Source: Coriobacterium glomerans PW2
GTDB taxonomy: Bacteria > Actinomycetota > Coriobacteriia > Coriobacteriales > Coriobacteriaceae
Direction: 5' to 3'
NCBI RefSeq assembly: GCF_000195315.1
Contig: NC_015389.1
Span: 930,001 to 994,000, forward strand
Length of the DNA stretch: 64,000 nt
Part shown: positions 1 to 64,000 of the stretch, piece after piece
Position numbering within the stretch: position 1 is the stretch's first letter
How the letters are laid out: every line of letters starts with the position of its first letter
Position numbers and translations under genes: made by a program
Notes under the pieces: model-generated
What the model saw: the letters and a program-made list of their open reading frames with translations, nothing else
Database searches by the model: none
Told to the model about the DNA's origin: nothing

Positions 1-829
1 CTGAGTAGATATGGGTCGATCCCACGGCCGCCGCCCCCGCGCCGACGCCGATGAGAGAGGCGTCGCCGCCTCCTCCGAAGACCGGGGTTCCCTCGGCGAG
101 TCCGAGTGCGCGGGCGGCTCGATCGATCAGAGGTCCCACGTTGTCGGTGCCGTCGATGATACGCGGGAGATGATGTATGTCGACGCCGAACATGGTGCAC
201 ATCGTCGGGCTGAAGCCCGCCTTGTGGCTCCTTGTATCGAGCAGCAGCGTGCCGAAGGCGCTGTCACGGGTCATCACGAATCTTCCGGTGCACCTGAGAA
301 TCAGGTACTCCTTGATGTCGAGCCATTTGAAGACCTGGCCAAACACATGCGGCTCATGCGCTTTGACCCAAAGATATTTCCAGACAGGGTCCTTCACGCT
401 TGCCGGCACCGCGCCGGTTATGGCAAGCGAGCGAGCGAGCTTGATCGCGTTCATGCCCGCGATCTTGGGGCCGCGACCGAGGCCGTGCTCGATCTCGCGG
501 GTGGCGCGCTGATCCATGTAGCTCATCATGGGTCGCACGGGATTGCCCTGCCGATCCACCAGGACGAGCGCCTGCATCTGGGAGCACAGCGAGATGCCGT
601 GGATTTCATCGGACGCGAGCCCGCTTTGCGCCATGACCGCCGAAGAGGTGGCGCACATGGCTTCCCACAGCTCATCGGGATCTTGCTCCGCTGCGCCGCC
701 CTTCTCGATGTTCAGCGCGTAACCCGCCATCTTCGAGGCGACCAGCTCGATGCCTGAGGCGCTCACATCGTAGATACAGGTCTTGATTCCGGTCGTGCCC
801 ACGTCGCAGGCCATGATGAGATCGCTCAC
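1..829 (-). CDS. FGGY-family carbohydrate kinase (xylulokinase-like), partial
   Basis: Reading the minus strand from a GTG at 829 gives about 276 residues of an FGGY sugar kinase; the C-terminal half lies beyond the left edge of the window. The N-terminal phosphate-binding loop (DVGTTGIKTCIYD), the sugar-contact segment (SLCSQMQALVLVD), a YMDQRA motif and PVFGGGGDASLIGVGAG are those of the FGGY_N domain, which phosphorylates sugars or polyols with ATP in the cytosol. A purine-rich GAGGGG stretch precedes the GTG; an internal ATG at 814 is the alternative start. It is the third gene of a minus-strand operon, 35 bases after the aldolase. Kinase plus class II aldolase suggests a phosphorylate-then-cleave route for an unidentified sugar. 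The family is secure, the substrate is not. Confidence 0.85.
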   Translation of the reverse strand, partial: MSDLIMACDVGTTGIKTCIYDVSASGIELVASKMAGYALNIEKGGAAEQDPDELWEAMCATSSAVMAQSGLASDEIHGISLCSQMQALVLVDRQGNPVRPMMSYMDQRATREIEHGLGRGPKIAGMNAIKLARSLAITGAVPASVKDPVWKYLWVKAHEPHVFGQVFKWLDIKEYLILRCTGRFVMTRDSAFGTLLLDTRSHKAGFSPTMCTMFGVDIHHLPRIIDGTDNVGPLIDRAARALGLAEGTPVFGGGGDASLIGVGAGAAAVGSTHIYS

Positions 830-864
830 GTCCGCCCCTCCCGTCCTTTGATGCGCTCGGTGGC

Positions 865-2082
865 CTATCTCGCTGGGACCTTGATCTGCTTGGAGTATTT
901 CTTGAGGTAGACGATGCGCATGAGTCTGCAATCCAGATGTTTGAGCGGCACCGCGCCACCCAGGAGCGCGCCCCACAGATAGGCCCGACAGTTCTTCTCC
1001 ACGATCATGCGTATCGCATGGGCGTCATCGGCGTTCGCGGCGCAGCACAGCGCGCCGTTTCCGGCGAGCAGCACCGCAGATGAACTCGTGAGAGCCGATG
1101 CGGCTCGTCCAGCCGCATCGGATATCGTTCTCATCCGCGTGCCGACGATCTGCGCGAAGTCGTCGAGCAGGGGCCGCATCGTGATGCCCGCGCGCGATAC
1201 GGCGATGACATCGGGATCCGCTGCGTGCACGATGCATCGGATGCGGGGATTTTTCGCATAGACGCTGCGGTGCAGTCTCTGCTCGCGGGTGAGCGCGGAG
1301 TCCGGAGCATCCGGAGCGATCTCGACGCGGCTGCCAGCTTCGGTCAGAACCATGCCCTCGGGTGCGCGCTCGCTGTTTGCATAGCTCGCATACCGCGCCT
1401 CAAGGTCTGCTCGGGCGACATGTGAGTTCGCCGACAGGATCTCGACGGCGCGCCGTCGCATCTCATCGTCCAGATCTCCCGCATCGCACTGCTTCGCATC
1501 TGCGCGTCCATCCAGATATCGGTCGCACGCGAAACGTCTGGCTGCGGTCTCGAGATCGCGCGCGGCCGAAAAGGCCGCCTGCTCGTCTCTGCCGAAGCAG
1601 ACCGCGCCGTGATGGCTCATGATGATCGCGTGTCCGCGGGTGGATTCAAGCGCGCTGAGCACGTTTTTGCGCAGCGTCTTGGTACCGGGCAGACCGTATG
1701 CGGCGCAAGGGATCGTGCTGCTGAGTTCGGTGAGATCCAGTGCGGCATCGATAGAGGACAGTCCCGCTGCGCTCACGGCAGAGGCGTTTATCTGGTGCGT
1801 GTGGATGATGAAATTGACCCATGGTCTCGCGGCGTAGATCTCGGCGTGGACGCCCTTCTCGCTTGAGGGCTTCGTGTCCCCGTCCCAGCTGAGATCGTCG
1901 ATGCGGACGGGGACCATGTCATCTGGTGAGAGCGAGTTGTAGTCTCTGCCGCTTGGCGTGATCACGAACCGGTCGGCATCGAGCCGGCAGCTCACGTTGC
2001 CCCAGGTCCTGGCGATGAGGCCCGCGTCGATGAGGCGAATCCCAGCCTTTACGAGCGCCTCTCGGGCGCATTGCTCCTCCAT
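865..2082 (-). CDS. Tandem-domain class II aldolase/adducin family protein
   Basis: About 405 residues, roughly twice the length of a fuculose-phosphate aldolase. The N-terminal half has the full class II aldolase active site: the catalytic Glu in SSEKGVHAEIY, the zinc ligands of IIHTHQ and the third zinc His in IIMSHHGAVCFG. The C-terminal half has the same fold pattern (RSVYAKNPRIRCIVHAAD, VLLAGNGALC), but the second zinc His and the later His-Gly are gone, so it looks like a degenerate, non-catalytic copy. Start chosen at ATG 2082 because AGAAAGG lies just upstream; the frame stays open further upstream. It sits between the aminotransferase (41 bases upstream) and the FGGY kinase. Members cleave or epimerise sugar phosphates (FucA, AraD); the substrate here is unknown. 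Confidence 0.8.
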   Translation of the reverse strand: MEEQCAREALVKAGIRLIDAGLIARTWGNVSCRLDADRFVITPSGRDYNSLSPDDMVPVRIDDLSWDGDTKPSSEKGVHAEIYAARPWVNFIIHTHQINASAVSAAGLSSIDAALDLTELSSTIPCAAYGLPGTKTLRKNVLSALESTRGHAIIMSHHGAVCFGRDEQAAFSAARDLETAARRFACDRYLDGRADAKQCDAGDLDDEMRRRAVEILSANSHVARADLEARYASYANSERAPEGMVLTEAGSRVEIAPDAPDSALTREQRLHRSVYAKNPRIRCIVHAADPDVIAVSRAGITMRPLLDDFAQIVGTRMRTISDAAGRAASALTSSSAVLLAGNGALCCAANADDAHAIRMIVEKNCRAYLWGALLGGAVPLKHLDCRLMRIVYLKKYSKQIKVPAR

Positions 2083-2122
2083 GGCTTCCACCTTTCTTCG
2101 GTACCAGCGCTCGATTATCGAT

Positions 2123-3610
2123 TCACGCGGTCCCTGTTTCCACGCGCTCCACGGTATCGAAGACTCGCCCGAAGCGCTCGAGCGCGTCATCGATCATCTC
2201 CTCGGTGTAGGCTGCGCTCGTGTACAGTCTGCTGCCGGCCAGCGTCACGAGTCCCTCGGCCATATAGGCGCAGCCCATGTGCTCCATCTCCGCCTTGCGA
2301 AGCGACGTCTGCTTCAGGACCTCAGGGATCTTCCAGGGCTTGGACCAGTCGATCGAGAAGTGCATCGTCCCCACGGTCTCGAGATGGCATACCGACCCTT
2401 GGTTGAATGCGACGAACGGCAGGTTGTGTTCCTCGATGAGCCTCTTGAGACCGGCTGTGAGCCGATCTCCCATCTCTCCGGCGCGCCTCGCCGCATCGGT
2501 TCTCTCGATCTCGCACAAGGTGAAATAGCCCGCCACGCAGCTGATCGGGGTCGCCGCCAGCGTTCCGCCGATCAGAGCCTTGTGCACCTTCGGGCCACCG
2601 GCGATGCCGGCCGACAGATAGCTCATGTAGGCGCGCTTGCCGCCCAGCCCGCCGGCCCCGGGGTAGCCGCCGGCCACGACTTTGCCGAATACCGTGAGAT
2701 CGGGATCGACATCGAAGTAGCCCTGCGCGCCGGCCATGCCGATCCGAAATCCTGTGACGACTTCATCGAAGATGAGCAGTGCGCCGTATTTGCGGCAGAG
2801 GAATTCGACGCCGCGGTTGAAGTTCTTGTCGACGGGCGTCGTGCCGCTCTCCGGTCCGATCGGCTCGATCATGACGGCGGCGGTGCCGCCGTGGTGCTGG
2901 TTGCGCTTGAGAACCCGTTCGAGGTCCGCGAGATCATCGGGATAGAATTCCTGCGTATCCTTGAAGATGTGACGCGGTACGCCGTGGGCCTGCGTCCACT
3001 TTGAACCTGGGATGCGGATGCCGAAGGCGAGCTGATCGCTCCAACCGTGATAGGCTCCGCCCATCTTCACGACGTTGCGCTTCTTGGTGGCGAGTCTGGC
3101 GACGCGGATGGCGGCCATGCACGCCTCGGTGCCGGATCCGAGCATGCGGAACATCTCGACCGATTTCATGGAGTCGCAGATCTTCTGAGCCAGCCGGTAT
3201 TCGTATTCGTGGAACAGCCCCGTGCTCGGTCCGCATTCGTTGAGCAGATCGATGACCTTGCTGCGGACCTCGATCGGGTTTGAGCCGAGCACGGTGGGAC
3301 CACCGGCCTGAAGGAAATCATAGTATTCGTTTCCGTCGATATCGTACAGCTTTGCTCCCTCTGCCTTGGTGAATACGAGCGGAAAGGGATGGTTGAACGC
3401 GAGGTTGTGCTGGACGCCACCGGGAATGACCTCCTTGGCGCAGGTGATCATCTCCTTGGACCTCGCGCACCGCTTCTCGAAATACTGCTGCTCATACGCT
3501 TCGAGAGCCGTTTTGTTCACCGAATAGATGGGTTTGGCGATCAGAGCGTCGAGCGCTTGGTCGATCTGCTTCGCATCCGGATATTCCGATATCGCGAACC
3601 TGGTGTCCAT
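2123..3610 (-). CDS. Class III PLP-dependent aminotransferase (glutamate-1-semialdehyde aminomutase-like)
   Basis: 495 residues of the class III aminotransferase family, resembling glutamate-1-semialdehyde 2,1-aminomutase. Visible landmarks: GSGTEACMAAIRVAR (phosphate binding), KMGGAYHGWSD, the PLP-aspartate segment LLIFDEVVTGFR, and VFGKVVAGGYPGAGG with the probable Schiff-base lysine. It is about 60 residues longer at the N-terminus than HemL. A perfect AAGGAGG lies seven bases before ATG 3610. It is the first gene of an operon with a class II aldolase and an FGGY kinase, so a catabolic amino-sugar or amino-aldehyde role is more likely than tetrapyrrole synthesis; this is inference. The upstream promoter region carries a 16-bp palindrome. 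Confidence 0.85.
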   Translation of the reverse strand: MDTRFAISEYPDAKQIDQALDALIAKPIYSVNKTALEAYEQQYFEKRCARSKEMITCAKEVIPGGVQHNLAFNHPFPLVFTKAEGAKLYDIDGNEYYDFLQAGGPTVLGSNPIEVRSKVIDLLNECGPSTGLFHEYEYRLAQKICDSMKSVEMFRMLGSGTEACMAAIRVARLATKKRNVVKMGGAYHGWSDQLAFGIRIPGSKWTQAHGVPRHIFKDTQEFYPDDLADLERVLKRNQHHGGTAAVMIEPIGPESGTTPVDKNFNRGVEFLCRKYGALLIFDEVVTGFRIGMAGAQGYFDVDPDLTVFGKVVAGGYPGAGGLGGKRAYMSYLSAGIAGGPKVHKALIGGTLAATPISCVAGYFTLCEIERTDAARRAGEMGDRLTAGLKRLIEEHNLPFVAFNQGSVCHLETVGTMHFSIDWSKPWKIPEVLKQTSLRKAEMEHMGCAYMAEGLVTLAGSRLYTSAAYTEEMIDDALERFGRVFDTVERVETGTA

Positions 3611-3714
3611 ATATGCCTCCTTGAGAGCTTTTCTGACGGTCGGATCGAGAATCTTGCGATGAGTGTGAATCTATCGAGAACGGTATTCCTTGATCTGAGC
3701 TGGAACAAAGTTTA

Positions 3715-3738
3715 GAGCGAGCGCTCGCTCGATCTATA
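3715..3738 (-). promoter_or_regulatory. Palindromic operator candidate at the aldolase-operon promoter
   Basis: GAGCGAGCGCTCGCTC (3715-3730) is a perfect 16-bp palindrome with a central AGCGCT. On the minus strand a TATAGA hexamer (3738-3733) lies directly upstream of it, so the palindrome would sit at or just after the transcription start, where a repressor would block RNA polymerase. LacI/GalR-family operators often have such a symmetric centre. No good -35 hexamer is visible, and no regulator gene is nearby in the window. Confidence 0.4.
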
Positions 3739-3832
3739 GGAGCAACGTATTCTCATTTGCGGCGAGGCGCAAGGCTCAAGCTGAGAAGTCCCGTGAACGG
3801 TCGGTCTGATCGGTCGATGTGCATTGTCGCGT

Positions 3833-3960
3833 TCTGATTTCGAGGCGCACGCGGTGCCGCCTCGTGAAAACAAAAGCAGGCCACCGCATCTGTTCGCGAT
3901 GGTCTGCGATCTCTCTTGGAGCGGGCGACGGGAATCGAACCCGCTTCATCAGCTTGGAAG
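3833..3960. repeat. Left direct repeat of tRNA-Gly island (orphan tRNA 3' half plus terminator)
   Basis: These 128 bases align without gaps to 10644-10771, with about ten mismatches. The copy comprises the 3' half of tRNA-Gly on the minus strand (3917-3960, anticodon loop through CCA) and the hairpin downstream of it (arms 3877-3883 and 3900-3906, followed by a T-rich run on the minus strand). After 3960 the similarity stops abruptly. This is what is left when an element integrates into a tRNA gene and the displaced 3' half remains at the far end. Confidence 0.85.
3917..3960 (-). pseudogene. tRNA-Gly 3'-half remnant
   Basis: Forty-four bases identical, except for one position, to the 3' part of the intact tRNA-Gly at 10728-10801: half of the anticodon loop, the 3' anticodon strand, variable loop, T arm, acceptor 3' strand and CCA. 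The 5' half is absent; sequence after 3960 does not resemble tRNA. It cannot fold as a tRNA and is best read as an integration scar. Confidence 0.85.
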
Positions 3961-4220
3961 AGCCTCGATATCTAGCCTTCTTGCAGACCACCGCGGCGAA
4001 GAGATCGATCGGTGCGACCGCAGGCGTATTCATTCGCCGCTCGATCACATGTCGCCGTGGAATCTCGGAAAGCGAGACGCATCCTAAAGAAGATGTCCAA
4101 GTAAGTGTTACCAATACAGTCGGGCTCTGGCTATTGTGAGAGAAGATGAGAATCCCCTATCAAGAGATCACTCGGCCGGATGGTCCCGATGGAGTATAGG
4201 AAAAGCCCAAGTTAGGCAAC
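3961..4220. other. Non-coding left end of the island
   Basis: No convincing gene was found here. Short reading frames in all six frames lack ribosome-binding sites and recognisable motifs. Base composition becomes AT-richer from about 4080, marking foreign DNA. It separates the orphan tRNA half from the bacteriocin promoter region. Confidence 0.5.
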
Positions 4221-4235
4221 CTGGACGATGTCCAG
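4221..4235. promoter_or_regulatory. Inverted repeat upstream of the bacteriocin promoter
   Basis: CTGGAC-GAT-GTCCAG is a perfect 6+6 inverted repeat with a 3-base spacer, ending about 40 bases before the TATAAT hexamer. Position and symmetry fit a regulator-binding site (activator position) for the bacteriocin operon. No cognate regulator is encoded inside the island. Confidence 0.4.
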
Positions 4236-4275
4236 AAATTGTCCGCAGCCGCACTAGTTTTTTTTAAAAGAATTG

Positions 4276-4281
4276 TATAAT
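4276..4281 (+). promoter_or_regulatory. -10 hexamer of bacteriocin promoter
   Basis: A consensus TATAAT preceded by an A/T-rich run (TTTTTTTTAAAAG). No good -35 hexamer is seen at 17 bases, so activation by a bound factor is plausible. The ATG at 4280 lies inside this hexamer and therefore cannot be the start of the bacteriocin gene. Confidence 0.55.
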
Positions 4282-4339
4282 GCTTTTAAGACGTACGCAC
4301 GCGCACTTCGATTTACACGAAAGTGGCGGGAGGCTTGTT

Positions 4340-4714
4340 GTGTTTAATTACAAATCGTTTGCGTGTAAAGCGCTATTTGGTGCGGCTATAGGATGTACTT
4401 TGATGACTGGAGTGGCATATGCGAATCAGCCCTCTGGTCCACAAGCAAATGTTGAGCAGTCCTCTCTTCAACAGACATCACCTAAGCAATCGAAAGATGC
4501 TTCCGGTGGCACTTGGACATATGGGAACTATGGTGATATGCATATCCACTCCGATTTTTATCATCCAAGTAAAGACCATGGAAGCTCGTGCGAGTTGGAT
4601 GGACAGAATGCGACAAGTCCTGAGTGTGATGGCGGACAGACATCCCAAGCCTCTAAATGGTGCCTTGTTGATCTACCTTGGACGCTAGATAAGTACTGGT
4701 ATCATCTCTCCTAG
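4340..4714 (+). CDS. Lactococcin-972-family bacteriocin precursor
   Basis: 124 residues from GTG 4340, which has GGGAGG six bases upstream; an earlier in-frame ATG at 4280 overlaps the -10 hexamer. Residues 1-28 form a signal peptide (positive start, hydrophobic core, cut near GVAYA/NQ). The mature part has the lactococcin-972 pattern: GGTWTYG, then spaced Ser/Tyr/His (HSDFYHPSKDHGSS), a Ser/Gln-rich stretch, a tryptophan (ASKW) and an aromatic C-terminus (KYWYHLS). Lactococcin 972 is Sec-exported and blocks septum formation by binding lipid II in sensitive cells. Unlike the lactococcal peptide, the mature region carries three cysteines. The next gene encodes the permease typical of these loci. 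Confidence 0.75.
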   Translation: MFNYKSFACKALFGAAIGCTLMTGVAYANQPSGPQANVEQSSLQQTSPKQSKDASGGTWTYGNYGDMHIHSDFYHPSKDHGSSCELDGQNATSPECDGGQTSQASKWCLVDLPWTLDKYWYHLS

Positions 4715-4746
4715 TGCAAATTATTGATACCAGTGTTGATTTTCGG

Positions 4747-4775
4747 CCGGTTTGTGCGGTGCAAGCCGGTTTTTT
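4747..4775 (+). terminator. Attenuating terminator after the bacteriocin gene
   Basis: CCGGTTTG / CAAGCCGG stem (one G-U pair) with a 7-base loop, followed directly by six Ts. It lies between the bacteriocin and its permease gene, so it probably makes bacteriocin transcripts more abundant than transporter transcripts, a common layout in such loci. Confidence 0.75.
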
Positions 4776-4789
4776 GATGGGGGGCCGTG

Positions 4790-6826
4790 ATGCTGAAATG
4801 GTTGGTTCGCCTGAGCGCTGCCATACTCGCTTGTGCAATATGCTTTCTCTCGATATCGTATGCAGAAGCGCGACAGAACGGCGCACCTTTTGATGCAACT
4901 ATGTCTTTTACCATCGACTGTTCGGCTTCGGATCTATCTTCTGAGAGAGTTTTTACTGAGCTGAAGAACGTCGCAGATCGCTTTGGAACCCATATCGTCA
5001 GAATCAAAACCAACTCAGAGCAAAACCGCGATATAATCTGGCTGGCATCATCTTCTCCCTCGAATATGAGCCCGGCTGTAAATGGTCAGCAAATCCTGTG
5101 GCTTGATAGAACGCTTGCGGGTAGTCTTGTCACCTCGGATGAGGCGGGCACTTCGTCTCCGAACGGCGACTATCTAATTCCTGCAACAGCTGTAGGGGCG
5201 AAATCGGCGCTCGCCGATTGGGCAGGTGTCCACCGGGTCACATTTACGTGGAACGGAACTCGTGCACCCGACGATAATTTCTTTGCCGTTGTGCGATTCT
5301 GCACCTCAACCTCTGCGGGATTGTTGTACTTCTCCGCGGTGCTCTTTTTTGTCTGTGTTATCGTCTTTCGACTCGAGGAGAAAAGCAGAGACCATGCTCT
5401 TCTCGTACTGTACGGAAGATCGATTCGCTCAGTCAGAACCGAGCAGATCTTGGATATCGCAGTACCGGCACTGCCTGCTATGGTGATCAGCATGCTTGCT
5501 TTTCTTGCCTGTATCGCTTTAAGCGACCATGCCGTCCAATTCTTTGTGGTGTTGCCAGAAATCAAGATGGTCGTTCTCTTTACTTTGGCAATGCTTCTGA
5601 TCATGGGAGCGGGCCTCCTTATTGCTGCGAGACCATCTGTTCATCATATGCTGGAAGGGCGCGCCGCTACGAACAAAAGGCTGCGTATCTGTCGTTCCGT
5701 CTTTTTTCTCATCTCCATATGCATTTCCGTTTTCACCATCCCTCTCTCGGTTGTGGCTTTCGATCAAGCGACACTTGCTCTTCATGAGGCAAATTTTTTC
5801 AGGTCTCATCCCGAGGCCTCAAAGGTGTCTTTGCACGTCACCGGATACGATGGAGGGGCTCAGCTGATTCCAGAAAAAACGCTGGAGCCCTTTCTGATCA
5901 GCGCGGAGAAGCACGGGATCCTGAGACTGTCATACGATGTCTCGCAGGGAATCGAGTTGCGTGAGCAGGACCTGGGTCACTTCGATGGTCTTGCCATCGT
6001 CGATCGCCGCTACGTGTCCGACGCTGGAGTGAACGTCTGTGAAAACAACGATTCTTCGACGCGAGCGAGCCTTCCAGAAGGACCTCATCTGGTTCCCGTC
6101 ACGCTTGATAGCCTGCAACCGGATTCGCGCACGCGTATTCGCAGCATCGCCCATCTCTGGACACGGTCTGGGCAGGTGGATGATTCGATGACGGTTTGCA
6201 GATTTGTGGGCTCCGGTTTTCCCGTTCTCGGTCCGAATGTCGCCTCAGGTGGTAAGACGATCACCTATAGGAATCCTCTTGTCTTGCTGATCGACACCCC
6301 AACTGACAGTCTCAACGCGCGGTTTCTAGATTCGATGCTTTCAACGGGAAACATTTTCTTTTCTCAAAAGGATTTGATCCCGCAAATCGCTGATGAGAGC
6401 GACATGTCCCAATATATCTATTCTGTCGACAACCTCTCCGATGCGGCTTTGTATGCATATCAGAGGTTTACGATCATGCTGCGCACCTATGCTCTCGGCG
6501 CTGCGATGGCTTGTCTATCGCTTCTACTGCTTTGCATTCAGATGGCATGTATCTGGGCCATTGAGAACCGCCGCCGTATCTTTGCTCTCAGATCTGCCGG
6601 TAGAGGCTGGCTATCCATCTCTCTCGAAAAGTCAGCTCCGCTCCTGATTGCTCTTGCGGTCTGTGGCGCTATAGGTTTTCACTTCTGCATCTCTCGTGGC
6701 TATAACCTTTTCTATCTGTTGGCTGCTTGTCTTATCTTGGCTATGCTGGCATGTGTGGTGACGTTGGGCACGAGAAGCTTGGCCGCCATAAAAGTATTCA
6801 AATCAATAATCCACAGGGCGCACTAG
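4790..6826 (+). CDS. Bacteriocin-associated integral membrane protein (ABC permease / immunity type)
   Basis: About 678 residues from ATG 4790 (a GTG one codon earlier is possible; GGGGGG lies upstream). Topology by eye: one N-terminal hydrophobic helix, an extracytoplasmic segment, four helices between about residues 178 and 335, a large extracytoplasmic domain (about 340-560) and three C-terminal helices. This is the layout of the FtsX/MacB-like permeases that accompany lactococcin-972 genes and are thought to give export or immunity. It lies 12 bases after the attenuator and 10 bases before its ATPase. Codon use is less GC-biased than in flanking chromosomal genes, supporting transfer. No specific residues prove substrate. 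Confidence 0.7.
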   Translation: MLKWLVRLSAAILACAICFLSISYAEARQNGAPFDATMSFTIDCSASDLSSERVFTELKNVADRFGTHIVRIKTNSEQNRDIIWLASSSPSNMSPAVNGQQILWLDRTLAGSLVTSDEAGTSSPNGDYLIPATAVGAKSALADWAGVHRVTFTWNGTRAPDDNFFAVVRFCTSTSAGLLYFSAVLFFVCVIVFRLEEKSRDHALLVLYGRSIRSVRTEQILDIAVPALPAMVISMLAFLACIALSDHAVQFFVVLPEIKMVVLFTLAMLLIMGAGLLIAARPSVHHMLEGRAATNKRLRICRSVFFLISICISVFTIPLSVVAFDQATLALHEANFFRSHPEASKVSLHVTGYDGGAQLIPEKTLEPFLISAEKHGILRLSYDVSQGIELREQDLGHFDGLAIVDRRYVSDAGVNVCENNDSSTRASLPEGPHLVPVTLDSLQPDSRTRIRSIAHLWTRSGQVDDSMTVCRFVGSGFPVLGPNVASGGKTITYRNPLVLLIDTPTDSLNARFLDSMLSTGNIFFSQKDLIPQIADESDMSQYIYSVDNLSDAALYAYQRFTIMLRTYALGAAMACLSLLLLCIQMACIWAIENRRRIFALRSAGRGWLSISLEKSAPLLIALAVCGAIGFHFCISRGYNLFYLLAACLILAMLACVVTLGTRSLAAIKVFKSIIHRAH

Positions 6827-6836
6827 GAGGTTCGGT

Positions 6837-7478
6837 ATGGAACTGAGAATCGAAGGAGCGACTGTGCGGATAGGTGGTGAGGCGATATTCGAGAATGTTT
6901 CATGCACTCTGAAATCGGGTACGCTCAACGCCTTGATCGGACCATCGGGCTGCGGCAAGACCACACTGCTCAACTGCATCAGCCTTTTGCAACATCTTGA
7001 TGCCGGCAGCGTCTTTATCAACGGGGAGGAGGCCAGCGGTTGGCCGGAACGATACAGGAGGAGATTCTGGAGCAGAGATGCCGCTTTCATCTATCAGGAT
7101 AGCGGTGTGATCTATGATGAAAGCATATTTTACAATATCGCATTAAGAAGACGACCTCGCTTTTCCTGTTTTATCAACCGCTCTGCACTGAATACACGTG
7201 TCAGGAATGCGTTGGATGCAGTTCAGCTTGATCGTCCAGAGCGCGCATTGGCCTCAACGCTCTCGGGAGGCGAAAAGCAGCGGCTGGGAATTGCCCGGGC
7301 GATGTTCAAGGATGCCGCGGTACTGTTCGCCGACGAGCCGACGGCTTCTCTAGACAAAGCCAACCGCGACAACGTTGCATCTCTTCTAAGGGATTGCGTC
7401 AGCCGTGGGGCCCTGGTAGTCGTTGCAACGCATGATGCGCAGCTCGCGCGTCAGAGCGATCAATGCATCGAACTCTGA
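6837..7478 (+). CDS. ABC transporter ATP-binding protein, lactococcin-972 group
   Basis: 213 residues with complete ATPase motifs: Walker A GPSGCGKTT near residue 41, Q-loop IYQDSG, signature LSGGEKQRLGIAR, Walker B VLFADEPTASLD and a switch His (VVATHD). The short length fits the MacB/LolD-like ATPases found with lactococcin-972 bacteriocins. GGAGG lies eight bases before the ATG, and the gene is ten bases after the permease, so the two form one transporter. It powers movement or removal of the peptide at the inner face of the membrane; whether for export or self-protection cannot be told. Confidence 0.85.
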   Translation: MELRIEGATVRIGGEAIFENVSCTLKSGTLNALIGPSGCGKTTLLNCISLLQHLDAGSVFINGEEASGWPERYRRRFWSRDAAFIYQDSGVIYDESIFYNIALRRRPRFSCFINRSALNTRVRNALDAVQLDRPERALASTLSGGEKQRLGIARAMFKDAAVLFADEPTASLDKANRDNVASLLRDCVSRGALVVVATHDAQLARQSDQCIEL

Positions 7479-7570
7479 TATTTGAGTAAGCGATTTCAAT
7501 TATAGGCTGCAGAGGCTAGACAATCTGCTCTAATTTCCAATCAGACTGGTCAATTCTAGGCAGGTGACCC

Positions 7571-9769
7571 ATGACCAAACTGATCTCAGTATTGAAAGCC
7601 GCCGTCATCGTTCTGATCGCGATCTTGCTGTCATTTCTCTTCAGCGAGCTATGCAGCGAACATTTCACCGAGGTCGCAGAAGACTATCCTCGTGTTTCAG
7701 CTTCTTTCACCCTAAGCGACGTAGAGCAAAGCAGGCAGGCGGCGTCGCTCGCCGTGCTCACAGATTACGCGACAGAGAACGGATCGTTGCTGGTGAGGAC
7801 CGATCAGCTGTTCTCGGGCGGAGCGGTCGTCGGCACCAGGCTCGGCGTTGCGGGAAATGTGACGAAAAACAGCAAGGACGCTGATCTCGACTTCATGGGA
7901 ACGAAGGTTCTCGATTCAGCCAAGCTTGAGCGGCTGATGGATTCCTCATCGCCTACCGCGACTCTCGGCTTGCTGCAGTCGCGCACGGACATGATCGAGG
8001 ATCTGCCGTCCTTCATGCTCGGCAACAGGATCGTCGCGGAGAAGCTATCGCACCTGGTCGATGACACGGGGACCGCGAACGGCACCTACCGGGTCACCGG
8101 ACTGGGATCAGCACAGGTCGCAGAGCTCGCCGGCGCGCTCGCGGAGGCGTCGGGGACCAGCTCGGAGCGGATCCTGCATCCGCTGAGCGGCCACGAGACC
8201 AGATCGGTGATCGTCAGCGTCATTCCGCCTGTCGCGCTGGGCGCTCTCGTGTTGCTCGTCGCGCTCTTTGTCGTTTCCGGCATACGAGACCTGCCGGAGC
8301 TCGGCGCGTGCGTGACGTGCGGGTGGTCTCGATCGGAATTCGCGTTTGAACGCACGTGGCGGTGGATGGTGATGTCGTTGATCGCCATCCCTATCTCTTG
8401 GGTCTTCGGAGCTTGGGCGACCGCCTCGACGCTGCTTTCGTGGGAGTTTCTCTCCTACATGGGCGGATCCGGTCTTCTCACCGTGCTTTGCGTGGCCTCT
8501 AGCGTCGGCGTCGCCTCGCTGATCTCGCTCAGAGTCCCTGCCGCCGACGCCATACGCAATCGCATCTCGCGTCGGCTCGTCGTCGCCGTGCTGCTTGTCG
8601 CCTATATCGGGTCTGCAGCATTTGCGGATCTGTGCGGATTCATCCTTGATGCGCCCCTTCAGGAGATGCGGGCCGATGCCGAGATCGCGCGCCTCTGGGG
8701 AGACGTTTCCGGTCTGAGGGTGCTCGAGCGCATGAGCGCGGAGGCGGATGCCGCGAGCATATCGGGTCAGTCCGATCGACTCTCGAGGAAGTTCTACAGC
8801 TGGTACTCGTCGATAGCCGATGCCGAAGGCGTCTACCTGGCTCATACGCAGTATATGGCGCAGAGCAACTTGGACGTTCTGCGCGGCGCCGATGCCACGA
8901 TCGATCTTCCCACCAAGCCTTTTAGGACCTACACGGCCTCGCCAAACTATCTCGCGAGCCAGGGCTTCGCCGTGGATCCCGCGCTCGTCGCCGCAGCGCG
9001 CTCCGGCACCCGCGTCTACCTTGTGCCCGACACGATGCCCGCTGCGGAGCGCTCCCGGATCGAGGCGTACATGCGCAGGTCGGACACCATGGACGTCGAC
9101 GACGCCTCCGGCATCCAGACCGCGTTCAACGCCAGCCGGTCGTTCTCCTTCACCACCTACGAGCCGAGAACCGACCTGTTCTGCTGGGAGACGGACACGT
9201 CCCTTCCCCAGACGACGCGCGATGCGGTGATCTGTTTGTGCGTGCCTCAGAACATGATCTTCAGAGAGGACGAGAGCCTGTGGGCGGCTGGCCTGTCCAA
9301 CAGCTATATCAAGCTCGCCGACACGGCAGCCAGAACCTATCTGAGTCGGCCCTATCTGGCCCGCTTCGACCTCGTTGCCGACGATCCGGTGTTCACCGGG
9401 ACCGCGGAGCTCGTCGCCGGGATGCGGAAGTCTCTTCAGCAGACCATGGAGCTCTTCGGCGGCGTCGCGGTGCTGGCCGCAGGCGTCATGGTGGCCATGG
9501 TCCTCGGCCTCATCGCCGCCTATCAGGCGGCTTTCCGCGAGGAGGTGGCGGCCAAGCGGCTCCTGGGGTTCTCGACCCCGGCGATCTACCGGCTGCCCTT
9601 CTCCGTCGTCGGGATCGTCTTTATCGTCGCCGAGGCCGCCGCCGTCATCATGGGCTCGCAGCTGGGCATGGTGCTCGCCGTCTTGCTGCTCGCGCTGCAG
9701 CTCGCCGTGCTCTCCGGCTACGTCCACCTCACCGCAGCCCAGCAGATCAATCGCATGCTCAAGGATTAG
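7571..9769 (+). CDS. Second bacteriocin-associated permease
   Basis: 732 residues with the same overall plan as the first permease: one N-terminal helix, an extracytoplasmic domain (about 30-210), helices around 215-240, 260-285, 295-320 and 340-360, a second long extracytoplasmic domain (about 365-625) and three C-terminal helices ending in a Lys/Asp tail. AGGTGACCC lies just before ATG 7571. It is separated from the first pair by 92 bases without a clear promoter. Base composition climbs steeply toward the 3' end, unlike the first pair, which suggests a different origin. Likely partner is the ATPase eight bases downstream. Function as bacteriocin export or immunity is inferred from context. 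Confidence 0.65.
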   Translation: MTKLISVLKAAVIVLIAILLSFLFSELCSEHFTEVAEDYPRVSASFTLSDVEQSRQAASLAVLTDYATENGSLLVRTDQLFSGGAVVGTRLGVAGNVTKNSKDADLDFMGTKVLDSAKLERLMDSSSPTATLGLLQSRTDMIEDLPSFMLGNRIVAEKLSHLVDDTGTANGTYRVTGLGSAQVAELAGALAEASGTSSERILHPLSGHETRSVIVSVIPPVALGALVLLVALFVVSGIRDLPELGACVTCGWSRSEFAFERTWRWMVMSLIAIPISWVFGAWATASTLLSWEFLSYMGGSGLLTVLCVASSVGVASLISLRVPAADAIRNRISRRLVVAVLLVAYIGSAAFADLCGFILDAPLQEMRADAEIARLWGDVSGLRVLERMSAEADAASISGQSDRLSRKFYSWYSSIADAEGVYLAHTQYMAQSNLDVLRGADATIDLPTKPFRTYTASPNYLASQGFAVDPALVAAARSGTRVYLVPDTMPAAERSRIEAYMRRSDTMDVDDASGIQTAFNASRSFSFTTYEPRTDLFCWETDTSLPQTTRDAVICLCVPQNMIFREDESLWAAGLSNSYIKLADTAARTYLSRPYLARFDLVADDPVFTGTAELVAGMRKSLQQTMELFGGVAVLAAGVMVAMVLGLIAAYQAAFREEVAAKRLLGFSTPAIYRLPFSVVGIVFIVAEAAAVIMGSQLGMVLAVLLLALQLAVLSGYVHLTAAQQINRMLKD

Positions 9770-9777
9770 GAGCCTAT

Positions 9778-10521
9778 ATGTTCAGTCGCACCGCATCGCA
9801 TATGGACCGCATGGAGGCGACCGGCGTCGAGTGCGCCGCCGGCGCGGCGCGGCGAGCACCGGTCGTAGAGGCCCGAGGACTCGCCAAATCCTTTGGCGGC
9901 CGCGTCATCCTTCCCGGACTGGATCTTCGCTGCCAGGCGGGCTCGGTCACGGCGATCACGGGCCCCTCGGGCTCGGGGAAGTCGACCCTGCTCGACATCC
10001 TCGGGCTGCTCGAGGCACCCGACGCAGGCGAGCTGACCATCTGCGGCGGGTCGGCCCCGTCCTGCGCGTCGCGAGCGGCGACCCTGCTGCGCCGCCGCTC
10101 GATCAGCTACCTGTTCCAGTCCAACGCGCTGGTCACCGGCCGCACCGTGATGGACAACCTTCTGCTCGCGCTGCACTACACGCGCGAGAGCGCCTCGCGC
10201 AAGCGGGAGCGGGCGCGCCGGGCGCTCGCAGGCGTCGGGCTCGTCGGCGCCGAGGCTGCACCCGTGAGCATCCTGTCCGGCGGCGAGCAGCAGCGCGTCG
10301 CCATAGCCCGCTGCATCCTGAAGCCCGGCGAGCTGGTCCTGGCCGACGAGCCGACCGGCTCGCTGGACCGCCCGCTCGCCCGCGAGGTGTTCGGCCAGAT
10401 CCTGTCTCTGCGCGATGAGCACGGCAAGACCGTGATCGTGGTGACCCACGATCCGGAGATCGCTGCGCGCTGCGACACCACAGTCGAGCTGAGCGCAGCC
10501 GCAGCGCGCACGGCATTTTGA
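9778..10521 (+). CDS. ABC transporter ATP-binding protein (MacB/LolD type), second pair
   Basis: 247 residues from ATG 9778, with AGGAG overlapping the stop region of the permease. Walker A GPSGSGKSTLL, Q-loop YLFQSNALV, signature ILSGGEQQRVAIAR, Walker B LVLADEPTGSLD and switch His VVTHD are intact. There is a 30-residue N-terminal extension before the ATPase fold begins (VVEARGLAKSF). Very high GC, unlike the first ATPase of the island. It is the last island gene before the right repeat and pairs with the upstream permease. Confidence 0.85.
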   Translation: MFSRTASHMDRMEATGVECAAGAARRAPVVEARGLAKSFGGRVILPGLDLRCQAGSVTAITGPSGSGKSTLLDILGLLEAPDAGELTICGGSAPSCASRAATLLRRRSISYLFQSNALVTGRTVMDNLLLALHYTRESASRKRERARRALAGVGLVGAEAAPVSILSGGEQQRVAIARCILKPGELVLADEPTGSLDRPLAREVFGQILSLRDEHGKTVIVVTHDPEIAARCDTTVELSAAAARTAF

Positions 10522-10643
10522 TGAGGCAGTGGTTTCGAGTTTGGATCAGAAGGTTGCAGAAACAGGAAAAACGGTGGTCAGGCACTTGGTGGTCTCATAT
10601 TTCAACATGCCCTTCGCAGCTCAATCGTTCCATGGGTTCACGC

Positions 10644-10801
<158 letters not shown>

Positions 10802-10805
10802 ATCA

Positions 10806-10882
<77 letters not shown>

Positions 10883-10935
10883 GAACCGAGGGACGGCGAA
10901 GGCCAAAAGATCCTGTTCGCCCCTGAGGCTCTACG

Positions 10936-10964
10936 ATTATAGGCTAGCTCGCGCGCGCACACAA
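10936..10964 (-). promoter_or_regulatory. Promoter for tRNA-Pro/tRNA-Gly
   Basis: On the minus strand TTGTGT (10964-10959) and a consensus TATAAT (10941-10936) are separated by exactly 17 bases, directed at the tRNA pair that begins 54 bases downstream. Confidence 0.6.
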
Positions 10965-11137
10965 TGAAAAAATGCAAAGAGCCCGCGGTATGCTCGGGGG
11001 CCGATACGTGGGCGTCACGTGTCCGCTTCGCTTCGAGCGTGTTTCGTCCTCGCAGCGGCTCGCTCGCCGCGATGTCGCTGTCACCCTCTGAGCTGCTGGG
11101 AGGCTCGCGCGGAACTGAGAATCATCGACCGAGAGCA

Positions 11138-11166
11138 TCGACGCGGACGGCGCATAGTACGATAAT
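11138..11166 (+). promoter_or_regulatory. Probable gdhA promoter
   Basis: TCGACG and GATAAT hexamers separated by 17 bases, about 40 bases before the gdhA start. Nothing else was found between the tRNA promoter and this site. Confidence 0.45.
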
Positions 11167-11198
11167 CGTCGGTTTACACAGAGCTATCACCACTTTGA

Positions 11199-12539
<1,341 letters not shown>

Positions 12540-12714
12540 AAGAGCACCCGGCGCAGGGCGCACCGCAGGGCATATGGCCGGCGAGATCGCGTGTATGGGT
12601 CACGATCGGGGGGTATCAGAGGTCCAGGGCGTGCGCCGCCGGCGACCCTGAGGGCATCTCAGCGGCGAGCCGTCATGATATCATGGTGGCGCTGACCCGA
12701 AGGGAGCTGATCGC

Positions 12715-13719
12715 ATGCATATGAGTCGACCGATCATACGGTTTCGCTGGCTTGCGGCCTGCTTGGGCATCGTGGCGGTGTTCACGGCGATTCAATACGC
12801 CGTCTCGTTCATCGCCGCCCTTCTGCTCTCGTTCTGGCTCGCCGCCGCGCTCGTGCTCATGAGAGGAGCCGTGACGACGGATTTCGATCCGAGCAGGCTG
12901 ATGCCGCTCATCTTGCTGCTCTGCGATGCGGTCTCGCTCGCGATCGGCGTGGCATGGTATCGCATCTTGAGAGGAAGGGAGCGCGCCGGGCTCTTGGGAG
13001 CTGTCTTTTCCCGGCCGCCTTCCAGATGGCTCTCCGGAGACTCGGGATGCGGGCCGGCGGAGCGGATCCCCAAAGCAGCATGTGTCTCGGCAGTCGAATC
13101 GCAGACGCTCGCATCTCGTAGCGTCGATGTCCCCGCGCCGGCACGCCGATGCGCGAGAACGCCTCCCGCGCTGGCGACCTGGCGAGCCGCTCTCGGCGCG
13201 ATCGGGTTGGGTCTGGGGCTGCAGCTGCTCTCCTCGGGAATTCTCGGCCTGATGATGTCGATGTTTCCCGCTGCCGGACGCGATTACTCCGAGATGATGG
13301 AGAACTCCGGCATCGAGTCGTTTTCCGCGCTCGTGCTCGCCTCGGTTGTCATCGTGGGTCCGATTGTTGAGGAGACCATCTACCGGGGTATCGTGTTCAT
13401 GTTCGCGCGCCGCGCCTCGACCTCGTTTTGGGTGGCGAACACGATTCAGGCCGCATGCTTCGGCATCGCGCATCTCAATATCTTGCAGGGCACCTATGCC
13501 TTTGTCATCGGTATCGTTCTTGGGCTGCTGTATGAGCGCACCGGACGGCTGTGGGTGAACATCGTGTGCCATGCGGCGGTCAACCTGCTCTCCTACGCTC
13601 CGGTGGTGCTCGGCGCATCGGTGAGCCTGATCGGACTTCTGGGTGCCGGCGCGCTCTGCGTGGCCGTCTTCGGTCTCATCGCAGATCTCTGGGGTTGTCG
13701 CCCGTCGCGCCTGCCCTGA
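12715..13719 (+). CDS. CPBP-family intramembrane metalloprotease
   Basis: 334 residues, polytopic membrane protein. The C-terminal half has the CPBP (Abi) signature: EETIYRG (paired glutamates and Arg), FGIAHLN, and HAAVNL, the Rce1-like catalytic set. Four or more hydrophobic helices are visible, two at the N-terminus separated from the catalytic core by a roughly 80-residue cytoplasmic, Arg/Ala-rich linker that is longer than usual. GAAGGGAG lies eight bases upstream of ATG 12715; a second ATG two codons later is possible. Substrate unknown; such proteins act in peptide maturation or immunity, but this copy lies outside the bacteriocin island. Confidence 0.85.
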   Translation: MHMSRPIIRFRWLAACLGIVAVFTAIQYAVSFIAALLLSFWLAAALVLMRGAVTTDFDPSRLMPLILLLCDAVSLAIGVAWYRILRGRERAGLLGAVFSRPPSRWLSGDSGCGPAERIPKAACVSAVESQTLASRSVDVPAPARRCARTPPALATWRAALGAIGLGLGLQLLSSGILGLMMSMFPAAGRDYSEMMENSGIESFSALVLASVVIVGPIVEETIYRGIVFMFARRASTSFWVANTIQAACFGIAHLNILQGTYAFVIGIVLGLLYERTGRLWVNIVCHAAVNLLSYAPVVLGASVSLIGLLGAGALCVAVFGLIADLWGCRPSRLP

Positions 13720-13755
13720 CATGCAGATGGCGTGAGCCGATCGCGCTCACGCAGG

Positions 13756-13789
13756 TTGACGGTCACATTCAGCACGAATCTGCTATCAT
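13756..13789 (+). promoter_or_regulatory. tRNA-Leu promoter
   Basis: Extended -10 TGCTATCAT (13781-13789) lies 21 bases before tRNA-Leu. A TTGACG hexamer starts at 13756, but the 22-base spacing is long, so the extended -10 probably does most of the work. Confidence 0.45.
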
Positions 13790-13810
13790 GCAAAGGCTGT
13801 GCGCGAGCAT

Positions 13811-13894
<84 letters not shown>

Positions 13895-14026
13895 TCGCGC
13901 CGTGATTCTGTTGCGATGTCAGGCTGGTGCGCTGACATGCACGGCCCTGATCGGGCATCTGAGGAATCTGTAGGAAAAGGGGCATCCAGCGCCTCGGGAT
14001 CAGCTGGGCGCGCAAGAGGAGGAACG

Positions 14027-15385
14027 TTGAACATCACAGCTTCTGACGTGAAGGACGGCAAGCTCGCCGCCGAGGTCACCATCCCCGCAGTCGATGTCGA
14101 CGCGGCGATCAGGAAGGCCTATCGAGACGCGGCGCACAAGTACCGTTTTCCCGGCTTTCGCGCCGGCAAGGCACCGCGTCCGGTCATCGACAACATGCTC
14201 GGTGCCCAAGCGGTGCTCGCGCAGGCGACCAACGACCTTGTTGGCGCAACGGAACCCAAGGTGCTCAACGAGCTTGATATCGTGCCGGTGAAGGAGGCCT
14301 CCTACGACGATCTGGATATCGTGAAGGACCGCCAGGACTTCAGCTACAACGTCACGTTTCCGCTGCGTCCCGAAGCAGAGCTCAGCTCCTATGACCCGGT
14401 CGAGATCGAGATGCCCCCCGAGGAGGTCACCGCCGCCGAGATCGACGCGCAGATCGATATGCTCGTGGGCTATCACGCGACGTTCAAGGAGATCGAGGAC
14501 CGAGGTATCGCCGATGACGATTTCGTGACCGTTGACATCAAGGATATCCATGGCGGCGAGTCCCTGGCTGGCCAGGGGCGCATGATCGCCATGGGATCGG
14601 GCAATCTCCCCTCCGCCTTTGACGAGGGCCTGATCGGTTCGGGCGTCGGCGACACCAAAGAGATCTCCTGGACGCCAGAGGAGACCGATGCCGAGGAGGC
14701 GAGCGTCGAGGTCACCATCAAAGGGATCAGGCACCGCGAGCTGCCCGAGCTGACCGACGAGTTCGCGAAGACGTCGTTCGGCTTCGATGGCGTAGACGCC
14801 ATGCGCGATGCCGTGAAGCTCGAGCTCGAGCAGGACAAGTCCTCCAAGCTTCCCGGTTTGAAGGAACAGCGCTCGGTGTCCGCTCTCGCCGAGCGCCTCG
14901 AGCTCACCGAGATGGACAAAGACTACGAGTCCACCATCTTCTCCGAGCTCGGCCAGAACTTCCTGCAGAACCTCTCTCAGCGCGGCATGACACTCGATGC
15001 ATGGCTCAAGTCATCCCAGATAACCTCCGAGCAGTTCATCGCTGATTTGCATCATCAGGCGGATGATGTCGCCCGGGAGTCGCTTGCACTCGATGCCTTG
15101 GCCCGCAAGCTCGACATCGAGGTCTCAGATGAGGACGTTGACGCGGAGTTCGAGCGCGCCGGTGTCGACGATCCGGCGGCTTCCAAGGAGTCCTTCATCG
15201 CCGAGGGTCGCCTGCCGGCCGTGCGCGACTCGATTCGCCGTTCGAAGGCGATCGAGTGGCTCGTCGGATCTGCGCGGGTGAGCGTGGTCGATGAGGCAGC
15301 CAGGCGCGCGGAAGCTGACGATGACGCAGATGAGCCCAGCGAGCCCTCATCGGCCTCTGATGCCGGTGAAGGCGCTGACGAGTAG
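14027..15385 (+). CDS. tig: Trigger factor
   Basis: 452 residues from TTG 14027, chosen because AGAGGAGG lies immediately upstream and homologous sequence starts there (NITASDVKDGKLAAEV); the open frame upstream crosses tRNA-Leu. Order: ribosome-binding domain with the FRAGKAPRPVI signature (GFRxGKxP), peptidyl-prolyl isomerase domain (DDDFVTVDIKDI to IKGIRHRELPEL), and the alpha-helical C-terminal chaperone arms. An Asp/Glu/Ser-rich tail follows. It binds nascent chains at the ribosome exit. Followed by clpP-clpX, the widely conserved order. Confidence 0.95.
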   Translation: MNITASDVKDGKLAAEVTIPAVDVDAAIRKAYRDAAHKYRFPGFRAGKAPRPVIDNMLGAQAVLAQATNDLVGATEPKVLNELDIVPVKEASYDDLDIVKDRQDFSYNVTFPLRPEAELSSYDPVEIEMPPEEVTAAEIDAQIDMLVGYHATFKEIEDRGIADDDFVTVDIKDIHGGESLAGQGRMIAMGSGNLPSAFDEGLIGSGVGDTKEISWTPEETDAEEASVEVTIKGIRHRELPELTDEFAKTSFGFDGVDAMRDAVKLELEQDKSSKLPGLKEQRSVSALAERLELTEMDKDYESTIFSELGQNFLQNLSQRGMTLDAWLKSSQITSEQFIADLHHQADDVARESLALDALARKLDIEVSDEDVDAEFERAGVDDPAASKESFIAEGRLPAVRDSIRRSKAIEWLVGSARVSVVDEAARRAEADDDADEPSEPSSASDAGEGADE

Positions 15386-15433
15386 CGACTTCCGAAACGG
15401 GGTAGAGTACAATACCACGTGAGCGGAACGCCT

Positions 15434-15477
15434 GTACGGTGCATCGGTCCTGCTCAAGCAGGCACCGGGCACCGTAC
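15434..15477 (+). promoter_or_regulatory. Long stem-loop in the tig-clpP intergenic region
   Basis: A nested hairpin: outer arms GTACGGTGC/GCACCGTAC (nine perfect pairs), then CGGT/ACCG and CTGC/GCAG around a TCAA loop. No T-run follows, so it is not a standard terminator; it ends about 35 bases before the clpP start and would lie in the clpP leader if transcription starts near the TACAAT at 15408-15413. Candidate RNA regulatory element or processing site. Confidence 0.5.
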
Positions 15478-15512
15478 CCGTCTATATGCACCACATTTGA
15501 AAGGAGATCGTC

Positions 15513-16136
15513 ATGATCAGCAAGATCGCCTCGGCGCTCGTACCCTATGTCGTCGAGCAGACCCCGCGCGGTGAGCGCAGCTACGACATCTACTCGCGCC
15601 TGCTGAACGATCGGATCGTGTTTCTCGGGGAGGAGATCAACTCGGTGACCGCGAACCTCGTGATCGCCCAGCTTCTGCACCTCGAGAGCCAGGATGCGGA
15701 GAAGGATATATCGCTCTACATCAACTCACCCGGCGGCGAGGTCTACTCGGGTCTGGCGATTCTGGACACCATGAATTTCATCAAGTCCGATGTCTCAACG
15801 ATCTGCGTCGGGATGGCCGCCTCGATGGCTGCTCTGCTGCTCGCCAACGGCGCTTCGGGCAAGCGGTTCTGCCTGCCCAACTCTATGATGATGATCCACC
15901 AGCCCAGTGGTGGCGCGCAGGGCCAGCAGACCGAGATCGAGATCGCGGCGGCCGAGATCAAGCGCAACCGCCAGAACCTCAATCGCATTCTCGCAGACGC
16001 TACCGGACAGCCCATCGAGAAGGTCGAGATCGACACGGAGCGCGACCATTACATGCGCGCGGAGGAAGCACAGAGCTACGGCTTGGTTGACCGCATCATC
16101 TCTTCGCGCTCCGAAACCGAAAAGAGCTCCAAATAA
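15513..16136 (+). CDS. clpP: ATP-dependent Clp protease proteolytic subunit
   Basis: 207 residues, full length. The serine-protease triad is visible: Ser104 (GMAASMAA), His129 (MIHQP) and Asp178 (ERDHYM). The 14-subunit barrel degrades substrates fed by ClpX. AAAGGAG lies just upstream of ATG 15513. The stop codon overlaps the clpX start (TAATG), so translation is coupled. The leader contains a strong hairpin. Confidence 0.97.
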
Positions 16137-17548
16137 TGTCGGACGTCACGACGCCCGAGTATCCGGGGGGAGAATTCATACGCTGCTCGTTTTGCGGCAA
16201 GAAGCGCGATCAGGTAAGAAAGCTCGTCAAGGGACCGACTGACATCTTCATCTGCGACGAGTGCGTCGCCGCATGCGTGGACATCTTGGAGGAGTCCCTT
16301 GAGCACGACGACGTATCGCGCGAGGAGGAGGCGGGCGAGCCGAACGGGGAGGGTCGGCCCGCCTCCTCGCAGGCGGATGAGGGGCAGCGTCGTCCCAACC
16401 GTCAGATCATCTCGCATCTGCCGACGCCACATGAGCTGTTCGAGGGTCTTTCTGCCTACGTCATGGGTCAAGACGATGCGAAGCGCGCGCTATCCGTGGC
16501 GGTCTACAATCACTATCGTCGCGTTCTGGAGGGCGGGGCGGCAGAGGGAGCTCATGATGAGAGCGACGGTGCCGCCGGACAGGACTCCGTCGCAAAATCC
16601 AGAGGCGGCCTCGCCGAGGTCGAGCTTGCGAAGAGCAATATCTTGCTGCTCGGGCCGACCGGCACAGGCAAGACCCTGCTGGCCCAGACCCTCGCGCGGA
16701 TATTGGAGGTGCCTTTCGCCCTCGCAGATGCCACAGCTCTCACCGAAGCGGGTTATGTGGGCGAGGACGTAGAGAACATCCTTCTGAAGCTCATCACCGC
16801 TGCCGACGGCGACATCGATCGCGCCCAAGTCGGTATCATCTATATCGATGAGATAGATAAAGTGGCGCGCAAGGCGGAGAACCTGTCTATCACGCGCGAT
16901 GTTTCAGGCGAAGGGGTCCAGCAGGCGCTCCTCAAGATTCTCGAGGGCACTCTCGCCAGCGTCCCGCCCGCTGGGGGCCGGAAGCACCCCCAGCAGGAGC
17001 TCTTGCACATCGATACGACGAATATCCTGTTCATCTGCGGGGGAGCCTTCGTCGGTCTCGACAAGATCATAGCCGATCGCGTAGGCAACAAGGGCATAGG
17101 CTTCAACTCCGAGATCGCCGGGCCCACTTCCATAGATGAGAACGATCTGCTTCGCCAGGTGCTGCCTGCCGATCTCAACGCATTCGGCATGATTCCCGAG
17201 TTCGTGGGCCGTACGCCGGTCATCACGGAGACCAGCGCGTTCACAGAGGATGATCTCGTCTCCATTCTCACCGAGCCTCGCAACGCCATAGTCAAGCAGT
17301 ACCGGCGGATGTTCGAGCTGGAGGGTTGCGAGCTGGTATTCGATCCGGATGCTCTTCATGAGATCGCACGGCTCGCGCTGGTGCGCAAAACCGGTGCGCG
17401 CGGTCTGCGATCCATCTGCGAGAACCTGCTTCAGCAGACGATGTTCGATCTTCCGAGCGAGCACGACGTCTCGCAGGTCATCATTACCGGGGCCGCGGTG
17501 CGCGGCGAGGAGGAACCCAGGCGGATCTCGATCGCGATGAAGCACTGA
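16136..17548 (+). CDS. clpX: ATP-dependent Clp protease ATP-binding subunit ClpX
   Basis: 470 residues. N-terminal zinc finger (CSFCGKK and CDEC), then AAA+ core with Walker [13 protein letters not shown], Walker [10 protein letters not shown], the GAFVGLDKI pore/loop region and sensor motifs; ClpP-binding IGF-type loop appears as KGIGF near residue 322. There is an acidic 40-residue linker between zinc finger and AAA+ module, longer than in Escherichia coli. It unfolds substrates and passes them to ClpP. Starts on the clpP stop codon. Confidence 0.97.
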
Positions 17549-17627
17549 GCGCCGCGAGAAGCTCGAGCAACGACTATCTGGCGTGACGGGGCGGGGGCAT
17601 CTCGCGTGAACATGAAGGGGAACGAGC

Positions 17628-20339
17628 ATGGAAGCGATGGAAAAAAGCTATGATCCCGCCGCTAGCGAGCCAGCGATTCTCCAACGCTGGCTTGCGAGCG
17701 ACAGCTATCTGCGACATCCCGGCAAAGGCGACTGCACGATCACTATCCCGCCGCCCAACGTCACCGGCATCCTGCATGCGGGCCATGCCCTCGATGACGC
17801 GATCCAAGACGCCATCGTGCGACAGGCTCGCATGCGCGGGCGCTCCACACGGTGGATCTTCGGGACCGATCACGCTGGAATCGCCACGCAGACCAGAGTC
17901 GACAAGAAGCTCAAGGAGGAGGGCGTCTCCCGTCTCGAGCTCGGGCGCGAGAAATTCATCGAGGCCTGCTGGGATTGGACCCGGGAATACGGCGGAATCA
18001 TCCAAGAGCAGATCAAGCGCATGGGATGCTCGGTCGATCTCGAGCACGAGCGCTTCACGATGGATGCGGACTACGCCCAAGCGGTGCGCCGCGTCTTCGT
18101 CGACTGGTACCGCGACGGTCTGATCTACCGCGGTCGCAGGATCGTGAACTGGTGCCCTTCCTGCAAGACGGCCATCTCCGATGATGAAGCCGAATACCAT
18201 GCCGAGGCGGGCCACCTCTGGTTGCTGCGCTACCCGCTCGCCGAGCCGGTTGAGGGAGTGGATCATATCGTGGTCGCCACCACCCGTCCGGAGACCATGC
18301 TCGGCGACACCGGCATCGCGGTGAGCCCGAAGGATCCTGCAAAGGCGGCGTTCGTCGGAGCCACCGTCGTGTTGCCGATCGTCGGCCGCAAGATCCCGAT
18401 CTTCGCGGACTACCACGTCGATCCCGGCTTCGGGACCGGCTATGTGAAAGTGACTCCCGCCCATGATCCGAACGATTACGCCATGGGCGAGGCGCACGGG
18501 CTGGAGAGCATCAACATCTTCGATGAGCGCGCGCGCGTCGTGGAGGGTTACGGCGAGTTCAGCGGACTCGATCGCGACGAGGCACGTGAGCGGATCGTCG
18601 CCTGGTTCTCAGAGCACGGCCTGCTCGAGCGCGTCGAGGATCATGAGCACTCCGTCATGCACTGCTATCGCTGCGATTCCTCTCTGGAGCCATGGCTGTC
18701 CGAGCAGTGGTTCGTGGCCGTCGATCGCCTCCGGGGTCCAGCCACCGAGGCTGTGACCTCAGGTGCCGTCACGTTTCATCCCAAGCGCTGGGAACAGACC
18801 TATCTCACATGGATGGCAGGGGTCAAAGACTGGTGCATCTCCCGGCAGCTGTGGTGGGGCCATCGCATTCCGGTGTTCTACTGCGAGGACTGCGGCTGGA
18901 CCGATGCGCTCATCGAGGACGTCGAGATATGCCCCGTCTGCGGCGGCCGGCACGTCCATCAGGACGAGAACGTGCTCGACACCTGGTTCTCCAGCCAGCT
19001 GTGGACCTTCGCGACCCAGGGCTGGCCGCAGACCCCCGAGGCACTTGAGGGACATCATCCGACCACCGCGCTCGTCACGGCGCGCGACATCATCGCCCTG
19101 TGGGTCGCCCGGATGATCATGAGCTCGCTGTATTTTCTCGGCGAGGTCCCGTTTCACGATGTCGTGATCTATCCCACGATACTGGCCGCCGACGGCAGTC
19201 GCATGTCGAAGTCGAAGGGCAACGGCGTCGACCCGATGGATCTCATCGAGCGCTACGGCGCCGATGCGATGCGCTTCAACCTGCTGTCGCTGTGCACGGG
19301 CAATCAAGACGTGCGCTTCGACGCTGAGTTCGATCCCAAGACCGGGGATTTCGTCCGCTCCGCTCGCACCGAGCAGGCTCGGGCCTTTGTCACCAAGATC
19401 TGGAACGCGAGTCGTTTTCTACTCCTGAACATGGATGGCTACACCCCCGGGCCCCCGGTCGCCGACACGGCCGCCGACGCATGGATCCTGTCGCGCCTCG
19501 CCAAGACGGCAGCCGCGGTGACCGACGGCATCGCCGGCTACGCGTTCGGTGACACGGCTCGCACGATCCACGGCTTCGTATGGAACGAGGTATGCGACTG
19601 GTACATCGAGGTCACCAAGACGAGGCTCAAAGATGTCTCCTCGCGGGCGCAGACGCAGAGAAACCTCATCTTCGTGCTCGATGTCTCCCTCAGGCTCCTG
19701 CATCCGCTCATGCCGTTTGTCACCGAGGCGATCTGGGGCTCCATGCCGGCCTCCTGGCTCGATTTCAGCCGGGACGGTCAGTCGCATGAACGCGCGGAGC
19801 AGCTCATGGATGCAGCATGGCCGGAACCCGAAGCGCTGTCCGCCTATATCGATGAGCGCTCGGAGCGCGCCTTCGAGCTGGCTCGCAGCGTCGTCGCAGC
19901 CGTCCGCTCCACACGCGCGCGCTATCGCCTCTCTCCGCGGGCAGCACTCGGGGTGCGTGTTCGGACACAGGTGCCGGCGGTTGCTGAGACCCTGCGCGAG
20001 CAAGCCGATTTCATCTGCGGCATCGCGGCGGTGAGAGATCTCGAGGTCTCTTCAGCCGACGGCTTTCATAAGCCGACGGGCTCTGTCACCGTCGTCGAGC
20101 CGGATTTTGACGTGCATGTCATCGTGGGTGATCTCGTGGATCTGGAAGCCGAGCGCCTCCGGCTCGCGCGCGAGATCGAGCGGGCGAGGGCGGATCTGGC
20201 CGGCGTCGAGCGGACGCTTTCAAATCAGGGTTTCATCTCGAAGGCCGCGCCCGAGATCGTCAGCCGCAAGCGGAACCGGGCCCGCGAGCTCACCGAGACG
20301 ATCCAGGGTCTTGTCGATCAGGCTCACGAGCTCGATTGA
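17628..20339 (+). CDS. valS: Valine--tRNA ligase
   Basis: 903 residues, normal for a class Ia enzyme. HIGH-like motif HAGH in PPPNVTGILHAGHALDD near residue 50, editing (CP1) domain with VVATTRPETMLGDT, zinc-binding pairs (CPSC, CEDC, CPVC), SRMSKSKGNGVDP (KMSKS), anticodon-binding helices and a C-terminal coiled coil (LEAERLRLAREIERARADL). Charges tRNA-Val and edits threonine. AAGGGG lies upstream of ATG 17628. The stop overlaps a possible TTG start of the next gene, indicating an operon with folate genes. Confidence 0.97.
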   Translation: MEAMEKSYDPAASEPAILQRWLASDSYLRHPGKGDCTITIPPPNVTGILHAGHALDDAIQDAIVRQARMRGRSTRWIFGTDHAGIATQTRVDKKLKEEGVSRLELGREKFIEACWDWTREYGGIIQEQIKRMGCSVDLEHERFTMDADYAQAVRRVFVDWYRDGLIYRGRRIVNWCPSCKTAISDDEAEYHAEAGHLWLLRYPLAEPVEGVDHIVVATTRPETMLGDTGIAVSPKDPAKAAFVGATVVLPIVGRKIPIFADYHVDPGFGTGYVKVTPAHDPNDYAMGEAHGLESINIFDERARVVEGYGEFSGLDRDEARERIVAWFSEHGLLERVEDHEHSVMHCYRCDSSLEPWLSEQWFVAVDRLRGPATEAVTSGAVTFHPKRWEQTYLTWMAGVKDWCISRQLWWGHRIPVFYCEDCGWTDALIEDVEICPVCGGRHVHQDENVLDTWFSSQLWTFATQGWPQTPEALEGHHPTTALVTARDIIALWVARMIMSSLYFLGEVPFHDVVIYPTILAADGSRMSKSKGNGVDPMDLIERYGADAMRFNLLSLCTGNQDVRFDAEFDPKTGDFVRSARTEQARAFVTKIWNASRFLLLNMDGYTPGPPVADTAADAWILSRLAKTAAAVTDGIAGYAFGDTARTIHGFVWNEVCDWYIEVTKTRLKDVSSRAQTQRNLIFVLDVSLRLLHPLMPFVTEAIWGSMPASWLDFSRDGQSHERAEQLMDAAWPEPEALSAYIDERSERAFELARSVVAAVRSTRARYRLSPRAALGVRVRTQVPAVAETLREQADFICGIAAVRDLEVSSADGFHKPTGSVTVVEPDFDVHVIVGDLVDLEAERLRLAREIERARADLAGVERTLSNQGFISKAAPEIVSRKRNRARELTETIQGLVDQAHELD

Positions 20340-20350
20340 GAAAGTCGGCC

Positions 20351-20998
20351 ATGCCTGGCGGCAGCGATTCGGTGCGCGCCGCGAAATGTGATCTTCGCAA
20401 GAGGCTCGTCCGGACCCGAGATGCGCGAGATCCCCTCGCTCGAGCGCGCACCGACGCCAGGATAGCAGAGACGCTCTTCAGTGACGAGATATGGCGGTGC
20501 GCCCAGATCGTCTACAGCTATGTCTCCATCGCATCGGAGGTCTCCACGCGATCGATCATCGCGCGCGCCTGGCAGTCGAACAAGCGAGTTCGCGTGCCGA
20601 GGTGCGAGCGGGGCACCTTGAGACTCAGCTGGCATGAGATCGGCTCCCTCGCCGAACTTGAGATCGGTGCGCTGGGCATACCCGAACCCGCCGTCCTCGA
20701 GCGGACCGGCTTCGATGCGCCCGAGGATGCAGGCTCCTGTTGCGGAATCAACGCCAGCTTGGCGATCGTTCCCGGTCTCGCGTTCGATCCTCATGGCAAC
20801 AGATTGGGCTATGGCGGGGGCTGCTATGATCGGTTTCTCGCTTCATTCGACGGGGTATCGGTCGGGCTGGCCCGCGAGACGCAGCTTCTTGCAAGCCTTG
20901 CGGAGATGGGCGTTGTGGAGACCCATGATGTGCCGGTCGAATACGTGGCCACCGAGCGCCGAATTCTGGCCGCTCGATCGGCCCGCTCAGATCTGTGA
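20351..20998 (+). CDS. 5-formyltetrahydrofolate cyclo-ligase
   Basis: About 215 residues. The N-terminal KCDLRKRL motif and the C-terminal PGLAFDPHGNRLGYGGGCYDRFL are those of the MTHFS/YgfA family, which converts 5-formyl-THF to 5,10-methenyl-THF using ATP. A TTG at 20336, overlapping the valS stop, would add five residues; ATG 20351 is preferred because GAGAAAG precedes it. It lies in a run valS - cyclo-ligase - HAD phosphatase - folC, so folate recycling is clustered here. Confidence 0.9.
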   Translation: MPGGSDSVRAAKCDLRKRLVRTRDARDPLARARTDARIAETLFSDEIWRCAQIVYSYVSIASEVSTRSIIARAWQSNKRVRVPRCERGTLRLSWHEIGSLAELEIGALGIPEPAVLERTGFDAPEDAGSCCGINASLAIVPGLAFDPHGNRLGYGGGCYDRFLASFDGVSVGLARETQLLASLAEMGVVETHDVPVEYVATERRILAARSARSDL

Positions 20999-21041
20999 TA
21001 CCATCCCCTCGGAGGAAAACGATCGGGTGCGAGGGACGGGC

Positions 21042-21725
21042 ATGAGCGAGGTATATGACGCGGTTCTGTTCGATATGGATGGAACGCTGCTCGACACGGA
21101 GCTGATGTCGCTCGTAACCTGGAATGACGTGGAGTCCGTGTTGGGCGTACGCGTATCCGAGGAGCTCGCACGCTCCTTCATTGGACTGGGGCGCTCATCG
21201 ATCTTGGAGCTTTTGCGTCTCGGGCTCGCCGGCTCGATCGACGGGCCCGGTCAACCGCGTGCCGAAGATGTGTTCGATGCGCACGCGCGCTGCTGGCGCG
21301 CCATGCGAGAGCGCGCGCCCATTCCGCTTAAAGGGGATGATCTCCCCGCGCTGCTCGGAGATCTGGTTCATCGCGGGGTCCGGCTCGCGGTCGCCTCCTC
21401 CTCCGAGCGATCGGCAGTCGAGGCGAATCTGAGGCGCGCGGGCATCCTTGGCTTCTTCGAAGCCCTGGTTTGCGGCGGGGAGGTCGGGTGCGGAAAGCCG
21501 AGTCCGGACATCTATCTCATGGCCGCGCATCAGGTGGGGACGGCACCGGCCCGCTGTCTGGTTGTCGAAGATTCTCCGCTTGGTGTCCGAGCGGGGGTGG
21601 CCGCCGGCATGGATACGGTGTTCGTGCCTGATCTCATAGCCGCCGATGACCAGACGCGCGCGGCGTGCATCGCCGTCTGTGAAAAGATCGATGATATCGG
21701 TGCCCTTTTCGCCCGATGCGGCTGA
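21042..21725 (+). CDS. HAD-superfamily phosphatase (beta-phosphoglucomutase-like)
   Basis: 227 residues. Motif I DMDGTLLDTE, motif II Ser in VASSSERS, the motif III lysine in GCGKPSPDIY and motif IV VEDSPLGVRAG form the full HAD catalytic set; a helical cap lies between motifs I and II. Likely a cytosolic sugar-phosphate or nucleotide phosphatase. ATG 21042 follows GAGGGACGGG; an in-frame GTG at 21027 is possible. Its place between two folate enzymes suggests a pterin or nucleotide substrate, but that is only context. Confidence 0.85.
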   Translation: MSEVYDAVLFDMDGTLLDTELMSLVTWNDVESVLGVRVSEELARSFIGLGRSSILELLRLGLAGSIDGPGQPRAEDVFDAHARCWRAMRERAPIPLKGDDLPALLGDLVHRGVRLAVASSSERSAVEANLRRAGILGFFEALVCGGEVGCGKPSPDIYLMAAHQVGTAPARCLVVEDSPLGVRAGVAAGMDTVFVPDLIAADDQTRAACIAVCEKIDDIGALFARCG

Positions 21726-21848
21726 GACCATCGGGGACGTTGACACGGGGCCGGCCGATATCGATCCGACCGACGAGAGGGGCGCGCCCAGCCGCGCGAT
21801 TCGCGCATCCGGCGCGCCCGATTCGAGATGAGCAGGAGATGAACTGTA

Positions 21849-23240
21849 TTGAGCGCATCGATCGCGCCAGATGAGGAGTCGGCTCGCTACGAGATTCCGT
21901 TCCGCGTCCCGAAGCTGAGCTATGAGCAGGCCCGCGCGCGAGCAGCGGATACCGGTCGCATATCGAGCGGTGCCACCCCGCTGCTCGAGACCGTCGTCGA
22001 TATGCTCGAGATGCTCGAGCGTCCCGATCGCCACCTGGCGTGCCTGCAGATCGCCGGTACGAACGGAAAGACCTCGACAGCTCGCTTCAGCGCAGCGATT
22101 CTCGCCGGCGAGGGAAAGCGCGCGGCACTGTATACATCTCCCGAGCTCGTGCGCGTCCCCGAGCGAATGGAAGTGTGCGGATCGGTGGTCTCAGACGACA
22201 TGTTCGCGCACGGTGTCTCGGCGGCGGTCGAGGCGGGAAGACGTGTCAACGCGGCTCGCAGCGCAGCGAACAAGCAGGAATACGTCATCACTCCCTTTGA
22301 TCTGCTCACGGTTGCCGCGCTCGTCATCTTCGCTCTCGAAGCCGTCGATGTCGCCGTGCTCGAGGTCGGCCTCGGCGGCAGATGGGATGCAACCAGCGCC
22401 ACGGATCCGGTGGCTGTCGCCATCACGGGCATCGGTCTCGATCACATGGGCATCCTGGGTGACACGCTCGCTGAGATCGCCGCAGAGAAAGCCGCCGTCG
22501 TGAAGCCCGGGCGGATCTGCGTTCTCGGAGAGGGTACCCATGAGGCCAGCGTCGAGCGCGTCATGGACGAGCGCTGTCGCTCCTGCGGCGTCGAGCCCCT
22601 GATCGCGAACCATGAGCTGCTGCATGCGCCGGAGCATCTGGGGGATTCCGTCGCGTTCTCGACGAGAACGGCCCGCTTCCTCTACCGCGTGAAGATGCCC
22701 AAGCCAATCTACCAGGCACAAAACGCAGCGACGGCCATCATGCTCGTCGAAGCTTATCTTGGTCGGCAGCTAGACGGCGAGCGGCTGGAGTCGAGTCTCG
22801 CGTCATGCCCTACTCCGGGTCGTTTCGATCTCATTCGAAGCCATCCGCTTCTGCTCGTCGACGCCTGTCATAATCCGCAGTCCTGCGAGGTGTTCGTCTC
22901 AGCGCTCGACGCGATCGAGGCGGATAAGCGATGTCGGCCGACATTGCTCATCGCCGCGCTCTCCGACAAGGATGTCGAAGGTGTCGCCGCCGCTCTCATC
23001 CCCGCGTTTCCCCGCGTTGCCGTCACCCAGACGAAGTCGAGTCGCGCCGTGCGCGCCTCGGATCTCGCCCGGATCGTGCGGTGCGAGCTCGAACGCGAGA
23101 ACCGCGACGAGCACGATCTCATTGGTGTCTTCCCAACGGTTCGTCACGCGTTGCGCGCGCTTTCGGATTCGGCATCATCCGTGGTCGCTGCTGGAACGAT
23201 CACGCTGGCCGGTGAGGTCGCAGGGATCGCGCGACGCTAG
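21849..23240 (+). CDS. folC: Folylpolyglutamate synthase / dihydrofolate synthase
   Basis: 463 residues from TTG 21849 (an ATG nine bases earlier is out of frame and stops quickly). Mur-ligase-type ATP loop IAGTNGKTSTARF, GLGGRWDATSA, GLDHMGILGDTLAEIAAEKA and the C-terminal DACHNPQSC are characteristic. It adds glutamate to dihydropteroate and to folates. The stop codon overlaps the stop of the convergent PHP gene by four bases. Confidence 0.93.
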   Translation: MSASIAPDEESARYEIPFRVPKLSYEQARARAADTGRISSGATPLLETVVDMLEMLERPDRHLACLQIAGTNGKTSTARFSAAILAGEGKRAALYTSPELVRVPERMEVCGSVVSDDMFAHGVSAAVEAGRRVNAARSAANKQEYVITPFDLLTVAALVIFALEAVDVAVLEVGLGGRWDATSATDPVAVAITGIGLDHMGILGDTLAEIAAEKAAVVKPGRICVLGEGTHEASVERVMDERCRSCGVEPLIANHELLHAPEHLGDSVAFSTRTARFLYRVKMPKPIYQAQNAATAIMLVEAYLGRQLDGERLESSLASCPTPGRFDLIRSHPLLLVDACHNPQSCEVFVSALDAIEADKRCRPTLLIAALSDKDVEGVAAALIPAFPRVAVTQTKSSRAVRASDLARIVRCELERENRDEHDLIGVFPTVRHALRALSDSASSVVAAGTITLAGEVAGIARR

Positions 23241-24076
23241 CGCAGCGGGTGAAAGACGGGCTCCATCCTCTCGAACGTGCACAGCTCGCTGAATCCCATC
23301 GCCTCCAACCTCCGAGCGACCAACGAAAGCCAGGATCCCAGATGCTCGGGTTTGTGCGAGTCGCTTCCGATGGTCAGGATGCGACCCCCGAGATCGCGGT
23401 AGAGCTCGAGGATCTCGGTCGAAGGTTGGAGGTCGTCAAGTCCATAGCGGAAAGACGAGGTGTTGACCTCGATTCCCTTTCCATCGGCGATCGCGCGCGA
23501 AAGGATCGCCGCGATGATATCGCGGTTTCTCTCGAAAGGCCAGGGTCCGGCCGAATCGTAGCGCCTGATGAGATCGAGATGGCCCAGGACCGAGTATCCG
23601 TCAAAGCGCTCCTGCACGCGCAGCATCTCCTCGTAGTAGGCCTCGTAACAGGCCCGACGACTCCGCTTCGCCTGAAACTCCCCGGTCCACAGCTCGAGAT
23701 TGTCGATCTGGTGAATCGACAGGATCACGAAGTCAAGAGAGCTGCGGTATCTCTCGACCAACTGAGCCGAGAACGCCGCCGTGCCGGTTTGGACACCGAG
23801 CTCGAGTCCGCAGCGCACGCGCAGATCAGGTGCGCATCGCTCGCGCATCCGCTGGATCTCGGGAAAGTAGCTCTTGTAATCGACATTCGTGATGGCCGTC
23901 CCGTTCTCGATGCGAGCGGACTCGGGATGGTCGAATTCGGGCTTGACGCCCGGGTCAACATGGTCGGTGAAGCAGATCTCGTCCAGATTGAGACGGAGCG
24001 CATCGCGGCAGATGTCTCGGACCGCATAGTTCGAGTCATCGCTGAACGCTGAGTGAACGTGGTAATCCGCCAGCAT
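23237..24076 (-). CDS. PHP-domain phosphatase, histidinol-phosphatase (HisJ)-like
   Basis: 279 residues from ATG 24076, preceded by GAGAGG; the frame is open 50 codons further upstream but that part lacks homology. PHP metal motifs: DYHVHSAFSDDS, FTDHVD, GLELGVQTG, ILSIHQID, GHLDLIRRYD and GSDSHKPEHLG. The arrangement is that of PHP-type histidinol phosphatases, the last-but-one phosphate removal in histidine synthesis, but no other his gene is nearby, so another phosphate ester is possible. Confidence 0.85.
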   Translation of the reverse strand: MLADYHVHSAFSDDSNYAVRDICRDALRLNLDEICFTDHVDPGVKPEFDHPESARIENGTAITNVDYKSYFPEIQRMRERCAPDLRVRCGLELGVQTGTAAFSAQLVERYRSSLDFVILSIHQIDNLELWTGEFQAKRSRRACYEAYYEEMLRVQERFDGYSVLGHLDLIRRYDSAGPWPFERNRDIIAAILSRAIADGKGIEVNTSSFRYGLDDLQPSTEILELYRDLGGRILTIGSDSHKPEHLGSWLSLVARRLEAMGFSELCTFERMEPVFHPLR

Positions 24077-24282
24077 GATGATCCTCTCTCGAGCAGCGTC
24101 CGACCTGCGACCGAGCGGTGGCACAATACTTGCCCGCGCACGCGAGCAGCCGCGCACGACGCAATGAATCACCATGATAGCGCAGAGCATCCGTCTGGTT
24201 CGTGTGCGCCGAGGCAAATTGGGCATACAATGATCATGTCGTCATTCACGTCGACAGCTCGGCTCAAGGAGGAGTAGGGTAC

Positions 24283-26277
24283 ATGGATCACAGCATCTTG
24301 TTTTCATCTGCACGCATCGGCTCGGTTCAGATCAAAAACCGCTATGTCATGGCGCCGATGGGTCCGCTCGGACTCTCAGACGCGGGTGGAGGTTGGAGTC
24401 AGCGCGGAATAGATTATTACGTCGCGCGTGCAAAGGGCGGCACGGGTCTGATCACGACCGGGGTCACCTTCTCCGACACCGACGTCGAGACTCACGGAGT
24501 GGGCAACGTCCCCCTCTCGACCTTCAATCCTCCGCAGTTCATCCGTACGAGTCGCGAGATGTGCGAGCGGGTGCACGCGTATGACGCAAAGATATTCTTG
24601 CAGATGTCCGCCGGATTCGGACGTGTGACGATTCCCGGGACCGTGGGAGACGCGCAGGCGGTCGCTCCGAGCGCGATCCCGCATCGCTGGCTTGACACGA
24701 CCTGCCGGCCTCTGCGCATATCAGAGGTCAGACGGATCGTCGAGTCGTTCGGTCAGGGTGCTCGAAACGCGCAGAAGGCGGGCTTCGACGGCGTCGAGAT
24801 CCATGCGGTGCACGAGGGCTATCTGCTCGATCAGTTCGCGATCTCCATGTTCAACCGACGCTCGGACGAGTACGGCGGCTCGCTTGAGAACCGTCTGCGC
24901 TTCGCGCGCGAGATCCTCGAGGAGATAAAGTCGCGCTGCGGCGCCGATTTCCCCGTCTCGTTGCGATTCAGCTTGAAGAGCATGATCAAGGACTGGCGCG
25001 ACGGAGCGCTGCCGGAGGAGACCTTCGAAGAGCGCGGACGCGACACCGAGGAGGGCATTCAGGCGGCTCGACTGCTCGAGTCCTTCGGCTACGATGCGCT
25101 CAGCTGCGACGTGGGAACCTATGACTCGTGGTGGTGGAACCATCCGCCGATGTATCAGAAAAAGGGCCTTTATCGTGCATTCTGCAAGGTCGTGAAGCAG
25201 GCTGTGAGCGTGCCGGTCATATGCGCGGGCCGCATGGACGATCCCGACGTGGCCGCCGCCGCGCTCTCAGAGGGCGACTGCGACATGATCGGACTGGGTC
25301 GTCCGCTTCTGGCTGATCCCGAGATCGTGAACAAGATTCGATCGAAAAGATTCGACCAGGTGCGCCCCTGTCTTTCGTGCCAAGAGGGCTGCATGGGCCG
25401 CATTCAACATTTTGCGGCATTGAGCTGCGCTGTGAACCCGCAGGCGGGACGCGAGAGCGACATGGCTCTGACGCCGCTTGTGGGCGCGCCGAAGCATGTC
25501 ATGATAATCGGCGGTGGCGTCGCGGGTTGCGAGGCGGCGCGTGTCCTGGCGCTGCGCGGCCACACTCCGGAGCTGTTCGAGCGCACCGAGCGGCTGGGCG
25601 GCAATCTCATTCCCGGTGGCGTCCCCGACTTCAAGGAGGACGACCACGCCCTGGCGGCTTGGTACGTGACCATGTTGGCTCAGCTCGGAGTTCCCGTGCA
25701 CCTGGGAAGCGAGATCACCTCGGAGATCGCCTCACGCGGTGATTTCGATGCGGTGATCGTAGCGACAGGGTCCGTGCCGAAGGTCTTCTCGCTCGGCGAC
25801 GATGAGCGCACCTTCACCGCGGCCCAAGTGCTTCTGGGAGAGCGCGATGCGGGCCGACGCGCCGCCGTGATCGGCGGCGGACTCGTCGGCTGCGAGCTGG
25901 CGCTGTGGCTCGCCATGAACGGTACGCATGTGACGATCGTCGAGGCCATGTCGAGGATTCTGGCCCTGAACGGGCCGCTGTGCTCCGCGAACAGGGATAT
26001 GCTCGAGCGGCTCGTGCCCTATAACGGGATCAGCGTCATCACGAGTGCGCAGGCGAAGAGCTACGCGGACGGAATCCTCACGGTGGAGACCTCTGATGGC
26101 GCACAGAAGCTGCCCTGCGACAGCGTGATCTTGTCAGTCGGCTATCGCGAGAACAATGCGCTCTACGAAAAGCTGGCATCGAGCGCGCCCGAGATATACC
26201 TTCTGGGCGACGCGCGACACGTCTCCAACATCATGTACGCGATCTGGGATGCTTTTGAGATCGCCAACCACATCTGA
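24283..26277 (+). CDS. Old-yellow-enzyme / 2-enoate reductase family NADH:flavin oxidoreductase
   Basis: 664 residues from ATG 24283, with AAGGAGGAG nine bases upstream. N-terminal TIM-barrel FMN domain (NRYVMAPMGPLG, GFDGVEIHAVHEGYLLDQF, RRSDEYGGSLENR), a 4Fe-4S cluster motif CLSCQEGCMGR ending in a later Cys (SCAVNPQAGRE), then FAD- and NAD(P)-binding Rossmann folds (IIGGGVAGCEAARVLALRG, VIGGGLVGCELALW). This is the 2,4-dienoyl-CoA reductase/BaiCD/enoate reductase architecture used by gut anaerobes to reduce C=C bonds. HAVHEGYLLDQF has His-Glu at the catalytic loop, as in enoate reductases. Substrate not inferable. A hairpin follows the stop. Confidence 0.92.
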   Translation: MDHSILFSSARIGSVQIKNRYVMAPMGPLGLSDAGGGWSQRGIDYYVARAKGGTGLITTGVTFSDTDVETHGVGNVPLSTFNPPQFIRTSREMCERVHAYDAKIFLQMSAGFGRVTIPGTVGDAQAVAPSAIPHRWLDTTCRPLRISEVRRIVESFGQGARNAQKAGFDGVEIHAVHEGYLLDQFAISMFNRRSDEYGGSLENRLRFAREILEEIKSRCGADFPVSLRFSLKSMIKDWRDGALPEETFEERGRDTEEGIQAARLLESFGYDALSCDVGTYDSWWWNHPPMYQKKGLYRAFCKVVKQAVSVPVICAGRMDDPDVAAAALSEGDCDMIGLGRPLLADPEIVNKIRSKRFDQVRPCLSCQEGCMGRIQHFAALSCAVNPQAGRESDMALTPLVGAPKHVMIIGGGVAGCEAARVLALRGHTPELFERTERLGGNLIPGGVPDFKEDDHALAAWYVTMLAQLGVPVHLGSEITSEIASRGDFDAVIVATGSVPKVFSLGDDERTFTAAQVLLGERDAGRRAAVIGGGLVGCELALWLAMNGTHVTIVEAMSRILALNGPLCSANRDMLERLVPYNGISVITSAQAKSYADGILTVETSDGAQKLPCDSVILSVGYRENNALYEKLASSAPEIYLLGDARHVSNIMYAIWDAFEIANHI

Positions 26278-26283
26278 GGCCGG

Positions 26284-26330
26284 GCATCTCGCGTCGAGCT
26301 GCCCCGGCTCGCGCGAGATGCGCGTTCGTT
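26284..26330 (+). terminator. Terminator-like hairpin after enoate reductase
   Basis: GCATCTCGCG (26284-26293) pairs with CGCGAGATGC (26312-26321), with an inner GAGC/GCTC stem; a modest T-rich stretch (GTTCGTTTCTT) follows. Confidence 0.5.
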
Positions 26331-26497
26331 TCTTGGAGAGCCTGTCTCAGCTGGCGTCGCGAGCGTCGGTGCGCTATGGTGTCTCAGGTGGTTTGACCCG
26401 GCGCATCTTTTCGCCGTCGGGCCACGGCTTCGGGGGTCGGAGCGCCGCAACCGGTTCGATTTGATTTCGCGCCGTACGGACTGAAGGGGTTGTCTGC

Positions 26498-26929
26498 ATG
26501 CAACAGTACGCGAAAGAACTCATGTCGCCTCAGATCATGGCGGTCATCTACCTGTTCATCGGATTCATCATCGCGATCTATCTGCTTTCGATCGTCTACG
26601 TCGTCATTGACGCCCGCCGACGCGGTGTCGAGATGTATTGGCTGTGGGGATTCATCGCCATCGTCCCGTTTGCCGGCATCGTCGCCTATCTCGTGTTGCG
26701 GCCGAGCACGTTTCTCGCGGATCGCGAGGAGCAGAGGCTCGACGTCGCTCTCCGCGAGCGGCAGCTCGCCCAGTACGGGTCATGTCCGCAGTGCGGAGCT
26801 CCGATCGAAAAGGACTTCATCGTCTGCCCCGTGTGCAACACGCAGGTCAGAAATGTGTGCCCGTCATGCAAGCGGCCGCTGGATGCGAACTGGAAGGTTT
26901 GCCCCTACTGCAGGACGCATATCAAATAG
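26498..26929 (+). CDS. Membrane protein with double zinc ribbon
   Basis: 143 residues. Two hydrophobic helices (about 12-35 and 45-65), the first pair resembling the PLDc_N helical hairpin (YVVIDARRRGVEMYWLWGF), then a cytoplasmic double zinc ribbon with four CxxC knuckles (CPQCG, CPVCN, CPSCK, CPYCR). The ribbon may bind nucleic acid or protein; no enzyme motif is present. GAAGGGGT precedes the ATG. It is 47 bases upstream of thrS, so possibly cotranscribed. Function unknown. Confidence 0.75.
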   Translation: MQQYAKELMSPQIMAVIYLFIGFIIAIYLLSIVYVVIDARRRGVEMYWLWGFIAIVPFAGIVAYLVLRPSTFLADREEQRLDVALRERQLAQYGSCPQCGAPIEKDFIVCPVCNTQVRNVCPSCKRPLDANWKVCPYCRTHIK

Positions 26930-26976
26930 GACAGATCCCGTGATTCGCGTCACGACGGTCCGGAAGGGAATCGCAT

Positions 26977-28908
26977 ATGCGTGATCAGATTTCGGTGAGG
27001 CTCCCGGATGGCTCGCAGCGCGAGCTGCCGGCGGAATCGACGCTCGCCGACCTCGCGGCGTCGATCGGTGCCGGTCTCGCCCGCGCCGCGCTCGCCGGCA
27101 AGGTGAACGGCGAGATCGTCGATCTCGCCCGGCCGCTCGCCTGTGGCGACGAGGTCGAGATCCTGACGAATCGAAGCGGTGCCGACGCGCTCGCCGTGCT
27201 GCGCCACTCCGCGGCGCACATCCTGGCCGCCGCCATGGCGCACCTGTACGGTGACGTGGTGTTCGGCACGGGTCCCGCGATCGAGGACGGCTTCTACTAT
27301 GACATGCGGCTGCCCCGCTCGATCAGCCCGGACGATTTTTCGACCATCGAAGCCGAGATGAAAAAGATCGTCGCGGCAGATCTTCCCTTCGTGCGCGAGG
27401 AGGTCGGCTATGACGAGGCGCGTCGACTTCTGGCCGATCAGCCCCTGAAGCTCGAACTCATCGCCGAGCACGAGGCGAACGGCGATGCGCTCACGATCTA
27501 TCGCGTGGGCGATTTCATCGATCTGTGCGCCGGGCCGCATCTGAGCTCGACTGGGATGCTCAAGGCGTTCTCGCTCACGAAGCTCGCCGGCGCCTACTGG
27601 CGCGCGAACGCCGACAACGAGATGCTCACCCGTCTGTACGGCACCGCGTTCTTCTCCAAGAGGGATCTCGAGGAGCATCTGTTCCGCCTTGAGGAGGCCG
27701 CCAAGCGCGACCACAAGAAGCTCGGCCGAGAGCTGGGCATCTTCACGATGTTCGACGAGGCCGGCCCGGGGCTGCCGCTGTATCTGCCCGCCGGCGCGCG
27801 CGTGATCCGCCTCATGGAGACCTGGCTGTCCCGCGAGCTGTATCGTCGCGGCTACCAGGAGGTCATCACCCCGCATATCTACAAGTCCGACGTATGGAAG
27901 ACCTCGGGTCACTACGGCTACTATCGCGACAACATGTACTTCTTCAACATCAACGAGGGTACCGCGGAGGAGCCGCGCCTCTCGGAGTTCGGTGTGAAGC
28001 CCATGAACTGCCCCGGCCATGTGCTCATCTACAAAAACGATCTGCACAGCTACCGTGAGCTGCCCATCCGCTATTTCGAGTTCGGCACCGTCTACCGGCA
28101 CGAGCTGTCAGGAGCTGTGAACGGGCTGTTCCGGGCGCGCGGCTTCACACAGGATGATGCGCACGTGTTCTGCCGCGAGGATCAGGTGATCGACGAGATC
28201 GACTCGATCATGGACACGGTCGATTTCATCATGGGCACCTTCGAGCTGCCTTATACCTGTGAGATCTCGACGAGGCCGGACAAGAGCATCGGTGGCGACG
28301 ACATGTGGGAGAAGGCGGAGCGCTTCTTGGCGGAGGCGCTCGACCGACGCGGTATACCCTTTGAGATCAACGCCGGCGACGGTGCGTTCTACGGTCCCAA
28401 GATCGACGTGAAGGTCAAAGACTCGCTCGGGCGAACCTGGCAGTGCTCGACCATCCAGGTGGACTTCAACCTGCCTGAGCGCTTCGATCTGAGCTACCGC
28501 ACGGCCGACAACGACGAGCTGCGCCCATGGATGCTTCATCGGGCCATCTTCGGTTCGATCGATCGGTTTCTGGGCATCGTCATCGAGCACACGGCGGGTA
28601 ATTTTCCGCTGTGGCTGGCTCCGGTGCAGTGCGCCATCATCCCGATCGCCGATCGTCATCTCGACTACGCCTGCGAGATCAAGCGACTCATCGAGGCGGC
28701 CGGCGGGCGCGCCGAGGTCGCCGAGCACAACGAGCCGATGCGTGCCAAGATCGCCCGCGCGGAGGCTAAAAAGGTACCCTATATGCTCGTTGTCGGGGAC
28801 AAGGAGGCGGCCGCTCGCACGGTGTCGGTTCGCGAACACAGCGAGGGCGATCGGGGATCCATGCCGATCGACGAGTTTCTGAGCATCATCGAGGCCGCTC
28901 GCGTGTGA
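26977..28908 (+). CDS. thrS: Threonine--tRNA ligase
   Basis: 643 residues, full length class II synthetase. N-terminal TGS domain, second editing domain with HSAAHILAAAM and CAGPHL, catalytic core with motif 1 in GYQEVITPHIY, zinc ligands MNCPGH and later His residues, motif 2 (YRHELSGAVNGLFRARGFTQDDAHVFC) and motif 3 (LHRAIFGSIDRFLGIVIEH), and C-terminal anticodon-binding domain. GGAAGGGAA precedes the ATG. The stop overlaps the next gene start. Confidence 0.97.
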   Translation: MRDQISVRLPDGSQRELPAESTLADLAASIGAGLARAALAGKVNGEIVDLARPLACGDEVEILTNRSGADALAVLRHSAAHILAAAMAHLYGDVVFGTGPAIEDGFYYDMRLPRSISPDDFSTIEAEMKKIVAADLPFVREEVGYDEARRLLADQPLKLELIAEHEANGDALTIYRVGDFIDLCAGPHLSSTGMLKAFSLTKLAGAYWRANADNEMLTRLYGTAFFSKRDLEEHLFRLEEAAKRDHKKLGRELGIFTMFDEAGPGLPLYLPAGARVIRLMETWLSRELYRRGYQEVITPHIYKSDVWKTSGHYGYYRDNMYFFNINEGTAEEPRLSEFGVKPMNCPGHVLIYKNDLHSYRELPIRYFEFGTVYRHELSGAVNGLFRARGFTQDDAHVFCREDQVIDEIDSIMDTVDFIMGTFELPYTCEISTRPDKSIGGDDMWEKAERFLAEALDRRGIPFEINAGDGAFYGPKIDVKVKDSLGRTWQCSTIQVDFNLPERFDLSYRTADNDELRPWMLHRAIFGSIDRFLGIVIEHTAGNFPLWLAPVQCAIIPIADRHLDYACEIKRLIEAAGGRAEVAEHNEPMRAKIARAEAKKVPYMLVVGDKEAAARTVSVREHSEGDRGSMPIDEFLSIIEAARV

Positions 28909-30017
28909 TGTCCGCTCACAGCGATCGGCTCGACCCCGCATTCATTGAGTCCTTCTCCGCCGACGATGCGCTTCTGCTCGCTTCGGACAGCGTCTGCCGG
29001 GCTCTTGCGTCATCCTCGATCATCCGGCCTCAAGACATGTTGATCTGCAACCGGGATATCGCAGAGCAGATCGAACCCGATGCGCGCGCCGGTGCCCTAC
29101 TCCGGGTCGCCGATGATATCGAAGCGGCATCGTTCGCGGCTGCCTCGGAGCCCTTCTTCTGTTCCGACGATGGCGTCGCCGCCGAGCGGTGCCTCATCTG
29201 GCTCGTTTCCTCGATCGCGCCGACGGGCGCGCGCGTAGCCGACATCGGCGCGCTGGCTGATGCCGCTGCACAGGCGAAAGCGGTGCTGATCGTGGACAAC
29301 TCGATCGCGACGCATTTTTGCTGCACCCCCCTTCTGCTCGGCGCGGATGCGGTCGCAGAGCCTCTCGTTGTATCCGTCATCGAGCCTGAATGCCCATCAG
29401 ATTCCGTGTCGCTGTCGTTTGTGGCCCTCGCATGGCGCGAGGCGCGCAGGCGGGGCGGGAAACATGCGTGCGGCCGCGCGCGCGGATCTCGGATGCGACT
29501 CGCCAGACGGGTGTTTGCCGCGGATATCGATGAGGTTGAGCTGTCCGCCGAGTTGGTCTGCGCAGCCGAGCGCGCTGTACGGGCGCAGGCGCTTTGCGCT
29601 CAGAAGAGAAACGATCACGCCCGCGCGATAGCGGAATATCTGAGCTGCCACCCGCGCGTCGAAGCCGTGCGCTATCCGGGCTTCGAGGCGCACGTGGATC
29701 ATGAGCGGGCGTCTCGCGTGCTCAGACACGGTTTTGGTCCGATCATCGAGATCGATCTGGACGGCATCGAGTCAGCGACATCCATTGCAAAAGCCCTTGA
29801 TCATAGATCCGGGACATCCGCCTCATCCCTGATGGTTTCCCCTTCGACTCCGGATCAGCACGACCCCGCTCGGATCACGCGAGCGCGCGTCTTTTCGGCC
29901 GCGTCCTCTGTTCGCGCTGATCGCGAAAGGGGAGGGGGTCGCCGGGTCATCTTATCCGTCGGCACCGACGACCCTTTGGTCGTCTTGAACCTGATCGAGC
30001 ACGCGCTCGCATCGTGA
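28908..30017 (+). CDS. Degenerate Cys/Met-metabolism PLP-fold protein (probable pseudoenzyme)
   Basis: 369 residues with the fold pattern of cystathionine gamma-synthase relatives: KAVLIVDNSIATHFCCTPLL corresponds to the family's VVDNTFATP segment, NDHARAIAEYLSCHPRVEAV and YPGFEAHVDHERA match the C-terminal domain, and VILSVGTDDPLVVLNLIEHAL matches the family's final R-L-S-V-G helix region. The Ser-Ala-Thr-Lys motif that holds the PLP lysine is missing (the stretch reads PLVVSVIEPEC), and the substrate-binding Arg before LSVG is replaced. So catalysis by the usual route looks impossible. Starts in the thrS stop (TGATG), a GTG one codon earlier is also possible. Confidence 0.6.
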   Translation: MSAHSDRLDPAFIESFSADDALLLASDSVCRALASSSIIRPQDMLICNRDIAEQIEPDARAGALLRVADDIEAASFAAASEPFFCSDDGVAAERCLIWLVSSIAPTGARVADIGALADAAAQAKAVLIVDNSIATHFCCTPLLLGADAVAEPLVVSVIEPECPSDSVSLSFVALAWREARRRGGKHACGRARGSRMRLARRVFAADIDEVELSAELVCAAERAVRAQALCAQKRNDHARAIAEYLSCHPRVEAVRYPGFEAHVDHERASRVLRHGFGPIIEIDLDGIESATSIAKALDHRSGTSASSLMVSPSTPDQHDPARITRARVFSAASSVRADRERGGGRRVILSVGTDDPLVVLNLIEHALAS

Positions 30018-30111
30018 TATCGGAGAACATGAGGCGGGCGTCGGTGCGGACGTGTGGGGCGCGACAAAGCGCTAGAATGGTTTTCGGCAGATCAGGAAGG
30101 CGGGACACTAC

Positions 30112-30960
30112 ATGAGCAGAGCCGATGGGATCTTCGTCAGAATGTGCGAGGACATCCTCGAGAACGGAACCAGCACGCAAGGTGAGCGGGTCCGTCCCCG
30201 ATGGGCTGATGGCGCGTCGGCCTACACCCTCAAGAGCTTCGGCGTCACCGCCCGCTACGATCTGCGTGAGGAGTTCCCAGCTCTCACGCTGCGCAGAACC
30301 GCTCTCAAAAGCGCGATGGACGAGGTGCTCTGGATCTATCAGCGCAAATCCAACAACGTTCACGATCTCAACAGTCATATCTGGGACAGGTGGGCAGATG
30401 AGTCCGGTTCGATCGGCAAGGCCTACGGATACCAGATCGCCCAGCTCAGTCGCTATCCGGAAGGCGAGTTCGACCAGATGGACCGCGTGCTCTACGATCT
30501 TTCGCACACGCCCTACTCCAGGCGCATCATGACGAGCACCTACACGTTCGCCGATCTATCGGACATGCACCTCTATCCATGCGCCTACAGCTGCACCTAC
30601 AACGTTACCCGGTGCCCCGGCGATGACGCTTTGACGCTCAACATGGTTCTCATGCAGCGCAGCCAGGATGTGCTCGCGGCCAACAACTGGAACGTGTGCC
30701 AGTATGCGCTTTTGCTCATGATGGTAGCTCAGGTGTCCGGCATGATCCCCGGCGAGCTTCTGCACGTGATCGCCGATGCGCATATCTACGATCGACATGT
30801 CGAAATCGTTCGCGAGCTCATCGGGCGTCCGCGCCACCCCGCGCCCAAGGTTGCGCTCAACCCCGACGTCACCGATTTTTACGCATTCACGACCGATGAT
30901 CTGCTCGTTTGCGACTACGTTCACGGGCCGCAGATCAAAGACATCCCGATTGCCGTGTAG
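30112..30960 (+). CDS. thyA: Thymidylate synthase
   Basis: 282 residues. It methylates dUMP with methylene-THF, yielding dTMP and DHF. Active-site Cys157 lies in LYPCAYSCTYNV; Ala follows the cysteine where Escherichia coli ThyA has His, as in some Gram-positive variants. Other landmarks: KSNNVHDLN, ADESGSIGKAYGYQ, QRSQDVLAANNWNVCQYALL (nucleotide pocket), HVIADAHIYDRHVE. The -10-like TAGAAT lies 35 bases upstream. Followed by folA, which regenerates THF. Confidence 0.95.
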   Translation: MSRADGIFVRMCEDILENGTSTQGERVRPRWADGASAYTLKSFGVTARYDLREEFPALTLRRTALKSAMDEVLWIYQRKSNNVHDLNSHIWDRWADESGSIGKAYGYQIAQLSRYPEGEFDQMDRVLYDLSHTPYSRRIMTSTYTFADLSDMHLYPCAYSCTYNVTRCPGDDALTLNMVLMQRSQDVLAANNWNVCQYALLLMMVAQVSGMIPGELLHVIADAHIYDRHVEIVRELIGRPRHPAPKVALNPDVTDFYAFTTDDLLVCDYVHGPQIKDIPIAV

Positions 30961-30983
30961 GGCGTATGGTACAAGGAGCGCAT

Positions 30984-31580
30984 GTGAGAGAAACCGAGAG
31001 CGTCACATCGATCGGTACGGGCCGATCGCTTGGATCGCGGGCGTCGCAGCCGACGTCTTCCACCCTGCCCAACCTGTTCGCCATCGTATCGGTCTGTCGG
31101 GATTGGGGTATCGGATGCGCGGGCGACATGGTCGTGCGCAACCGCGTCGATATGCGCCACTTCGTCTCCTTGACGCGCGGCCATGCCGTCATCATGGGTC
31201 GCAAGACGCTGGAAAGCCTGCCCGGTGGCGCCCCCCTCAGGGATCGTCGCAACATCGTGCTCACGCACGATGAGACCTTCGCGCGCGAAGGCGTGACGAC
31301 CGTCTGCACGGCCGCGGCAGCGATCGGAGCCATCGCAGAGGAAGACGAGGCATGGCTCATCGGTGGCGCAGCGGTCTATCGATTGCTGCTTCCCTTCTGC
31401 AGTCGGGCTTTCGTTACGAAGCACGATTGCGTGCGGACCTGCGACGCCTACTTCCCGGATCTGGATGTCGATCCCGCCTGGAGCCTGGAGTGCGCCGGGA
31501 CCCGCGCGGTGCTCGCGTCCGGCGAGGGGGACGAGGGTCTCGGGTACTCGTTCGACGTCTACGTGAGGAGTTCCCTGTGA
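30984..31580 (+). CDS. folA: Dihydrofolate reductase
   Basis: 198 residues from GTG 30984, which has AAGGAG six bases upstream. The enzyme core begins about residue 30 (LFAIVSVCRDWGIG); HAVIMGRKTLESLPGG and AWLIGGAAVYRLLL are the NADPH- and folate-site motifs, and the family's FDVY end is present. The 28-residue N-terminal extension is unusual; an internal start may exist. It lies 23 bases after thyA and overlaps the flavodoxin gene by four bases. Confidence 0.92.
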   Translation: MRETESVTSIGTGRSLGSRASQPTSSTLPNLFAIVSVCRDWGIGCAGDMVVRNRVDMRHFVSLTRGHAVIMGRKTLESLPGGAPLRDRRNIVLTHDETFAREGVTTVCTAAAAIGAIAEEDEAWLIGGAAVYRLLLPFCSRAFVTKHDCVRTCDAYFPDLDVDPAWSLECAGTRAVLASGEGDEGLGYSFDVYVRSSL

Positions 31581-32164
31581 AAACCGTCATCCTGTATCGC
31601 TCAAGGCACCATGGCAACACCTTGCGACTCGTGGACGCGATCTTGGCGGCCCATCCCGAGGTCGATGCGATCGACGTCGGCGCACTCAGCAAAGACGCGC
31701 GCCCCGACATCGACCGCTACCATCTTGTGGGCGTCGCCTCGGGCATATACTACTCGTCCATGGACAAGCGGCTCATGCGCGCGGTCGAGGCGGCGCTGCG
31801 TCCCGGCGACAAGGTGTTCGGGCTCATGACCTATGGTGGCCGAAACAATTGGTATGGCAGGGACCTGGATGGTGTCTGCAGAATGAAGCATGCGACGTAT
31901 CTGGGCGCCTACGGCGCCCTGGGCTATGACACATGGGGGCCGTTTCGTCTTTTCGGCGGCCTGCACAAGGGACACCCCTCGGAGCAGGAGATCGCAGATG
32001 CCGTCGCGTTCTACGACAAGATCCTCGACGAGTACGGTGACATCATCGATGAGCAATACGCTCAGCGCGCTCGTCGACTCTCGGCCGAGGCCGCCAATCC
32101 GCGTGGCGGCGTGGTCGCGCTCATCAAGCGCACCATCAGCAGCATCGCGGGACATTTCTCGTGA
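31577..32164 (+). CDS. Flavodoxin-family protein
   Basis: 195 residues from GTG 31577, with GAGGAG eight bases upstream and GTGA overlap with the folA stop. The N-terminal FMN phosphate loop is YRSRHHGNTLRLVDAI; GVASGIYYSSMDKRLMRAVEA and GLMTYGGRNNWYGRDL fit the flavodoxin fold. A C-terminal extension of 40 residues carries an Arg/Ala-rich helix. Probably a cytosolic FMN electron carrier or quinone-type reductase; partner unknown. Confidence 0.8.
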   Translation: MKTVILYRSRHHGNTLRLVDAILAAHPEVDAIDVGALSKDARPDIDRYHLVGVASGIYYSSMDKRLMRAVEAALRPGDKVFGLMTYGGRNNWYGRDLDGVCRMKHATYLGAYGALGYDTWGPFRLFGGLHKGHPSEQEIADAVAFYDKILDEYGDIIDEQYAQRARRLSAEAANPRGGVVALIKRTISSIAGHFS

Positions 32165-33036
32165 GATGCCAGCTCGTACGTATTCGCGAGCTGGCAGATG
32201 AGCGCCTCGACGCCTATGCGCGACTCACCGAGCGAGAGCTGCGATCGGTTCTCGAGCCCGAGAAGGGCCTGTTTATCGCTGAGAGCGCCAAGGTGATCGA
32301 GCGCGCGCTCGAGGCGGGCATGGAGCCGATCAGCTTTCTTGTGGCCGAGGACCGTCTCGAGTCGCTCGAACCGATTCTCGCGCTTGTCGACGCAGCCGAA
32401 CCGATACCCATATTCGTCGCAGCTCAGGAACTTTTGGTATCGCTCACCGGCTTCGCGCTCACGCGAGGCGCGCTTGCCGCCATGCGCCGTCCGCCTCTGC
32501 CGGACCCCGTCGAGATGCTCGCGGGATGCCGTCGCGTCTGCGTTCTCGATGGCCTCGTCGATCACACGAATGTGGGTGCGGCGTTTCGCAGCGCGGCGGC
32601 ACTCAACGTCGATGCGGTGCTCGTCAGCCCCACGTGCTGCGATCCTCTGTACCGTCGAGCGGTTCGCGTGTCCATGGGCACGGTGTTTCAGGTGCCTTGG
32701 ACGAGATTGGGAGCAGATCGCGCGAGCTGGCCTCAAGACGGCATGGCGACGCTGCGCGCCGCCGGCTTCACGTGCGCCGCGCTCGCGCTGGCCGACGAAT
32801 CGATCTCTCTGGACGACCCGATTCTCACAGCAATCGATCGATTGGCGCTGTTCTTCGGAACCGAGGGCCGCGGTCTCAGCGATCGGGTCATCGAGGCGTG
32901 CGACATGATCGTTCGCATACCGATGGCGGGCGGTGTGGACTCGCTGAACGTGGCCGCCGCCTCTGCTGTCGTCTTCTGGCAGCTCTGCCCTCACGCTACC
33001 AACAGATATAGATATCGTCCCAGCCGCTTTGCATGA
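32161..33036 (+). CDS. TrmH (SpoU) family RNA 2'-O-methyltransferase
   Basis: 291 residues from GTG 32161, overlapping the previous stop (GTGA). N-terminal substrate-binding part (FIAESAKVIERALEAG) and a knotted SPOUT domain: motif 1 LDGLVDHTNVGAAFRSAAA, motif 2 LALFFGTEGRGLSDRVIEACD, motif 3 IPMAGGVDSLNVAAASAVVF. Methylates ribose 2'-OH in rRNA or tRNA with SAM; the target cannot be told. Confidence 0.9.
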   Translation: MRCQLVRIRELADERLDAYARLTERELRSVLEPEKGLFIAESAKVIERALEAGMEPISFLVAEDRLESLEPILALVDAAEPIPIFVAAQELLVSLTGFALTRGALAAMRRPPLPDPVEMLAGCRRVCVLDGLVDHTNVGAAFRSAAALNVDAVLVSPTCCDPLYRRAVRVSMGTVFQVPWTRLGADRASWPQDGMATLRAAGFTCAALALADESISLDDPILTAIDRLALFFGTEGRGLSDRVIEACDMIVRIPMAGGVDSLNVAAASAVVFWQLCPHATNRYRYRPSRFA

Positions 33037-33213
33037 TCGTTCGCCCGCCGCGCAGACGGCATCGCGTCGGGGACTGGGCGCGCGATGCGAGACCGATGCC
33101 GCCCTCGTCTAGGCCTTGGCGTCTCCGGTGCAGATCTGCACCTTTCCGATATCGAGTTTTGACACCTTTTCTTCCTTTTTGCTCGTTGGCCCTGTCTATG
33201 TGCGTTTCGCTCG

Positions 33214-33227
33214 GGTATCGTTATACC
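33214..33227. promoter_or_regulatory. Small palindrome upstream of ftsH
   Basis: GGTAT-CGTT-ATACC, a perfect 5+5 inverted repeat 32 bases before the ftsH start, overlapping where a promoter -10 is expected (TTATAC). Possible operator, but short enough to arise by chance. Confidence 0.3.
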
Positions 33228-33258
33228 ATCTTGATTCTCTTGAAACGGAGCTCTCTTC

Positions 33259-35214
33259 ATGGAGATGGATGATCGCAAACGCAAGCGCACCCTGCTGATG
33301 TATATCCTGCTCATCTGCGCAGTTTATCTTATTGTGAACGTGTTCGTACTGCCCAGAGTCAAGCAGCAGCAGATCAAGGATACGGATTACTCTCAATTCG
33401 TGGACGATCTCAACAAGAAGAATATCGACTCGGTGGAGTATCACACGGATTCCTATGAGATCCTCTACAAGAAAAAAGGGGAGGACGACAGCATCGCCTA
33501 CCGGACGACGGGTGTTCCCAACGATGCGGCGTTCACCGATCGGGTGCTCAAAGCCGGCGCCTCGCTCAAGTCGACCTACAACGACGGCAGTTCCAACGCG
33601 ATATTCTCTCTGCTGCTGACGATGATTCTCCCGATCGGATTTTTCGCACTCGCAGGTTGGCTGCTCAACCGCCGTATGAAGAAGTCGATGGGCGACGACG
33701 GACCCTCTATGAACTTCGGTGGTGGTTTCGGTATGGGCGGCGGCTTGGGCAAGTCCGGGGCGAGGATCATCGGCTCCAAGGAGGTCGGTATCACATTCAA
33801 GGATGTGGCGGGCCAGGAGGAGGCGAAGGAGGCCCTCAAAGAGGTCGTGGACTTTCTTGAGAATCCCAAGCGCTATGAGGAGATAGGTGCCAAGCTTCCG
33901 CGGGGCGCGCTGCTCGTCGGCCCCCCGGGAACCGGCAAGACCCTGATGGCGAAGGCGGTCGCCGGCGAGGCAGGCGTGCCGTTCTTCTCGATCTCGGGCT
34001 CCGAGTTCGTCGAGATGTTCGTCGGGCGCGGCGCGGCGAAGGTGCGCGATCTGTTCAAACAGGCCAACGAGAAGGCCCCGTGCATCGTCTTCATCGATGA
34101 GATCGATACGATCGGCAAACGCCGGGACGGCGGTGGCATCTCGGGCAACGATGAGCGCGAGCAGACTCTGAATCAGCTGCTGACTGAGATGGACGGATTC
34201 GACAACCACAAGGGAATCGTGGTCATCGCGGCGACGAATCGTCCCGATACACTCGATCCGGCGCTGCTCCGGCCGGGTCGTTTCGACCGTCGGATCCCGG
34301 TCGAGCTGCCCGATCTCGCGGGCAGAAACGCGATTCTCAAGCTTCACTCGAAGGATGTCAAGACGGAGGAGCCCATCGATCTGAATGCGGTCGCGCGGGC
34401 CACCCCTGGAGCTTCGGGGGCCGATCTGGCAAATATCATCAATGAGGGGGCCCTGCGGGCCGTGCGCATGGGGCGCAAGCGCGCCACCCAAGATGATTTC
34501 GAGGAATCGGTCGAGGTCGTCATCGCGGGCATGGAGCGCAAATCGACCGTCCTCTCCGACCATGAGAAACAGGTGGTGTCCTATCACGAGATCGGGCACG
34601 CGATCGTCGCCGCGAGCCAGAAGGGTGCAGCACCTGTCACCAAGATCACGATCGTGCCGCGCACGTCGGGAGCTCTGGGCTATACGATGCAGGTTGAAGA
34701 TGATGAGAAGTTCTTGACCACGCGTCAGGAGGTGCTCGACAAGCTGACGGTCTACTGCGGCGGCCGGGCTGCCGAGGAGCTCATCTTCGATGAGATGACC
34801 ACAGGTGCCGCCAATGACATCGAGCAGGCGACGAAGCTTGCGCGCAACATGATCACGCGCTTCGGGATGTCCAAGGAGTTCGGCATGATGGCTCTGGGTA
34901 CGGTGCAGAACGCCTATCTCAATCAGGACACGTCGCTCACCTGCGCGCCGGGCACCGCAGAACGCGTCGACGAAGCAGTGCAGAAGCTTCTTGAGGCGGC
35001 GCATCAGCGTTCGCTGCAGCTGCTGAGGGAGAACAAGTTCAAGCTTCACGAGCTGGCGCGCTACCTTTACAAGAAGGAGTCCATCACCGGCGAGGAGTTC
35101 ATGAACCTGCTCAGCCGCGAAAACCCGTTGATCCCGAAGCCGAAGACCGGCAGCGCGGCCGAATCGGACGGCGCCGCCGCTGAATCCGAGAGCGCTTCGC
35201 AGACCCGGGCCTGA
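33259..35214 (+). CDS. ftsH: ATP-dependent zinc metalloprotease FtsH
   Basis: 651 residues. Two transmembrane helices (about 11-30 and 112-136) flank an extracytoplasmic domain; then an AAA+ module with Walker A GPPGTGKT (221-228), Walker B IVFIDEID, the second region of homology ([20 protein letters not shown]) and the zinc protease motif HEIGH (443-447). Gly-rich linker ([14 protein letters not shown]) after the second helix. Degrades misfolded membrane and short-lived soluble proteins. Ser/Ala/Glu-rich tail. Monocistronic by spacing. Confidence 0.97.
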
Positions 35215-35393
35215 TGCGATAGACAGCTTGAGGCCCCAACGCGCTGAGAAATCGCGTGTGGTGCGAGTTTGCCATCGGTGATTCTCGCGATCAGAAACCG
35301 ACAAGGAATCGGTAAGCCCGCGCGGCATAAGTTCTCTTTGGTCGCCTCCTCCAGAAGCAATCATGCGATGATGCTGGCCAAGGGGGTGGAACC

Positions 35394-36140
35394 ATGGCAC
35401 AGCTTTCGCGCGCAGGCGCTGCGGACAAGGCGGCTCGATTACAAAAACGGTTTGGACGTCGGCCCCTGATCGCCGCGGCGATCGCGATTCTTGTCATCGT
35501 CGCCGTGATCGTAGGCGCGATGCAGGCGAATGGTCGGGCCGTCTCGATCGAGCGGGATGTCCGGTCGGACACCGGCTCGACCGCTCGGGGGTCGCGCGGT
35601 CGAGATGAGAGCGGATCGGGCAAACGGGATCGAAATGGCCGCGCTGCGGGCTCCAAAGACAGCGATGATCAGCAGACCGAGACACAGCAGCTTGTTGTCG
35701 ACGTCTCGGGTGCCGTCATGGCGCCCGCCGTCGTTCAGCTCGTTTCCGGTGCCCGCGTCGCCGATGCCATCGCCGCAGCCGGTGGCCTTTCCTCAGACGC
35801 TGATGTCTCGGCGCTCAACCGAGCCGCCAAGGTCTCAGACGGAGACAAGATCTATGTCCCCCGGCAGGGCGAGCAGGGAGCACCCGCTGCCCCCGCTGGC
35901 CAAAAGGCCGGATCGAATTCCGGCGGCAGGGCGGCATCGGGTGCGAGCTCATTGGTGAACATCAACACCGCCACCGCAGAGGAGCTCGATGCGCTTCCCG
36001 GCGTGGGACCTTCGACGGCGCAGGCGATCATTGACGATCGCACTCAGAACGGCCCGTTTTCCGGCATAGAGGATCTGATGCGGGTGAGCGGGATCGGCGA
36101 GAAGAAGTTCGAGAAACTGAAAAGCAAGATCTGCGCATGA
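35394..36140 (+). CDS. comEA: Competence DNA-binding protein ComEA
   Basis: 248 residues. One transmembrane helix (about 23-43), an Arg/Ser/Gly-rich linker, a SLBB domain (VDVSGAVMAPAVVQL to DGDKIYVPRQG), an Ala/Gly linker and two C-terminal helix-hairpin-helix motifs (LDALPGVGPSTAQAIIDD and LMRVSGIGEKKFEKLK). It binds incoming double-stranded DNA outside the membrane and hands it to ComEC, whose gene overlaps its stop codon (ATGA). Confidence 0.93.
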   Translation: MAQLSRAGAADKAARLQKRFGRRPLIAAAIAILVIVAVIVGAMQANGRAVSIERDVRSDTGSTARGSRGRDESGSGKRDRNGRAAGSKDSDDQQTETQQLVVDVSGAVMAPAVVQLVSGARVADAIAAAGGLSSDADVSALNRAAKVSDGDKIYVPRQGEQGAPAAPAGQKAGSNSGGRAASGASSLVNINTATAEELDALPGVGPSTAQAIIDDRTQNGPFSGIEDLMRVSGIGEKKFEKLKSKICA

Positions 36141-38473
36141 GGCGCAAGGCAAACCCGGAGCTGCCTCCTCGACCATATATTCCACCTGCGACGGCTGCCG
36201 CCGCGGCTTCGATCGCGACGGCTGCTTGCATATTCGAGATCGGTTGGCGTTTTGCTCTCTCGGGTGCGGTCTCGCTGATGCCGATTTGGGTTCCCGTCAT
36301 CTTCGGCCTCGCTTCCGGGGGTATGGCGCTCACCGGGTGGCGGCTGCGTCGGCACCGAGGTGCCGCGCGCGCCCTGGGTTGCTGGCTTCTGTGGGCAGCT
36401 GCGGGCATCGTGCTCGCGTGCATGGCGAGCTGCTGGGCCCTCCAAGCGCGCGCGACCGCGATGCAGGCGTTTTTTTCAGCGCCCGTGAGCGGCTATCGCT
36501 TTGTCACACGAGGCGATCCGACGCTCACGGATCTGGGCGCTCAGATCAGCGCGGACGCATTTGACTCCGATGGAGTCAAAGTCGCTCGCGTGCGCCTGAG
36601 CACCGGCAAGACATATGAGCGCGGCTGCAGCCTCGCGCTCATCGGTCGCGCCAAGCGGCTCGACGATACCGACTGGTCGCGCAGCCGCTTCATGCGAGGC
36701 GAGATCGCTGTCGTTCAGAGCGTTCGCGTGACACACCAGAGCAAAGCGAGCTCATTCGATCCGCTCGGCGCCGCTCGCGCATCCATGCTCTCCGTCATCG
36801 GTCCGAGTCGCGATGACGCCGCCGCGCTCACCGCCGCGGTCGTGTGCGGCAGATCGTGCGAGTTCAACCGGACGTCCTCCGCCGATTTATTCAGCAGGAC
36901 GGGCGCGGTCCATCTCATCGCGATATCCGGAAGCCACATCGCTGTTCTCTCGGCTCTTCTGGGATCGCTGCTTCTTCGGATGCCCCTCTCGCCCCGCGGT
37001 CGCACCATCTGTCTGCTGCTGGTGATGGGCGTCTATGTGTTGTTTACGGGCTGTTCCCCCTCAGCTGTGCGCTCGTGCTCCATGGCGGCTCTGGGCATGG
37101 CGGCGCGCCTCGGCTCGCGTCGCGCGCACGCGCTGTCCGGGCTCATGCTGGTCACGGCGGCGCTTGTCATCATGACTCCGGGCATCGTCTATGAACTGGG
37201 GTTTCAGCTTTCAGTTGCAAGCGTGTTGTTCATCTCGATATTCGGGCGCTACATCACATGCATCCTGTGCCGCTGCGGGCTCCCCCCACTCATAGCCGAG
37301 GCTCTCGCCATCACGATCTGCGCGCAGTGGGCGACCCTGCCTCTCGCCGTTCCCGCGTTCGGTCAGATCTCCCTGATCGCTCCTCTTGCCAGCCTCGTGC
37401 TCGCTCCGGTGATGGGCGCGCTGCTCGTATGCGGCCTTGTCGCGGCTCCGCTCGGGGCGCTGGTCCCCGTGCTCGCTCCCGTGGTCTTCGTGCCGCAGGC
37501 GCTGGCGCGCGTCTCTATCTTTGCGGCCCAGCTCCTGGCAGCCGTGCCGTTCTCCTCGGTGTATGCGACCATGCCTCCGCTGATGGCGGCCGCATCCTGC
37601 TTTTTGGCGTGCGCGCTCCTCGCCTGGTGGAAAGATGTGAGACGATGGCAGCTGCTCGCGGTCGTCGGGCTAATCGCCGTTCTGTGCGCGGGCCATGTGC
37701 TCTTCTGGACTCGCGCCGCGCCCGCGTGCGTGACCGTGCTCGACGTCGGTCAGGGAGATTCCATACTGATTCGAGATGGGTCCGCGGCGATGCTCGTCGA
37801 CGCCGGCGTGGATGATGCCGTCTGCTCGGCGCTCGTGCGCAACAATGTCTATCGGCTCGATGCCGTTCTCATCACGCATTGGGATCTGGACCATTGCGGA
37901 GGGGTGCCCTACATCGTCTCCATGATGCCCGTCGATCGCCTCTTCGTCGCTCGAGGAGCATCGGGCAACGTGCCCCCCGAGCTCGCTTCGGCGGATCTGC
38001 CGCCCATCGTCGAGGTCTCGGCAGGCGATCGGCTGAGAATCGGCGCGTTCAACGGCGAGATCGTATGGCCGCGAGAGCCGGTGGGGGGCCTTGAGAACGG
38101 TGACTCGCTTGTCGTCGATATGCGCTACGAGCGCGACGGCCGCCGTCTCTCCGTGCTTCTCACCGGGGATTCCGAGTTGGAACAGGAGCGACGCTACGCC
38201 GCCGGCGTCGGTTCAGTGGACGTGTTGAAACTCGGGCATCACGGTTCCGCCGTCTCCGTCGACGACGATCTGCTTCGGACGCTGTCGCCGGCGGTGGCGA
38301 TCGCGAGCGCCGGCAAGAACAATCGATATGGCCATCCGACCGAGAAATGCGTCGAAGCGGTCAAGCACTTCGGGGCCCGATTCCTGTGCACGATAGACGT
38401 CGGAGATGTCGCGCTGTTTCCGGACCGGGACGGCGTCCGTCTCAACGTCGAGCACGCCGGCGGAGTACAATAG
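36137..38473 (+). CDS. comEC: DNA uptake channel ComEC/Rec2
   Basis: 778 residues. N-terminal helices, an OB-like extracytoplasmic segment, the central Competence domain with HLIAISGSHIAVLSALL and TGCSPSAVRSCSMAAL, about ten membrane helices, and a C-terminal metallo-beta-lactamase domain with THWDLDHCGGV and LKLGHHGSAVS. It forms the pore for single-stranded DNA entry and may degrade the other strand. Translationally coupled to comEA. Whether the organism is competent depends on pilus genes not in this window. Confidence 0.93.
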   Translation: MRRKANPELPPRPYIPPATAAAAASIATAACIFEIGWRFALSGAVSLMPIWVPVIFGLASGGMALTGWRLRRHRGAARALGCWLLWAAAGIVLACMASCWALQARATAMQAFFSAPVSGYRFVTRGDPTLTDLGAQISADAFDSDGVKVARVRLSTGKTYERGCSLALIGRAKRLDDTDWSRSRFMRGEIAVVQSVRVTHQSKASSFDPLGAARASMLSVIGPSRDDAAALTAAVVCGRSCEFNRTSSADLFSRTGAVHLIAISGSHIAVLSALLGSLLLRMPLSPRGRTICLLLVMGVYVLFTGCSPSAVRSCSMAALGMAARLGSRRAHALSGLMLVTAALVIMTPGIVYELGFQLSVASVLFISIFGRYITCILCRCGLPPLIAEALAITICAQWATLPLAVPAFGQISLIAPLASLVLAPVMGALLVCGLVAAPLGALVPVLAPVVFVPQALARVSIFAAQLLAAVPFSSVYATMPPLMAAASCFLACALLAWWKDVRRWQLLAVVGLIAVLCAGHVLFWTRAAPACVTVLDVGQGDSILIRDGSAAMLVDAGVDDAVCSALVRNNVYRLDAVLITHWDLDHCGGVPYIVSMMPVDRLFVARGASGNVPPELASADLPPIVEVSAGDRLRIGAFNGEIVWPREPVGGLENGDSLVVDMRYERDGRRLSVLLTGDSELEQERRYAAGVGSVDVLKLGHHGSAVSVDDDLLRTLSPAVAIASAGKNNRYGHPTEKCVEAVKHFGARFLCTIDVGDVALFPDRDGVRLNVEHAGGVQ

Positions 38474-38523
38474 AGCGCATTCTTCTGACTCGCGATGAAC
38501 CAGCGAAGGTGGTGTGCGAAAAC

Positions 38524-39495
38524 ATGGCTGAGAAGCGCCTGCTTCCGGGTTATCTCATCATCGGTGCCGATGAGGTCAAGCGCGACATCGCAGTCGGTCG
38601 GCTGAAGGCCCGCTTGGAGATGGACGGCATGGCCGATTTCAACCTCGATGAACGCGATATGACCAAGGAGCAAGACGTTGACAGCCTGATCTCATCTCTC
38701 AACACGTTTCCCATGGACGCCCCGTTTCGCTTGGTGATCTTATACGGCTGCGATAGGCTCGCGAAACCCATGAGCGAGATGCTGGTGGACTACTTCGGCG
38801 ATCCCGCTCCCACGACGGTCTGTCTCGTGATCGCCACCTCCCTGTCCAGAAGCACGCGCCTGCACAAGGCGGTGTCGGCGCTCGGCGCGCAGGCGCTCAT
38901 AGACTGCGCGACAAAGAAGCGCTGGGAGCTTCCCGGTCAGGTCCAGAGCATGATGAGGCGTCACGGAAAGACGATGACGAGGCAGGCCGCCGAGGAACTC
39001 GTCGGGCGCTCGGGGCTGAGCACGCGGATGCTCGACAACGAGCTCAAGAAGCTCGCGAGGATGACCGAGGCTCCCGAGATCGGAGTCGCTGATGTCGAGC
39101 GTCTCGTCATGCGGACCGCGGAGGTGCAGCCATGGGATCTGCTCGACGCGCTGAGCGCTCGCGATATCGCGCGCTCGATCGAGCTGTACCAGCTGATGCC
39201 CTCGAACAGCGACATCAGGCTCTATGCTCTCATAGCCGGTCGCTTGCGCGAGCTCATCTGCGCCAAGGCGCTCGATGCCCGCGGGCATCCACGCGATCTC
39301 GCGCGTGAGCTCGGCGTTCAGGCCTGGCAGGTGAAAAACCATATTCGCTGGTCTCGAGGGTTCGCGATGATCGAGCTGCTGGACGCCTTGCGCGCGGCTG
39401 TGCGCGTCGAGCTCGCACTCAAGGGCTCGCGCGATTCGCGAACGGCGCTGCTGCGCTGGATCGCGCAGATCGCGGGGGAGGCCGCCTCTTCCTAG
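38524..39495 (+). CDS. holA: DNA polymerase III delta subunit
   Basis: 323 residues from ATG 38524. Clamp-loader delta features: PGYLIIGADEVKRD at the N-terminus, VILYGCDRLAKPMSEMLVDYF, and the C-terminal collar segment (WDLLDALSARDIARSIELY, LRELICAKAL). No Walker A, as expected for delta. It opens the sliding clamp. It follows comEC, the usual comEC-holA-rpsT order. A GTG at 38512 is an alternative start. Confidence 0.9.
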   Translation: MAEKRLLPGYLIIGADEVKRDIAVGRLKARLEMDGMADFNLDERDMTKEQDVDSLISSLNTFPMDAPFRLVILYGCDRLAKPMSEMLVDYFGDPAPTTVCLVIATSLSRSTRLHKAVSALGAQALIDCATKKRWELPGQVQSMMRRHGKTMTRQAAEELVGRSGLSTRMLDNELKKLARMTEAPEIGVADVERLVMRTAEVQPWDLLDALSARDIARSIELYQLMPSNSDIRLYALIAGRLRELICAKALDARGHPRDLARELGVQAWQVKNHIRWSRGFAMIELLDALRAAVRVELALKGSRDSRTALLRWIAQIAGEAASS

Positions 39496-39606
39496 GAGCT
39501 TTGCGCCCGGGAAGGATGCCTGAGCCGCGCATGTGCGCATCCTATGGGGGCACATTCACGATTTGCAACGATTTCGGCGATTTTCGTCTCCGATGAACGA
39601 GACGCG

Positions 39607-39615
39607 TGGTATACT
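39607..39615 (+). promoter_or_regulatory. Extended -10 promoter of rpsT
   Basis: TGGTATACT, an extended -10 element, 78 bases upstream of the rpsT start; no good -35 is seen. Confidence 0.5.
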
Positions 39616-39692
39616 TCCCGCTTGTGACATCAACCATATCTCGCAGACCGGCCAGCCGGTTCACACGACGGAATTCGAAAGGAACTCAGCAC

Positions 39693-39956
39693 GTGGCGAA
39701 CATCAAGTCTCAGAAGAAGCGTATCCGCACCAACGAGCGCGCTCGCATGCGCAACCGCTCGGTGCGCTCCGAATTGAAGACCCTCATCAAGCATGTCCAC
39801 ATGGCAGTGGAGGAGCAGGACAGCGAGGCTGCGAAGACCGCTGCAACCGTTGCCTACAAGCGCCTCGATATGGCAGCCGCCAAGGGGATCATCCACAAGA
39901 ACCAAGCTGCCAACCGCAAGTCGGGCGTTCAGCGTCTTGTCAACACCATCCGATAG
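39693..39956 (+). CDS. rpsT: 30S ribosomal protein S20
   Basis: 87 residues from GTG 39693 (the usual second residue Ala, then NIKSQKKRIRTNERARMRN). GAAAGGA lies nine bases upstream. The three-helix protein binds 16S rRNA early in 30S assembly. A strong terminator follows, so it is transcribed alone. Confidence 0.97.
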   Translation: MANIKSQKKRIRTNERARMRNRSVRSELKTLIKHVHMAVEEQDSEAAKTAATVAYKRLDMAAAKGIIHKNQAANRKSGVQRLVNTIR

Positions 39957-39984
39957 CGCCATCTCGGCAAACGCACGATATCGA

Positions 39985-40012
39985 GGCTCCGCTCCGGCGG
40001 GGCCTTTTCATT
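39985..40012 (+). terminator. rpsT terminator
   Basis: GGCTCCGC / GCGGGGCC eight-pair stem (one G-U) with TCCG loop followed by TTTTCATTT. Confidence 0.85.
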
Positions 40013-40019
40013 TGGTAGA

Positions 40020-41829
<1,810 letters not shown>

Positions 41830-41837
<8 letters not shown>

Positions 41838-42834
41838 GGTGCGCGCGGTGTTTCCCCCATCCGCGCTCGGGGAGGCTCCCTTCCTGCTCGCGCCTATGGC
41901 CGGGGTGACCGATGCCGCCTATCGCATCATGTGTCGCCGTCACGGTGCCGTACTCGCCTACAGCGAGATGGTCAGCGTCGCCGGTCTCGCCTTCGCGAGC
42001 GCGCGCACCATCGAGCTCGCCGAACCTCATGCGGAGGAGCCCCAGCTCTCGGTTCAGCTCTTCGGTTCCAAGCCGGCGCAGTTTGCTGCCGCCGTCGAGA
42101 TGATCCAGCAACGGGTGGGCGAACGTCTCTCGCTTGTCGATATCAACATGGCGTGTCCGGTGCGCAAGGTCGTCTCAAAGGGTGAGGGCGCTGCTCTCAT
42201 GGACAAGCCCGATCTGGCGGCGCGCATCGTGCGCGCCTGCGTCTCCGTGGCGCGCGTGCCCGTGACGGCAAAGATCAGGATCGGCACGCGCTCGGGGACC
42301 CGCACGGCTCCCGAGCTCGCTCGACGCTTGGAACAGGAGGGTCTTGCGGCTGTTGCCGTGCACGGACGGACGGCCGCTCAGCTCTACCGCGGTCGCGCCG
42401 ACTGGTCGATCATAGATGAGGTCGCCTGCGGGGTGACGATCCCGGTCATCGGCTCCGGTGACGTCCTCACCGCCGAGGCCGCGGTCGCGATGCTGCGCGA
42501 TACCGCTGCGAGCGCGGTCATGATCGCTCGGGGCAGCTATGGTGAGCCCTGGATCTTCGAGGATGCCGCCTCGATCGCGCGCGGGAACGCGCCCCGGCCC
42601 CGCTCGCGTCTCAGCCGTCTGGCCGCGCTTCGCGAGCATCTGGCTCTCGCGCGCGATCATGCGCCGCATATGTCGCGCGCTCGGACGTTCTCCGCATGGT
42701 ATCTCAAGGGCATGCCGAACGCGGCCGCATGGCGGGCCCGGCTCGTGCGCTGCGGGGATTACGATGCGTTCTGCGCGCTGATCGACGAGATCGAGAACGA
42801 CGTCGTCTCCGAAGCGCGGGAGGAGCCGCGCTGA
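41830..42834 (+). CDS. dusB: tRNA-dihydrouridine synthase
   Basis: 334 residues. FMN TIM barrel with [12 protein letters not shown] at the start, [21 protein letters not shown] containing the catalytic Cys, [17 protein letters not shown] and [11 protein letters not shown]. Reduces uridines in the tRNA D loop with NADPH. The DusB assignment among Dus subtypes is by overall resemblance. It begins inside lepA and is one base from hemW. Confidence 0.9.
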
Positions 42835-42835
42835 G

Positions 42836-44026
42836 ATGGGTGTCCACGCGCTGTACGTGCACATGCCCTTTTGCCGCAGCCGTTGCCCGTACTGCGACTT
42901 CTTCTCCTGCGCACTGGGTGCTCGAGGATCTGACGCGCAGGCAGGAGCCTATCTTGACATGGTTTGCGCGCGCATCGACGAGCTGGGTTCGATCGGGGTT
43001 CTCGATCATCTTCGGTGCGGCTATATCGGCGGGGGGACCCCCTCTCTTTTCGGGCCCGCTCTAGCCGGTGCGGTCGCGCGCATCCGCCGCTGGTGCGAGC
43101 CGGTCGAGATCACCTGCGAGGCGAATCCAGAGTCGTGCACGGCAAGCTTCTGCTCCGCGATAGCGCGCGCCGGCGCCACGCGCATCTCTCTGGGCGTTCA
43201 GAGCCTCATAGATGAGGAGCTGGCCGTGATGGGCCGCATCCACACGCGTGAGCGCGCGCTATGCGCCATCGAGATCGCGCGCGCGACGGGCATGTCTGTC
43301 TCATGCGATCTCATGTGCGGTCTGCCGGGGCAGACCGCTGACAGCTGGGAGCGCACGCTGCTGGACGTGATCGAGGCCGCACCCGATCATATCTCGGTGT
43401 ATCCGCTCTCGATTGAGCCCGGAACGCCCTTCGAGCGCCGTTGCGCGCGCGACGCGCATCTCGTTCCCGATGAGGATCTGCAGGCGGATCTCATGATCGC
43501 TGCGCGCGCGATGCTCCGCGAAGCGGGCTTTGAGCCCTACGAGGTCGCCAGCTATGCCAGATCCGGACATGCATGCCTGCACAATATCGCGTACTGGACC
43601 GCAAAAAGCTATGCGGCCATCGGACCATCGGCGGCAGCCATGTTCTCGGTAGATGAGTTCACCCGATATCGCGAGGCGTTTCCCGGAGTCGAGCCGGGGC
43701 CGCGAGCGGCGCGCGTGCGCCTGCGTCAGCGGGATGCTCGCGGGAGGAGCTTTGAAGCTGAATTTCTGGATGAGCGCGAGACCGTCGCCGAGGATCTCAT
43801 GCTCGGGATGCGGATGAGCGCGGGCATAGGAGCAGGTCTGCTGGACCGCGCGCGAACGACGTTGGGTGACGCCGCGCTCACGCGAGCGCTCGAGTCTGCG
43901 CTCGAGGGAGGCCTCGCGTCGTGGTCGCGCGTCGGCCGGGATGAGCGCCTCGTGCCGACCGAGCGGGGGTGGCTGTTCGGCAACGAGCTCTACGGCTTGA
44001 TGTGGGATCTGGCGGCTGATGGCTAG
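42836..44026 (+). CDS. hemW: Radical SAM heme chaperone HemW
   Basis: 396 residues. The radical-SAM cysteines are CRSRCPYCDFF (CxxxCxxC) near residue 14; GYIGGGTPSLF and RISLGVQSLIDEELAVMGR and DLMCGLPGQT are HemW/HemN motifs, while the HemN-specific N-terminal extension is absent. Transfers heme to apoproteins. GGGAGGAG lies upstream. The order lepA-dus-hemW-dnaJ is close to the lepA-hemW-hrcA-dnaJ order of many Gram-positives, but hrcA is missing. Confidence 0.9.
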   Translation: MGVHALYVHMPFCRSRCPYCDFFSCALGARGSDAQAGAYLDMVCARIDELGSIGVLDHLRCGYIGGGTPSLFGPALAGAVARIRRWCEPVEITCEANPESCTASFCSAIARAGATRISLGVQSLIDEELAVMGRIHTRERALCAIEIARATGMSVSCDLMCGLPGQTADSWERTLLDVIEAAPDHISVYPLSIEPGTPFERRCARDAHLVPDEDLQADLMIAARAMLREAGFEPYEVASYARSGHACLHNIAYWTAKSYAAIGPSAAAMFSVDEFTRYREAFPGVEPGPRAARVRLRQRDARGRSFEAEFLDERETVAEDLMLGMRMSAGIGAGLLDRARTTLGDAALTRALESALEGGLASWSRVGRDERLVPTERGWLFGNELYGLMWDLAADG

Positions 44027-44254
44027 TCGCTCGCCGTCCGTCGCGGCGGCACCACGTGCCCGAGATTCGCAATTCCTCCTCAAACGCGATGTCGCACCCG
44101 CAGCGCAGGCGCGACCGAGTATGATACATCCCAAGGCGCAGACGAGCGTCACTTGAAAGCGTGGACACCTCGAGCCGATTTGCGATTCCGTCCTCAGGCT
44201 CGACAGGACACGCCGAGTGCAAAGGCAACGCGACGGCAGGAAAGAGCCCGCCAC

Positions 44255-45355
44255 ATGGCAATGATGAACGAAAAGGACTATTACGCGATCCTAGGCGTTT
44301 CCAAGGACGCCGATGCGAAAGAGATTCAGAAGGCCTTCCAGCAGAAGGCCCGCAAGCTTCATCCGGACATCAACAAGGCTCCTGACGCCGAGGAGCGCTT
44401 CAAAGAGGTATCAGAGGCCTACGCCGTCCTATCCGATGACGCGAAGCGCGCACGTTACGATGCGATGCGTTCCGGGGGGCCATTCGCCGGCTATCAGGGC
44501 GCGCCGCGGCCCGGGCCAGCCGGAGGCGCCCAGACGCCGGGGGGCTTCCCGTTCGATGGCTTCCCGTTCGGTGGCTCATGGGGGCCCGCTCACCGATCAG
44601 CCGCCGCGTACAATCCAGAGACCGGCGCGGACGTGGTCATCGATATCGATCTCAATGCGCAGCAGGCAAGGGACGGCGCGCGCAAAGGTGTCAGGTACCG
44701 GCGCTATGAGACGTGCGAGCAATGCTCCGGCACGGGCTCGATCTCGAGCGAATCGGCCCATGCCTGCCCGAGCTGCGGCGGCACCGGATCGATCGATGTC
44801 GACATGTCGTTTCTGTTCGGTGGCGGCAGGCTTCAGATGGTGTGTCCCGAGTGCGGCGGCACCGGCAGGGTCGTCGCGGATCCGTGTCCGAGGTGCGACG
44901 GCACCGGCAGGCGAGCCGTGGTCTCAGAGGCGGTGATCGGCTTTGCAGCCGGTACGCACGATGGCGATGTCGTCCGGATGCGGGGTATGGGCCATGCCGG
45001 CACGAACGGTGCGCCCGGCGGCGATCTCGTGGGTCGCGCGCACGTGGCCGCCGAGCGGCTCGAGGGACGGGCGCGGACCGGCTTCTACCTCGCGGGATTC
45101 TGCGCCCCGTTTCTCGTGTCCCTGCTCATCACCGGTATGACGATGGCCATGACGACCCTGTGCGCGGTACCCTTCGCCTTGGGCGTTCTCATGGTCGTTA
45201 GCGATGATGTTCTGCACCGCTCTGTGCTGTGGTGGCGTCGCGGTGCCGTCCAGTTTGCGAACGGCTTCGGGAACGGGGTGTTCTTCGCGGTGCTTCTAGC
45301 GGGTTTCAGCCGTTGCTCGCAAAGCATGACCGGGCCTTCGTATCGGATGATGTAG
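44255..45355 (+). CDS. Membrane-anchored DnaJ-like protein
   Basis: 366 residues. N-terminal J domain (DYYAILGVSKDAD, HPD motif), Gly/Pro/Phe-rich linker, four zinc-finger repeats (CEQCSGTG, CPSCGGTG, CPECGGTG, CPRCDGTG) and part of the substrate domain (GDVVRMRGMGHAGTNGAPGGDL). From about residue 270 the usual second substrate domain and dimerisation region are replaced by three hydrophobic segments (FYLAGFCAPFLVSLLITG, CAVPFALGVLMVV, NGVFFAVLLAGF). So it probably tethers Hsp70 to the membrane. Directly upstream of a conventional dnaJ. ATG 44255 chosen; the open frame continues upstream without homology. Confidence 0.85.
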   Translation: MAMMNEKDYYAILGVSKDADAKEIQKAFQQKARKLHPDINKAPDAEERFKEVSEAYAVLSDDAKRARYDAMRSGGPFAGYQGAPRPGPAGGAQTPGGFPFDGFPFGGSWGPAHRSAAAYNPETGADVVIDIDLNAQQARDGARKGVRYRRYETCEQCSGTGSISSESAHACPSCGGTGSIDVDMSFLFGGGRLQMVCPECGGTGRVVADPCPRCDGTGRRAVVSEAVIGFAAGTHDGDVVRMRGMGHAGTNGAPGGDLVGRAHVAAERLEGRARTGFYLAGFCAPFLVSLLITGMTMAMTTLCAVPFALGVLMVVSDDVLHRSVLWWRRGAVQFANGFGNGVFFAVLLAGFSRCSQSMTGPSYRMM

Positions 45356-45450
45356 CGAGGGGCTCTCCCGCTTGAATTCATATATGCCGTGTATGATGGT
45401 CTGCGCCGGATATCCGGCTGCGGCAACGATTTATTGGGAAGGCAATCGCT

Positions 45451-46665
45451 GTGGTGGAAAAAAGGGATTACTATGAGGTTCTGGGCGTCGAGCGCGATGC
45501 CGATCGCAAGACGATCAAGCGAGCGTTTCTGAAGCTTGCGCGCAAGGTGCATCCCGACGTTTCGGATGACCCCGCTGCCGAGGAGCAGTTCAAGGAACTC
45601 AACGAGGCCTACTCGGTTCTGTCCGATGATGTGAAGCGCGCGAACTACGATCGCTTCGGCACCGCCGAGGGCGCAGGTGGCTCCGGATACGTCGATTTCA
45701 GCGACATCTTCGGCGGCATGGGCGTCGATGACATATTCTCATCGTTCTTCGGCGGCAGGTCGGCCTCATCGCAGCGCGGTCGCGCCGCGCGTCGGCAGGG
45801 ACGCGATATGGCGATCTCGTTGGAGGTCACGCTCGAGGAGGTCGCGCGCGGTTGCAAGAAGACCATCGCGTATGACCGCTTGGCGCCCTGCGATGACTGC
45901 GGCGGCACGGGGATGGCGGAAGGCGCCAGCGAGCAGGAGTGCCCGCGGTGCCACGGCACCGGTTTTGTCACGACGGTGCAGCGCTCGGTTTTCGGTCAGG
46001 TGCAGTCCTCGTCGCCGTGCCCGGAGTGCGGCGGGGAGGGCACGGTCTTGGACAGCCCCTGCGAGATGTGCGACGGTCAGGGCCGCACGCCGAACCACGA
46101 GCGCATCGACGTCCGGATCCCGGCCGGCATCTCCTCCGGTGGCCAGCTGCGCGTCCAGGGTATGGGTGAGGCCGGAATGCGCGGTGCCCCTGCGGGCGAT
46201 CTGATCGTGAGCGTGCGGGTTCGGGACCATGAGCGCTTTCAGCGCTCGGGGGACGATCTGGTCTGCGAGATCGAAGTTTCCATGGTGCAGGCCGCACTCG
46301 GTTGCACGGTCGAGGTCGCCGGGATCATGCCCGACGAGACCATCCCCTTCGAGATCGCCGCCGGCACGCAGCACGGCGAGCTCGTGATAGTCGAGGGGCT
46401 CGGCATGCCCCGCATGTCCGGTGGGGGCCGCGGCCGCAGCGCTGCGCAGGTGCGCGTGCTGGTCCCCCGCGAGCTGCCCGATGAGGCTCGTGCGCTTCTC
46501 GCGCGATACGCCGCTCTCATGGGAGAGAGCGTGGAGAGCGATTCCATCTCCGCTGCCGCGCAGGATGCGGCCGCCGCGTCGGAGGCGGAGCTCGCCGAGC
46601 ACGACAAGCCCTCAAAATCTGTCGTCGATCGCATTCGCGACGCGATCGACGATGTTCTCGAGTAG
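45451..46665 (+). CDS. dnaJ: Chaperone DnaJ
   Basis: 404 residues. J domain (DYYEVLGVERDAD, HPD), Gly/Phe linker (DIFGGMGVDDIFSSFFGGR), zinc centre with CDDCGGTG, CPRCHGTG, CPECGGEG, CEMCDGQG, both C-terminal substrate domains and an acidic/Ala-rich tail. Starts at GTG 45451 after GGAAGG (a second GTG follows). Stimulates DnaK ATPase and delivers unfolded clients. It is the complete version beside the membrane-anchored paralogue. No CIRCE or HAIR operator was seen upstream. Confidence 0.95.
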   Translation: MVEKRDYYEVLGVERDADRKTIKRAFLKLARKVHPDVSDDPAAEEQFKELNEAYSVLSDDVKRANYDRFGTAEGAGGSGYVDFSDIFGGMGVDDIFSSFFGGRSASSQRGRAARRQGRDMAISLEVTLEEVARGCKKTIAYDRLAPCDDCGGTGMAEGASEQECPRCHGTGFVTTVQRSVFGQVQSSSPCPECGGEGTVLDSPCEMCDGQGRTPNHERIDVRIPAGISSGGQLRVQGMGEAGMRGAPAGDLIVSVRVRDHERFQRSGDDLVCEIEVSMVQAALGCTVEVAGIMPDETIPFEIAAGTQHGELVIVEGLGMPRMSGGGRGRSAAQVRVLVPRELPDEARALLARYAALMGESVESDSISAAAQDAAAASEAELAEHDKPSKSVVDRIRDAIDDVLE

Positions 46666-46676
46666 GGCCCGCCGGG

Positions 46677-48011
46677 ATGGGTTGTTCCTCATCTGGTGTC
46701 CCGCGCGCCCGTGTCGTCAATATCGGCTGCCGGGTGAACCGCGTCGAGTCCGATCGCATCGAGGCGGAGCTTGCGCGCGCGGGGTTCGCCCTCGATGAGA
46801 CGGGGGAGGCTGATCTCATCATCATCAACACCTGCGCGGTCACCGGCGAGGCGGAAGCCAAGACGCGCAAGGCGGTGCGGCGCGCCCTCGTGGCTTCGCC
46901 CTCGGCGCGCGTGATCGCGACCGGCTGCTCGGTGAATCTGAACGCCTCGGCGCTCGCCGCGCTATCCGACCGCGTGATCGTCGAGCCCGTCAAGGAGCGC
47001 GTCTGCGCCCGCGCGGCGCAGGCCGCCGCGGTTCTCGGTGCGGCGCCCTGTGCGCCCTCGGCGGTCGGCTCTGTTCGCGGGACGCGTGCTCGTGTCGGCG
47101 TCAAGGTGCAAGACGGCTGCAACAGGCGCTGCTCCTACTGCATCGTATGGCGCGCGCGCGGACCGGAGCGCTCGGTTCCCGTCGCCGCGGTCACTGGTCG
47201 CGTGCGCGAGCTCGCAGCCGCCGGCGTCGCCGAGGTCGTGCTCACCGGTGTGAATCTGGGGGCTTGGGCCGGGTCGGGTCGAGCCGGCGGCACCGCGGAC
47301 ATCGCCGATCTGCTCGAGGCCGTGCTGGGAGAGACGGACATAGCTCGCGTGAGGCTGTCCTCGATAGAGCCGATGGATGTCTCCGGGCGGCTTCTTGCCG
47401 TCATGGCGCACTCGTCGCGACGGGTCGCGCCCTATCTGCATCTGCCTCTTCAATCGGGTTGCAGCGCGACCCTGCGGCGCATGGGGCGTCCCTATTCGGC
47501 GCAAGATTTCGCTGAGCTTGCAAGGCGGTCTCGTCGATCCATCGCAGGCGTCGCGCTGTCCTGCGACATCATCGCGGGCTTTCCCGGCGAGACCGATGAG
47601 GAGTTCGAGGCGTCGTTCGAGCTGTGCGCGCGCATCGGGTTCTCGCGGATGCACGTGTTTCGCTACAGCGCTCGTCCGGGTACCCCGGCTGCCGCCGCAT
47701 CCGGTCGCATCGAACCCGCGGTTGCAGCCGGCCGCGCTCGTCGGCTGCGCGCTCTCGCAGCGGAGATGACAGACGCCGACGCCCGCTCGCGCATCGGCAC
47801 GCGTGAGATCGCCGTCGTGGAGCGCGCTCGTCGGGCTCGGCTCGGCTCCTACCACCCCATCCTCATCGATGGTCCGCTCTTCGATCAGCGTCTCGGCGGA
47901 CGTCGGGACGCAGCTCCGATCGCGATCGCAGACGTCGACATCGTCGATATCGATGAGAACGGGATGCTGCACGGGCGGATCGCGAACATTCCGGCGGAAG
48001 GTCATTCATGA
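46677..48011 (+). CDS. mtaB: tRNA (t6A37)-C2 methylthiotransferase MtaB
   Basis: 444 residues. N-terminal methylthiotransferase domain with NIGCRVNRVESDRIEAEL, NTCAVTGEAEAKTRKAVRR and GCSVNL cysteines, radical-SAM domain CNRRCSYCIVWRARG, and C-terminal TRAM-like segment. Adds a methylthio group to t6A at position 37 of ANN-decoding tRNAs. Twelve bases after dnaJ. Confidence 0.92.
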   Translation: MGCSSSGVPRARVVNIGCRVNRVESDRIEAELARAGFALDETGEADLIIINTCAVTGEAEAKTRKAVRRALVASPSARVIATGCSVNLNASALAALSDRVIVEPVKERVCARAAQAAAVLGAAPCAPSAVGSVRGTRARVGVKVQDGCNRRCSYCIVWRARGPERSVPVAAVTGRVRELAAAGVAEVVLTGVNLGAWAGSGRAGGTADIADLLEAVLGETDIARVRLSSIEPMDVSGRLLAVMAHSSRRVAPYLHLPLQSGCSATLRRMGRPYSAQDFAELARRSRRSIAGVALSCDIIAGFPGETDEEFEASFELCARIGFSRMHVFRYSARPGTPAAAASGRIEPAVAAGRARRLRALAAEMTDADARSRIGTREIAVVERARRARLGSYHPILIDGPLFDQRLGGRRDAAPIAIADVDIVDIDENGMLHGRIANIPAEGHS

Positions 48012-48151
48012 GCAGCGCACAGCAGGGCACCGAGATCACGCTCGTCGGTCGCATCGCAAAGGCACGCGATCGCTTCGGGTTCTATCGCGTCGGAGCTGTT
48101 CAAGTTGATGAGGGCGGGGTGGGAACAGATGGCCGTGACCGTGCTCATCAG
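48008..48151 (+). CDS. Candidate 47-residue ORF between mtaB and ybeY
   Basis: An ATG that overlaps the mtaB stop (ATGA) opens a 47-codon frame distinct from both neighbours. The first 28 codons have the strong C/G third-position bias of real genes here; the 3' end overlaps the ybeY start region. The product (MSSAQQGTEITLVGRIAKAR to the end) matches no family known to me. It could be a small translationally coupled protein or the residue of a deleted gene; phoH, which often precedes ybeY, is absent. Confidence 0.25.
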
Positions 48152-48692
48152 TAGCGACGAGGGCCTCGAAGCGCCTATCGGCGAGGACGAGATCATGCGC
48201 ATCGCTGCGTTCGTGCTGGAGCGCGAGGGGATCGAGATCCCCGTCGAGCTCTCCGTCTCATTCGTGGGCGCCTCCGAGATGCGCGACCTCAACCGCTCAT
48301 GGCGCGGGATCGACGAGCCCACCGATGTGCTCTCTTTCGAGTGCGATCGCCCTGACTCAAAAGACTCGCTCGCTGGCCGACCGGGCTGCGAGCAGCCCCT
48401 CGAGCTGGGTGATGTCATACTCGCTCCTGAGATCATCGCGGCTCAGGCGACGGGATTCAAAAACACAGCGGCCGACGAGTGCCGGCTCATGCTCGTACAC
48501 GGTCTGCTGCATCTGCTGGGCTGGGACCACATCGCCGAAGAGGATGCCGAGGCGATGGAAGCGCGCGAGGACGAGCTGCTGCGCGGGCTGGGACGGCAGC
48601 GCGATGCGCGGCGCCCGATCGCGATCGCACCGACAACCCGACATCCACGAAGGACCGAGACGGAGGGGAGCAGCTGTGATACCGGGCTCTGA
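48129..48692 (+). CDS. ybeY: Endoribonuclease YbeY
   Basis: 187 residues from ATG 48129 (GGTGGGAACAG before it); TTG 48105 or ATG 48108 would add up to eight residues. The zinc motif HGLLHLLGWDH is intact, with FVGASEMRDLNRSWRGIDEPTDVLSF upstream. It matures 16S rRNA 3' ends and takes part in ribosome quality control. The last 25 residues form an Arg/Thr-rich tail that overlaps the dgkA start by 17 bases. Confidence 0.92.
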   Translation: MAVTVLISSDEGLEAPIGEDEIMRIAAFVLEREGIEIPVELSVSFVGASEMRDLNRSWRGIDEPTDVLSFECDRPDSKDSLAGRPGCEQPLELGDVILAPEIIAAQATGFKNTAADECRLMLVHGLLHLLGWDHIAEEDAEAMEAREDELLRGLGRQRDARRPIAIAPTTRHPRRTETEGSSCDTGL

Positions 48693-49053
48693 CAAGGATC
48701 ATCTCTCATTTGCCAAATCTCTGCGCTATGCGCTCATGGGTGTCGTGACAGCAGTTGTCACGGAGCGCAACATCAAGATCCAGATCGCCGCCGCCGCGCT
48801 CGCCGTCGCACTCGGTCTGATCGTCCGTCTCGACTATGTGTGCTGGGCGCTCATCGCGGTCTCGATCGGAGTCGTGATCTTCGCGGAGCTGGCGAATACG
48901 GCGATGGAGACGATCGTCGATTTGGCGACACAGGAGATGGATCCCCTCGCGAAACGAGCCAAGGACATCGCCGCCGCGAGCGTGCTCGTCTTGTCGCTCA
49001 CCGCCGGTGTCGTGGGCGTTCTCGTGTTCGCCCACGCTTTCGGCGTCCTGTAG
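48676..49053 (+). CDS. dgkA: Diacylglycerol / undecaprenol kinase
   Basis: 125 residues from GTG 48676, with GGGGAG upstream. Small integral membrane kinase with three helices; ERNIKIQ and FAELANTAMETIVDLAT are the DgkA family motifs. It phosphorylates undecaprenol or diacylglycerol for cell-wall lipid recycling. In the ybeY-dgkA-era order common in Gram-positives. Confidence 0.92.
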   Translation: MIPGSDKDHLSFAKSLRYALMGVVTAVVTERNIKIQIAAAALAVALGLIVRLDYVCWALIAVSIGVVIFAELANTAMETIVDLATQEMDPLAKRAKDIAAASVLVLSLTAGVVGVLVFAHAFGVL

Positions 49054-49077
49054 ATGAACCCCGATGATGGGAGTGAA

Positions 49078-50052
49078 ATGAGAGAAGATATCCGCGACGC
49101 CGTCGAGCGGCGCCATGATTGGAATCGCTCGGAGCAGATCGCAACCGCAGATGATGGCGTCGAGGAGTTTCACAGCGGGTTCGTCGCCCTCGTGGGCAGG
49201 CCGAATGCCGGCAAGTCCACGCTGCTCAATGCGATCTTCGGCAAGAAGATCGCCATCACCTCGAATGTGGTGCAGACCACGAGACGCCGTCTGCGCGCCG
49301 TGGTGAACCGTCCCGGGTGCCAGATCGTGTTCGTGGACACCCCCGGTCTGCACAAGCCCCAGGATTCTCTCGGGCGCGAGCTCAACAAGGGGGCGCTCGC
49401 GGAGCTGGTCGACGTGGACGTCGTCGCGCTCACCGTCGATGCCACCAAGCCCGTCGGCAGCGGCGATCGCTGGGTCGCCGAACGCGTCGCGCGCACGAGC
49501 GCCGTCCGCGTGCTCGTGATCACGAAGGCCGATCTCGCGACGCCGGAGATGGTCGCCAGCCAGATCGCCGCGGTCGCGGCGCTGTGCGACTTCGATGAGA
49601 CGATCGCGGTCTCAGCGACCGAGGGATTCAACGTCGAGGCCCTCATCGAGATCGTTTCGAGCCATCTGCCGGTCGGGCCGCACTGGTTTCCCGATGACGC
49701 GGGCGCGGATGCGACCGACGAGCAGATCGTCGCCGAGTTCGTGCGGGAGAAGGCCCTCAGGCGCACGCGGGAGGAGATCCCGCATGCCGTCGGCGTCGCA
49801 TGCGACTCCCTTGCGCTTGACGGGAGCCTCGTGCGCGCTCATGCGACGATCCTCGTGGAGCGCGACAGCCAGAAGGGCATTCTCATCGGCAGCGGCGGAG
49901 AGATGATCAAGCGCATCGGCACCGACGCTCGCCGCGATCTCGAGCGCCTGTTCGACCGCAAGGTGTTTCTCGCGCTCGACGTTCGGGTGCAACCTGACTG
50001 GCGCGATGACGGTCGCGTGATCAGACGGCTCGGATACGGTGCCGAGGCGTGA
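49078..50052 (+). CDS. era: GTPase Era
   Basis: 324 residues from ATG 49078, chosen because GGGAG precedes it; ATG 49054, abutting the dgkA stop, lacks a ribosome-binding site. G1 GRPNAGKST, G2/switch VVQTTRRRLRAVV, G3 DTPGLHKP, G4 TKAD; C-terminal KH domain (LVERDSQKGILIGSGGEMIKRIG). Binds the 3' end of 16S rRNA in 30S assembly. An acidic N-terminal extension of about 30 residues precedes the G domain. Confidence 0.95.
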   Translation: MREDIRDAVERRHDWNRSEQIATADDGVEEFHSGFVALVGRPNAGKSTLLNAIFGKKIAITSNVVQTTRRRLRAVVNRPGCQIVFVDTPGLHKPQDSLGRELNKGALAELVDVDVVALTVDATKPVGSGDRWVAERVARTSAVRVLVITKADLATPEMVASQIAAVAALCDFDETIAVSATEGFNVEALIEIVSSHLPVGPHWFPDDAGADATDEQIVAEFVREKALRRTREEIPHAVGVACDSLALDGSLVRAHATILVERDSQKGILIGSGGEMIKRIGTDARRDLERLFDRKVFLALDVRVQPDWRDDGRVIRRLGYGAEA

Positions 50053-50055
50053 TCG

Positions 50056-50856
50056 GTGGCGCGTCGACGCACATATCGCACGCGTGCGATCGTCCTCGAC
50101 AAGACGCGTCTCGCCGAGACCGATCTGATCCTCACGCTGCTTGCCGAGGACGGCCGGCAGATTCGCGCCATCGCCAAGGGGGCGCGCAGGCCAGGTGGTC
50201 GTCTCGCGGCTCGCTGCGAGCTGGCGTGCGACGTTGATCTTCTGCTTGCCTGCGGGCGCAGCCTCGATATCGTTTCCGAGGCGCGCATGATCGCGTCTCC
50301 GCTCGGGGCCGCTCCCGACCTGCCGGTGCTCGCCGCGGCGAGCGCCCTGACAGAGGTCGCGAAGCTCAATTGCTTCGAGGATGCCGAAGATCCCTTCATC
50401 TTTCCCATCACGCGCTGCGCGCTCGACGTCGCGGCGGCTGCGGGGCGGCGCGCTCGCTCCGCCTCGGGTGGCGTTGCGCCCGCGTCGGATCCTCTCGTCG
50501 CAGCGCATCTGGATCTCATCGTGGCGGCCTACGTTTTCAAGCTCATGTCGCATATGGGCTATCGACCGGATTGCACGGCATGCGTGCTGTGCGGCGACAC
50601 AGACCTCACCTATTTTTCCGCCGCCGCCGGAGGACTGCTGTGCTCATCATGTGCGGCGAGCGTCACCTCGGCCGAGCCCATCGATGCCGATCGGATCGGG
50701 TGGCTGCGCGCGCTCATCGCCTTGCGCTTCTCAGAGCTGGCCACTTCGCCGATCGATGCGCCCGCAGCCGCTGTCATGCTCTCACTCGCTCATACCTGGG
50801 CCGTGACGCATCTCGACAGTCGGCTGCGCTCGCTCGAGTTCATGCTCGGGAGATGA
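50056..50856 (+). CDS. recO: DNA repair protein RecO
   Basis: 266 residues from GTG 50056. N-terminal OB fold (YRTRAIVLDKTRLAETDLIL, IRAIAKGARRPGGRL), helical middle and zinc-binding CTACVLCG...CSSC. It helps load RecA at gaps and anneals single strands. Four bases after era. Confidence 0.9.
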   Translation: MARRRTYRTRAIVLDKTRLAETDLILTLLAEDGRQIRAIAKGARRPGGRLAARCELACDVDLLLACGRSLDIVSEARMIASPLGAAPDLPVLAAASALTEVAKLNCFEDAEDPFIFPITRCALDVAAAAGRRARSASGGVAPASDPLVAAHLDLIVAAYVFKLMSHMGYRPDCTACVLCGDTDLTYFSAAAGGLLCSSCAASVTSAEPIDADRIGWLRALIALRFSELATSPIDAPAAAVMLSLAHTWAVTHLDSRLRSLEFMLGR

Positions 50857-50896
50857 ATAAAAATCGCGTGCGCACCCTGTAACCTCGCATAGCGCA

Positions 50897-50902
50897 TATA
50901 AT
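50897..50902 (+). promoter_or_regulatory. -10 element of the hydrogenase operon
   Basis: Consensus TATAAT 88 bases upstream of the first hydrogenase-operon gene; no -35 match is present, so an activator may be needed. A loose inverted repeat ACGACG/CGTCGT follows at about 50915-50940. Confidence 0.45.
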
Positions 50903-50989
50903 ATCTTCTGTGAAACGACGTCGCGTATTCTACCGTCGTCTGTATGCAGGCCACGTTCGCTATCCGTCCATATCGAGGGGAGATTCAGT

Positions 50990-52819
50990 ATGGCACGTTT
51001 GCATGTCATGGAGAGAAGCCACGCGCAGGCCGTGATGGATGATCTTCATGATGCCCTGGGCAGGAGGCTCGAGACGCGATCTTTAGCCCCGTGCCCCGTC
51101 GAGTTCACCGCGGCGCTCGTCAATCTGTGCGCGACGCAGAGCTGCGGCAAATGCACGCCCTGCCGCGTCGGACTGGGGGTGCTCGCCGACCAGCTTGAAA
51201 AGGTTCTCGCTGGGCGAGCCGATGATCAGACGCTCAAGGTCATCGAGCGCACCGCCGAGACCATCTATCGGTCGAGTGACTGCGCCATCGGGTATGAGGC
51301 CGGATCCATGGCGCTCACGGCCATCCGCGGCTTTCGCGACGATTTCGAGCATCATCTGCGCACCGGCGCGTGCGGCTTCGGCCAAAACGAGCTCGTGCCC
51401 TGCGTCATGGGTTGCCCTGCGGGTGTGGACATACCCGGTTACGTCTCGCTCATCGAGGCGGGCCGCTACACCGAGGCCATCCGCCTCATACGCAAGGACA
51501 ATCCGATGCCCTCGGTCTGCGGTCTGGTGTGCGAGCATCCCTGCGAGATGCACTGCCGTCGCGGCATCGTGGACGATCCGTTGAACATCATGGCGCTCAA
51601 GCGCTATGCCGCAGAGCACATGGAGAGCGACTATCGTCCCACCATGGCTCCCGCGACCGGCAAGCGCGTCGCGGTCGTCGGCGGCGGTCCGGCTGGCATC
51701 TCGTGCGCCTACTATCTGTCGCTCATGGGTCATGACGTGACGATTCTCGAGCAGCGCAGGCATCTGGGCGGCATGCTGCGCTACGGCATTCCCAGCTACC
51801 GGCTTCCGCGCGAGGATCTTCAGGCGGAGATCGATTGGATTCTCGCTTGCGGCATCCATGTCGAACTCGAGTCCGCCGTCGACGCCGAGGGACTCAAAGC
51901 GCTTCGAGCCGATTACGATGCGGTCTATCTTGCCATCGGCGCGCATAACGACAAGAAGCTCGGGCTGGATGGCGAGGACGCGCAAGGCGTCGAGTCCGCC
52001 GTTCAGATGTTGCGTGCTGTCGGCGATGGCGAGCTGCCTGATTTCACCGGCCAGCGCATAGCAGTCGTCGGCGGCGGCAACGTGGCGATGGATGTGGCGC
52101 GCTCCTCGCTGCGTCTGGGCGCCGAGAAGGTCACGATCGTCTACCGGCGCCGCATCTGCGACATGACGGCGCAAGATGCCGAGATCGCCGGCGCTCAGGC
52201 CGAGGGCTGCGAGGTCCTCGAACTTCACGCGCCTGTCCGCGTCGAGACCGATGAGCGCGATCGCGTCGTCGGCTTGGTCATTCAGCAGCAGATTATCGGC
52301 GCGCCGTCCCGAGGCCGCCCGGCCCCGCGTCCCGCCGACGCGCCCGAGCGCACGCTCCCCTGCGATCGTGTCGTGGTGGCCATCGGTCAGGAGATCGATT
52401 CCAAGCCGTTCGCGGAGATGGGGATCCCCTGCAAGTGGGATCGGATCGTCACCGACACCGAGGGCGCCGTCGAGGGATTCGCCGGACTCTATTCCGGGGG
52501 CGATTGCCAGACCGGCCCCGCCACCGTCATCCGCGCCATCAACGCCGGCAAGGTCGCAGCTGCCAATATCGATCACTACCTCGGATACGACCATAAGATC
52601 GTGCTCGATGTCGAGCTGCCGACCGTCCAGTTCAAGGGCAAACGGCTTTGCGGCCGCTGCGAGCTGACCGAGCGCGACGCGCGCGAGCGCATCTCGGATT
52701 GGTCGCTCGTCGAGCAGGGGCTCACGGATCAGGAGGCGCATCAGGAGGCGGCGCGCTGTCTCAGATGCGATCATTTCGGACTTGGCGCGTTTCGCGGAGG
52801 GAGGGTCGCTCAATGGTAA
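50990..52819 (+). CDS. NuoF-C-terminus / GltD-like iron-sulfur flavoprotein, hydrogenase partner
   Basis: 609 residues. Order: the iron-sulfur end of NuoF/HydB (CGKCTPCRVGL, Cys52/55/58 and Cys98) without the FMN/NADH domain; a glutamate-synthase-small-subunit-type 4Fe-4S domain (CVMGCPAGVDIPGY, CGLVCEHPCEMHCRR); an FAD fold (GGGPAGISCAYYLSLMGHD, residues 231-249); an NAD(P)H fold (VGGGNVAMDVARSSLRLGA, near 361); and C-terminal cysteines (CGRC, CLRCDHF). It should pass electrons between NAD(P)H and HydA or ferredoxin. GGGGAG precedes ATG 50990; it overlaps hydA by seven bases. Confidence 0.85.
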   Translation: MARLHVMERSHAQAVMDDLHDALGRRLETRSLAPCPVEFTAALVNLCATQSCGKCTPCRVGLGVLADQLEKVLAGRADDQTLKVIERTAETIYRSSDCAIGYEAGSMALTAIRGFRDDFEHHLRTGACGFGQNELVPCVMGCPAGVDIPGYVSLIEAGRYTEAIRLIRKDNPMPSVCGLVCEHPCEMHCRRGIVDDPLNIMALKRYAAEHMESDYRPTMAPATGKRVAVVGGGPAGISCAYYLSLMGHDVTILEQRRHLGGMLRYGIPSYRLPREDLQAEIDWILACGIHVELESAVDAEGLKALRADYDAVYLAIGAHNDKKLGLDGEDAQGVESAVQMLRAVGDGELPDFTGQRIAVVGGGNVAMDVARSSLRLGAEKVTIVYRRRICDMTAQDAEIAGAQAEGCEVLELHAPVRVETDERDRVVGLVIQQQIIGAPSRGRPAPRPADAPERTLPCDRVVVAIGQEIDSKPFAEMGIPCKWDRIVTDTEGAVEGFAGLYSGGDCQTGPATVIRAINAGKVAAANIDHYLGYDHKIVLDVELPTVQFKGKRLCGRCELTERDARERISDWSLVEQGLTDQEAHQEAARCLRCDHFGLGAFRGGRVAQW

Positions 52820-54570
52820 AGCTCACGATCGACGGCCGCGACGTGGAGGTCGCCGAGCACACGACGATTCTGGAGGCGGCGCTTGCCGCAGGCATCCGGA
52901 TCCCCACGCTGTGCTATCTGAAAAATCTGAACGAGATCGGATCGTGCCGGGTGTGCGTTGTCGAGGTCGAGGGAATCGACCAGCTCGTCGCGGCTTGCAA
53001 CAACTATGTGCTCGACGGCATGGTCGTGCACACGAACAGTCCGAGCGTGCGCATCGCGCGCAAGGTGAATGTCGAGTTTCTGCTCTCGCAGCATGACTCC
53101 GAGTGCACGAGCTGCGTGCGCTCGGGCAACTGCTCGCTGCAGACGCTCTCCAACGATCTGGGCATCGCCCAGCTGCCCTTTGACAAGCACCTCGCCGGCG
53201 AGCACTGGAACCTCTCGTTCCCGCTCATCCGCAACAATGACAAGTGCATCAAGTGCATGCGCTGCATCCAGGTCTGCGACAAGGTCCAAGCCACCGGCGT
53301 GTGGGACATCACGAACCGTGCCGGCCATACGATGGTGAACACCGTCGGCGGCAAGCCGATCGAGGAGACGGGATGCTCGCTGTGCGGACAGTGCATCACG
53401 CACTGTCCGGTGGGCGCGCTGCGCGAGCGCGATGACACCGAGCAGGTCTTTGACGCTCTTGGCGATCCGGAGCGCATCTGTCTGGTTCAGATCGCCCCGG
53501 CCGTGCGCACCGCCTGGGGAGAGACGTTCGGTCTCGCACCGGGTCAGGCGACCGTCGAGCGGCTGGCCGCGGCACTGCGCATGGTCGGCTTCGATTATAT
53601 CTTCGACACGAGCTTCTCCGCCGATCTCACTATCATGGAGGAGGCTTCAGAGCTGCTCGAGCGGCTGAAGCGCGCCGGCGAGTCCGGCGAGCATCCGACG
53701 TTCCCGATGTTCACGTCATGCTGTCCGGGCTGGGTGCGCTACGTGAAGGACCACTACCCCGAGCTCGTCGACCAGCTGTCCACCTCAAAATCGCCGCAGC
53801 AGATGTTCGGCGCGATCGCGAAGACCTACTATGCTCAGGCGCTCGGGGTCGATCCGAGCAAGATCTTCTCGGTCTCCATCATGCCGTGCGTGGCAAAGAA
53901 GGCCGAGGCGGCGCTGCCCTCGATGACCGGAGCCGACGGCGCGCCGGATGTCGATGTTGCGCTTACGGTTCGAGAGGTGTGCCGCATGGTCAAGGCCTGC
54001 CACATCGATGTCGCCAAGCTTGACGACGAGCCGCTGGATCAGCCGCTCGGCACCCACACGGGGGCCGGCGTGGCGTTTGGATCGACCGGTGGCGTCATGG
54101 ATGCCGCTTTGCGGAGCGCCTATTATTTTGCGACTGGCGAGCGATGCGATGCGGATGCGTTCAGCGATGTGCGCGGGATGGACGGCTGGAAGGAAGCGAC
54201 CTTCACCATGGGCGACAAAGCGCTCAAGGTCGCGGTCGTCCACGGGCTGGCCAACGCGCGCAACCTGCTCGATGCCCTGAAAAGCGGTGAGGTCGGCTAC
54301 GACTTCGTCGAGGTGATGGCCTGTCCGGGTGGCTGCGTCGGCGGCGGCGGACAGCCCATTCATGACGGCATGGAGCTCGCGGGCGAGCGTGGTGAGGTCC
54401 TATGGGGCTTGGATCGCAGCTCGAATCTTCGCCGCTCCTACGAGAATCCCGCGATCCAGATGTGCTACGCGGACTATCTGGGCGCTCCGCTGTCCGAGCG
54501 CGCGGAGGAGCTGCTCCACACCGACCAGCGCGCATGGACGATGCCAGGCGAGCGAGAGGAGTGCTTATGA
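52813..54570 (+). CDS. hydA: [FeFe]-hydrogenase catalytic subunit
   Basis: 585 residues from ATG 52813 (GGAGGGAGG upstream). N-terminal [2Fe-2S] domain (Cys34, 45, 48, 62), His94-Cys98-Cys101-Cys107 [4Fe-4S], two ferredoxin clusters (CIKCMRCIQVC, CSLCGQCITHC), then the H-cluster: L1 TSCCPGW (301-307), L2 MPCVAKKAE (357-365), L3 EVMACPGGCVGGGGQP (499-514). All ligands and the proton-relay Cys are intact. Same domain set as clostridial CpI-type (M3) enzymes. No maturases HydEFG in the window. Confidence 0.96.
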   Translation: MVKLTIDGRDVEVAEHTTILEAALAAGIRIPTLCYLKNLNEIGSCRVCVVEVEGIDQLVAACNNYVLDGMVVHTNSPSVRIARKVNVEFLLSQHDSECTSCVRSGNCSLQTLSNDLGIAQLPFDKHLAGEHWNLSFPLIRNNDKCIKCMRCIQVCDKVQATGVWDITNRAGHTMVNTVGGKPIEETGCSLCGQCITHCPVGALRERDDTEQVFDALGDPERICLVQIAPAVRTAWGETFGLAPGQATVERLAAALRMVGFDYIFDTSFSADLTIMEEASELLERLKRAGESGEHPTFPMFTSCCPGWVRYVKDHYPELVDQLSTSKSPQQMFGAIAKTYYAQALGVDPSKIFSVSIMPCVAKKAEAALPSMTGADGAPDVDVALTVREVCRMVKACHIDVAKLDDEPLDQPLGTHTGAGVAFGSTGGVMDAALRSAYYFATGERCDADAFSDVRGMDGWKEATFTMGDKALKVAVVHGLANARNLLDALKSGEVGYDFVEVMACPGGCVGGGGQPIHDGMELAGERGEVLWGLDRSSNLRRSYENPAIQMCYADYLGAPLSERAEELLHTDQRAWTMPGEREECL

Positions 54571-55601
54571 TGCCTGACACAGCGCGCGGCCGAATCCGCC
54601 GCGGCGGTCTCGCCGCGCTCGCGCTCGTCTTTGCGCTGACGATCTGTCTGGGAGGGTGCTCGGGCAAGCCGACAGCGCCCGCGGGCTCCGATAAGGGCGG
54701 CTCCGCTCGCACGGAGGTGCGCGTCGCCTCCCTCAAGGGCCCCACATCGATCGGTCTGCTATCGTTCATGGAGCGCTCATCTTCCGGCGAGACGAAGTCC
54801 TCCTTCGATTTCTCGATCGATGCCACTCCCGACGAGATCGTTCCGAAGATCATTCAGGGTAAGGCGGACATCGCGCTCATCCCGGCCAACGCGGCTTCGG
54901 TGCTGTATTCGAAGACGTCCGGCGGCGTCACCGTCTTGGATGTGAACACGCTCGGCGTGCTTTCCGTCGTCACCTCCGATGAGTCGATCGCGAACTTCAA
55001 TGACCTCGCTCAACATAGGATTCTGATGACCGGCAAGGGAATGGTCCCCGAGTACACCATGAACTACCTGCTCAAGCAGGCGGGCATTGCCGACACGGTC
55101 AAACTTGAGTTCAAAAGCCAGCCGGAGGAGGTCATCGCGGCGCTCGCGAAGGATCCCGCCGCCGTCGGTATCTTGCCGCAGCCGTTCACCACGGCCGCCT
55201 TGGCGAAGAACACCGCGCTGCGCGCACCGCTCAACTTGAGCGATGTCTGGGATGGTCTCGCTGCGAGCACGGGCAGCAGGATGCTCACCGGCGTGACGAT
55301 CGTGCGCACGAAGTTTTTGAAGGAGCACCCCGAGGCCGTCAAGGAGTTTCTGGAGGAGCAGCAGGCATCGGTCAAGGCGATCAACGCAGATCCGTCGGCG
55401 GCGGCGAAGCTCGTCGTCAAACACGGCATCATCGACAGCGAAGATGTTGCCAGACGGGCCATTCCGGGATGTCAGCTCGTCTGCCTGACGGGAAACGATA
55501 TGAAGACCGCCCTGAGCGGTTATCTGAGCGTGCTCTTCGAGCAGGATCCGACATCGGTCGGCGGCAAGCTGCCGGCCGACGATTTCTACTACGTCCCCTG
55601 A
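54567..55601 (+). CDS. ABC transporter substrate-binding lipoprotein (SsuA/TauA/NMT1-like)
   Basis: 344 residues from ATG 54567 overlapping the hydA stop. Lipoprotein signal with lipobox LGGC at about residues 28-31, then a periplasmic-binding fold of the SsuA/NMT1 class (VASLKGPTSIGLLSFMER, IIQGKADIALIPANAASVLY, LLKQAGIADTVKLEF). The matching permease-ATPase is not adjacent but may be the fused gene at 58521-59948. Coupling to hydA suggests that its ligand supports hydrogenase function or regulation, but no residue shows the ligand. Confidence 0.85.
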   Translation: MMPDTARGRIRRGGLAALALVFALTICLGGCSGKPTAPAGSDKGGSARTEVRVASLKGPTSIGLLSFMERSSSGETKSSFDFSIDATPDEIVPKIIQGKADIALIPANAASVLYSKTSGGVTVLDVNTLGVLSVVTSDESIANFNDLAQHRILMTGKGMVPEYTMNYLLKQAGIADTVKLEFKSQPEEVIAALAKDPAAVGILPQPFTTAALAKNTALRAPLNLSDVWDGLAASTGSRMLTGVTIVRTKFLKEHPEAVKEFLEEQQASVKAINADPSAAAKLVVKHGIIDSEDVARRAIPGCQLVCLTGNDMKTALSGYLSVLFEQDPTSVGGKLPADDFYYVP

Positions 55602-55615
55602 GTTCAAGCGATTTC

Positions 55616-55657
55616 GGACCGCCCCCTATCTGGCCGGTGCGGGGCGGTCCCGTTTTC
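55616..55657 (+). terminator. Terminator of the hydrogenase operon
   Basis: GGACCGCCCC (55616-55625) pairs perfectly with GGGGCGGTCC (55641-55650), followed by CGTTTTC. Confidence 0.85.
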
Positions 55658-55695
55658 AGGTATCCAAGCAAGGTTCCGTCTCATGTCGGAGGCTG

Positions 55696-55704
55696 TGGTA
55701 TAGT
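55696..55704 (+). promoter_or_regulatory. Extended -10 promoter of the leader ORF/adhesin unit
   Basis: TGGTATAGT is an extended -10 element 92 bases before the leader ORF start. The -35 region (TTCCGT at a 19-base spacing) is weak. It lies just after the hydrogenase-operon terminator, so the adhesin unit is transcribed independently. Confidence 0.5.
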
Positions 55705-55795
55705 GTTGATCAAAAGAGACAGGAGAGTTTGCGTCTCGTGCACTTCGCTGTGATGCGGGAAATAGGCTTGGATCATCTCTGGGGAGGAGTAACGC

Positions 55796-56183
55796 ATGCA
55801 CAAGTATATGGGCTGGTTCGTATGCTGCGGACCACACCTGTGTGGGATAAGGCTGTCTAGGCCGAGTACCACAGCGGGGGGGGGGGGCTCCTAGAAAAGC
55901 ATCTCTGACTCTTCGTTATCCGGATCCTTTGCACATTACGGATGTCTCCGAACCGGCTTTTGCCGATGGCGCAACCGAGTCTTGCGTCCAAAGAACACCT
56001 CGTTGCTCTGCCTTCACGTCGACCCGCACGGGCGCAGCAGCAGATGGTATAAGCGATACAGAAGACAAATCAATACAGAAGCACGAAACGGGAGTCTGTG
56101 CGAGCCGCGTTGAATTCGCATCGCTTAATCTTGTCGATGAAAATCGCACTCCGGTCGACAACGCATCTGGAGTGCGTCTATGA
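55796..56183 (+). CDS. Phase-variable leader ORF candidate, out of frame at a G12 tract
   Basis: ATG 55796 follows a near-perfect GGGGAGGAG site. As sequenced, the frame reads 32 residues (MHKYMGWFVCCG to the tract) and stops at TAG 55892-55894 just after twelve Gs. With 11 or 14 Gs the frame instead continues for about 128 residues through an open frame ending at TGA 56181-56183, which overlaps the adhesin ATG as ATGA. With 13 Gs it stops early again. The product has no known domain and no clear signal peptide. Best read as a coupling leader switched by slipped-strand mispairing, or as a gene already decayed by a frameshift. Confidence 0.45.
55876..55887. repeat. Homopolymeric G12 tract (phase-variation candidate)
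   Basis: Twelve consecutive Gs within the leader ORF, the longest homopolymer noticed in the window. Poly-G/C tracts of this length are classic sites of slipped-strand mispairing in bacterial surface-protein genes. It is 293 bases upstream of the adhesin start. Confidence 0.7.
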
Positions 56184-58483
56184 GCGGGCGCGCAACGGTC
56201 AAAAGATTCCGGAGGAATCTTTTCATAATCTGCTCGGCTCTATTCCTCATGTTGACGACCGCTTTGAATCTCTGGGCGCAGGAAAGCCAGCCTGCGACTC
56301 GATTTGTTCAAGAAGAACGCGAAGATCAATCTTGCGAGAAAAAAGGCGCGCCGAGGCAGGATGATCAAGCACCAGAGGGTTTGCCCGACTGCAACGAGAA
56401 AGAAAACAACTCTCAGATTCCCACGAAATCGAGTGATGAGCCGCAGAGCTCCTCAGTCTCGCAAACTGGTGTAGAAACAGTCAGCTTTCGGGCACCCATA
56501 ACAATCGGCGACAAACAGATAGCCTGCTCTTTCATCGGAGATGTGGGTGCTCACACCGCAATGCTGTCTTCGCTGCTGGACAAGAGCGCGAGCGGCGCCA
56601 TCGCCAAACTTCCTGAGACGATCTCTGATGGCGCGAACAGCTACAAGGTGACGGTTGTGGGAGATTTTGCATTCGAGGGATCACCAAACATCACCTCCAC
56701 TGGACTCGCCGGCAATAAAAGCATTACGTATGTCGGCAGCGGTGCTTTCAAAAACTGCATCGGTTTGATATCGACCGGGCTGGATGGCAACGACATGATC
56801 AAGACGATGATGGGCGATCACGGGGGCGTGTACACGGGCGTATTCATGGGATGCACATCGCTCACGAGAACCGGCCTCGAGGGCAATCATACTCTCACCC
56901 ATATTGGCGGAACCTTTTGGGGCTGCACTTCACTGCTCAGCACAGGTCTGAAAGACAACCGCACAATAACGTACGTCGGCGGAAATGCTTTCCGAAACTG
57001 CACCAGTCTCAAATCCGCTGATCTGGGCAGCGATCGAATCAGCAGAGTATGGGAAAATGCATTCAAGGATTGTTCCGGACTGACCGCGACCGGTCTCGAA
57101 GATAATCACAGCATCACAGACATCGGCCCCAGCGCATTTGAGAACTGCGTCAATCTGGGCAGAGCAAGCGACGTCACCGGGGCCACGAATACAGGTGACC
57201 TGGTGATCAATCAGCCAAGTGATGGAACGAGGATGACTATAGAAGCTCGGGCGTTTCTAGGCACGAGCTACAACTCGCTTTATCTGCTTTGCAACGGCCA
57301 AGCTTCAGGGCCTGATGTCGCACCGGACGGCATCTCTCCTTCGGCCATAAAAAAGGTCTATGTTCAATCCTCGTGGTTGGGGTCCATCACTTGGAGGAAC
57401 TACAGCGTCGCCGAAGGCTCGCTCGTCATCATGAATCCCCCGATTTTGTCTATGAACGCGAAGCGTGTGCCGGGTACCTCGGATGCCGCGTCAGTCGAAC
57501 TCCAGATCGCTCAGTCTTTTACAGGTCAGATCAACGATGCCTCAGGACACATGATCAAGCGTTTTTCTGTGAACAAGAATCCCTCGAATCCCACTGAAGT
57601 CGTGAAACTGAATACCGATCGCAATACGGGTCTCGCGCCGGGTTCCGAAACACTGAGTGTTCGCAACGTATCACCGGGATCCTTCATTTTTCCAGCTGGT
57701 TCCAGGGCACGCCCCTACAACTCGGTTTCCTCCTCCGGGAAATCCTGCGGTCTTTCCGCTGTCGCCTACAAGGTGGCGTTCGACCCGGCTGGAGGCACAG
57801 GTGCCATGCCCGATCAACCTATGACCTACGGGGTAGAAGCGCCACTCGAGCAATGCGGCTTTACCCGAGGCCACTACGCTTTCGTCTGCTGGGACGCAGG
57901 TGCCGGCGGGAGGTCCTACGCCGACAAGGAAAGAGTTTCAAATCTGAGCGATCTCGAAGGAGCCACGGTCACCCTGCGGGCGATCTGGAAATCAACCGTT
58001 TCGCTCGAGCTCATGATTTCGAGTCGTATGGCAGGTACAGGAGGTGGCTCCCCGCTTGCCGGCGCGGGTTACGCGCTGTCAGCAACCTCGGATGTCGCCG
58101 ACGAGATCTACGATGTCTACACCGATCCCGAGATGCATCACCGTGTCGAGTCGTGGCCGCAGATGTCGGCCTCCGATGGAAATCTGCGGCTCTATGGGGT
58201 CTCGCCGGGAACCTACCACCTACTGAACCTTTCGGCTCCTACAGGCTACCAAGTCTGCCCAGATGCTCATGTTTTCACTGTGGGCGACGATGGTTCGGTG
58301 TCCGTGGACGGAGTCCCTTATAAGCCCGCCGCCGGCGTGATCGCGCTTACGATGGACTTTTTGCCCGCACCGGTCTTGCCGGGTACCGGTGTGAACTCCG
58401 CTGGGCACCCAGAGAGCGTCGCCGTGCTCGTAGCGTTGGCTGCCGGAGCGCTCGCCGCGCCGCTTGTGCGCCGGCGGAGCTGA
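56180..58483 (+). CDS. LPGTG-anchored BspA-like leucine-rich-repeat surface protein
   Basis: 767 residues. Signal peptide (VKRFRRNLFIICSALFLML to NLWA), a Ser/Glu/Gln-rich stalk, then about six BspA/LRR_5-type repeats of roughly 25 residues (pattern ITYVGSGAFKNCIGLISTGL) around residues 155-330; an InlB B-repeat/Flg_new-like module (VAFDPAGGTGAMPDQPMTYG); a SpaA/Cna-B-like domain (SPLAGAGYAL, GVSPGTYHLLNLSAPTGY); and sortase signal LPGTG (733-737), hydrophobic helix, RRRS tail. A wall-anchored adhesin for host or mucosal binding is likely. AT-richer at its 5' half than neighbours. Only a weak GGAG precedes its ATG, which overlaps the leader ORF stop. Confidence 0.85.
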   Translation: MSGRATVKRFRRNLFIICSALFLMLTTALNLWAQESQPATRFVQEEREDQSCEKKGAPRQDDQAPEGLPDCNEKENNSQIPTKSSDEPQSSSVSQTGVETVSFRAPITIGDKQIACSFIGDVGAHTAMLSSLLDKSASGAIAKLPETISDGANSYKVTVVGDFAFEGSPNITSTGLAGNKSITYVGSGAFKNCIGLISTGLDGNDMIKTMMGDHGGVYTGVFMGCTSLTRTGLEGNHTLTHIGGTFWGCTSLLSTGLKDNRTITYVGGNAFRNCTSLKSADLGSDRISRVWENAFKDCSGLTATGLEDNHSITDIGPSAFENCVNLGRASDVTGATNTGDLVINQPSDGTRMTIEARAFLGTSYNSLYLLCNGQASGPDVAPDGISPSAIKKVYVQSSWLGSITWRNYSVAEGSLVIMNPPILSMNAKRVPGTSDAASVELQIAQSFTGQINDASGHMIKRFSVNKNPSNPTEVVKLNTDRNTGLAPGSETLSVRNVSPGSFIFPAGSRARPYNSVSSSGKSCGLSAVAYKVAFDPAGGTGAMPDQPMTYGVEAPLEQCGFTRGHYAFVCWDAGAGGRSYADKERVSNLSDLEGATVTLRAIWKSTVSLELMISSRMAGTGGGSPLAGAGYALSATSDVADEIYDVYTDPEMHHRVESWPQMSASDGNLRLYGVSPGTYHLLNLSAPTGYQVCPDAHVFTVGDDGSVSVDGVPYKPAAGVIALTMDFLPAPVLPGTGVNSAGHPESVAVLVALAAGALAAPLVRRRS

Positions 58484-58520
58484 GACAACGCCAGTGGGAG
58501 CGCGATGCCGACGGTCGCCC

Positions 58521-59948
58521 TCATGCTCCGGCGATGCTCAAGACGAGCGCGCCCAGCTCATCGGCATCGCGCACATCGTGGGTCGCTATGATGAGCGTCC
58601 GTCCCTCCAGGTGACGGTCGATGTAGTCGAGCGCTGCGGTGCGCGCGGCATCATCGAGGCCGGCGAACGGTTCGTCGAGCAGAACGACAGATGATGGTGC
58701 GGCCAGAGCGCGCACCAGCTCGAGTCTGCGCTGCTGGCCGCCTGAGAGCTCGCCGGCGGCCGCATCGGCCACCTGCTCGGGCAGGATCTCCTCGATCAGG
58801 CCGCAGACTTCATCGCGGGTGAGGTCGCGAGCGGAGACGAGCAGGACGTTATCCACGCATGACAGCTCATCGATGAGGCGCGCATCTTGGAACTCCATGC
58901 TCATCGACGCCGGCGCCTCGATGTTGCCGTCGAGTGGTTCGATGATGCCGGCGATCGTCTTCAACAAGGTCGTCTTGCCCGAACCCGACGGCGCGCTCAG
59001 ACACAGGATCTCCGGTGCCGGTAGTTCGAAGGAGGGCGCGCAGGCCACCGCCGTCTCCCCGTAACCGATCAGCAGATCCCTCGCTTGAATCTCGCCGGGA
59101 GGCTCGGCGACCCTGTTCGGCCGCAGTCTTGCTGCGAGCCGAATCGATGCCGGCGCGCTGTGCCGCAGCAGCGTGATGAACGCGCGCTCGCATGCCCAAG
59201 CCATTAAAACGACTGCGGCGGTCCAAGCAAAAAGGTCGGGTGTTTCCAGCAGGATCTTGCTTTGATATATCCGCTCGCCAATCGTCCCCGCAGGTACGCC
59301 GATCAGCTCTGCAGCGATTCCCGCTTTCCAACTCATGCTGATCGCAGTCTCGCTCGTCGCGACGAGATACGGCAGGACACCGGGCCAGACATAGGCGAGC
59401 TGGCGCTGGAGACCACGGATGCGAAAGACGAAGAACAGCTCGCGCATAGCGGGATCGAGCCGGTCGAGCCCTTCGAGCACAGAGAAGTAGATAGCGGGGA
59501 GGACCAGAAGAAATACGGAGATAGAACTCACGCTCTCCGATCCGAACCAGATGAGCAGCACGACGATGACGCATACGATCGGCGTCCCCTTGGCAACCGA
59601 CATGGCAGGCTGCAGCAGCTCGCGCACGGTGTGCGCGCGATAGGCGAGCGCGGCCAGCGTCAAAGCGACAAGGTAGCCGATCAGGCACCCCGTTAGGATG
59701 CGCGCACCGGAGGAGGCGATGATGGACCAGAACGCGGCGGTCGGCAGCAGACGCAACAGCGCGACGAGCACCTGAAACGGTCCGGCCAAAATGAGCGAGG
59801 AGCCGATCAGAAAGCTTGCCAGCTGCCATACGAGCAGCCACAGCACGATCGCCCACGTTCCCTCGCCGAGGCTATCCAGGCACAGGCGCGTGATCTCGTC
59901 CAGCTTCCCGCGTGTCCGCTCCTCGGCTTCATCGGTCGCCTCATCCAT
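58521..59948 (-). CDS. Fused ABC permease-ATPase (SsuC-SsuB type)
   Basis: 475 residues. The N-terminal ~265 residues are a BPD_transp_1-type permease (about six helices; EAA-like loop ELIGVPAGTIGERIY); the C-terminal ~200 are an ATPase with Walker A SAPSGSGKTTLL, signature LSGGQQRRLELVRAL, Walker B VVLLDEPFAGLDD and switch His (IATHDVRD). Normally two polypeptides. It resembles nitrate/sulfonate/taurine/thiamine-precursor importers and is convergent with the SsuA-like lipoprotein gene, from which the adhesin unit separates it. It probably dimerises to form the importer for that lipoprotein. Confidence 0.85.
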   Translation of the reverse strand: MDEATDEAEERTRGKLDEITRLCLDSLGEGTWAIVLWLLVWQLASFLIGSSLILAGPFQVLVALLRLLPTAAFWSIIASSGARILTGCLIGYLVALTLAALAYRAHTVRELLQPAMSVAKGTPIVCVIVVLLIWFGSESVSSISVFLLVLPAIYFSVLEGLDRLDPAMRELFFVFRIRGLQRQLAYVWPGVLPYLVATSETAISMSWKAGIAAELIGVPAGTIGERIYQSKILLETPDLFAWTAAVVLMAWACERAFITLLRHSAPASIRLAARLRPNRVAEPPGEIQARDLLIGYGETAVACAPSFELPAPEILCLSAPSGSGKTTLLKTIAGIIEPLDGNIEAPASMSMEFQDARLIDELSCVDNVLLVSARDLTRDEVCGLIEEILPEQVADAAAGELSGGQQRRLELVRALAAPSSVVLLDEPFAGLDDAARTAALDYIDRHLEGRTLIIATHDVRDADELGALVLSIAGA

Positions 59949-60086
59949 CGCGTTCCCCGCTCTCCTTCTCCATGGGACGACGCGTCCCCTGCGTCATCTC
60001 GGACTGCACCGTAGCCTACATCATATTCGAACCCTCCTGCAACTCAGGGCGCAAGGGCTTCGAGCGGATGGTGAGTCCATGTGCAT

Positions 60087-60100
60087 GTTCGCGCGCGAAC
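60087..60100. promoter_or_regulatory. 14-bp perfect palindrome between the ABC gene and rpsO
   Basis: GTTCGCGCGCGAAC, flanked by further symmetric CATG elements, lies midway between the divergent ABC-importer and rpsO starts. GTTCGC/GCGAAC half-sites recall ClgR-type actinobacterial operators, but the spacing is shorter than usual. Regulatory role is inference. Confidence 0.35.
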
Positions 60101-60219
60101 AGCATGTGCTACCATATTGTACGTATGCTACCTCCTACTTGGTCGTCCGCTGCACCGGCGGCCACCCAGTTCGAGGCGGATTGAGCGCCGCATGTCGCGG
60201 CCGAGACGAAAGGTGATCC

Positions 60220-60498
60220 ATGACGATCTCAAAGGAACGCAAGGCAGAGCTCATTCGCGAGTATGGAGCGAACGAGCACGATTCAGGCAATTCCAAGGTT
60301 CAGGTTGCGATTCTGACCGATCGGGTCCGGGAGCTGACCGAGCACATGAAGTCTCATCAGAAGGACTTCCACACCCGGCGCGGTCTGCTGATGCTGGTCG
60401 GCCGCCGACGCCGCCTGCTATCCTACATCAAGCGGCATGATGTGCTCGAGTATCGCGAGCTTATCGCCAAACTCGGTATCCGCGATAACATTTCGTAG
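60220..60498 (+). CDS. rpsO: 30S ribosomal protein S15
   Basis: 92 residues. [25 protein letters not shown]-like N-terminus and the [26 protein letters not shown] core are diagnostic. GAAAGGTGATC precedes the ATG. Binds 16S rRNA central domain. Followed by pnp, the classic rpsO-pnp pair, with a small hairpin between. Confidence 0.97.
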
Positions 60499-60505
60499 GT
60501 CATGA

Positions 60506-60531
60506 GGGAGCGCGGCATCGCGCTTCCTTTC
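60506..60531 (+). terminator. Hairpin after rpsO (weak terminator or processing site)
   Basis: GGGAGCGCG (60506-60514) pairs with CGCGCTTCC (60519-60527) around a GCAT loop; TTTCGT follows. In many bacteria a stem-loop here is the RNase III site that controls pnp; either role is possible. Confidence 0.5.
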
Positions 60532-60640
60532 GTATGGAGCCGATTGGTCGGGTCCATGACAGCTCGCATGCGGCCGATCCGCTGCGAGCACAAGGCAGCC
60601 CGCGCGCAACGCGGCGCGCGGAGATGAAAGAGGAAGAGAT

Positions 60641-62926
60641 ATGGCACTGGTAACACGCACATTTGAGTTGTACGGAAAGACCTACACGCTCGAGTCCGGA
60701 GAGCTTGCCAAGCAGGCGACCGGAGCGGCCCTGGTCAAACAGGGTGATACCACCGCGCTTACCACCGTGGTGGTTTCCAAGGAGCGGAAGAACTACGACT
60801 TCTTCCCGCTCACGGTTGATTTCAACGAGAAGCTCTACGCCGTCGGACGCATCCCAGGCGGGTTTTTGAAGCGCGAGGGCCGCGCTTCGGACAAGGGCAC
60901 GCTCACGGCTCGCATGATCGATCGTCCCATCCGTCCGAGTTTTCCCGACGGCTTTCGCAACGAGGTTCAGATCGTGGTGACCACCTTGGTCGCCGACCAG
61001 ACGAATCCGATCGACGTGATCTCGACCATGGGAGCCTCGCTGTCGCTCACGCTCGGTGGCGTTCCCTTCGAGGGACCATTGGCCTGTGTGCGCATCGGAC
61101 GCTCCGGCGACAGCGGCGAGTTCATCGTCAATCCCACGTACGAGGAGATCGAGGCATCCGATCTCGATCTCGTCTTGGCGGGCACGCGAGATTTCATCTC
61201 GATGGTCGAGGCCGGAGCCGACGAGATCAGCGAGCAGGACATGCTCGCCGCGATGGAGTTCGGTCAGCGCGCCATCGGCGCTTTCTGCGATGAGCAGCTG
61301 GCCTTCGTGGATCAGTGGGAGCGTGAGAACGGTCCGATCCAGCGTCGGGAGTATCCGCTTGACGAGCCGGTCCCCGAGGTGCACGACCGCATCTTCACGC
61401 ACTACGATGAGATGGCCGCAGCACTGGCCGATGCCGACAAGCTGAGCCGCGTCGAGAAGGTCGCCGACCTCAAGGCTCGTATCACCGCCGAATTCACGGA
61501 AGAGGAGCGCATCGCCTGGGAGCGCGAGATCCCCGTCAACCTGAAGAAGCTCGAAAAACAGGCTATGCGCACGATGGTCGTTGAAACCGGCGAGCGCGTG
61601 GACGGCCGTCGCGCCGATGAGATTCGTCCCATCATGGTAAAGGACGCCTATCTGCCGCTCGTTCACGGATCCGGTCTGTTCCAGCGCGGCCAGACGCAGG
61701 TGCTCTCCGTGCTCGCGCTCGGTATGCTGAACGAGTCGCAGCGCTTGGATACCATCGAGCCGGTCGAGGGCAAGCGCTATATGCACCAATACAACTTCCC
61801 ACCGTTCTCCACAGGCGAGACCGGCCGGATGGGTGCGCCGAAGCGCCGCGAGATCGGCCATGGGCATCTCGCCGAACGGGCGCTTCTGCCGGTTCTTCCC
61901 GATGAGTCCGAGTTTCCCTATGCGATCCGCGTCGTCTCCGAGGTGCTCGAATCCAACGGATCGAGTTCGATGGCATCGACGTGCGCGAGCTGTCTGGCCC
62001 TCATGGATGGCGGCGTGCCCATCAAGCGACCGGTCTCCGGCATCGCGATGGGGCTCATCCAGGAGAACGGAAAGACCGTCGTGCTCTCCGACATCCAAGG
62101 TATCGAGGATTTTCTCGGCGACATGGATTTCAAGGTGACCGGAACCGAGCGCGGCATCACCGCCCTGCAGATGGACAACAAGGCGACCGGCCTCACGTTC
62201 GATATTCTTCGTCAGGCGCTCGAACAGGCAAGAGCCGGCCGGGCATTCATTCGCGGCAAGATGGTCGACGTCCTGCCCGAGCCCCGTTCCCAGACCCGTT
62301 CCACCGCCCCGCGCATCGTGTCGGTGAGTGTGCCTGTTGACAAGATTCGCGAGGTCATCGGATCAGGCGGCAAGGTCATCCGCGGTATCCAAGATGAGAC
62401 GGGCGCCTCGATCGACATTCAGGAGGATGGCACCGTCTACGTCGGCGGCACCGGCACCTCTGTCGAGGACGCCGTCGAGCGCATCAAGCTCATCGTGCAC
62501 GTGCCCGAGCCGGGCGAGGAGTTCACCGGCCGGGTCGTCTCGGTTCAGCCGTTCGGCGCGTTCGTGTCGCTGCTGCCGGGCAAGGACGGTCTGCTGCACA
62601 TCTCACGGGTGGCGCAGGGTCGCGTGGACAAGGTCGAGGACGTTTTGAACATAGGTGACGAGGTGAGGGTCCGCGTGCTCGAGGTCGACGATCGCGGAAA
62701 GATCTCGCTCGACCGCATCGGCAAGCCTGAGGCACCTGCATCATCCGGTGGTCACGACGACCGAGCCCGTCGCAGCTCGAGTGATCACGAACGCGTCCGC
62801 AGCCATGAGGATCACGGTCACGGCCGCCCCCGCAGCACCTCTGAGCATGATGGCGATCGCGATCGACCGCGCCGCTCTCCGGGAGATCGCGGTTGCGGTG
62901 TGCCGCGCCGTCATCATGAGCGCTGA
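60641..62926 (+). CDS. pnp: Polynucleotide phosphorylase
   Basis: 761 residues. Two RNase PH domains (first: VDFNEKLYAVGRIPGGFLKR; second: GLFQRGQTQVLSV, APKRREIGHGHLAERAL), helical linker, KH domain (VIGSGGKVIRGIQDETGASI) and S1 domain (VVSVQPFGAFVSLLPGKDGLLH). Degrades RNA 3'-5' by phosphorolysis. After the S1 domain comes a roughly 65-residue tail rich in Arg, His, Asp and Ser, longer and more charged than usual. GAAAGAGGAAGAG precedes the ATG. Confidence 0.97.
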   Translation: MALVTRTFELYGKTYTLESGELAKQATGAALVKQGDTTALTTVVVSKERKNYDFFPLTVDFNEKLYAVGRIPGGFLKREGRASDKGTLTARMIDRPIRPSFPDGFRNEVQIVVTTLVADQTNPIDVISTMGASLSLTLGGVPFEGPLACVRIGRSGDSGEFIVNPTYEEIEASDLDLVLAGTRDFISMVEAGADEISEQDMLAAMEFGQRAIGAFCDEQLAFVDQWERENGPIQRREYPLDEPVPEVHDRIFTHYDEMAAALADADKLSRVEKVADLKARITAEFTEEERIAWEREIPVNLKKLEKQAMRTMVVETGERVDGRRADEIRPIMVKDAYLPLVHGSGLFQRGQTQVLSVLALGMLNESQRLDTIEPVEGKRYMHQYNFPPFSTGETGRMGAPKRREIGHGHLAERALLPVLPDESEFPYAIRVVSEVLESNGSSSMASTCASCLALMDGGVPIKRPVSGIAMGLIQENGKTVVLSDIQGIEDFLGDMDFKVTGTERGITALQMDNKATGLTFDILRQALEQARAGRAFIRGKMVDVLPEPRSQTRSTAPRIVSVSVPVDKIREVIGSGGKVIRGIQDETGASIDIQEDGTVYVGGTGTSVEDAVERIKLIVHVPEPGEEFTGRVVSVQPFGAFVSLLPGKDGLLHISRVAQGRVDKVEDVLNIGDEVRVRVLEVDDRGKISLDRIGKPEAPASSGGHDDRARRSSSDHERVRSHEDHGHGRPRSTSEHDGDRDRPRRSPGDRGCGVPRRHHER

Positions 62927-62975
62927 GCGGCCCTGAGATGATCCGGGTGAGCCCGATCTGAGTCGCGCTCGCGTG

Positions 62976-63010
62976 GAAAGGCGATTCGCTTCACCGCGAA
63001 TCGCCTTTTC
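62976..63010 (+). terminator. pnp terminator
   Basis: AAGGCGATTCGC / GCGAATCGCCTT perfect 12-pair stem with a six-base loop, then TTC. The symmetric A/T ends would let it act in both directions. Confidence 0.9.
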
Positions 63011-63087
63011 TATGATCCGATCCGCAGCGATCGCGCAACGCGGCTTCTTGGTCTCGCAGAGTCGTTGGCTCTCGTGCGTTACGAGGT

Positions 63088-63237
63088 ATGTCTATGGGTT
63101 GCTCCGCAGCTGCGGGGCTTTCAGCGAGACGGGATCGAGAAAAGCCGCGTATCATCTGTTTGTTTCTCCTGCTGTTCTTGGCAGGCATCTGCAGTTCGTT
63201 CATAATGAGCAATCAGCGAGCGGTGAGATCCGCGTGA
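63088..63237 (+). CDS. Small single-span membrane protein
   Basis: 49 residues from ATG 63088, or 47 from ATG 63094, which has GAGG seven bases upstream. The product has a basic N-terminus (SARRDREKPR), one strongly hydrophobic helix (IICLFLLLFLAGICSSFIM) and a short hydrophilic end. Its TGA overlaps the GTG of the next gene (GTGA), suggesting translational coupling. No family recognised; could resemble a cell-division-type single-span protein in size only. Confidence 0.5.
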   Translation: MSMGCSAAAGLSARRDREKPRIICLFLLLFLAGICSSFIMSNQRAVRSA

Positions 63238-64000
63238 AAGCCACGAGGTTGCAAGAGGCGATGCAAACGAGTGCAGGGTTCATAGGGGCTGGCAGGGTCG
63301 GCACGGCGCTCGGGCGCTATCTTGTCGCACGCGGTGTCGCGGTGTCCGGCTACGCGAGTCTGCATCGCTGCTCAGCCGAGTTCGCGGCCGAGTGCACCTC
63401 CTCGCGCGCCTTTGGGGACATCGGCGATCTCTGCTCGGCAGCCGATATCATCTTTCTGACAGTTCCCGATGAGGCCACCGCGCGCGTATGGCTTCAGATG
63501 CGTCGAACCACCGATCTGGACGGCGCGATCGTCTGTCACTGCAGCGGCTGCTTGACCTCGGAGGTCTTCGAGGGTGCCGCCCAGGAAGGCGCTCACGTCT
63601 GTTCGGCGCACCCCCTTCTTGCATTCAGCGATCCACTGTGCTCGCTCGCGAGCATCTCGCGCGCCCATATCGCGCTCGAGGGAGACGAGGTGGCAGTCGA
63701 TGCGCTTCGAGGGCTCTTCGAGCTCGCTGGCAACCCTATCCATCGTATCGATGCGGCGAGCAAGGTGCGCTATCACGCTGCGGCCGTGTTCGCGAGCAAC
63801 CTTGTCATCGCTCCGCTCAGCGTCGCGGTACGTCTGTTGGGCGAGGTCGGCATCAGCGAGCCGGATGCGCTCTCGGCGCTCGGGCCGCTCATCGAGGGCA
63901 ACGCGCACGCATTCTGCACCTCGGGTGCCGCCGCGCTCACCGGTCCCGCCGAACGCGGCGACACCGCGACGGTGGCCGAGCACCTGGCTGCACTCGATGC
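63234..64000 (+). CDS. Rossmann-like / DUF2520 domain protein, partial
   Basis: About 255 residues from GTG 63234 (GGTGAG six bases upstream); runs off the right edge. N-terminal NADP-type Rossmann fold (GFIGAGRVGTALGRYLVARG), IIFLTVPDEATARVW, the HCSGCLTSEVF segment and SAHPLLAFSDP, followed by the helical DUF2520 domain (KVRYHAAAVFASNLVIAPLS). These proteins resemble 6-phosphogluconate/ketopantoate dehydrogenases and often neighbour pantothenate genes; reaction unknown. ATG 63261 is an alternative start. Confidence 0.85.
   Translation, partial: MKATRLQEAMQTSAGFIGAGRVGTALGRYLVARGVAVSGYASLHRCSAEFAAECTSSRAFGDIGDLCSAADIIFLTVPDEATARVWLQMRRTTDLDGAIVCHCSGCLTSEVFEGAAQEGAHVCSAHPLLAFSDPLCSLASISRAHIALEGDEVAVDALRGLFELAGNPIHRIDAASKVRYHAAAVFASNLVIAPLSVAVRLLGEVGISEPDALSALGPLIEGNAHAFCTSGAAALTGPAERGDTATVAEHLAALD

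Follow-up and report, generated by a model that had tools for sequence, protein, structure and literature searches.

Lactococcin 972, encoded by plasmid pBL1 of Lactococcus lactis, is described as having lipid II as its target and as inhibiting septum formation (PMC9964109). Two transcripts are reported, one of the structural gene alone, along with export of the product by the Sec route (PMC4786598), and orf2-orf3 are called immunity genes (PMC4055356). TMcin, presented with a DsbA-type gene in PMC12328743, belongs to another bacteriocin class and was set aside. In a search of literature mostly accessible without subscription, no title or abstract was found on cysteines in the lactococcin 972 family, nor any paper bringing lactococcin 972 together with "coriobacter".

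The window, meaning the whole 64,000-nucleotide stretch of DNA analysed here, comes from Coriobacterium glomerans PW2, a gut symbiont of firebugs. It contains what is probably an acquired bacteriocin gene of the Lactococcin_972 family with an immunity pair, whose product would have a bond between Cys84 and Cys108 (Table 1). The analysis demonstrates the family, the fold match, the gene order, where the cysteines sit and which of them recur in one relative, as well as the low GC and the flanking repeats; export, target, immunity, disulfide and mobility are predictions.

Table 1. Features of the bacteriocin locus, in coordinates of the window
Feature	Position	Strand	Basis and remarks
Left flanking repeat	3827..3960	.	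134 nt, 91% to right copy; 44-nt tRNA-Gly 3' end plus 90 nt beyond
TATAAT hexamer, possible -10 box	4276..4281	+	By eye; absent from promoter scan output, weak
Bacteriocin precursor	4340..4714	+	PF09683, 38.9 bits; AF2 model and fold match; signal cut by eye
Terminator-like hairpin, then T run, separating the peptide gene from that of membrane protein 1	4745..4771	+	12 pairs; RNA fold -18.7 kcal/mol, z -1.2, modest
Membrane protein 1, FtsX-like, 679 aa, putative immunity/export permease	4787..6826	+	PF02687, 25.6 bits, cut-off 25.5
ATPase 1 of ABC transporter	6837..7478	+	ABC_tran 2.6e-29; best NCBIfam model TIGR03608 (L_ocin_972_ABC), 168.7 bits, under cut-off 254.85
Membrane protein 2, weakly DUF1430-like, 732 aa	7571..9769	+	PF07242, 17.4 bits, under cut-off 28.2
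ATPase 2, start inferred	9769..10521	+	ABC_tran 2.5e-28; TIGR03608 again best model, 206.1 bits, under cut-off 254.85
Right flanking repeat	10638..10771	.	134 nt, 91% to left copy; overlaps intact tRNA-Gly 10728-10801 (-)

The precursor is an open frame of 124 aa with a GTG start behind a GGGAGG ribosome site at 4328-4333; no clear -35 element could be seen by eye for the TATAAT hexamer upstream. Judged by eye from the translation, residues 1-28 look like a Sec signal peptide ending in AYA; a Ser/Gln-rich linker (residues 29-55) and the Lactococcin_972 core (56-124) follow. The match to PF09683, at 38.9 bits (cut-off 22) and an E value of 1.3e-9, runs over residues 55-120 and profile positions 1-62 of 62, and as a sequence match is far from chance. 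The NCBIfam model TIGR01653 (lactococcin_972) gives 18.4 bits, under its cut-off of 32.1, so the peptide is assigned to the Pfam family PF09683 only. The original prediction, made from the bare letters, had proposed a relative of lactococcin 972 and suggested a search with this profile; both profile and fold agree with it, as does operon order, and the ORF is real and a member of the family. The GGTWTYG start, Ser/Tyr/His spacing and aromatic C-terminus (YWYHLS) that it listed are all present in the core, as are its three cysteines, C84 (4589-4591), C96 (4625-4627) and C108 (4661-4663). It erred in placing these in a Ser/Gln-rich insert: the stretch of that composition is the linker preceding GGTW, the cysteines sit in the core, and the core, at 69 aa vs 66 aa in lactococcin 972, has no insert of note. 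Nor does the mature peptide appear to begin at GGTWTYG, as had been supposed, since signal peptidase is likely to cut between AYA and NQ, after residue 28, which would leave the 27-residue linker in place unless there is a second cut. Two further cysteines, C9 and C19, lie inside the signal peptide.

A model of the core was built (AF2) with eight relatives, seven from Bacillota and one from a viral contig. It has six strands, and only one of the five models was confident, with a mean pLDDT of 75.1 for the best and 35.9-43.3 for the other four. When 350,542 chains were searched with Foldseek, the two leading matches were 2lgn, Lactococcin 972 (TMt 0.70), and 9hkj, Formosin D (TMq 0.75), both with E above 0.001, yet with probability 1.00; a second structure comparison gave Z 9.8 for 9hkj and 8.8 for 2lgn, the next row standing at 5.9. 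As modelled, then, the core is closer to these two than to all other solved structures. In the model, C84 is in strand 3, C96 between strands 4 and 5 and C108 directly after strand 5 (model numbering 33, 45 and 57). The product would be a bacteriocin of the Lactococcin_972 family, exported by the Sec route and folding, once the signal is removed, as a small beta sandwich. An intramolecular bond between Cys84 and Cys108 would most likely fasten strand 3 to the point where strand 5 ends, with Cys96 either free or engaged in a covalent dimer.

The order of peptide, hairpin, membrane protein and ATPase is that of lactococcal plasmid pBL1; the gene order is also found in the relatives L011 and L012, and in L016 and L017 a membrane protein follows the peptide before the available stretch ends. 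The pair directly downstream of the peptide gene is most likely the producer's immunity, and the hairpin (one of 10 such sites in a scan where 6.3 were expected) may cause more peptide than transporter to be made. No NCBIfam model, TIGR01654 (bact_immun_7tm) included, matches membrane protein 1, and membrane protein 2 reaches 10.2 bits with TIGR01654, under the cut-off of 189.35; PADLOC gives no match for the peptide or either membrane protein. Directly after the first pair lies the second (7571-10521), with host-like GC3, possibly a second immunity or peptide-resistance transporter. By analogy with lactococcin 972, the peptide would bind lipid II of closely related Gram-positive bacteria that compete with the host and block their wall synthesis at the septum. 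In pyrrhocorid midguts Coriobacterium is reported alongside Gordonibacter, Clostridium and Lactococcus (PMC7926433), and these three are likely competitors of the host.

Cysteines were counted in sampled family members, over cores taken from GGxW to the stop. Each of the 16 cores from actinobacteria or the same order (L002-L010, L014, L029, two in L011, L012, L019 and L046; window excluded) has at least one. The records of L011, L012, L019 and L046 name Actinomycetota as their source, and for the unnamed loci "actinobacterial" stands on kinship labels. Twelve of the 16 have exactly two; there is one in L005, L006 and L014, and one in L010 ahead of its stop. L007-L009 are near copies, as are both cores of L011. 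No cysteine occurs in 12 of the 13 Bacillota cores (L013, L015-L018, L020-L027, with L026 partial), L020 having one, nor in the cores of L028, from a viral contig, and L047, from a Bacillus phage. The sample is partial, plasmid and phage hits having been taken at 2 of 2, 2 of 4, 5 of 13 (pBL1 among them), 2 of 381 and 1 of 5; the 2 of 381 include the query's own record, and 372 of those 381 are from Staphylococcus, none of which was taken. Three chance pattern matches, in L002, L004 and L011, were left out of the count.

Cysteines are therefore not rare in the Lactococcin_972 family, and in the proteins sampled there is a phylum-level split between actinobacterial members and the 12 of 13 Bacillota members that have none; it is by placement that the window peptide differs. 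Nine of the 16 cores have one cysteine directly before the conserved His and the other at or next to the C-terminus, a second arrangement occurs in L004 and L019 and a third in L046, and the window peptide matches none of the three. The view that cysteines are unusual for the family thus holds for the lactococcal prototype (L013, with none) and fails for the actinobacterial members sampled. The original prediction had also counted conserved cysteines in many known members as evidence against it; this applies in part, cysteines being common to all the actinobacterial and same-order cores sampled, at positions other than those of the window.

The nearest relative (L010/L030, in genome G606) belongs to the same order and another family, and carries an in-frame TAG. 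Before the TAG, 27 of 47 residues are identical to the window peptide; read past it, with X at the TAG, 35 of 68 aligned residues are identical, the shared features including HGSSCELDG, Cys84 and Cys108. It has no clear start codon, and a C-terminal cysteine instead of Cys96. Since this relative shares Cys84 and Cys108 and not Cys96, the three are likely, as read from the sequences, to comprise a conserved pair and a thiol that varies, and the earlier suggestion of a single disulfide with the remaining thiol free, or of a dimer, is plausible. The broken gene (L030, 1902-5000) has open frames next to it for the membrane protein (701 codons) and the ATPase, immunity apparently having outlasted the weapon. 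A search of 392 genomes of the order with membrane protein 1 ranks that membrane protein first (196 bits), a protein of G681 second (157 bits), and after these three proteins whose genes adjoin two-Cys peptides (129-132 bits). At the G681 locus (L044, 3131-5777), whose membrane protein and ATPase belong to the same clade, no peptide of the lactococcin 972 kind was seen upstream, and the two look like an orphan immunity pair. Membrane protein 2 has one distant relative among the other 64 genomes of the host family, in G238 (L045, 2037-5101, minus strand): 28% identical, with one in-frame stop and an open ATPase frame adjoining, in a genome with no PF09683 match. Patterns from the exact peptide (HGSSCELDG not among them) found no close relative of the whole peptide in genomes or viral contigs, and no relatives of the L010 and L007 cores were found in viral contigs. 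Searching plasmids by tblastn gave two weak matches with the window peptide and none with a Formosin D stretch or L007; a phage tblastn match of the window peptide, in a Bordetella phage at E 0.5, was taken as chance.

Whether a Cys84-Cys108 bond could form in this host was approached through a search for thiol oxidases. The host genome has no match to PF13462 (control matches in E. coli and Corynebacterium glutamicum) or PF07884 (control match in C. glutamicum), and PF01323, with control matches in both, is found in none of 65 genomes of the host family, host included, so that these profiles revealed no homologue of DsbA or VKOR in the host. Exported host proteins nevertheless contain cysteines: NlpC/P60 proteins have 2 and 3, a GH25/DUF5648 protein 8 and a penicillin-binding protein 5. 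Cysteine is thus not excluded, and absence of DsbA alone does not make the peptide strange. A comparison of cysteine content between exported and other host proteins (1.77 vs 1.91 percent), covering the window and ten 20-kb host stretches, proved unusable, the signal-peptide rule having admitted many cytoplasmic proteins.

That the odd cysteine links two copies into a disulfide homodimer, a divalent lipid II binder locked in its natural dimeric state, is unlikely: the number of cysteines is odd, lactococcin 972 is called homodimeric in PMC4289311, and the unshared Cys96 falls in a model loop, but no oxidase was found with the three profiles, and the nearest relative, lacking Cys96, has its extra cysteine at the C-terminus instead. 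It is distinctly unlikely that the cysteines remain free thiols in an anoxic habitat, or serve with the five core histidines (H68, H70, H75, H80 and H122) as metal ligands, with no disulfide at all; the empty profile searches would suit such an arrangement, but H80 alone of these histidines is invariant among relatives, and the sampled actinobacterial members as a rule have their cysteines in pairs. A decidedly doubtful extension of the preferred reading would make this a sub-lineage with its own redox chemistry, having a conserved Cys84-Cys108 bond and, besides it, a movable third cysteine that links two copies into a covalent dimer in air without DsbA or VKOR. The Cys84-Cys108 placement is used by none of the intact members sampled, the relative that shares it being one interrupted copy. 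Were this true, the dimer would form as the peptide left its anoxic producer for air, and activity or target range would be redox-dependent.

It is very unlikely that the gene is in decay and kept for its immunity genes only, with the cysteines a product of drift: the TAG of the nearest relative and the orphan pair of G681 would accord with this, but the window copy is intact in frame, start, ribosome site and core, and retains the two cysteines common to it and that relative. Scarcely credible is a lipoprotein cut before Cys19 and held at the cell surface, for although residues 16-19 read AIGC, the hydrophobic stretch continues to AYA and, by the lipobox rule, AIGC with a Lys among the six residues before it is a poor lipobox. 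The preferred reading is an intact exported bacteriocin with a Cys84-Cys108 bond. If that bond forms, the peptide would offer a way to examine how a secreted antibacterial protein folds oxidatively in a lineage whose genomes gave no DsbA match (PF01323, 0 of 65 genomes), and whether the placement of cysteines alters lipid II binding or target range.

GC3 is 0.40 in the peptide gene, 0.55 and 0.58 in the first pair, 0.81 and 0.83 in the second pair, and 0.84 and 0.80 in two flanking genes; with low values in the peptide and first pair vs flank-like ones in the second, the block has the look of a mosaic. The five genes together occupy a 6.8-kb block enclosed by the 134-nt direct repeats, which agree at 43 of 44 positions in the tRNA part and 79 of 90 in the rest. 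No integrase gene was seen between the repeats, and Rfam found two tRNAs only. The repeats (3827-3960 and 10638-10771) may be the scar of an integration or mark the edges of an island. The genes of the peptide and first pair have the appearance of acquired DNA, carried on a possibly mobile island with a duplicated tRNA-Gly end on either side. Counting the host each time, PF09683 is found in 1 of 65 genomes of the host family, 7 of 395 of the order, and 6 of 396 and 4 of 396 in samples of the class and phylum; the host genome has a single match. The window thus adds a bacteriocin of the lactococcin 972 type to a family whose other 64 genomes, of 65, gave no match. Elsewhere in the host genome, L051 (3244-4647, minus strand) encodes a BREX ATP-binding protein (PF10923, 530.8 bits), a BREX locus likely being there, and L054 (7341-13088) is another stretch of low GC3 (0.43-0.45), with the GH25/DUF5648 exported protein with 8 cysteines.

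Compared with known systems, the window peptide resembles lactococcin 972 in its putative signal peptide, its (E/G)GTW core start, its His/Ser/aromatic spacing, its predicted fold and the membrane protein and ATPase that follow, with 19 of 63 aligned core residues identical; lactococcin 972 differs in having neither cysteines nor a linker before the core, and pBL1 in having no second transporter pair annotated after the first. Formosin D, of the same family, is the best fold match by Z, with 26% identity and a common HP.K.HGS motif, though without cysteines in the sequence stretches compared. The two-Cys actinobacterial proteins (L003, L007, L011, L012 and L029) share family and operon order with the window, and its membrane protein clade includes those beside L007 (in L031) and L029 (in L034) and the one in L012; in them one cysteine immediately precedes the conserved His and the other stands at the C-terminus or next to it, whereas the window peptide has neither. 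The bacteriocin locus of the window is real and ordinary in appearance, its unusual trait being where the cysteines are placed.

Follow-up and report, generated by a model that had tools for sequence, protein, structure and literature searches.

A poly-G tract in a leader reading frame as a candidate switch for translational coupling of a surface adhesin in Coriobacterium glomerans PW2

Introduction

The closest precedent for the locus described here is provided by the G-tracts of the sortase-dependent pili of Bifidobacterium breve, which join a signal peptide to the mature protein, occur at mixed lengths as shown by maximum-depth sequencing, and are reported to be accompanied by polarity (Penno et al. 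2022, PMC9187656). The tract length deposited for B. breve was not the one that prevailed in the culture (PMC9187656), so that an OFF state read from an assembly, as below, may not match the living strain. Repeats of the same kind act in other positions elsewhere. Of the two receptor genes of the Neisseria hpuAB system, hpuA carries a poly-G tract, and phase variation affects both components (PMC3786947, on hpuAB / hmbR); in Helicobacter pylori, a variable G-repeat in the mRNA leader of tlpB is read by the small RNA RepG (PMC8295292). In most coding switches based on repeats, it is the surface protein itself that is broken or restored, and the amino acids encoded by the tract, together with the neighbouring sequence, are therefore constrained by that protein.

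Here, we analyse a run of 12 Gs in a short leader ORF upstream of an adhesin gene of Coriobacterium glomerans PW2, in a 64-kb window (the whole stretch of DNA that was analysed, positions 930001–994000 of a single-contig genome of 2,115,681 bases; all features given in window coordinates lie on the forward strand). The bacterium is probably an insect-gut symbiont, C. glomerans PW2 being a gut symbiont of firebugs. The arrangement resembles that of B. breve in that an actinobacterial gut symbiont carries a tract of 10–12 Gs close to the 5′ end of a gene for an LPxTG surface protein, with ON and OFF states set by reading frame. In B. breve, however, the tract lies within one protein, whereas the present locus has a separate leader ORF, an ATGA overlap and a Shine–Dalgarno (SD) sequence that is predicted to be masked. 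Unlike hpuA, which encodes a functional lipoprotein that forms part of the receptor, the leader has no recognisable function; and although poly-G in the tlpB leader tunes a downstream surface gene, as is proposed here, there the repeat is bound by a small RNA, whereas here it is crossed by a reading frame. Coupling through leader ORFs is general in bacteria: an upstream ORF overlaps the downstream start, and the leader ribosome opens a hairpin over the SD. To our knowledge, no case has been described in which such coupling depends on a hypermutable tract within the leader. We found no clear precedent for phase variation that operates via a leader of its own or via an upstream ORF coupled to the target, in a survey that consisted mostly of titles and abstracts and is incomplete in coverage.

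Results

Reading frames through the G12 tract

The leader ORF starts at an ATG at 55796, preceded by ggGGAGGAGtaacgc and served by the SD sequence GGAGGAG (55783–55789), which is predicted to be accessible, with an unpaired probability of 0.81 in the predicted fold (85th percentile among 110 genes of the genome). Translation from this start leads into the G12 homopolymer, a presumed slippage switch at 55876–55887; no run of this length arose when the window was dinucleotide-shuffled 100 times. As assembled, with 12 Gs, the ORF is OFF: it comprises 32 codons (55796–55894) and yields the 32-residue product MHKYMGWFVCCGPHLCGIRLSRPSTTAGGGGS, terminated at the TAG inside CTCCTAG, the stop ending at 55894. 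With 13 Gs, the stop falls at 55908. For tract lengths of 8 to 15 Gs, the leader would have 127, 31, 36, 128, 32, 37, 129 and 33 residues, in that order, so that only 8, 11 and 14 Gs keep it open to the TGA at 56181–56183. The 12 nucleotides 3′ of the tract, CTCCTAGAAAAG (55888–55899), encode APRK in the ON frame and supply the TAG in one of the OFF frames. A first-pass annotation had proposed that a strong ribosome-binding site and ATG lead into 12 Gs, and that a single frame (11 or 14 Gs) escapes early stops and ends in an ATGA overlap with the adhesin start; all of this holds in the sequence and the computed frames, the TGA at 56181–56183 overlapping the ATG at 56180 within ATGA (56180–56183). 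The open stretch beyond the tract, put there at about 95 codons, is present and comprises exactly 98 (55887–56183).

Shuffles of its own composition left this tail open in 155 of 5000 cases (3.1%), and the equivalent tail at a second locus, described below, in 330 of 5000 (6.6%). The joint chance of both open tails is ~0.2%, a figure that leaves out of account the frame, the flank and the ATGA ending that the two loci have in common.

The adhesin gene and its upstream boundary

The gene behind the leader (56180–58483) encodes a 767-residue adhesin. Inspection shows a signal peptide, and the protein has BspA-type LRR_5 repeats and a SpaA domain and carries an LPGTG sorting signal at its C terminus. 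As at contingency loci, a long homopolymer lies in a translated region, its length sets the reading frame, and the product behind it is a surface protein, a BspA LRR/SpaA/LPGTG adhesin that would be the gene under control of the tract. Upstream of the leader lies a gene for an ABC substrate-binding protein (54402–55601), whose 3′ side carries a terminator-like GC hairpin with a short T run (55615–55656); the fold of 55598–55662 reaches –31 kcal/mol (z –3.3), and a strict terminator scan did not call the hairpin. Because this strong GC hairpin with its T run separates them from the ABC substrate-binding-protein gene, leader and adhesin probably form a unit of their own. No sigma-70-like or consensus promoter was found in 55500–56400. 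A role of the poly-G as a promoter spacer, with the tract between –35 and –10 elements, was rejected, as promoter-like hexamers are absent around the tract.

A predicted hairpin over the adhesin Shine–Dalgarno sequence

The adhesin SD, GGAG (56169–56172), sits 7 nt from the ATG and is predicted to be masked by a hairpin (56145–56176) with a perfect 10-bp stem, CGCACTCCGG / CTGGAGTGCG, in which 56145–56154 pairs with 56167–56176. The SD lies inside the 3′ arm, the 5′ arm belongs to the leader ORF, and the leader frame traverses the whole hairpin. The mean unpaired probability of this SD is 0.01, the 1st percentile among the same 110 genes. Locally, the 43-nt hairpin folds at about –18 kcal/mol, whereas shuffled versions give –7.7 kcal/mol (z –4.6, p 0.0005); an 81-nt stretch around it is of ordinary stability (z –0.5), and folds of the whole leader are no more stable than shuffles, and our claim is accordingly limited to the local hairpin at the SD. 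When the upstream arm was barred from pairing in a constrained fold, most of the SD region paired elsewhere rather than being freed; we consequently infer the unmasking step rather than compute it. A ribosome that ends the leader at 56183 must cross the hairpin, which is the usual way in which coupled genes unlock. As in coupled gene pairs, the upstream stop overlaps the downstream start, with ATGA at both the window locus and the second one.

A second, diverged locus

A genome search for GGGGGGCTCCTAGAAA returned exactly two perfect sites, the window locus and a site at 124384. The latter belongs to a locus 860 kb from the window adhesin, where a G10 tract at genome position 124380 stands in the same layout: a leader ATG (L052:6303), the G10 run, an identical 12-nt flank, and ATGA with an adhesin start. 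This leader is open with 10 or 13 Gs as far as the TGA within ATGA, and with G10 it is currently in frame. At each of the two loci, one frame of three is open, and the OFF frames end alike, in GGGGS followed by a stop and in GGGLLEK.L followed by a stop. The second locus encodes a paralogous BspA/SpaA/LPGTG adhesin, which is 39% identical to that of the window where the two can be aligned. The leader tails, of 98 codons in the window and 76 codons at the second locus, have diverged; two motifs are common to both, APRK.S behind the tract and ETG.C..R..F.S, with a local score p of ~0.01. Since a second, diverged copy exists in the genome, the tract looks like a real on/off switch and not like a chance run.

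The second adhesin gene (L052:6617–8812, genome 124616–126811) contains a single in-frame TGA, at codon 64, and may therefore be decaying. Its SD, GGAGG, pairs with a downstream CCTCC in a local fold of unexceptional stability (z +0.6), and the SD of its leader is weak.

Poly-G tracts at other surface genes

The genome contains 22 G or C tracts of at least 9 and 13 of at least 10. Among these, a G11 tract at 387106 (L041:6607–6617) lies within the 5′ portion of the coding sequence of a BspA/SpaA adhesin gene and is ON at 9 or 12 Gs, and a G10 tract at 1187342 (L032:6343–6352, minus strand) comes immediately after the signal-peptide codons of a gene for a SpaA/Cna_B surface protein and is likewise ON at 9 or 12 Gs; both are OFF as assembled, and both in-gene tracts look much like those of B. 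breve. Another G10 tract, at 1477991 (L034:6492–6501, minus strand), lies in the 5′ part of a membrane-like ORF of ~560 codons that has no Pfam match; it is ON at 11 Gs and OFF as assembled. Among 11 genes with a SpaA domain, four tracts fall in the 5′ part, where 0.03 would be expected, with P ~2e-8, or ~1e-6 if 30 SpaA-type genes are assumed (overall range about 1e-6 to 1e-9); these values are indicative, since both the SpaA genes and the 450-base 5′ intervals were chosen after the pattern had been seen. The tracts of the paralogous surface genes have 10, 11 and 12 Gs, and the loci are not alleles of one another. It is likely that the G12 tract is part of a surface-protein phase-variation repertoire, of which the leader arrangement is a variant. 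The proposed leader gate was anticipated to be unusual, and it is, in a narrower sense: two other surface genes of this genome carry conventional in-gene poly-G, in the sense orientation, which makes the gate a variant within a known strategy.

Further tracts stand in other contexts. The longest, G13 at genome position 415529 (L040:6530–6542), lies at the end of an apparently frame-broken AAA_14 ATPase ORF. A C10 and a G11 run, 31 nt apart, are situated between two tandem genes for LPxTG-type proteins (genome 546404–546455, L042:6405–6456). A G11 run at genome position 38054 (L043:7055–7065, minus strand) ends 8 nt ahead of an ATG, and could serve as an SD or as an in-frame extension of a membrane-protein gene. 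A CRISPR-like repeat array, whose repeat contains CCCCGCACATGCGGGGATGATCC, has a C9 run at its edge (L020:577–1500, genome ~496 kb).

The leader product

The ON-frame tails score –0.18 (window) and –0.25 (second locus) bits per codon in codon usage, against medians of +0.26 for genuine genes read in frame and –0.40 for wrong frames. The first 100 codons of the adhesin themselves score –0.14 bits per codon, so that the whole region is atypical in codon usage. Weak codon usage in the tail fits a frame whose openness serves the passage of ribosomes and not the making of a product, and also fits a weak or accidental ORF. Membership of the leader in a known protein family was rejected, with Pfam and NCBIfam matches absent, and so was identity with a known RNA element, for which only a sub-threshold chance match was obtained. 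No orthologous leader was found in 400 Coriobacteriia genomes. In the 66 other genomes of the family, there was no related adhesin at E values up to 1e-20 and no occurrence of GGGGGGGGCTCCTAGA, apart from a single site, whose G run is interrupted by a mismatch. Across genome contigs, the exact 18-mer GGGGGGGGCTCCTAGAAA gave one apparently chance match, on an Acidimicrobiaceae contig with no adhesin-like ORF nearby. The evidence comes from one genome, the only one of its genus in the comparison set.

Discussion

We regard a poly-G contingency locus, with leader-gated translational coupling of the adhesin, as the best explanation of these observations and as reasonably probable. Replication slippage would alter the tract length. 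At a tract length of 11 or 14 Gs, ribosomes that had entered at the strong SD of the leader would pass along the tail, open up the hairpin predicted to mask the adhesin SD, terminate in ATGA and then initiate or reinitiate on the adhesin. With 12 or 13 Gs (12 in the assembly), they would stop within 37 codons, 270–290 nt before the adhesin; the adhesin SD would remain masked and adhesin output would presumably be low. The first-pass annotation had already proposed a leader gate: its frame arithmetic stands and the idea is partly supported, and strengthened, by the second locus and the predicted SD-sequestering hairpin, while slippage in the cell, hairpin formation, coupling or reinitiation and the effect on adhesin protein are steps that we infer.

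Several features of the locus can be read otherwise. The OFF frames leave ~290 nt of leader RNA untranslated, which could permit early transcription termination (e.g. by Rho), with the ATGA overlap and the hairpin being secondary. Both early stops and a long untranslated stretch are present at the window locus, and polarity has been reported below an out-of-frame G-tract in the B. breve pilus operons (PMC9187656); the SD-masking hairpin, and the ATGA overlap found at both loci, would nevertheless be left unexplained, and we consider such transcriptional polarity, the main alternative to coupling, rather unlikely as the principal effect. It is compatible with coupling, and both can operate together. 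Greater doubt attaches to the view that the G-tract and open tail are products of chance or relics, the adhesin being translated from its own SD whatever the tract length. The poor coding statistics of the tail, the equally open tail in 3% of shuffles, the adhesin's own GGAG at 7 nt from its ATG and the nonsense codon in the second adhesin would all agree with this; but a neutral origin does not sit easily with the same layout and identical 12-nt flank at two diverged loci, the SD-masking hairpin, or the clustering of poly-G at surface genes, and we judge it improbable.

The short motif ETG.C..R..F.S, conserved between the two leaders, might instead point to a functional, phase-variable small protein with which the adhesin is merely co-transcribed. 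This we hold to be very improbable, given a leader with neither Pfam/NCBIfam matches nor homologues among the 400 Coriobacteriia genomes, in which the eye finds no clear signal peptide, codon usage is weak and conservation is confined to short motifs.

Beyond leader-gated coupling at the window locus, the two adhesin loci may represent a reusable cassette, in which a dispensable leader serves solely to carry the hypermutable G-tract and to deliver ribosomes to a hairpin-locked surface gene while the adhesin sequence stays untouched; we see the case for this generalization as evenly balanced. If the leader gate is real, a separate coupled leader would free the adhesin from the constraint that an in-gene tract imposes, and tract length alone would set its expression. 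The Coriobacteriaceae would then join the few Gram-positive symbionts in which sortase substrates are switched by poly-G.
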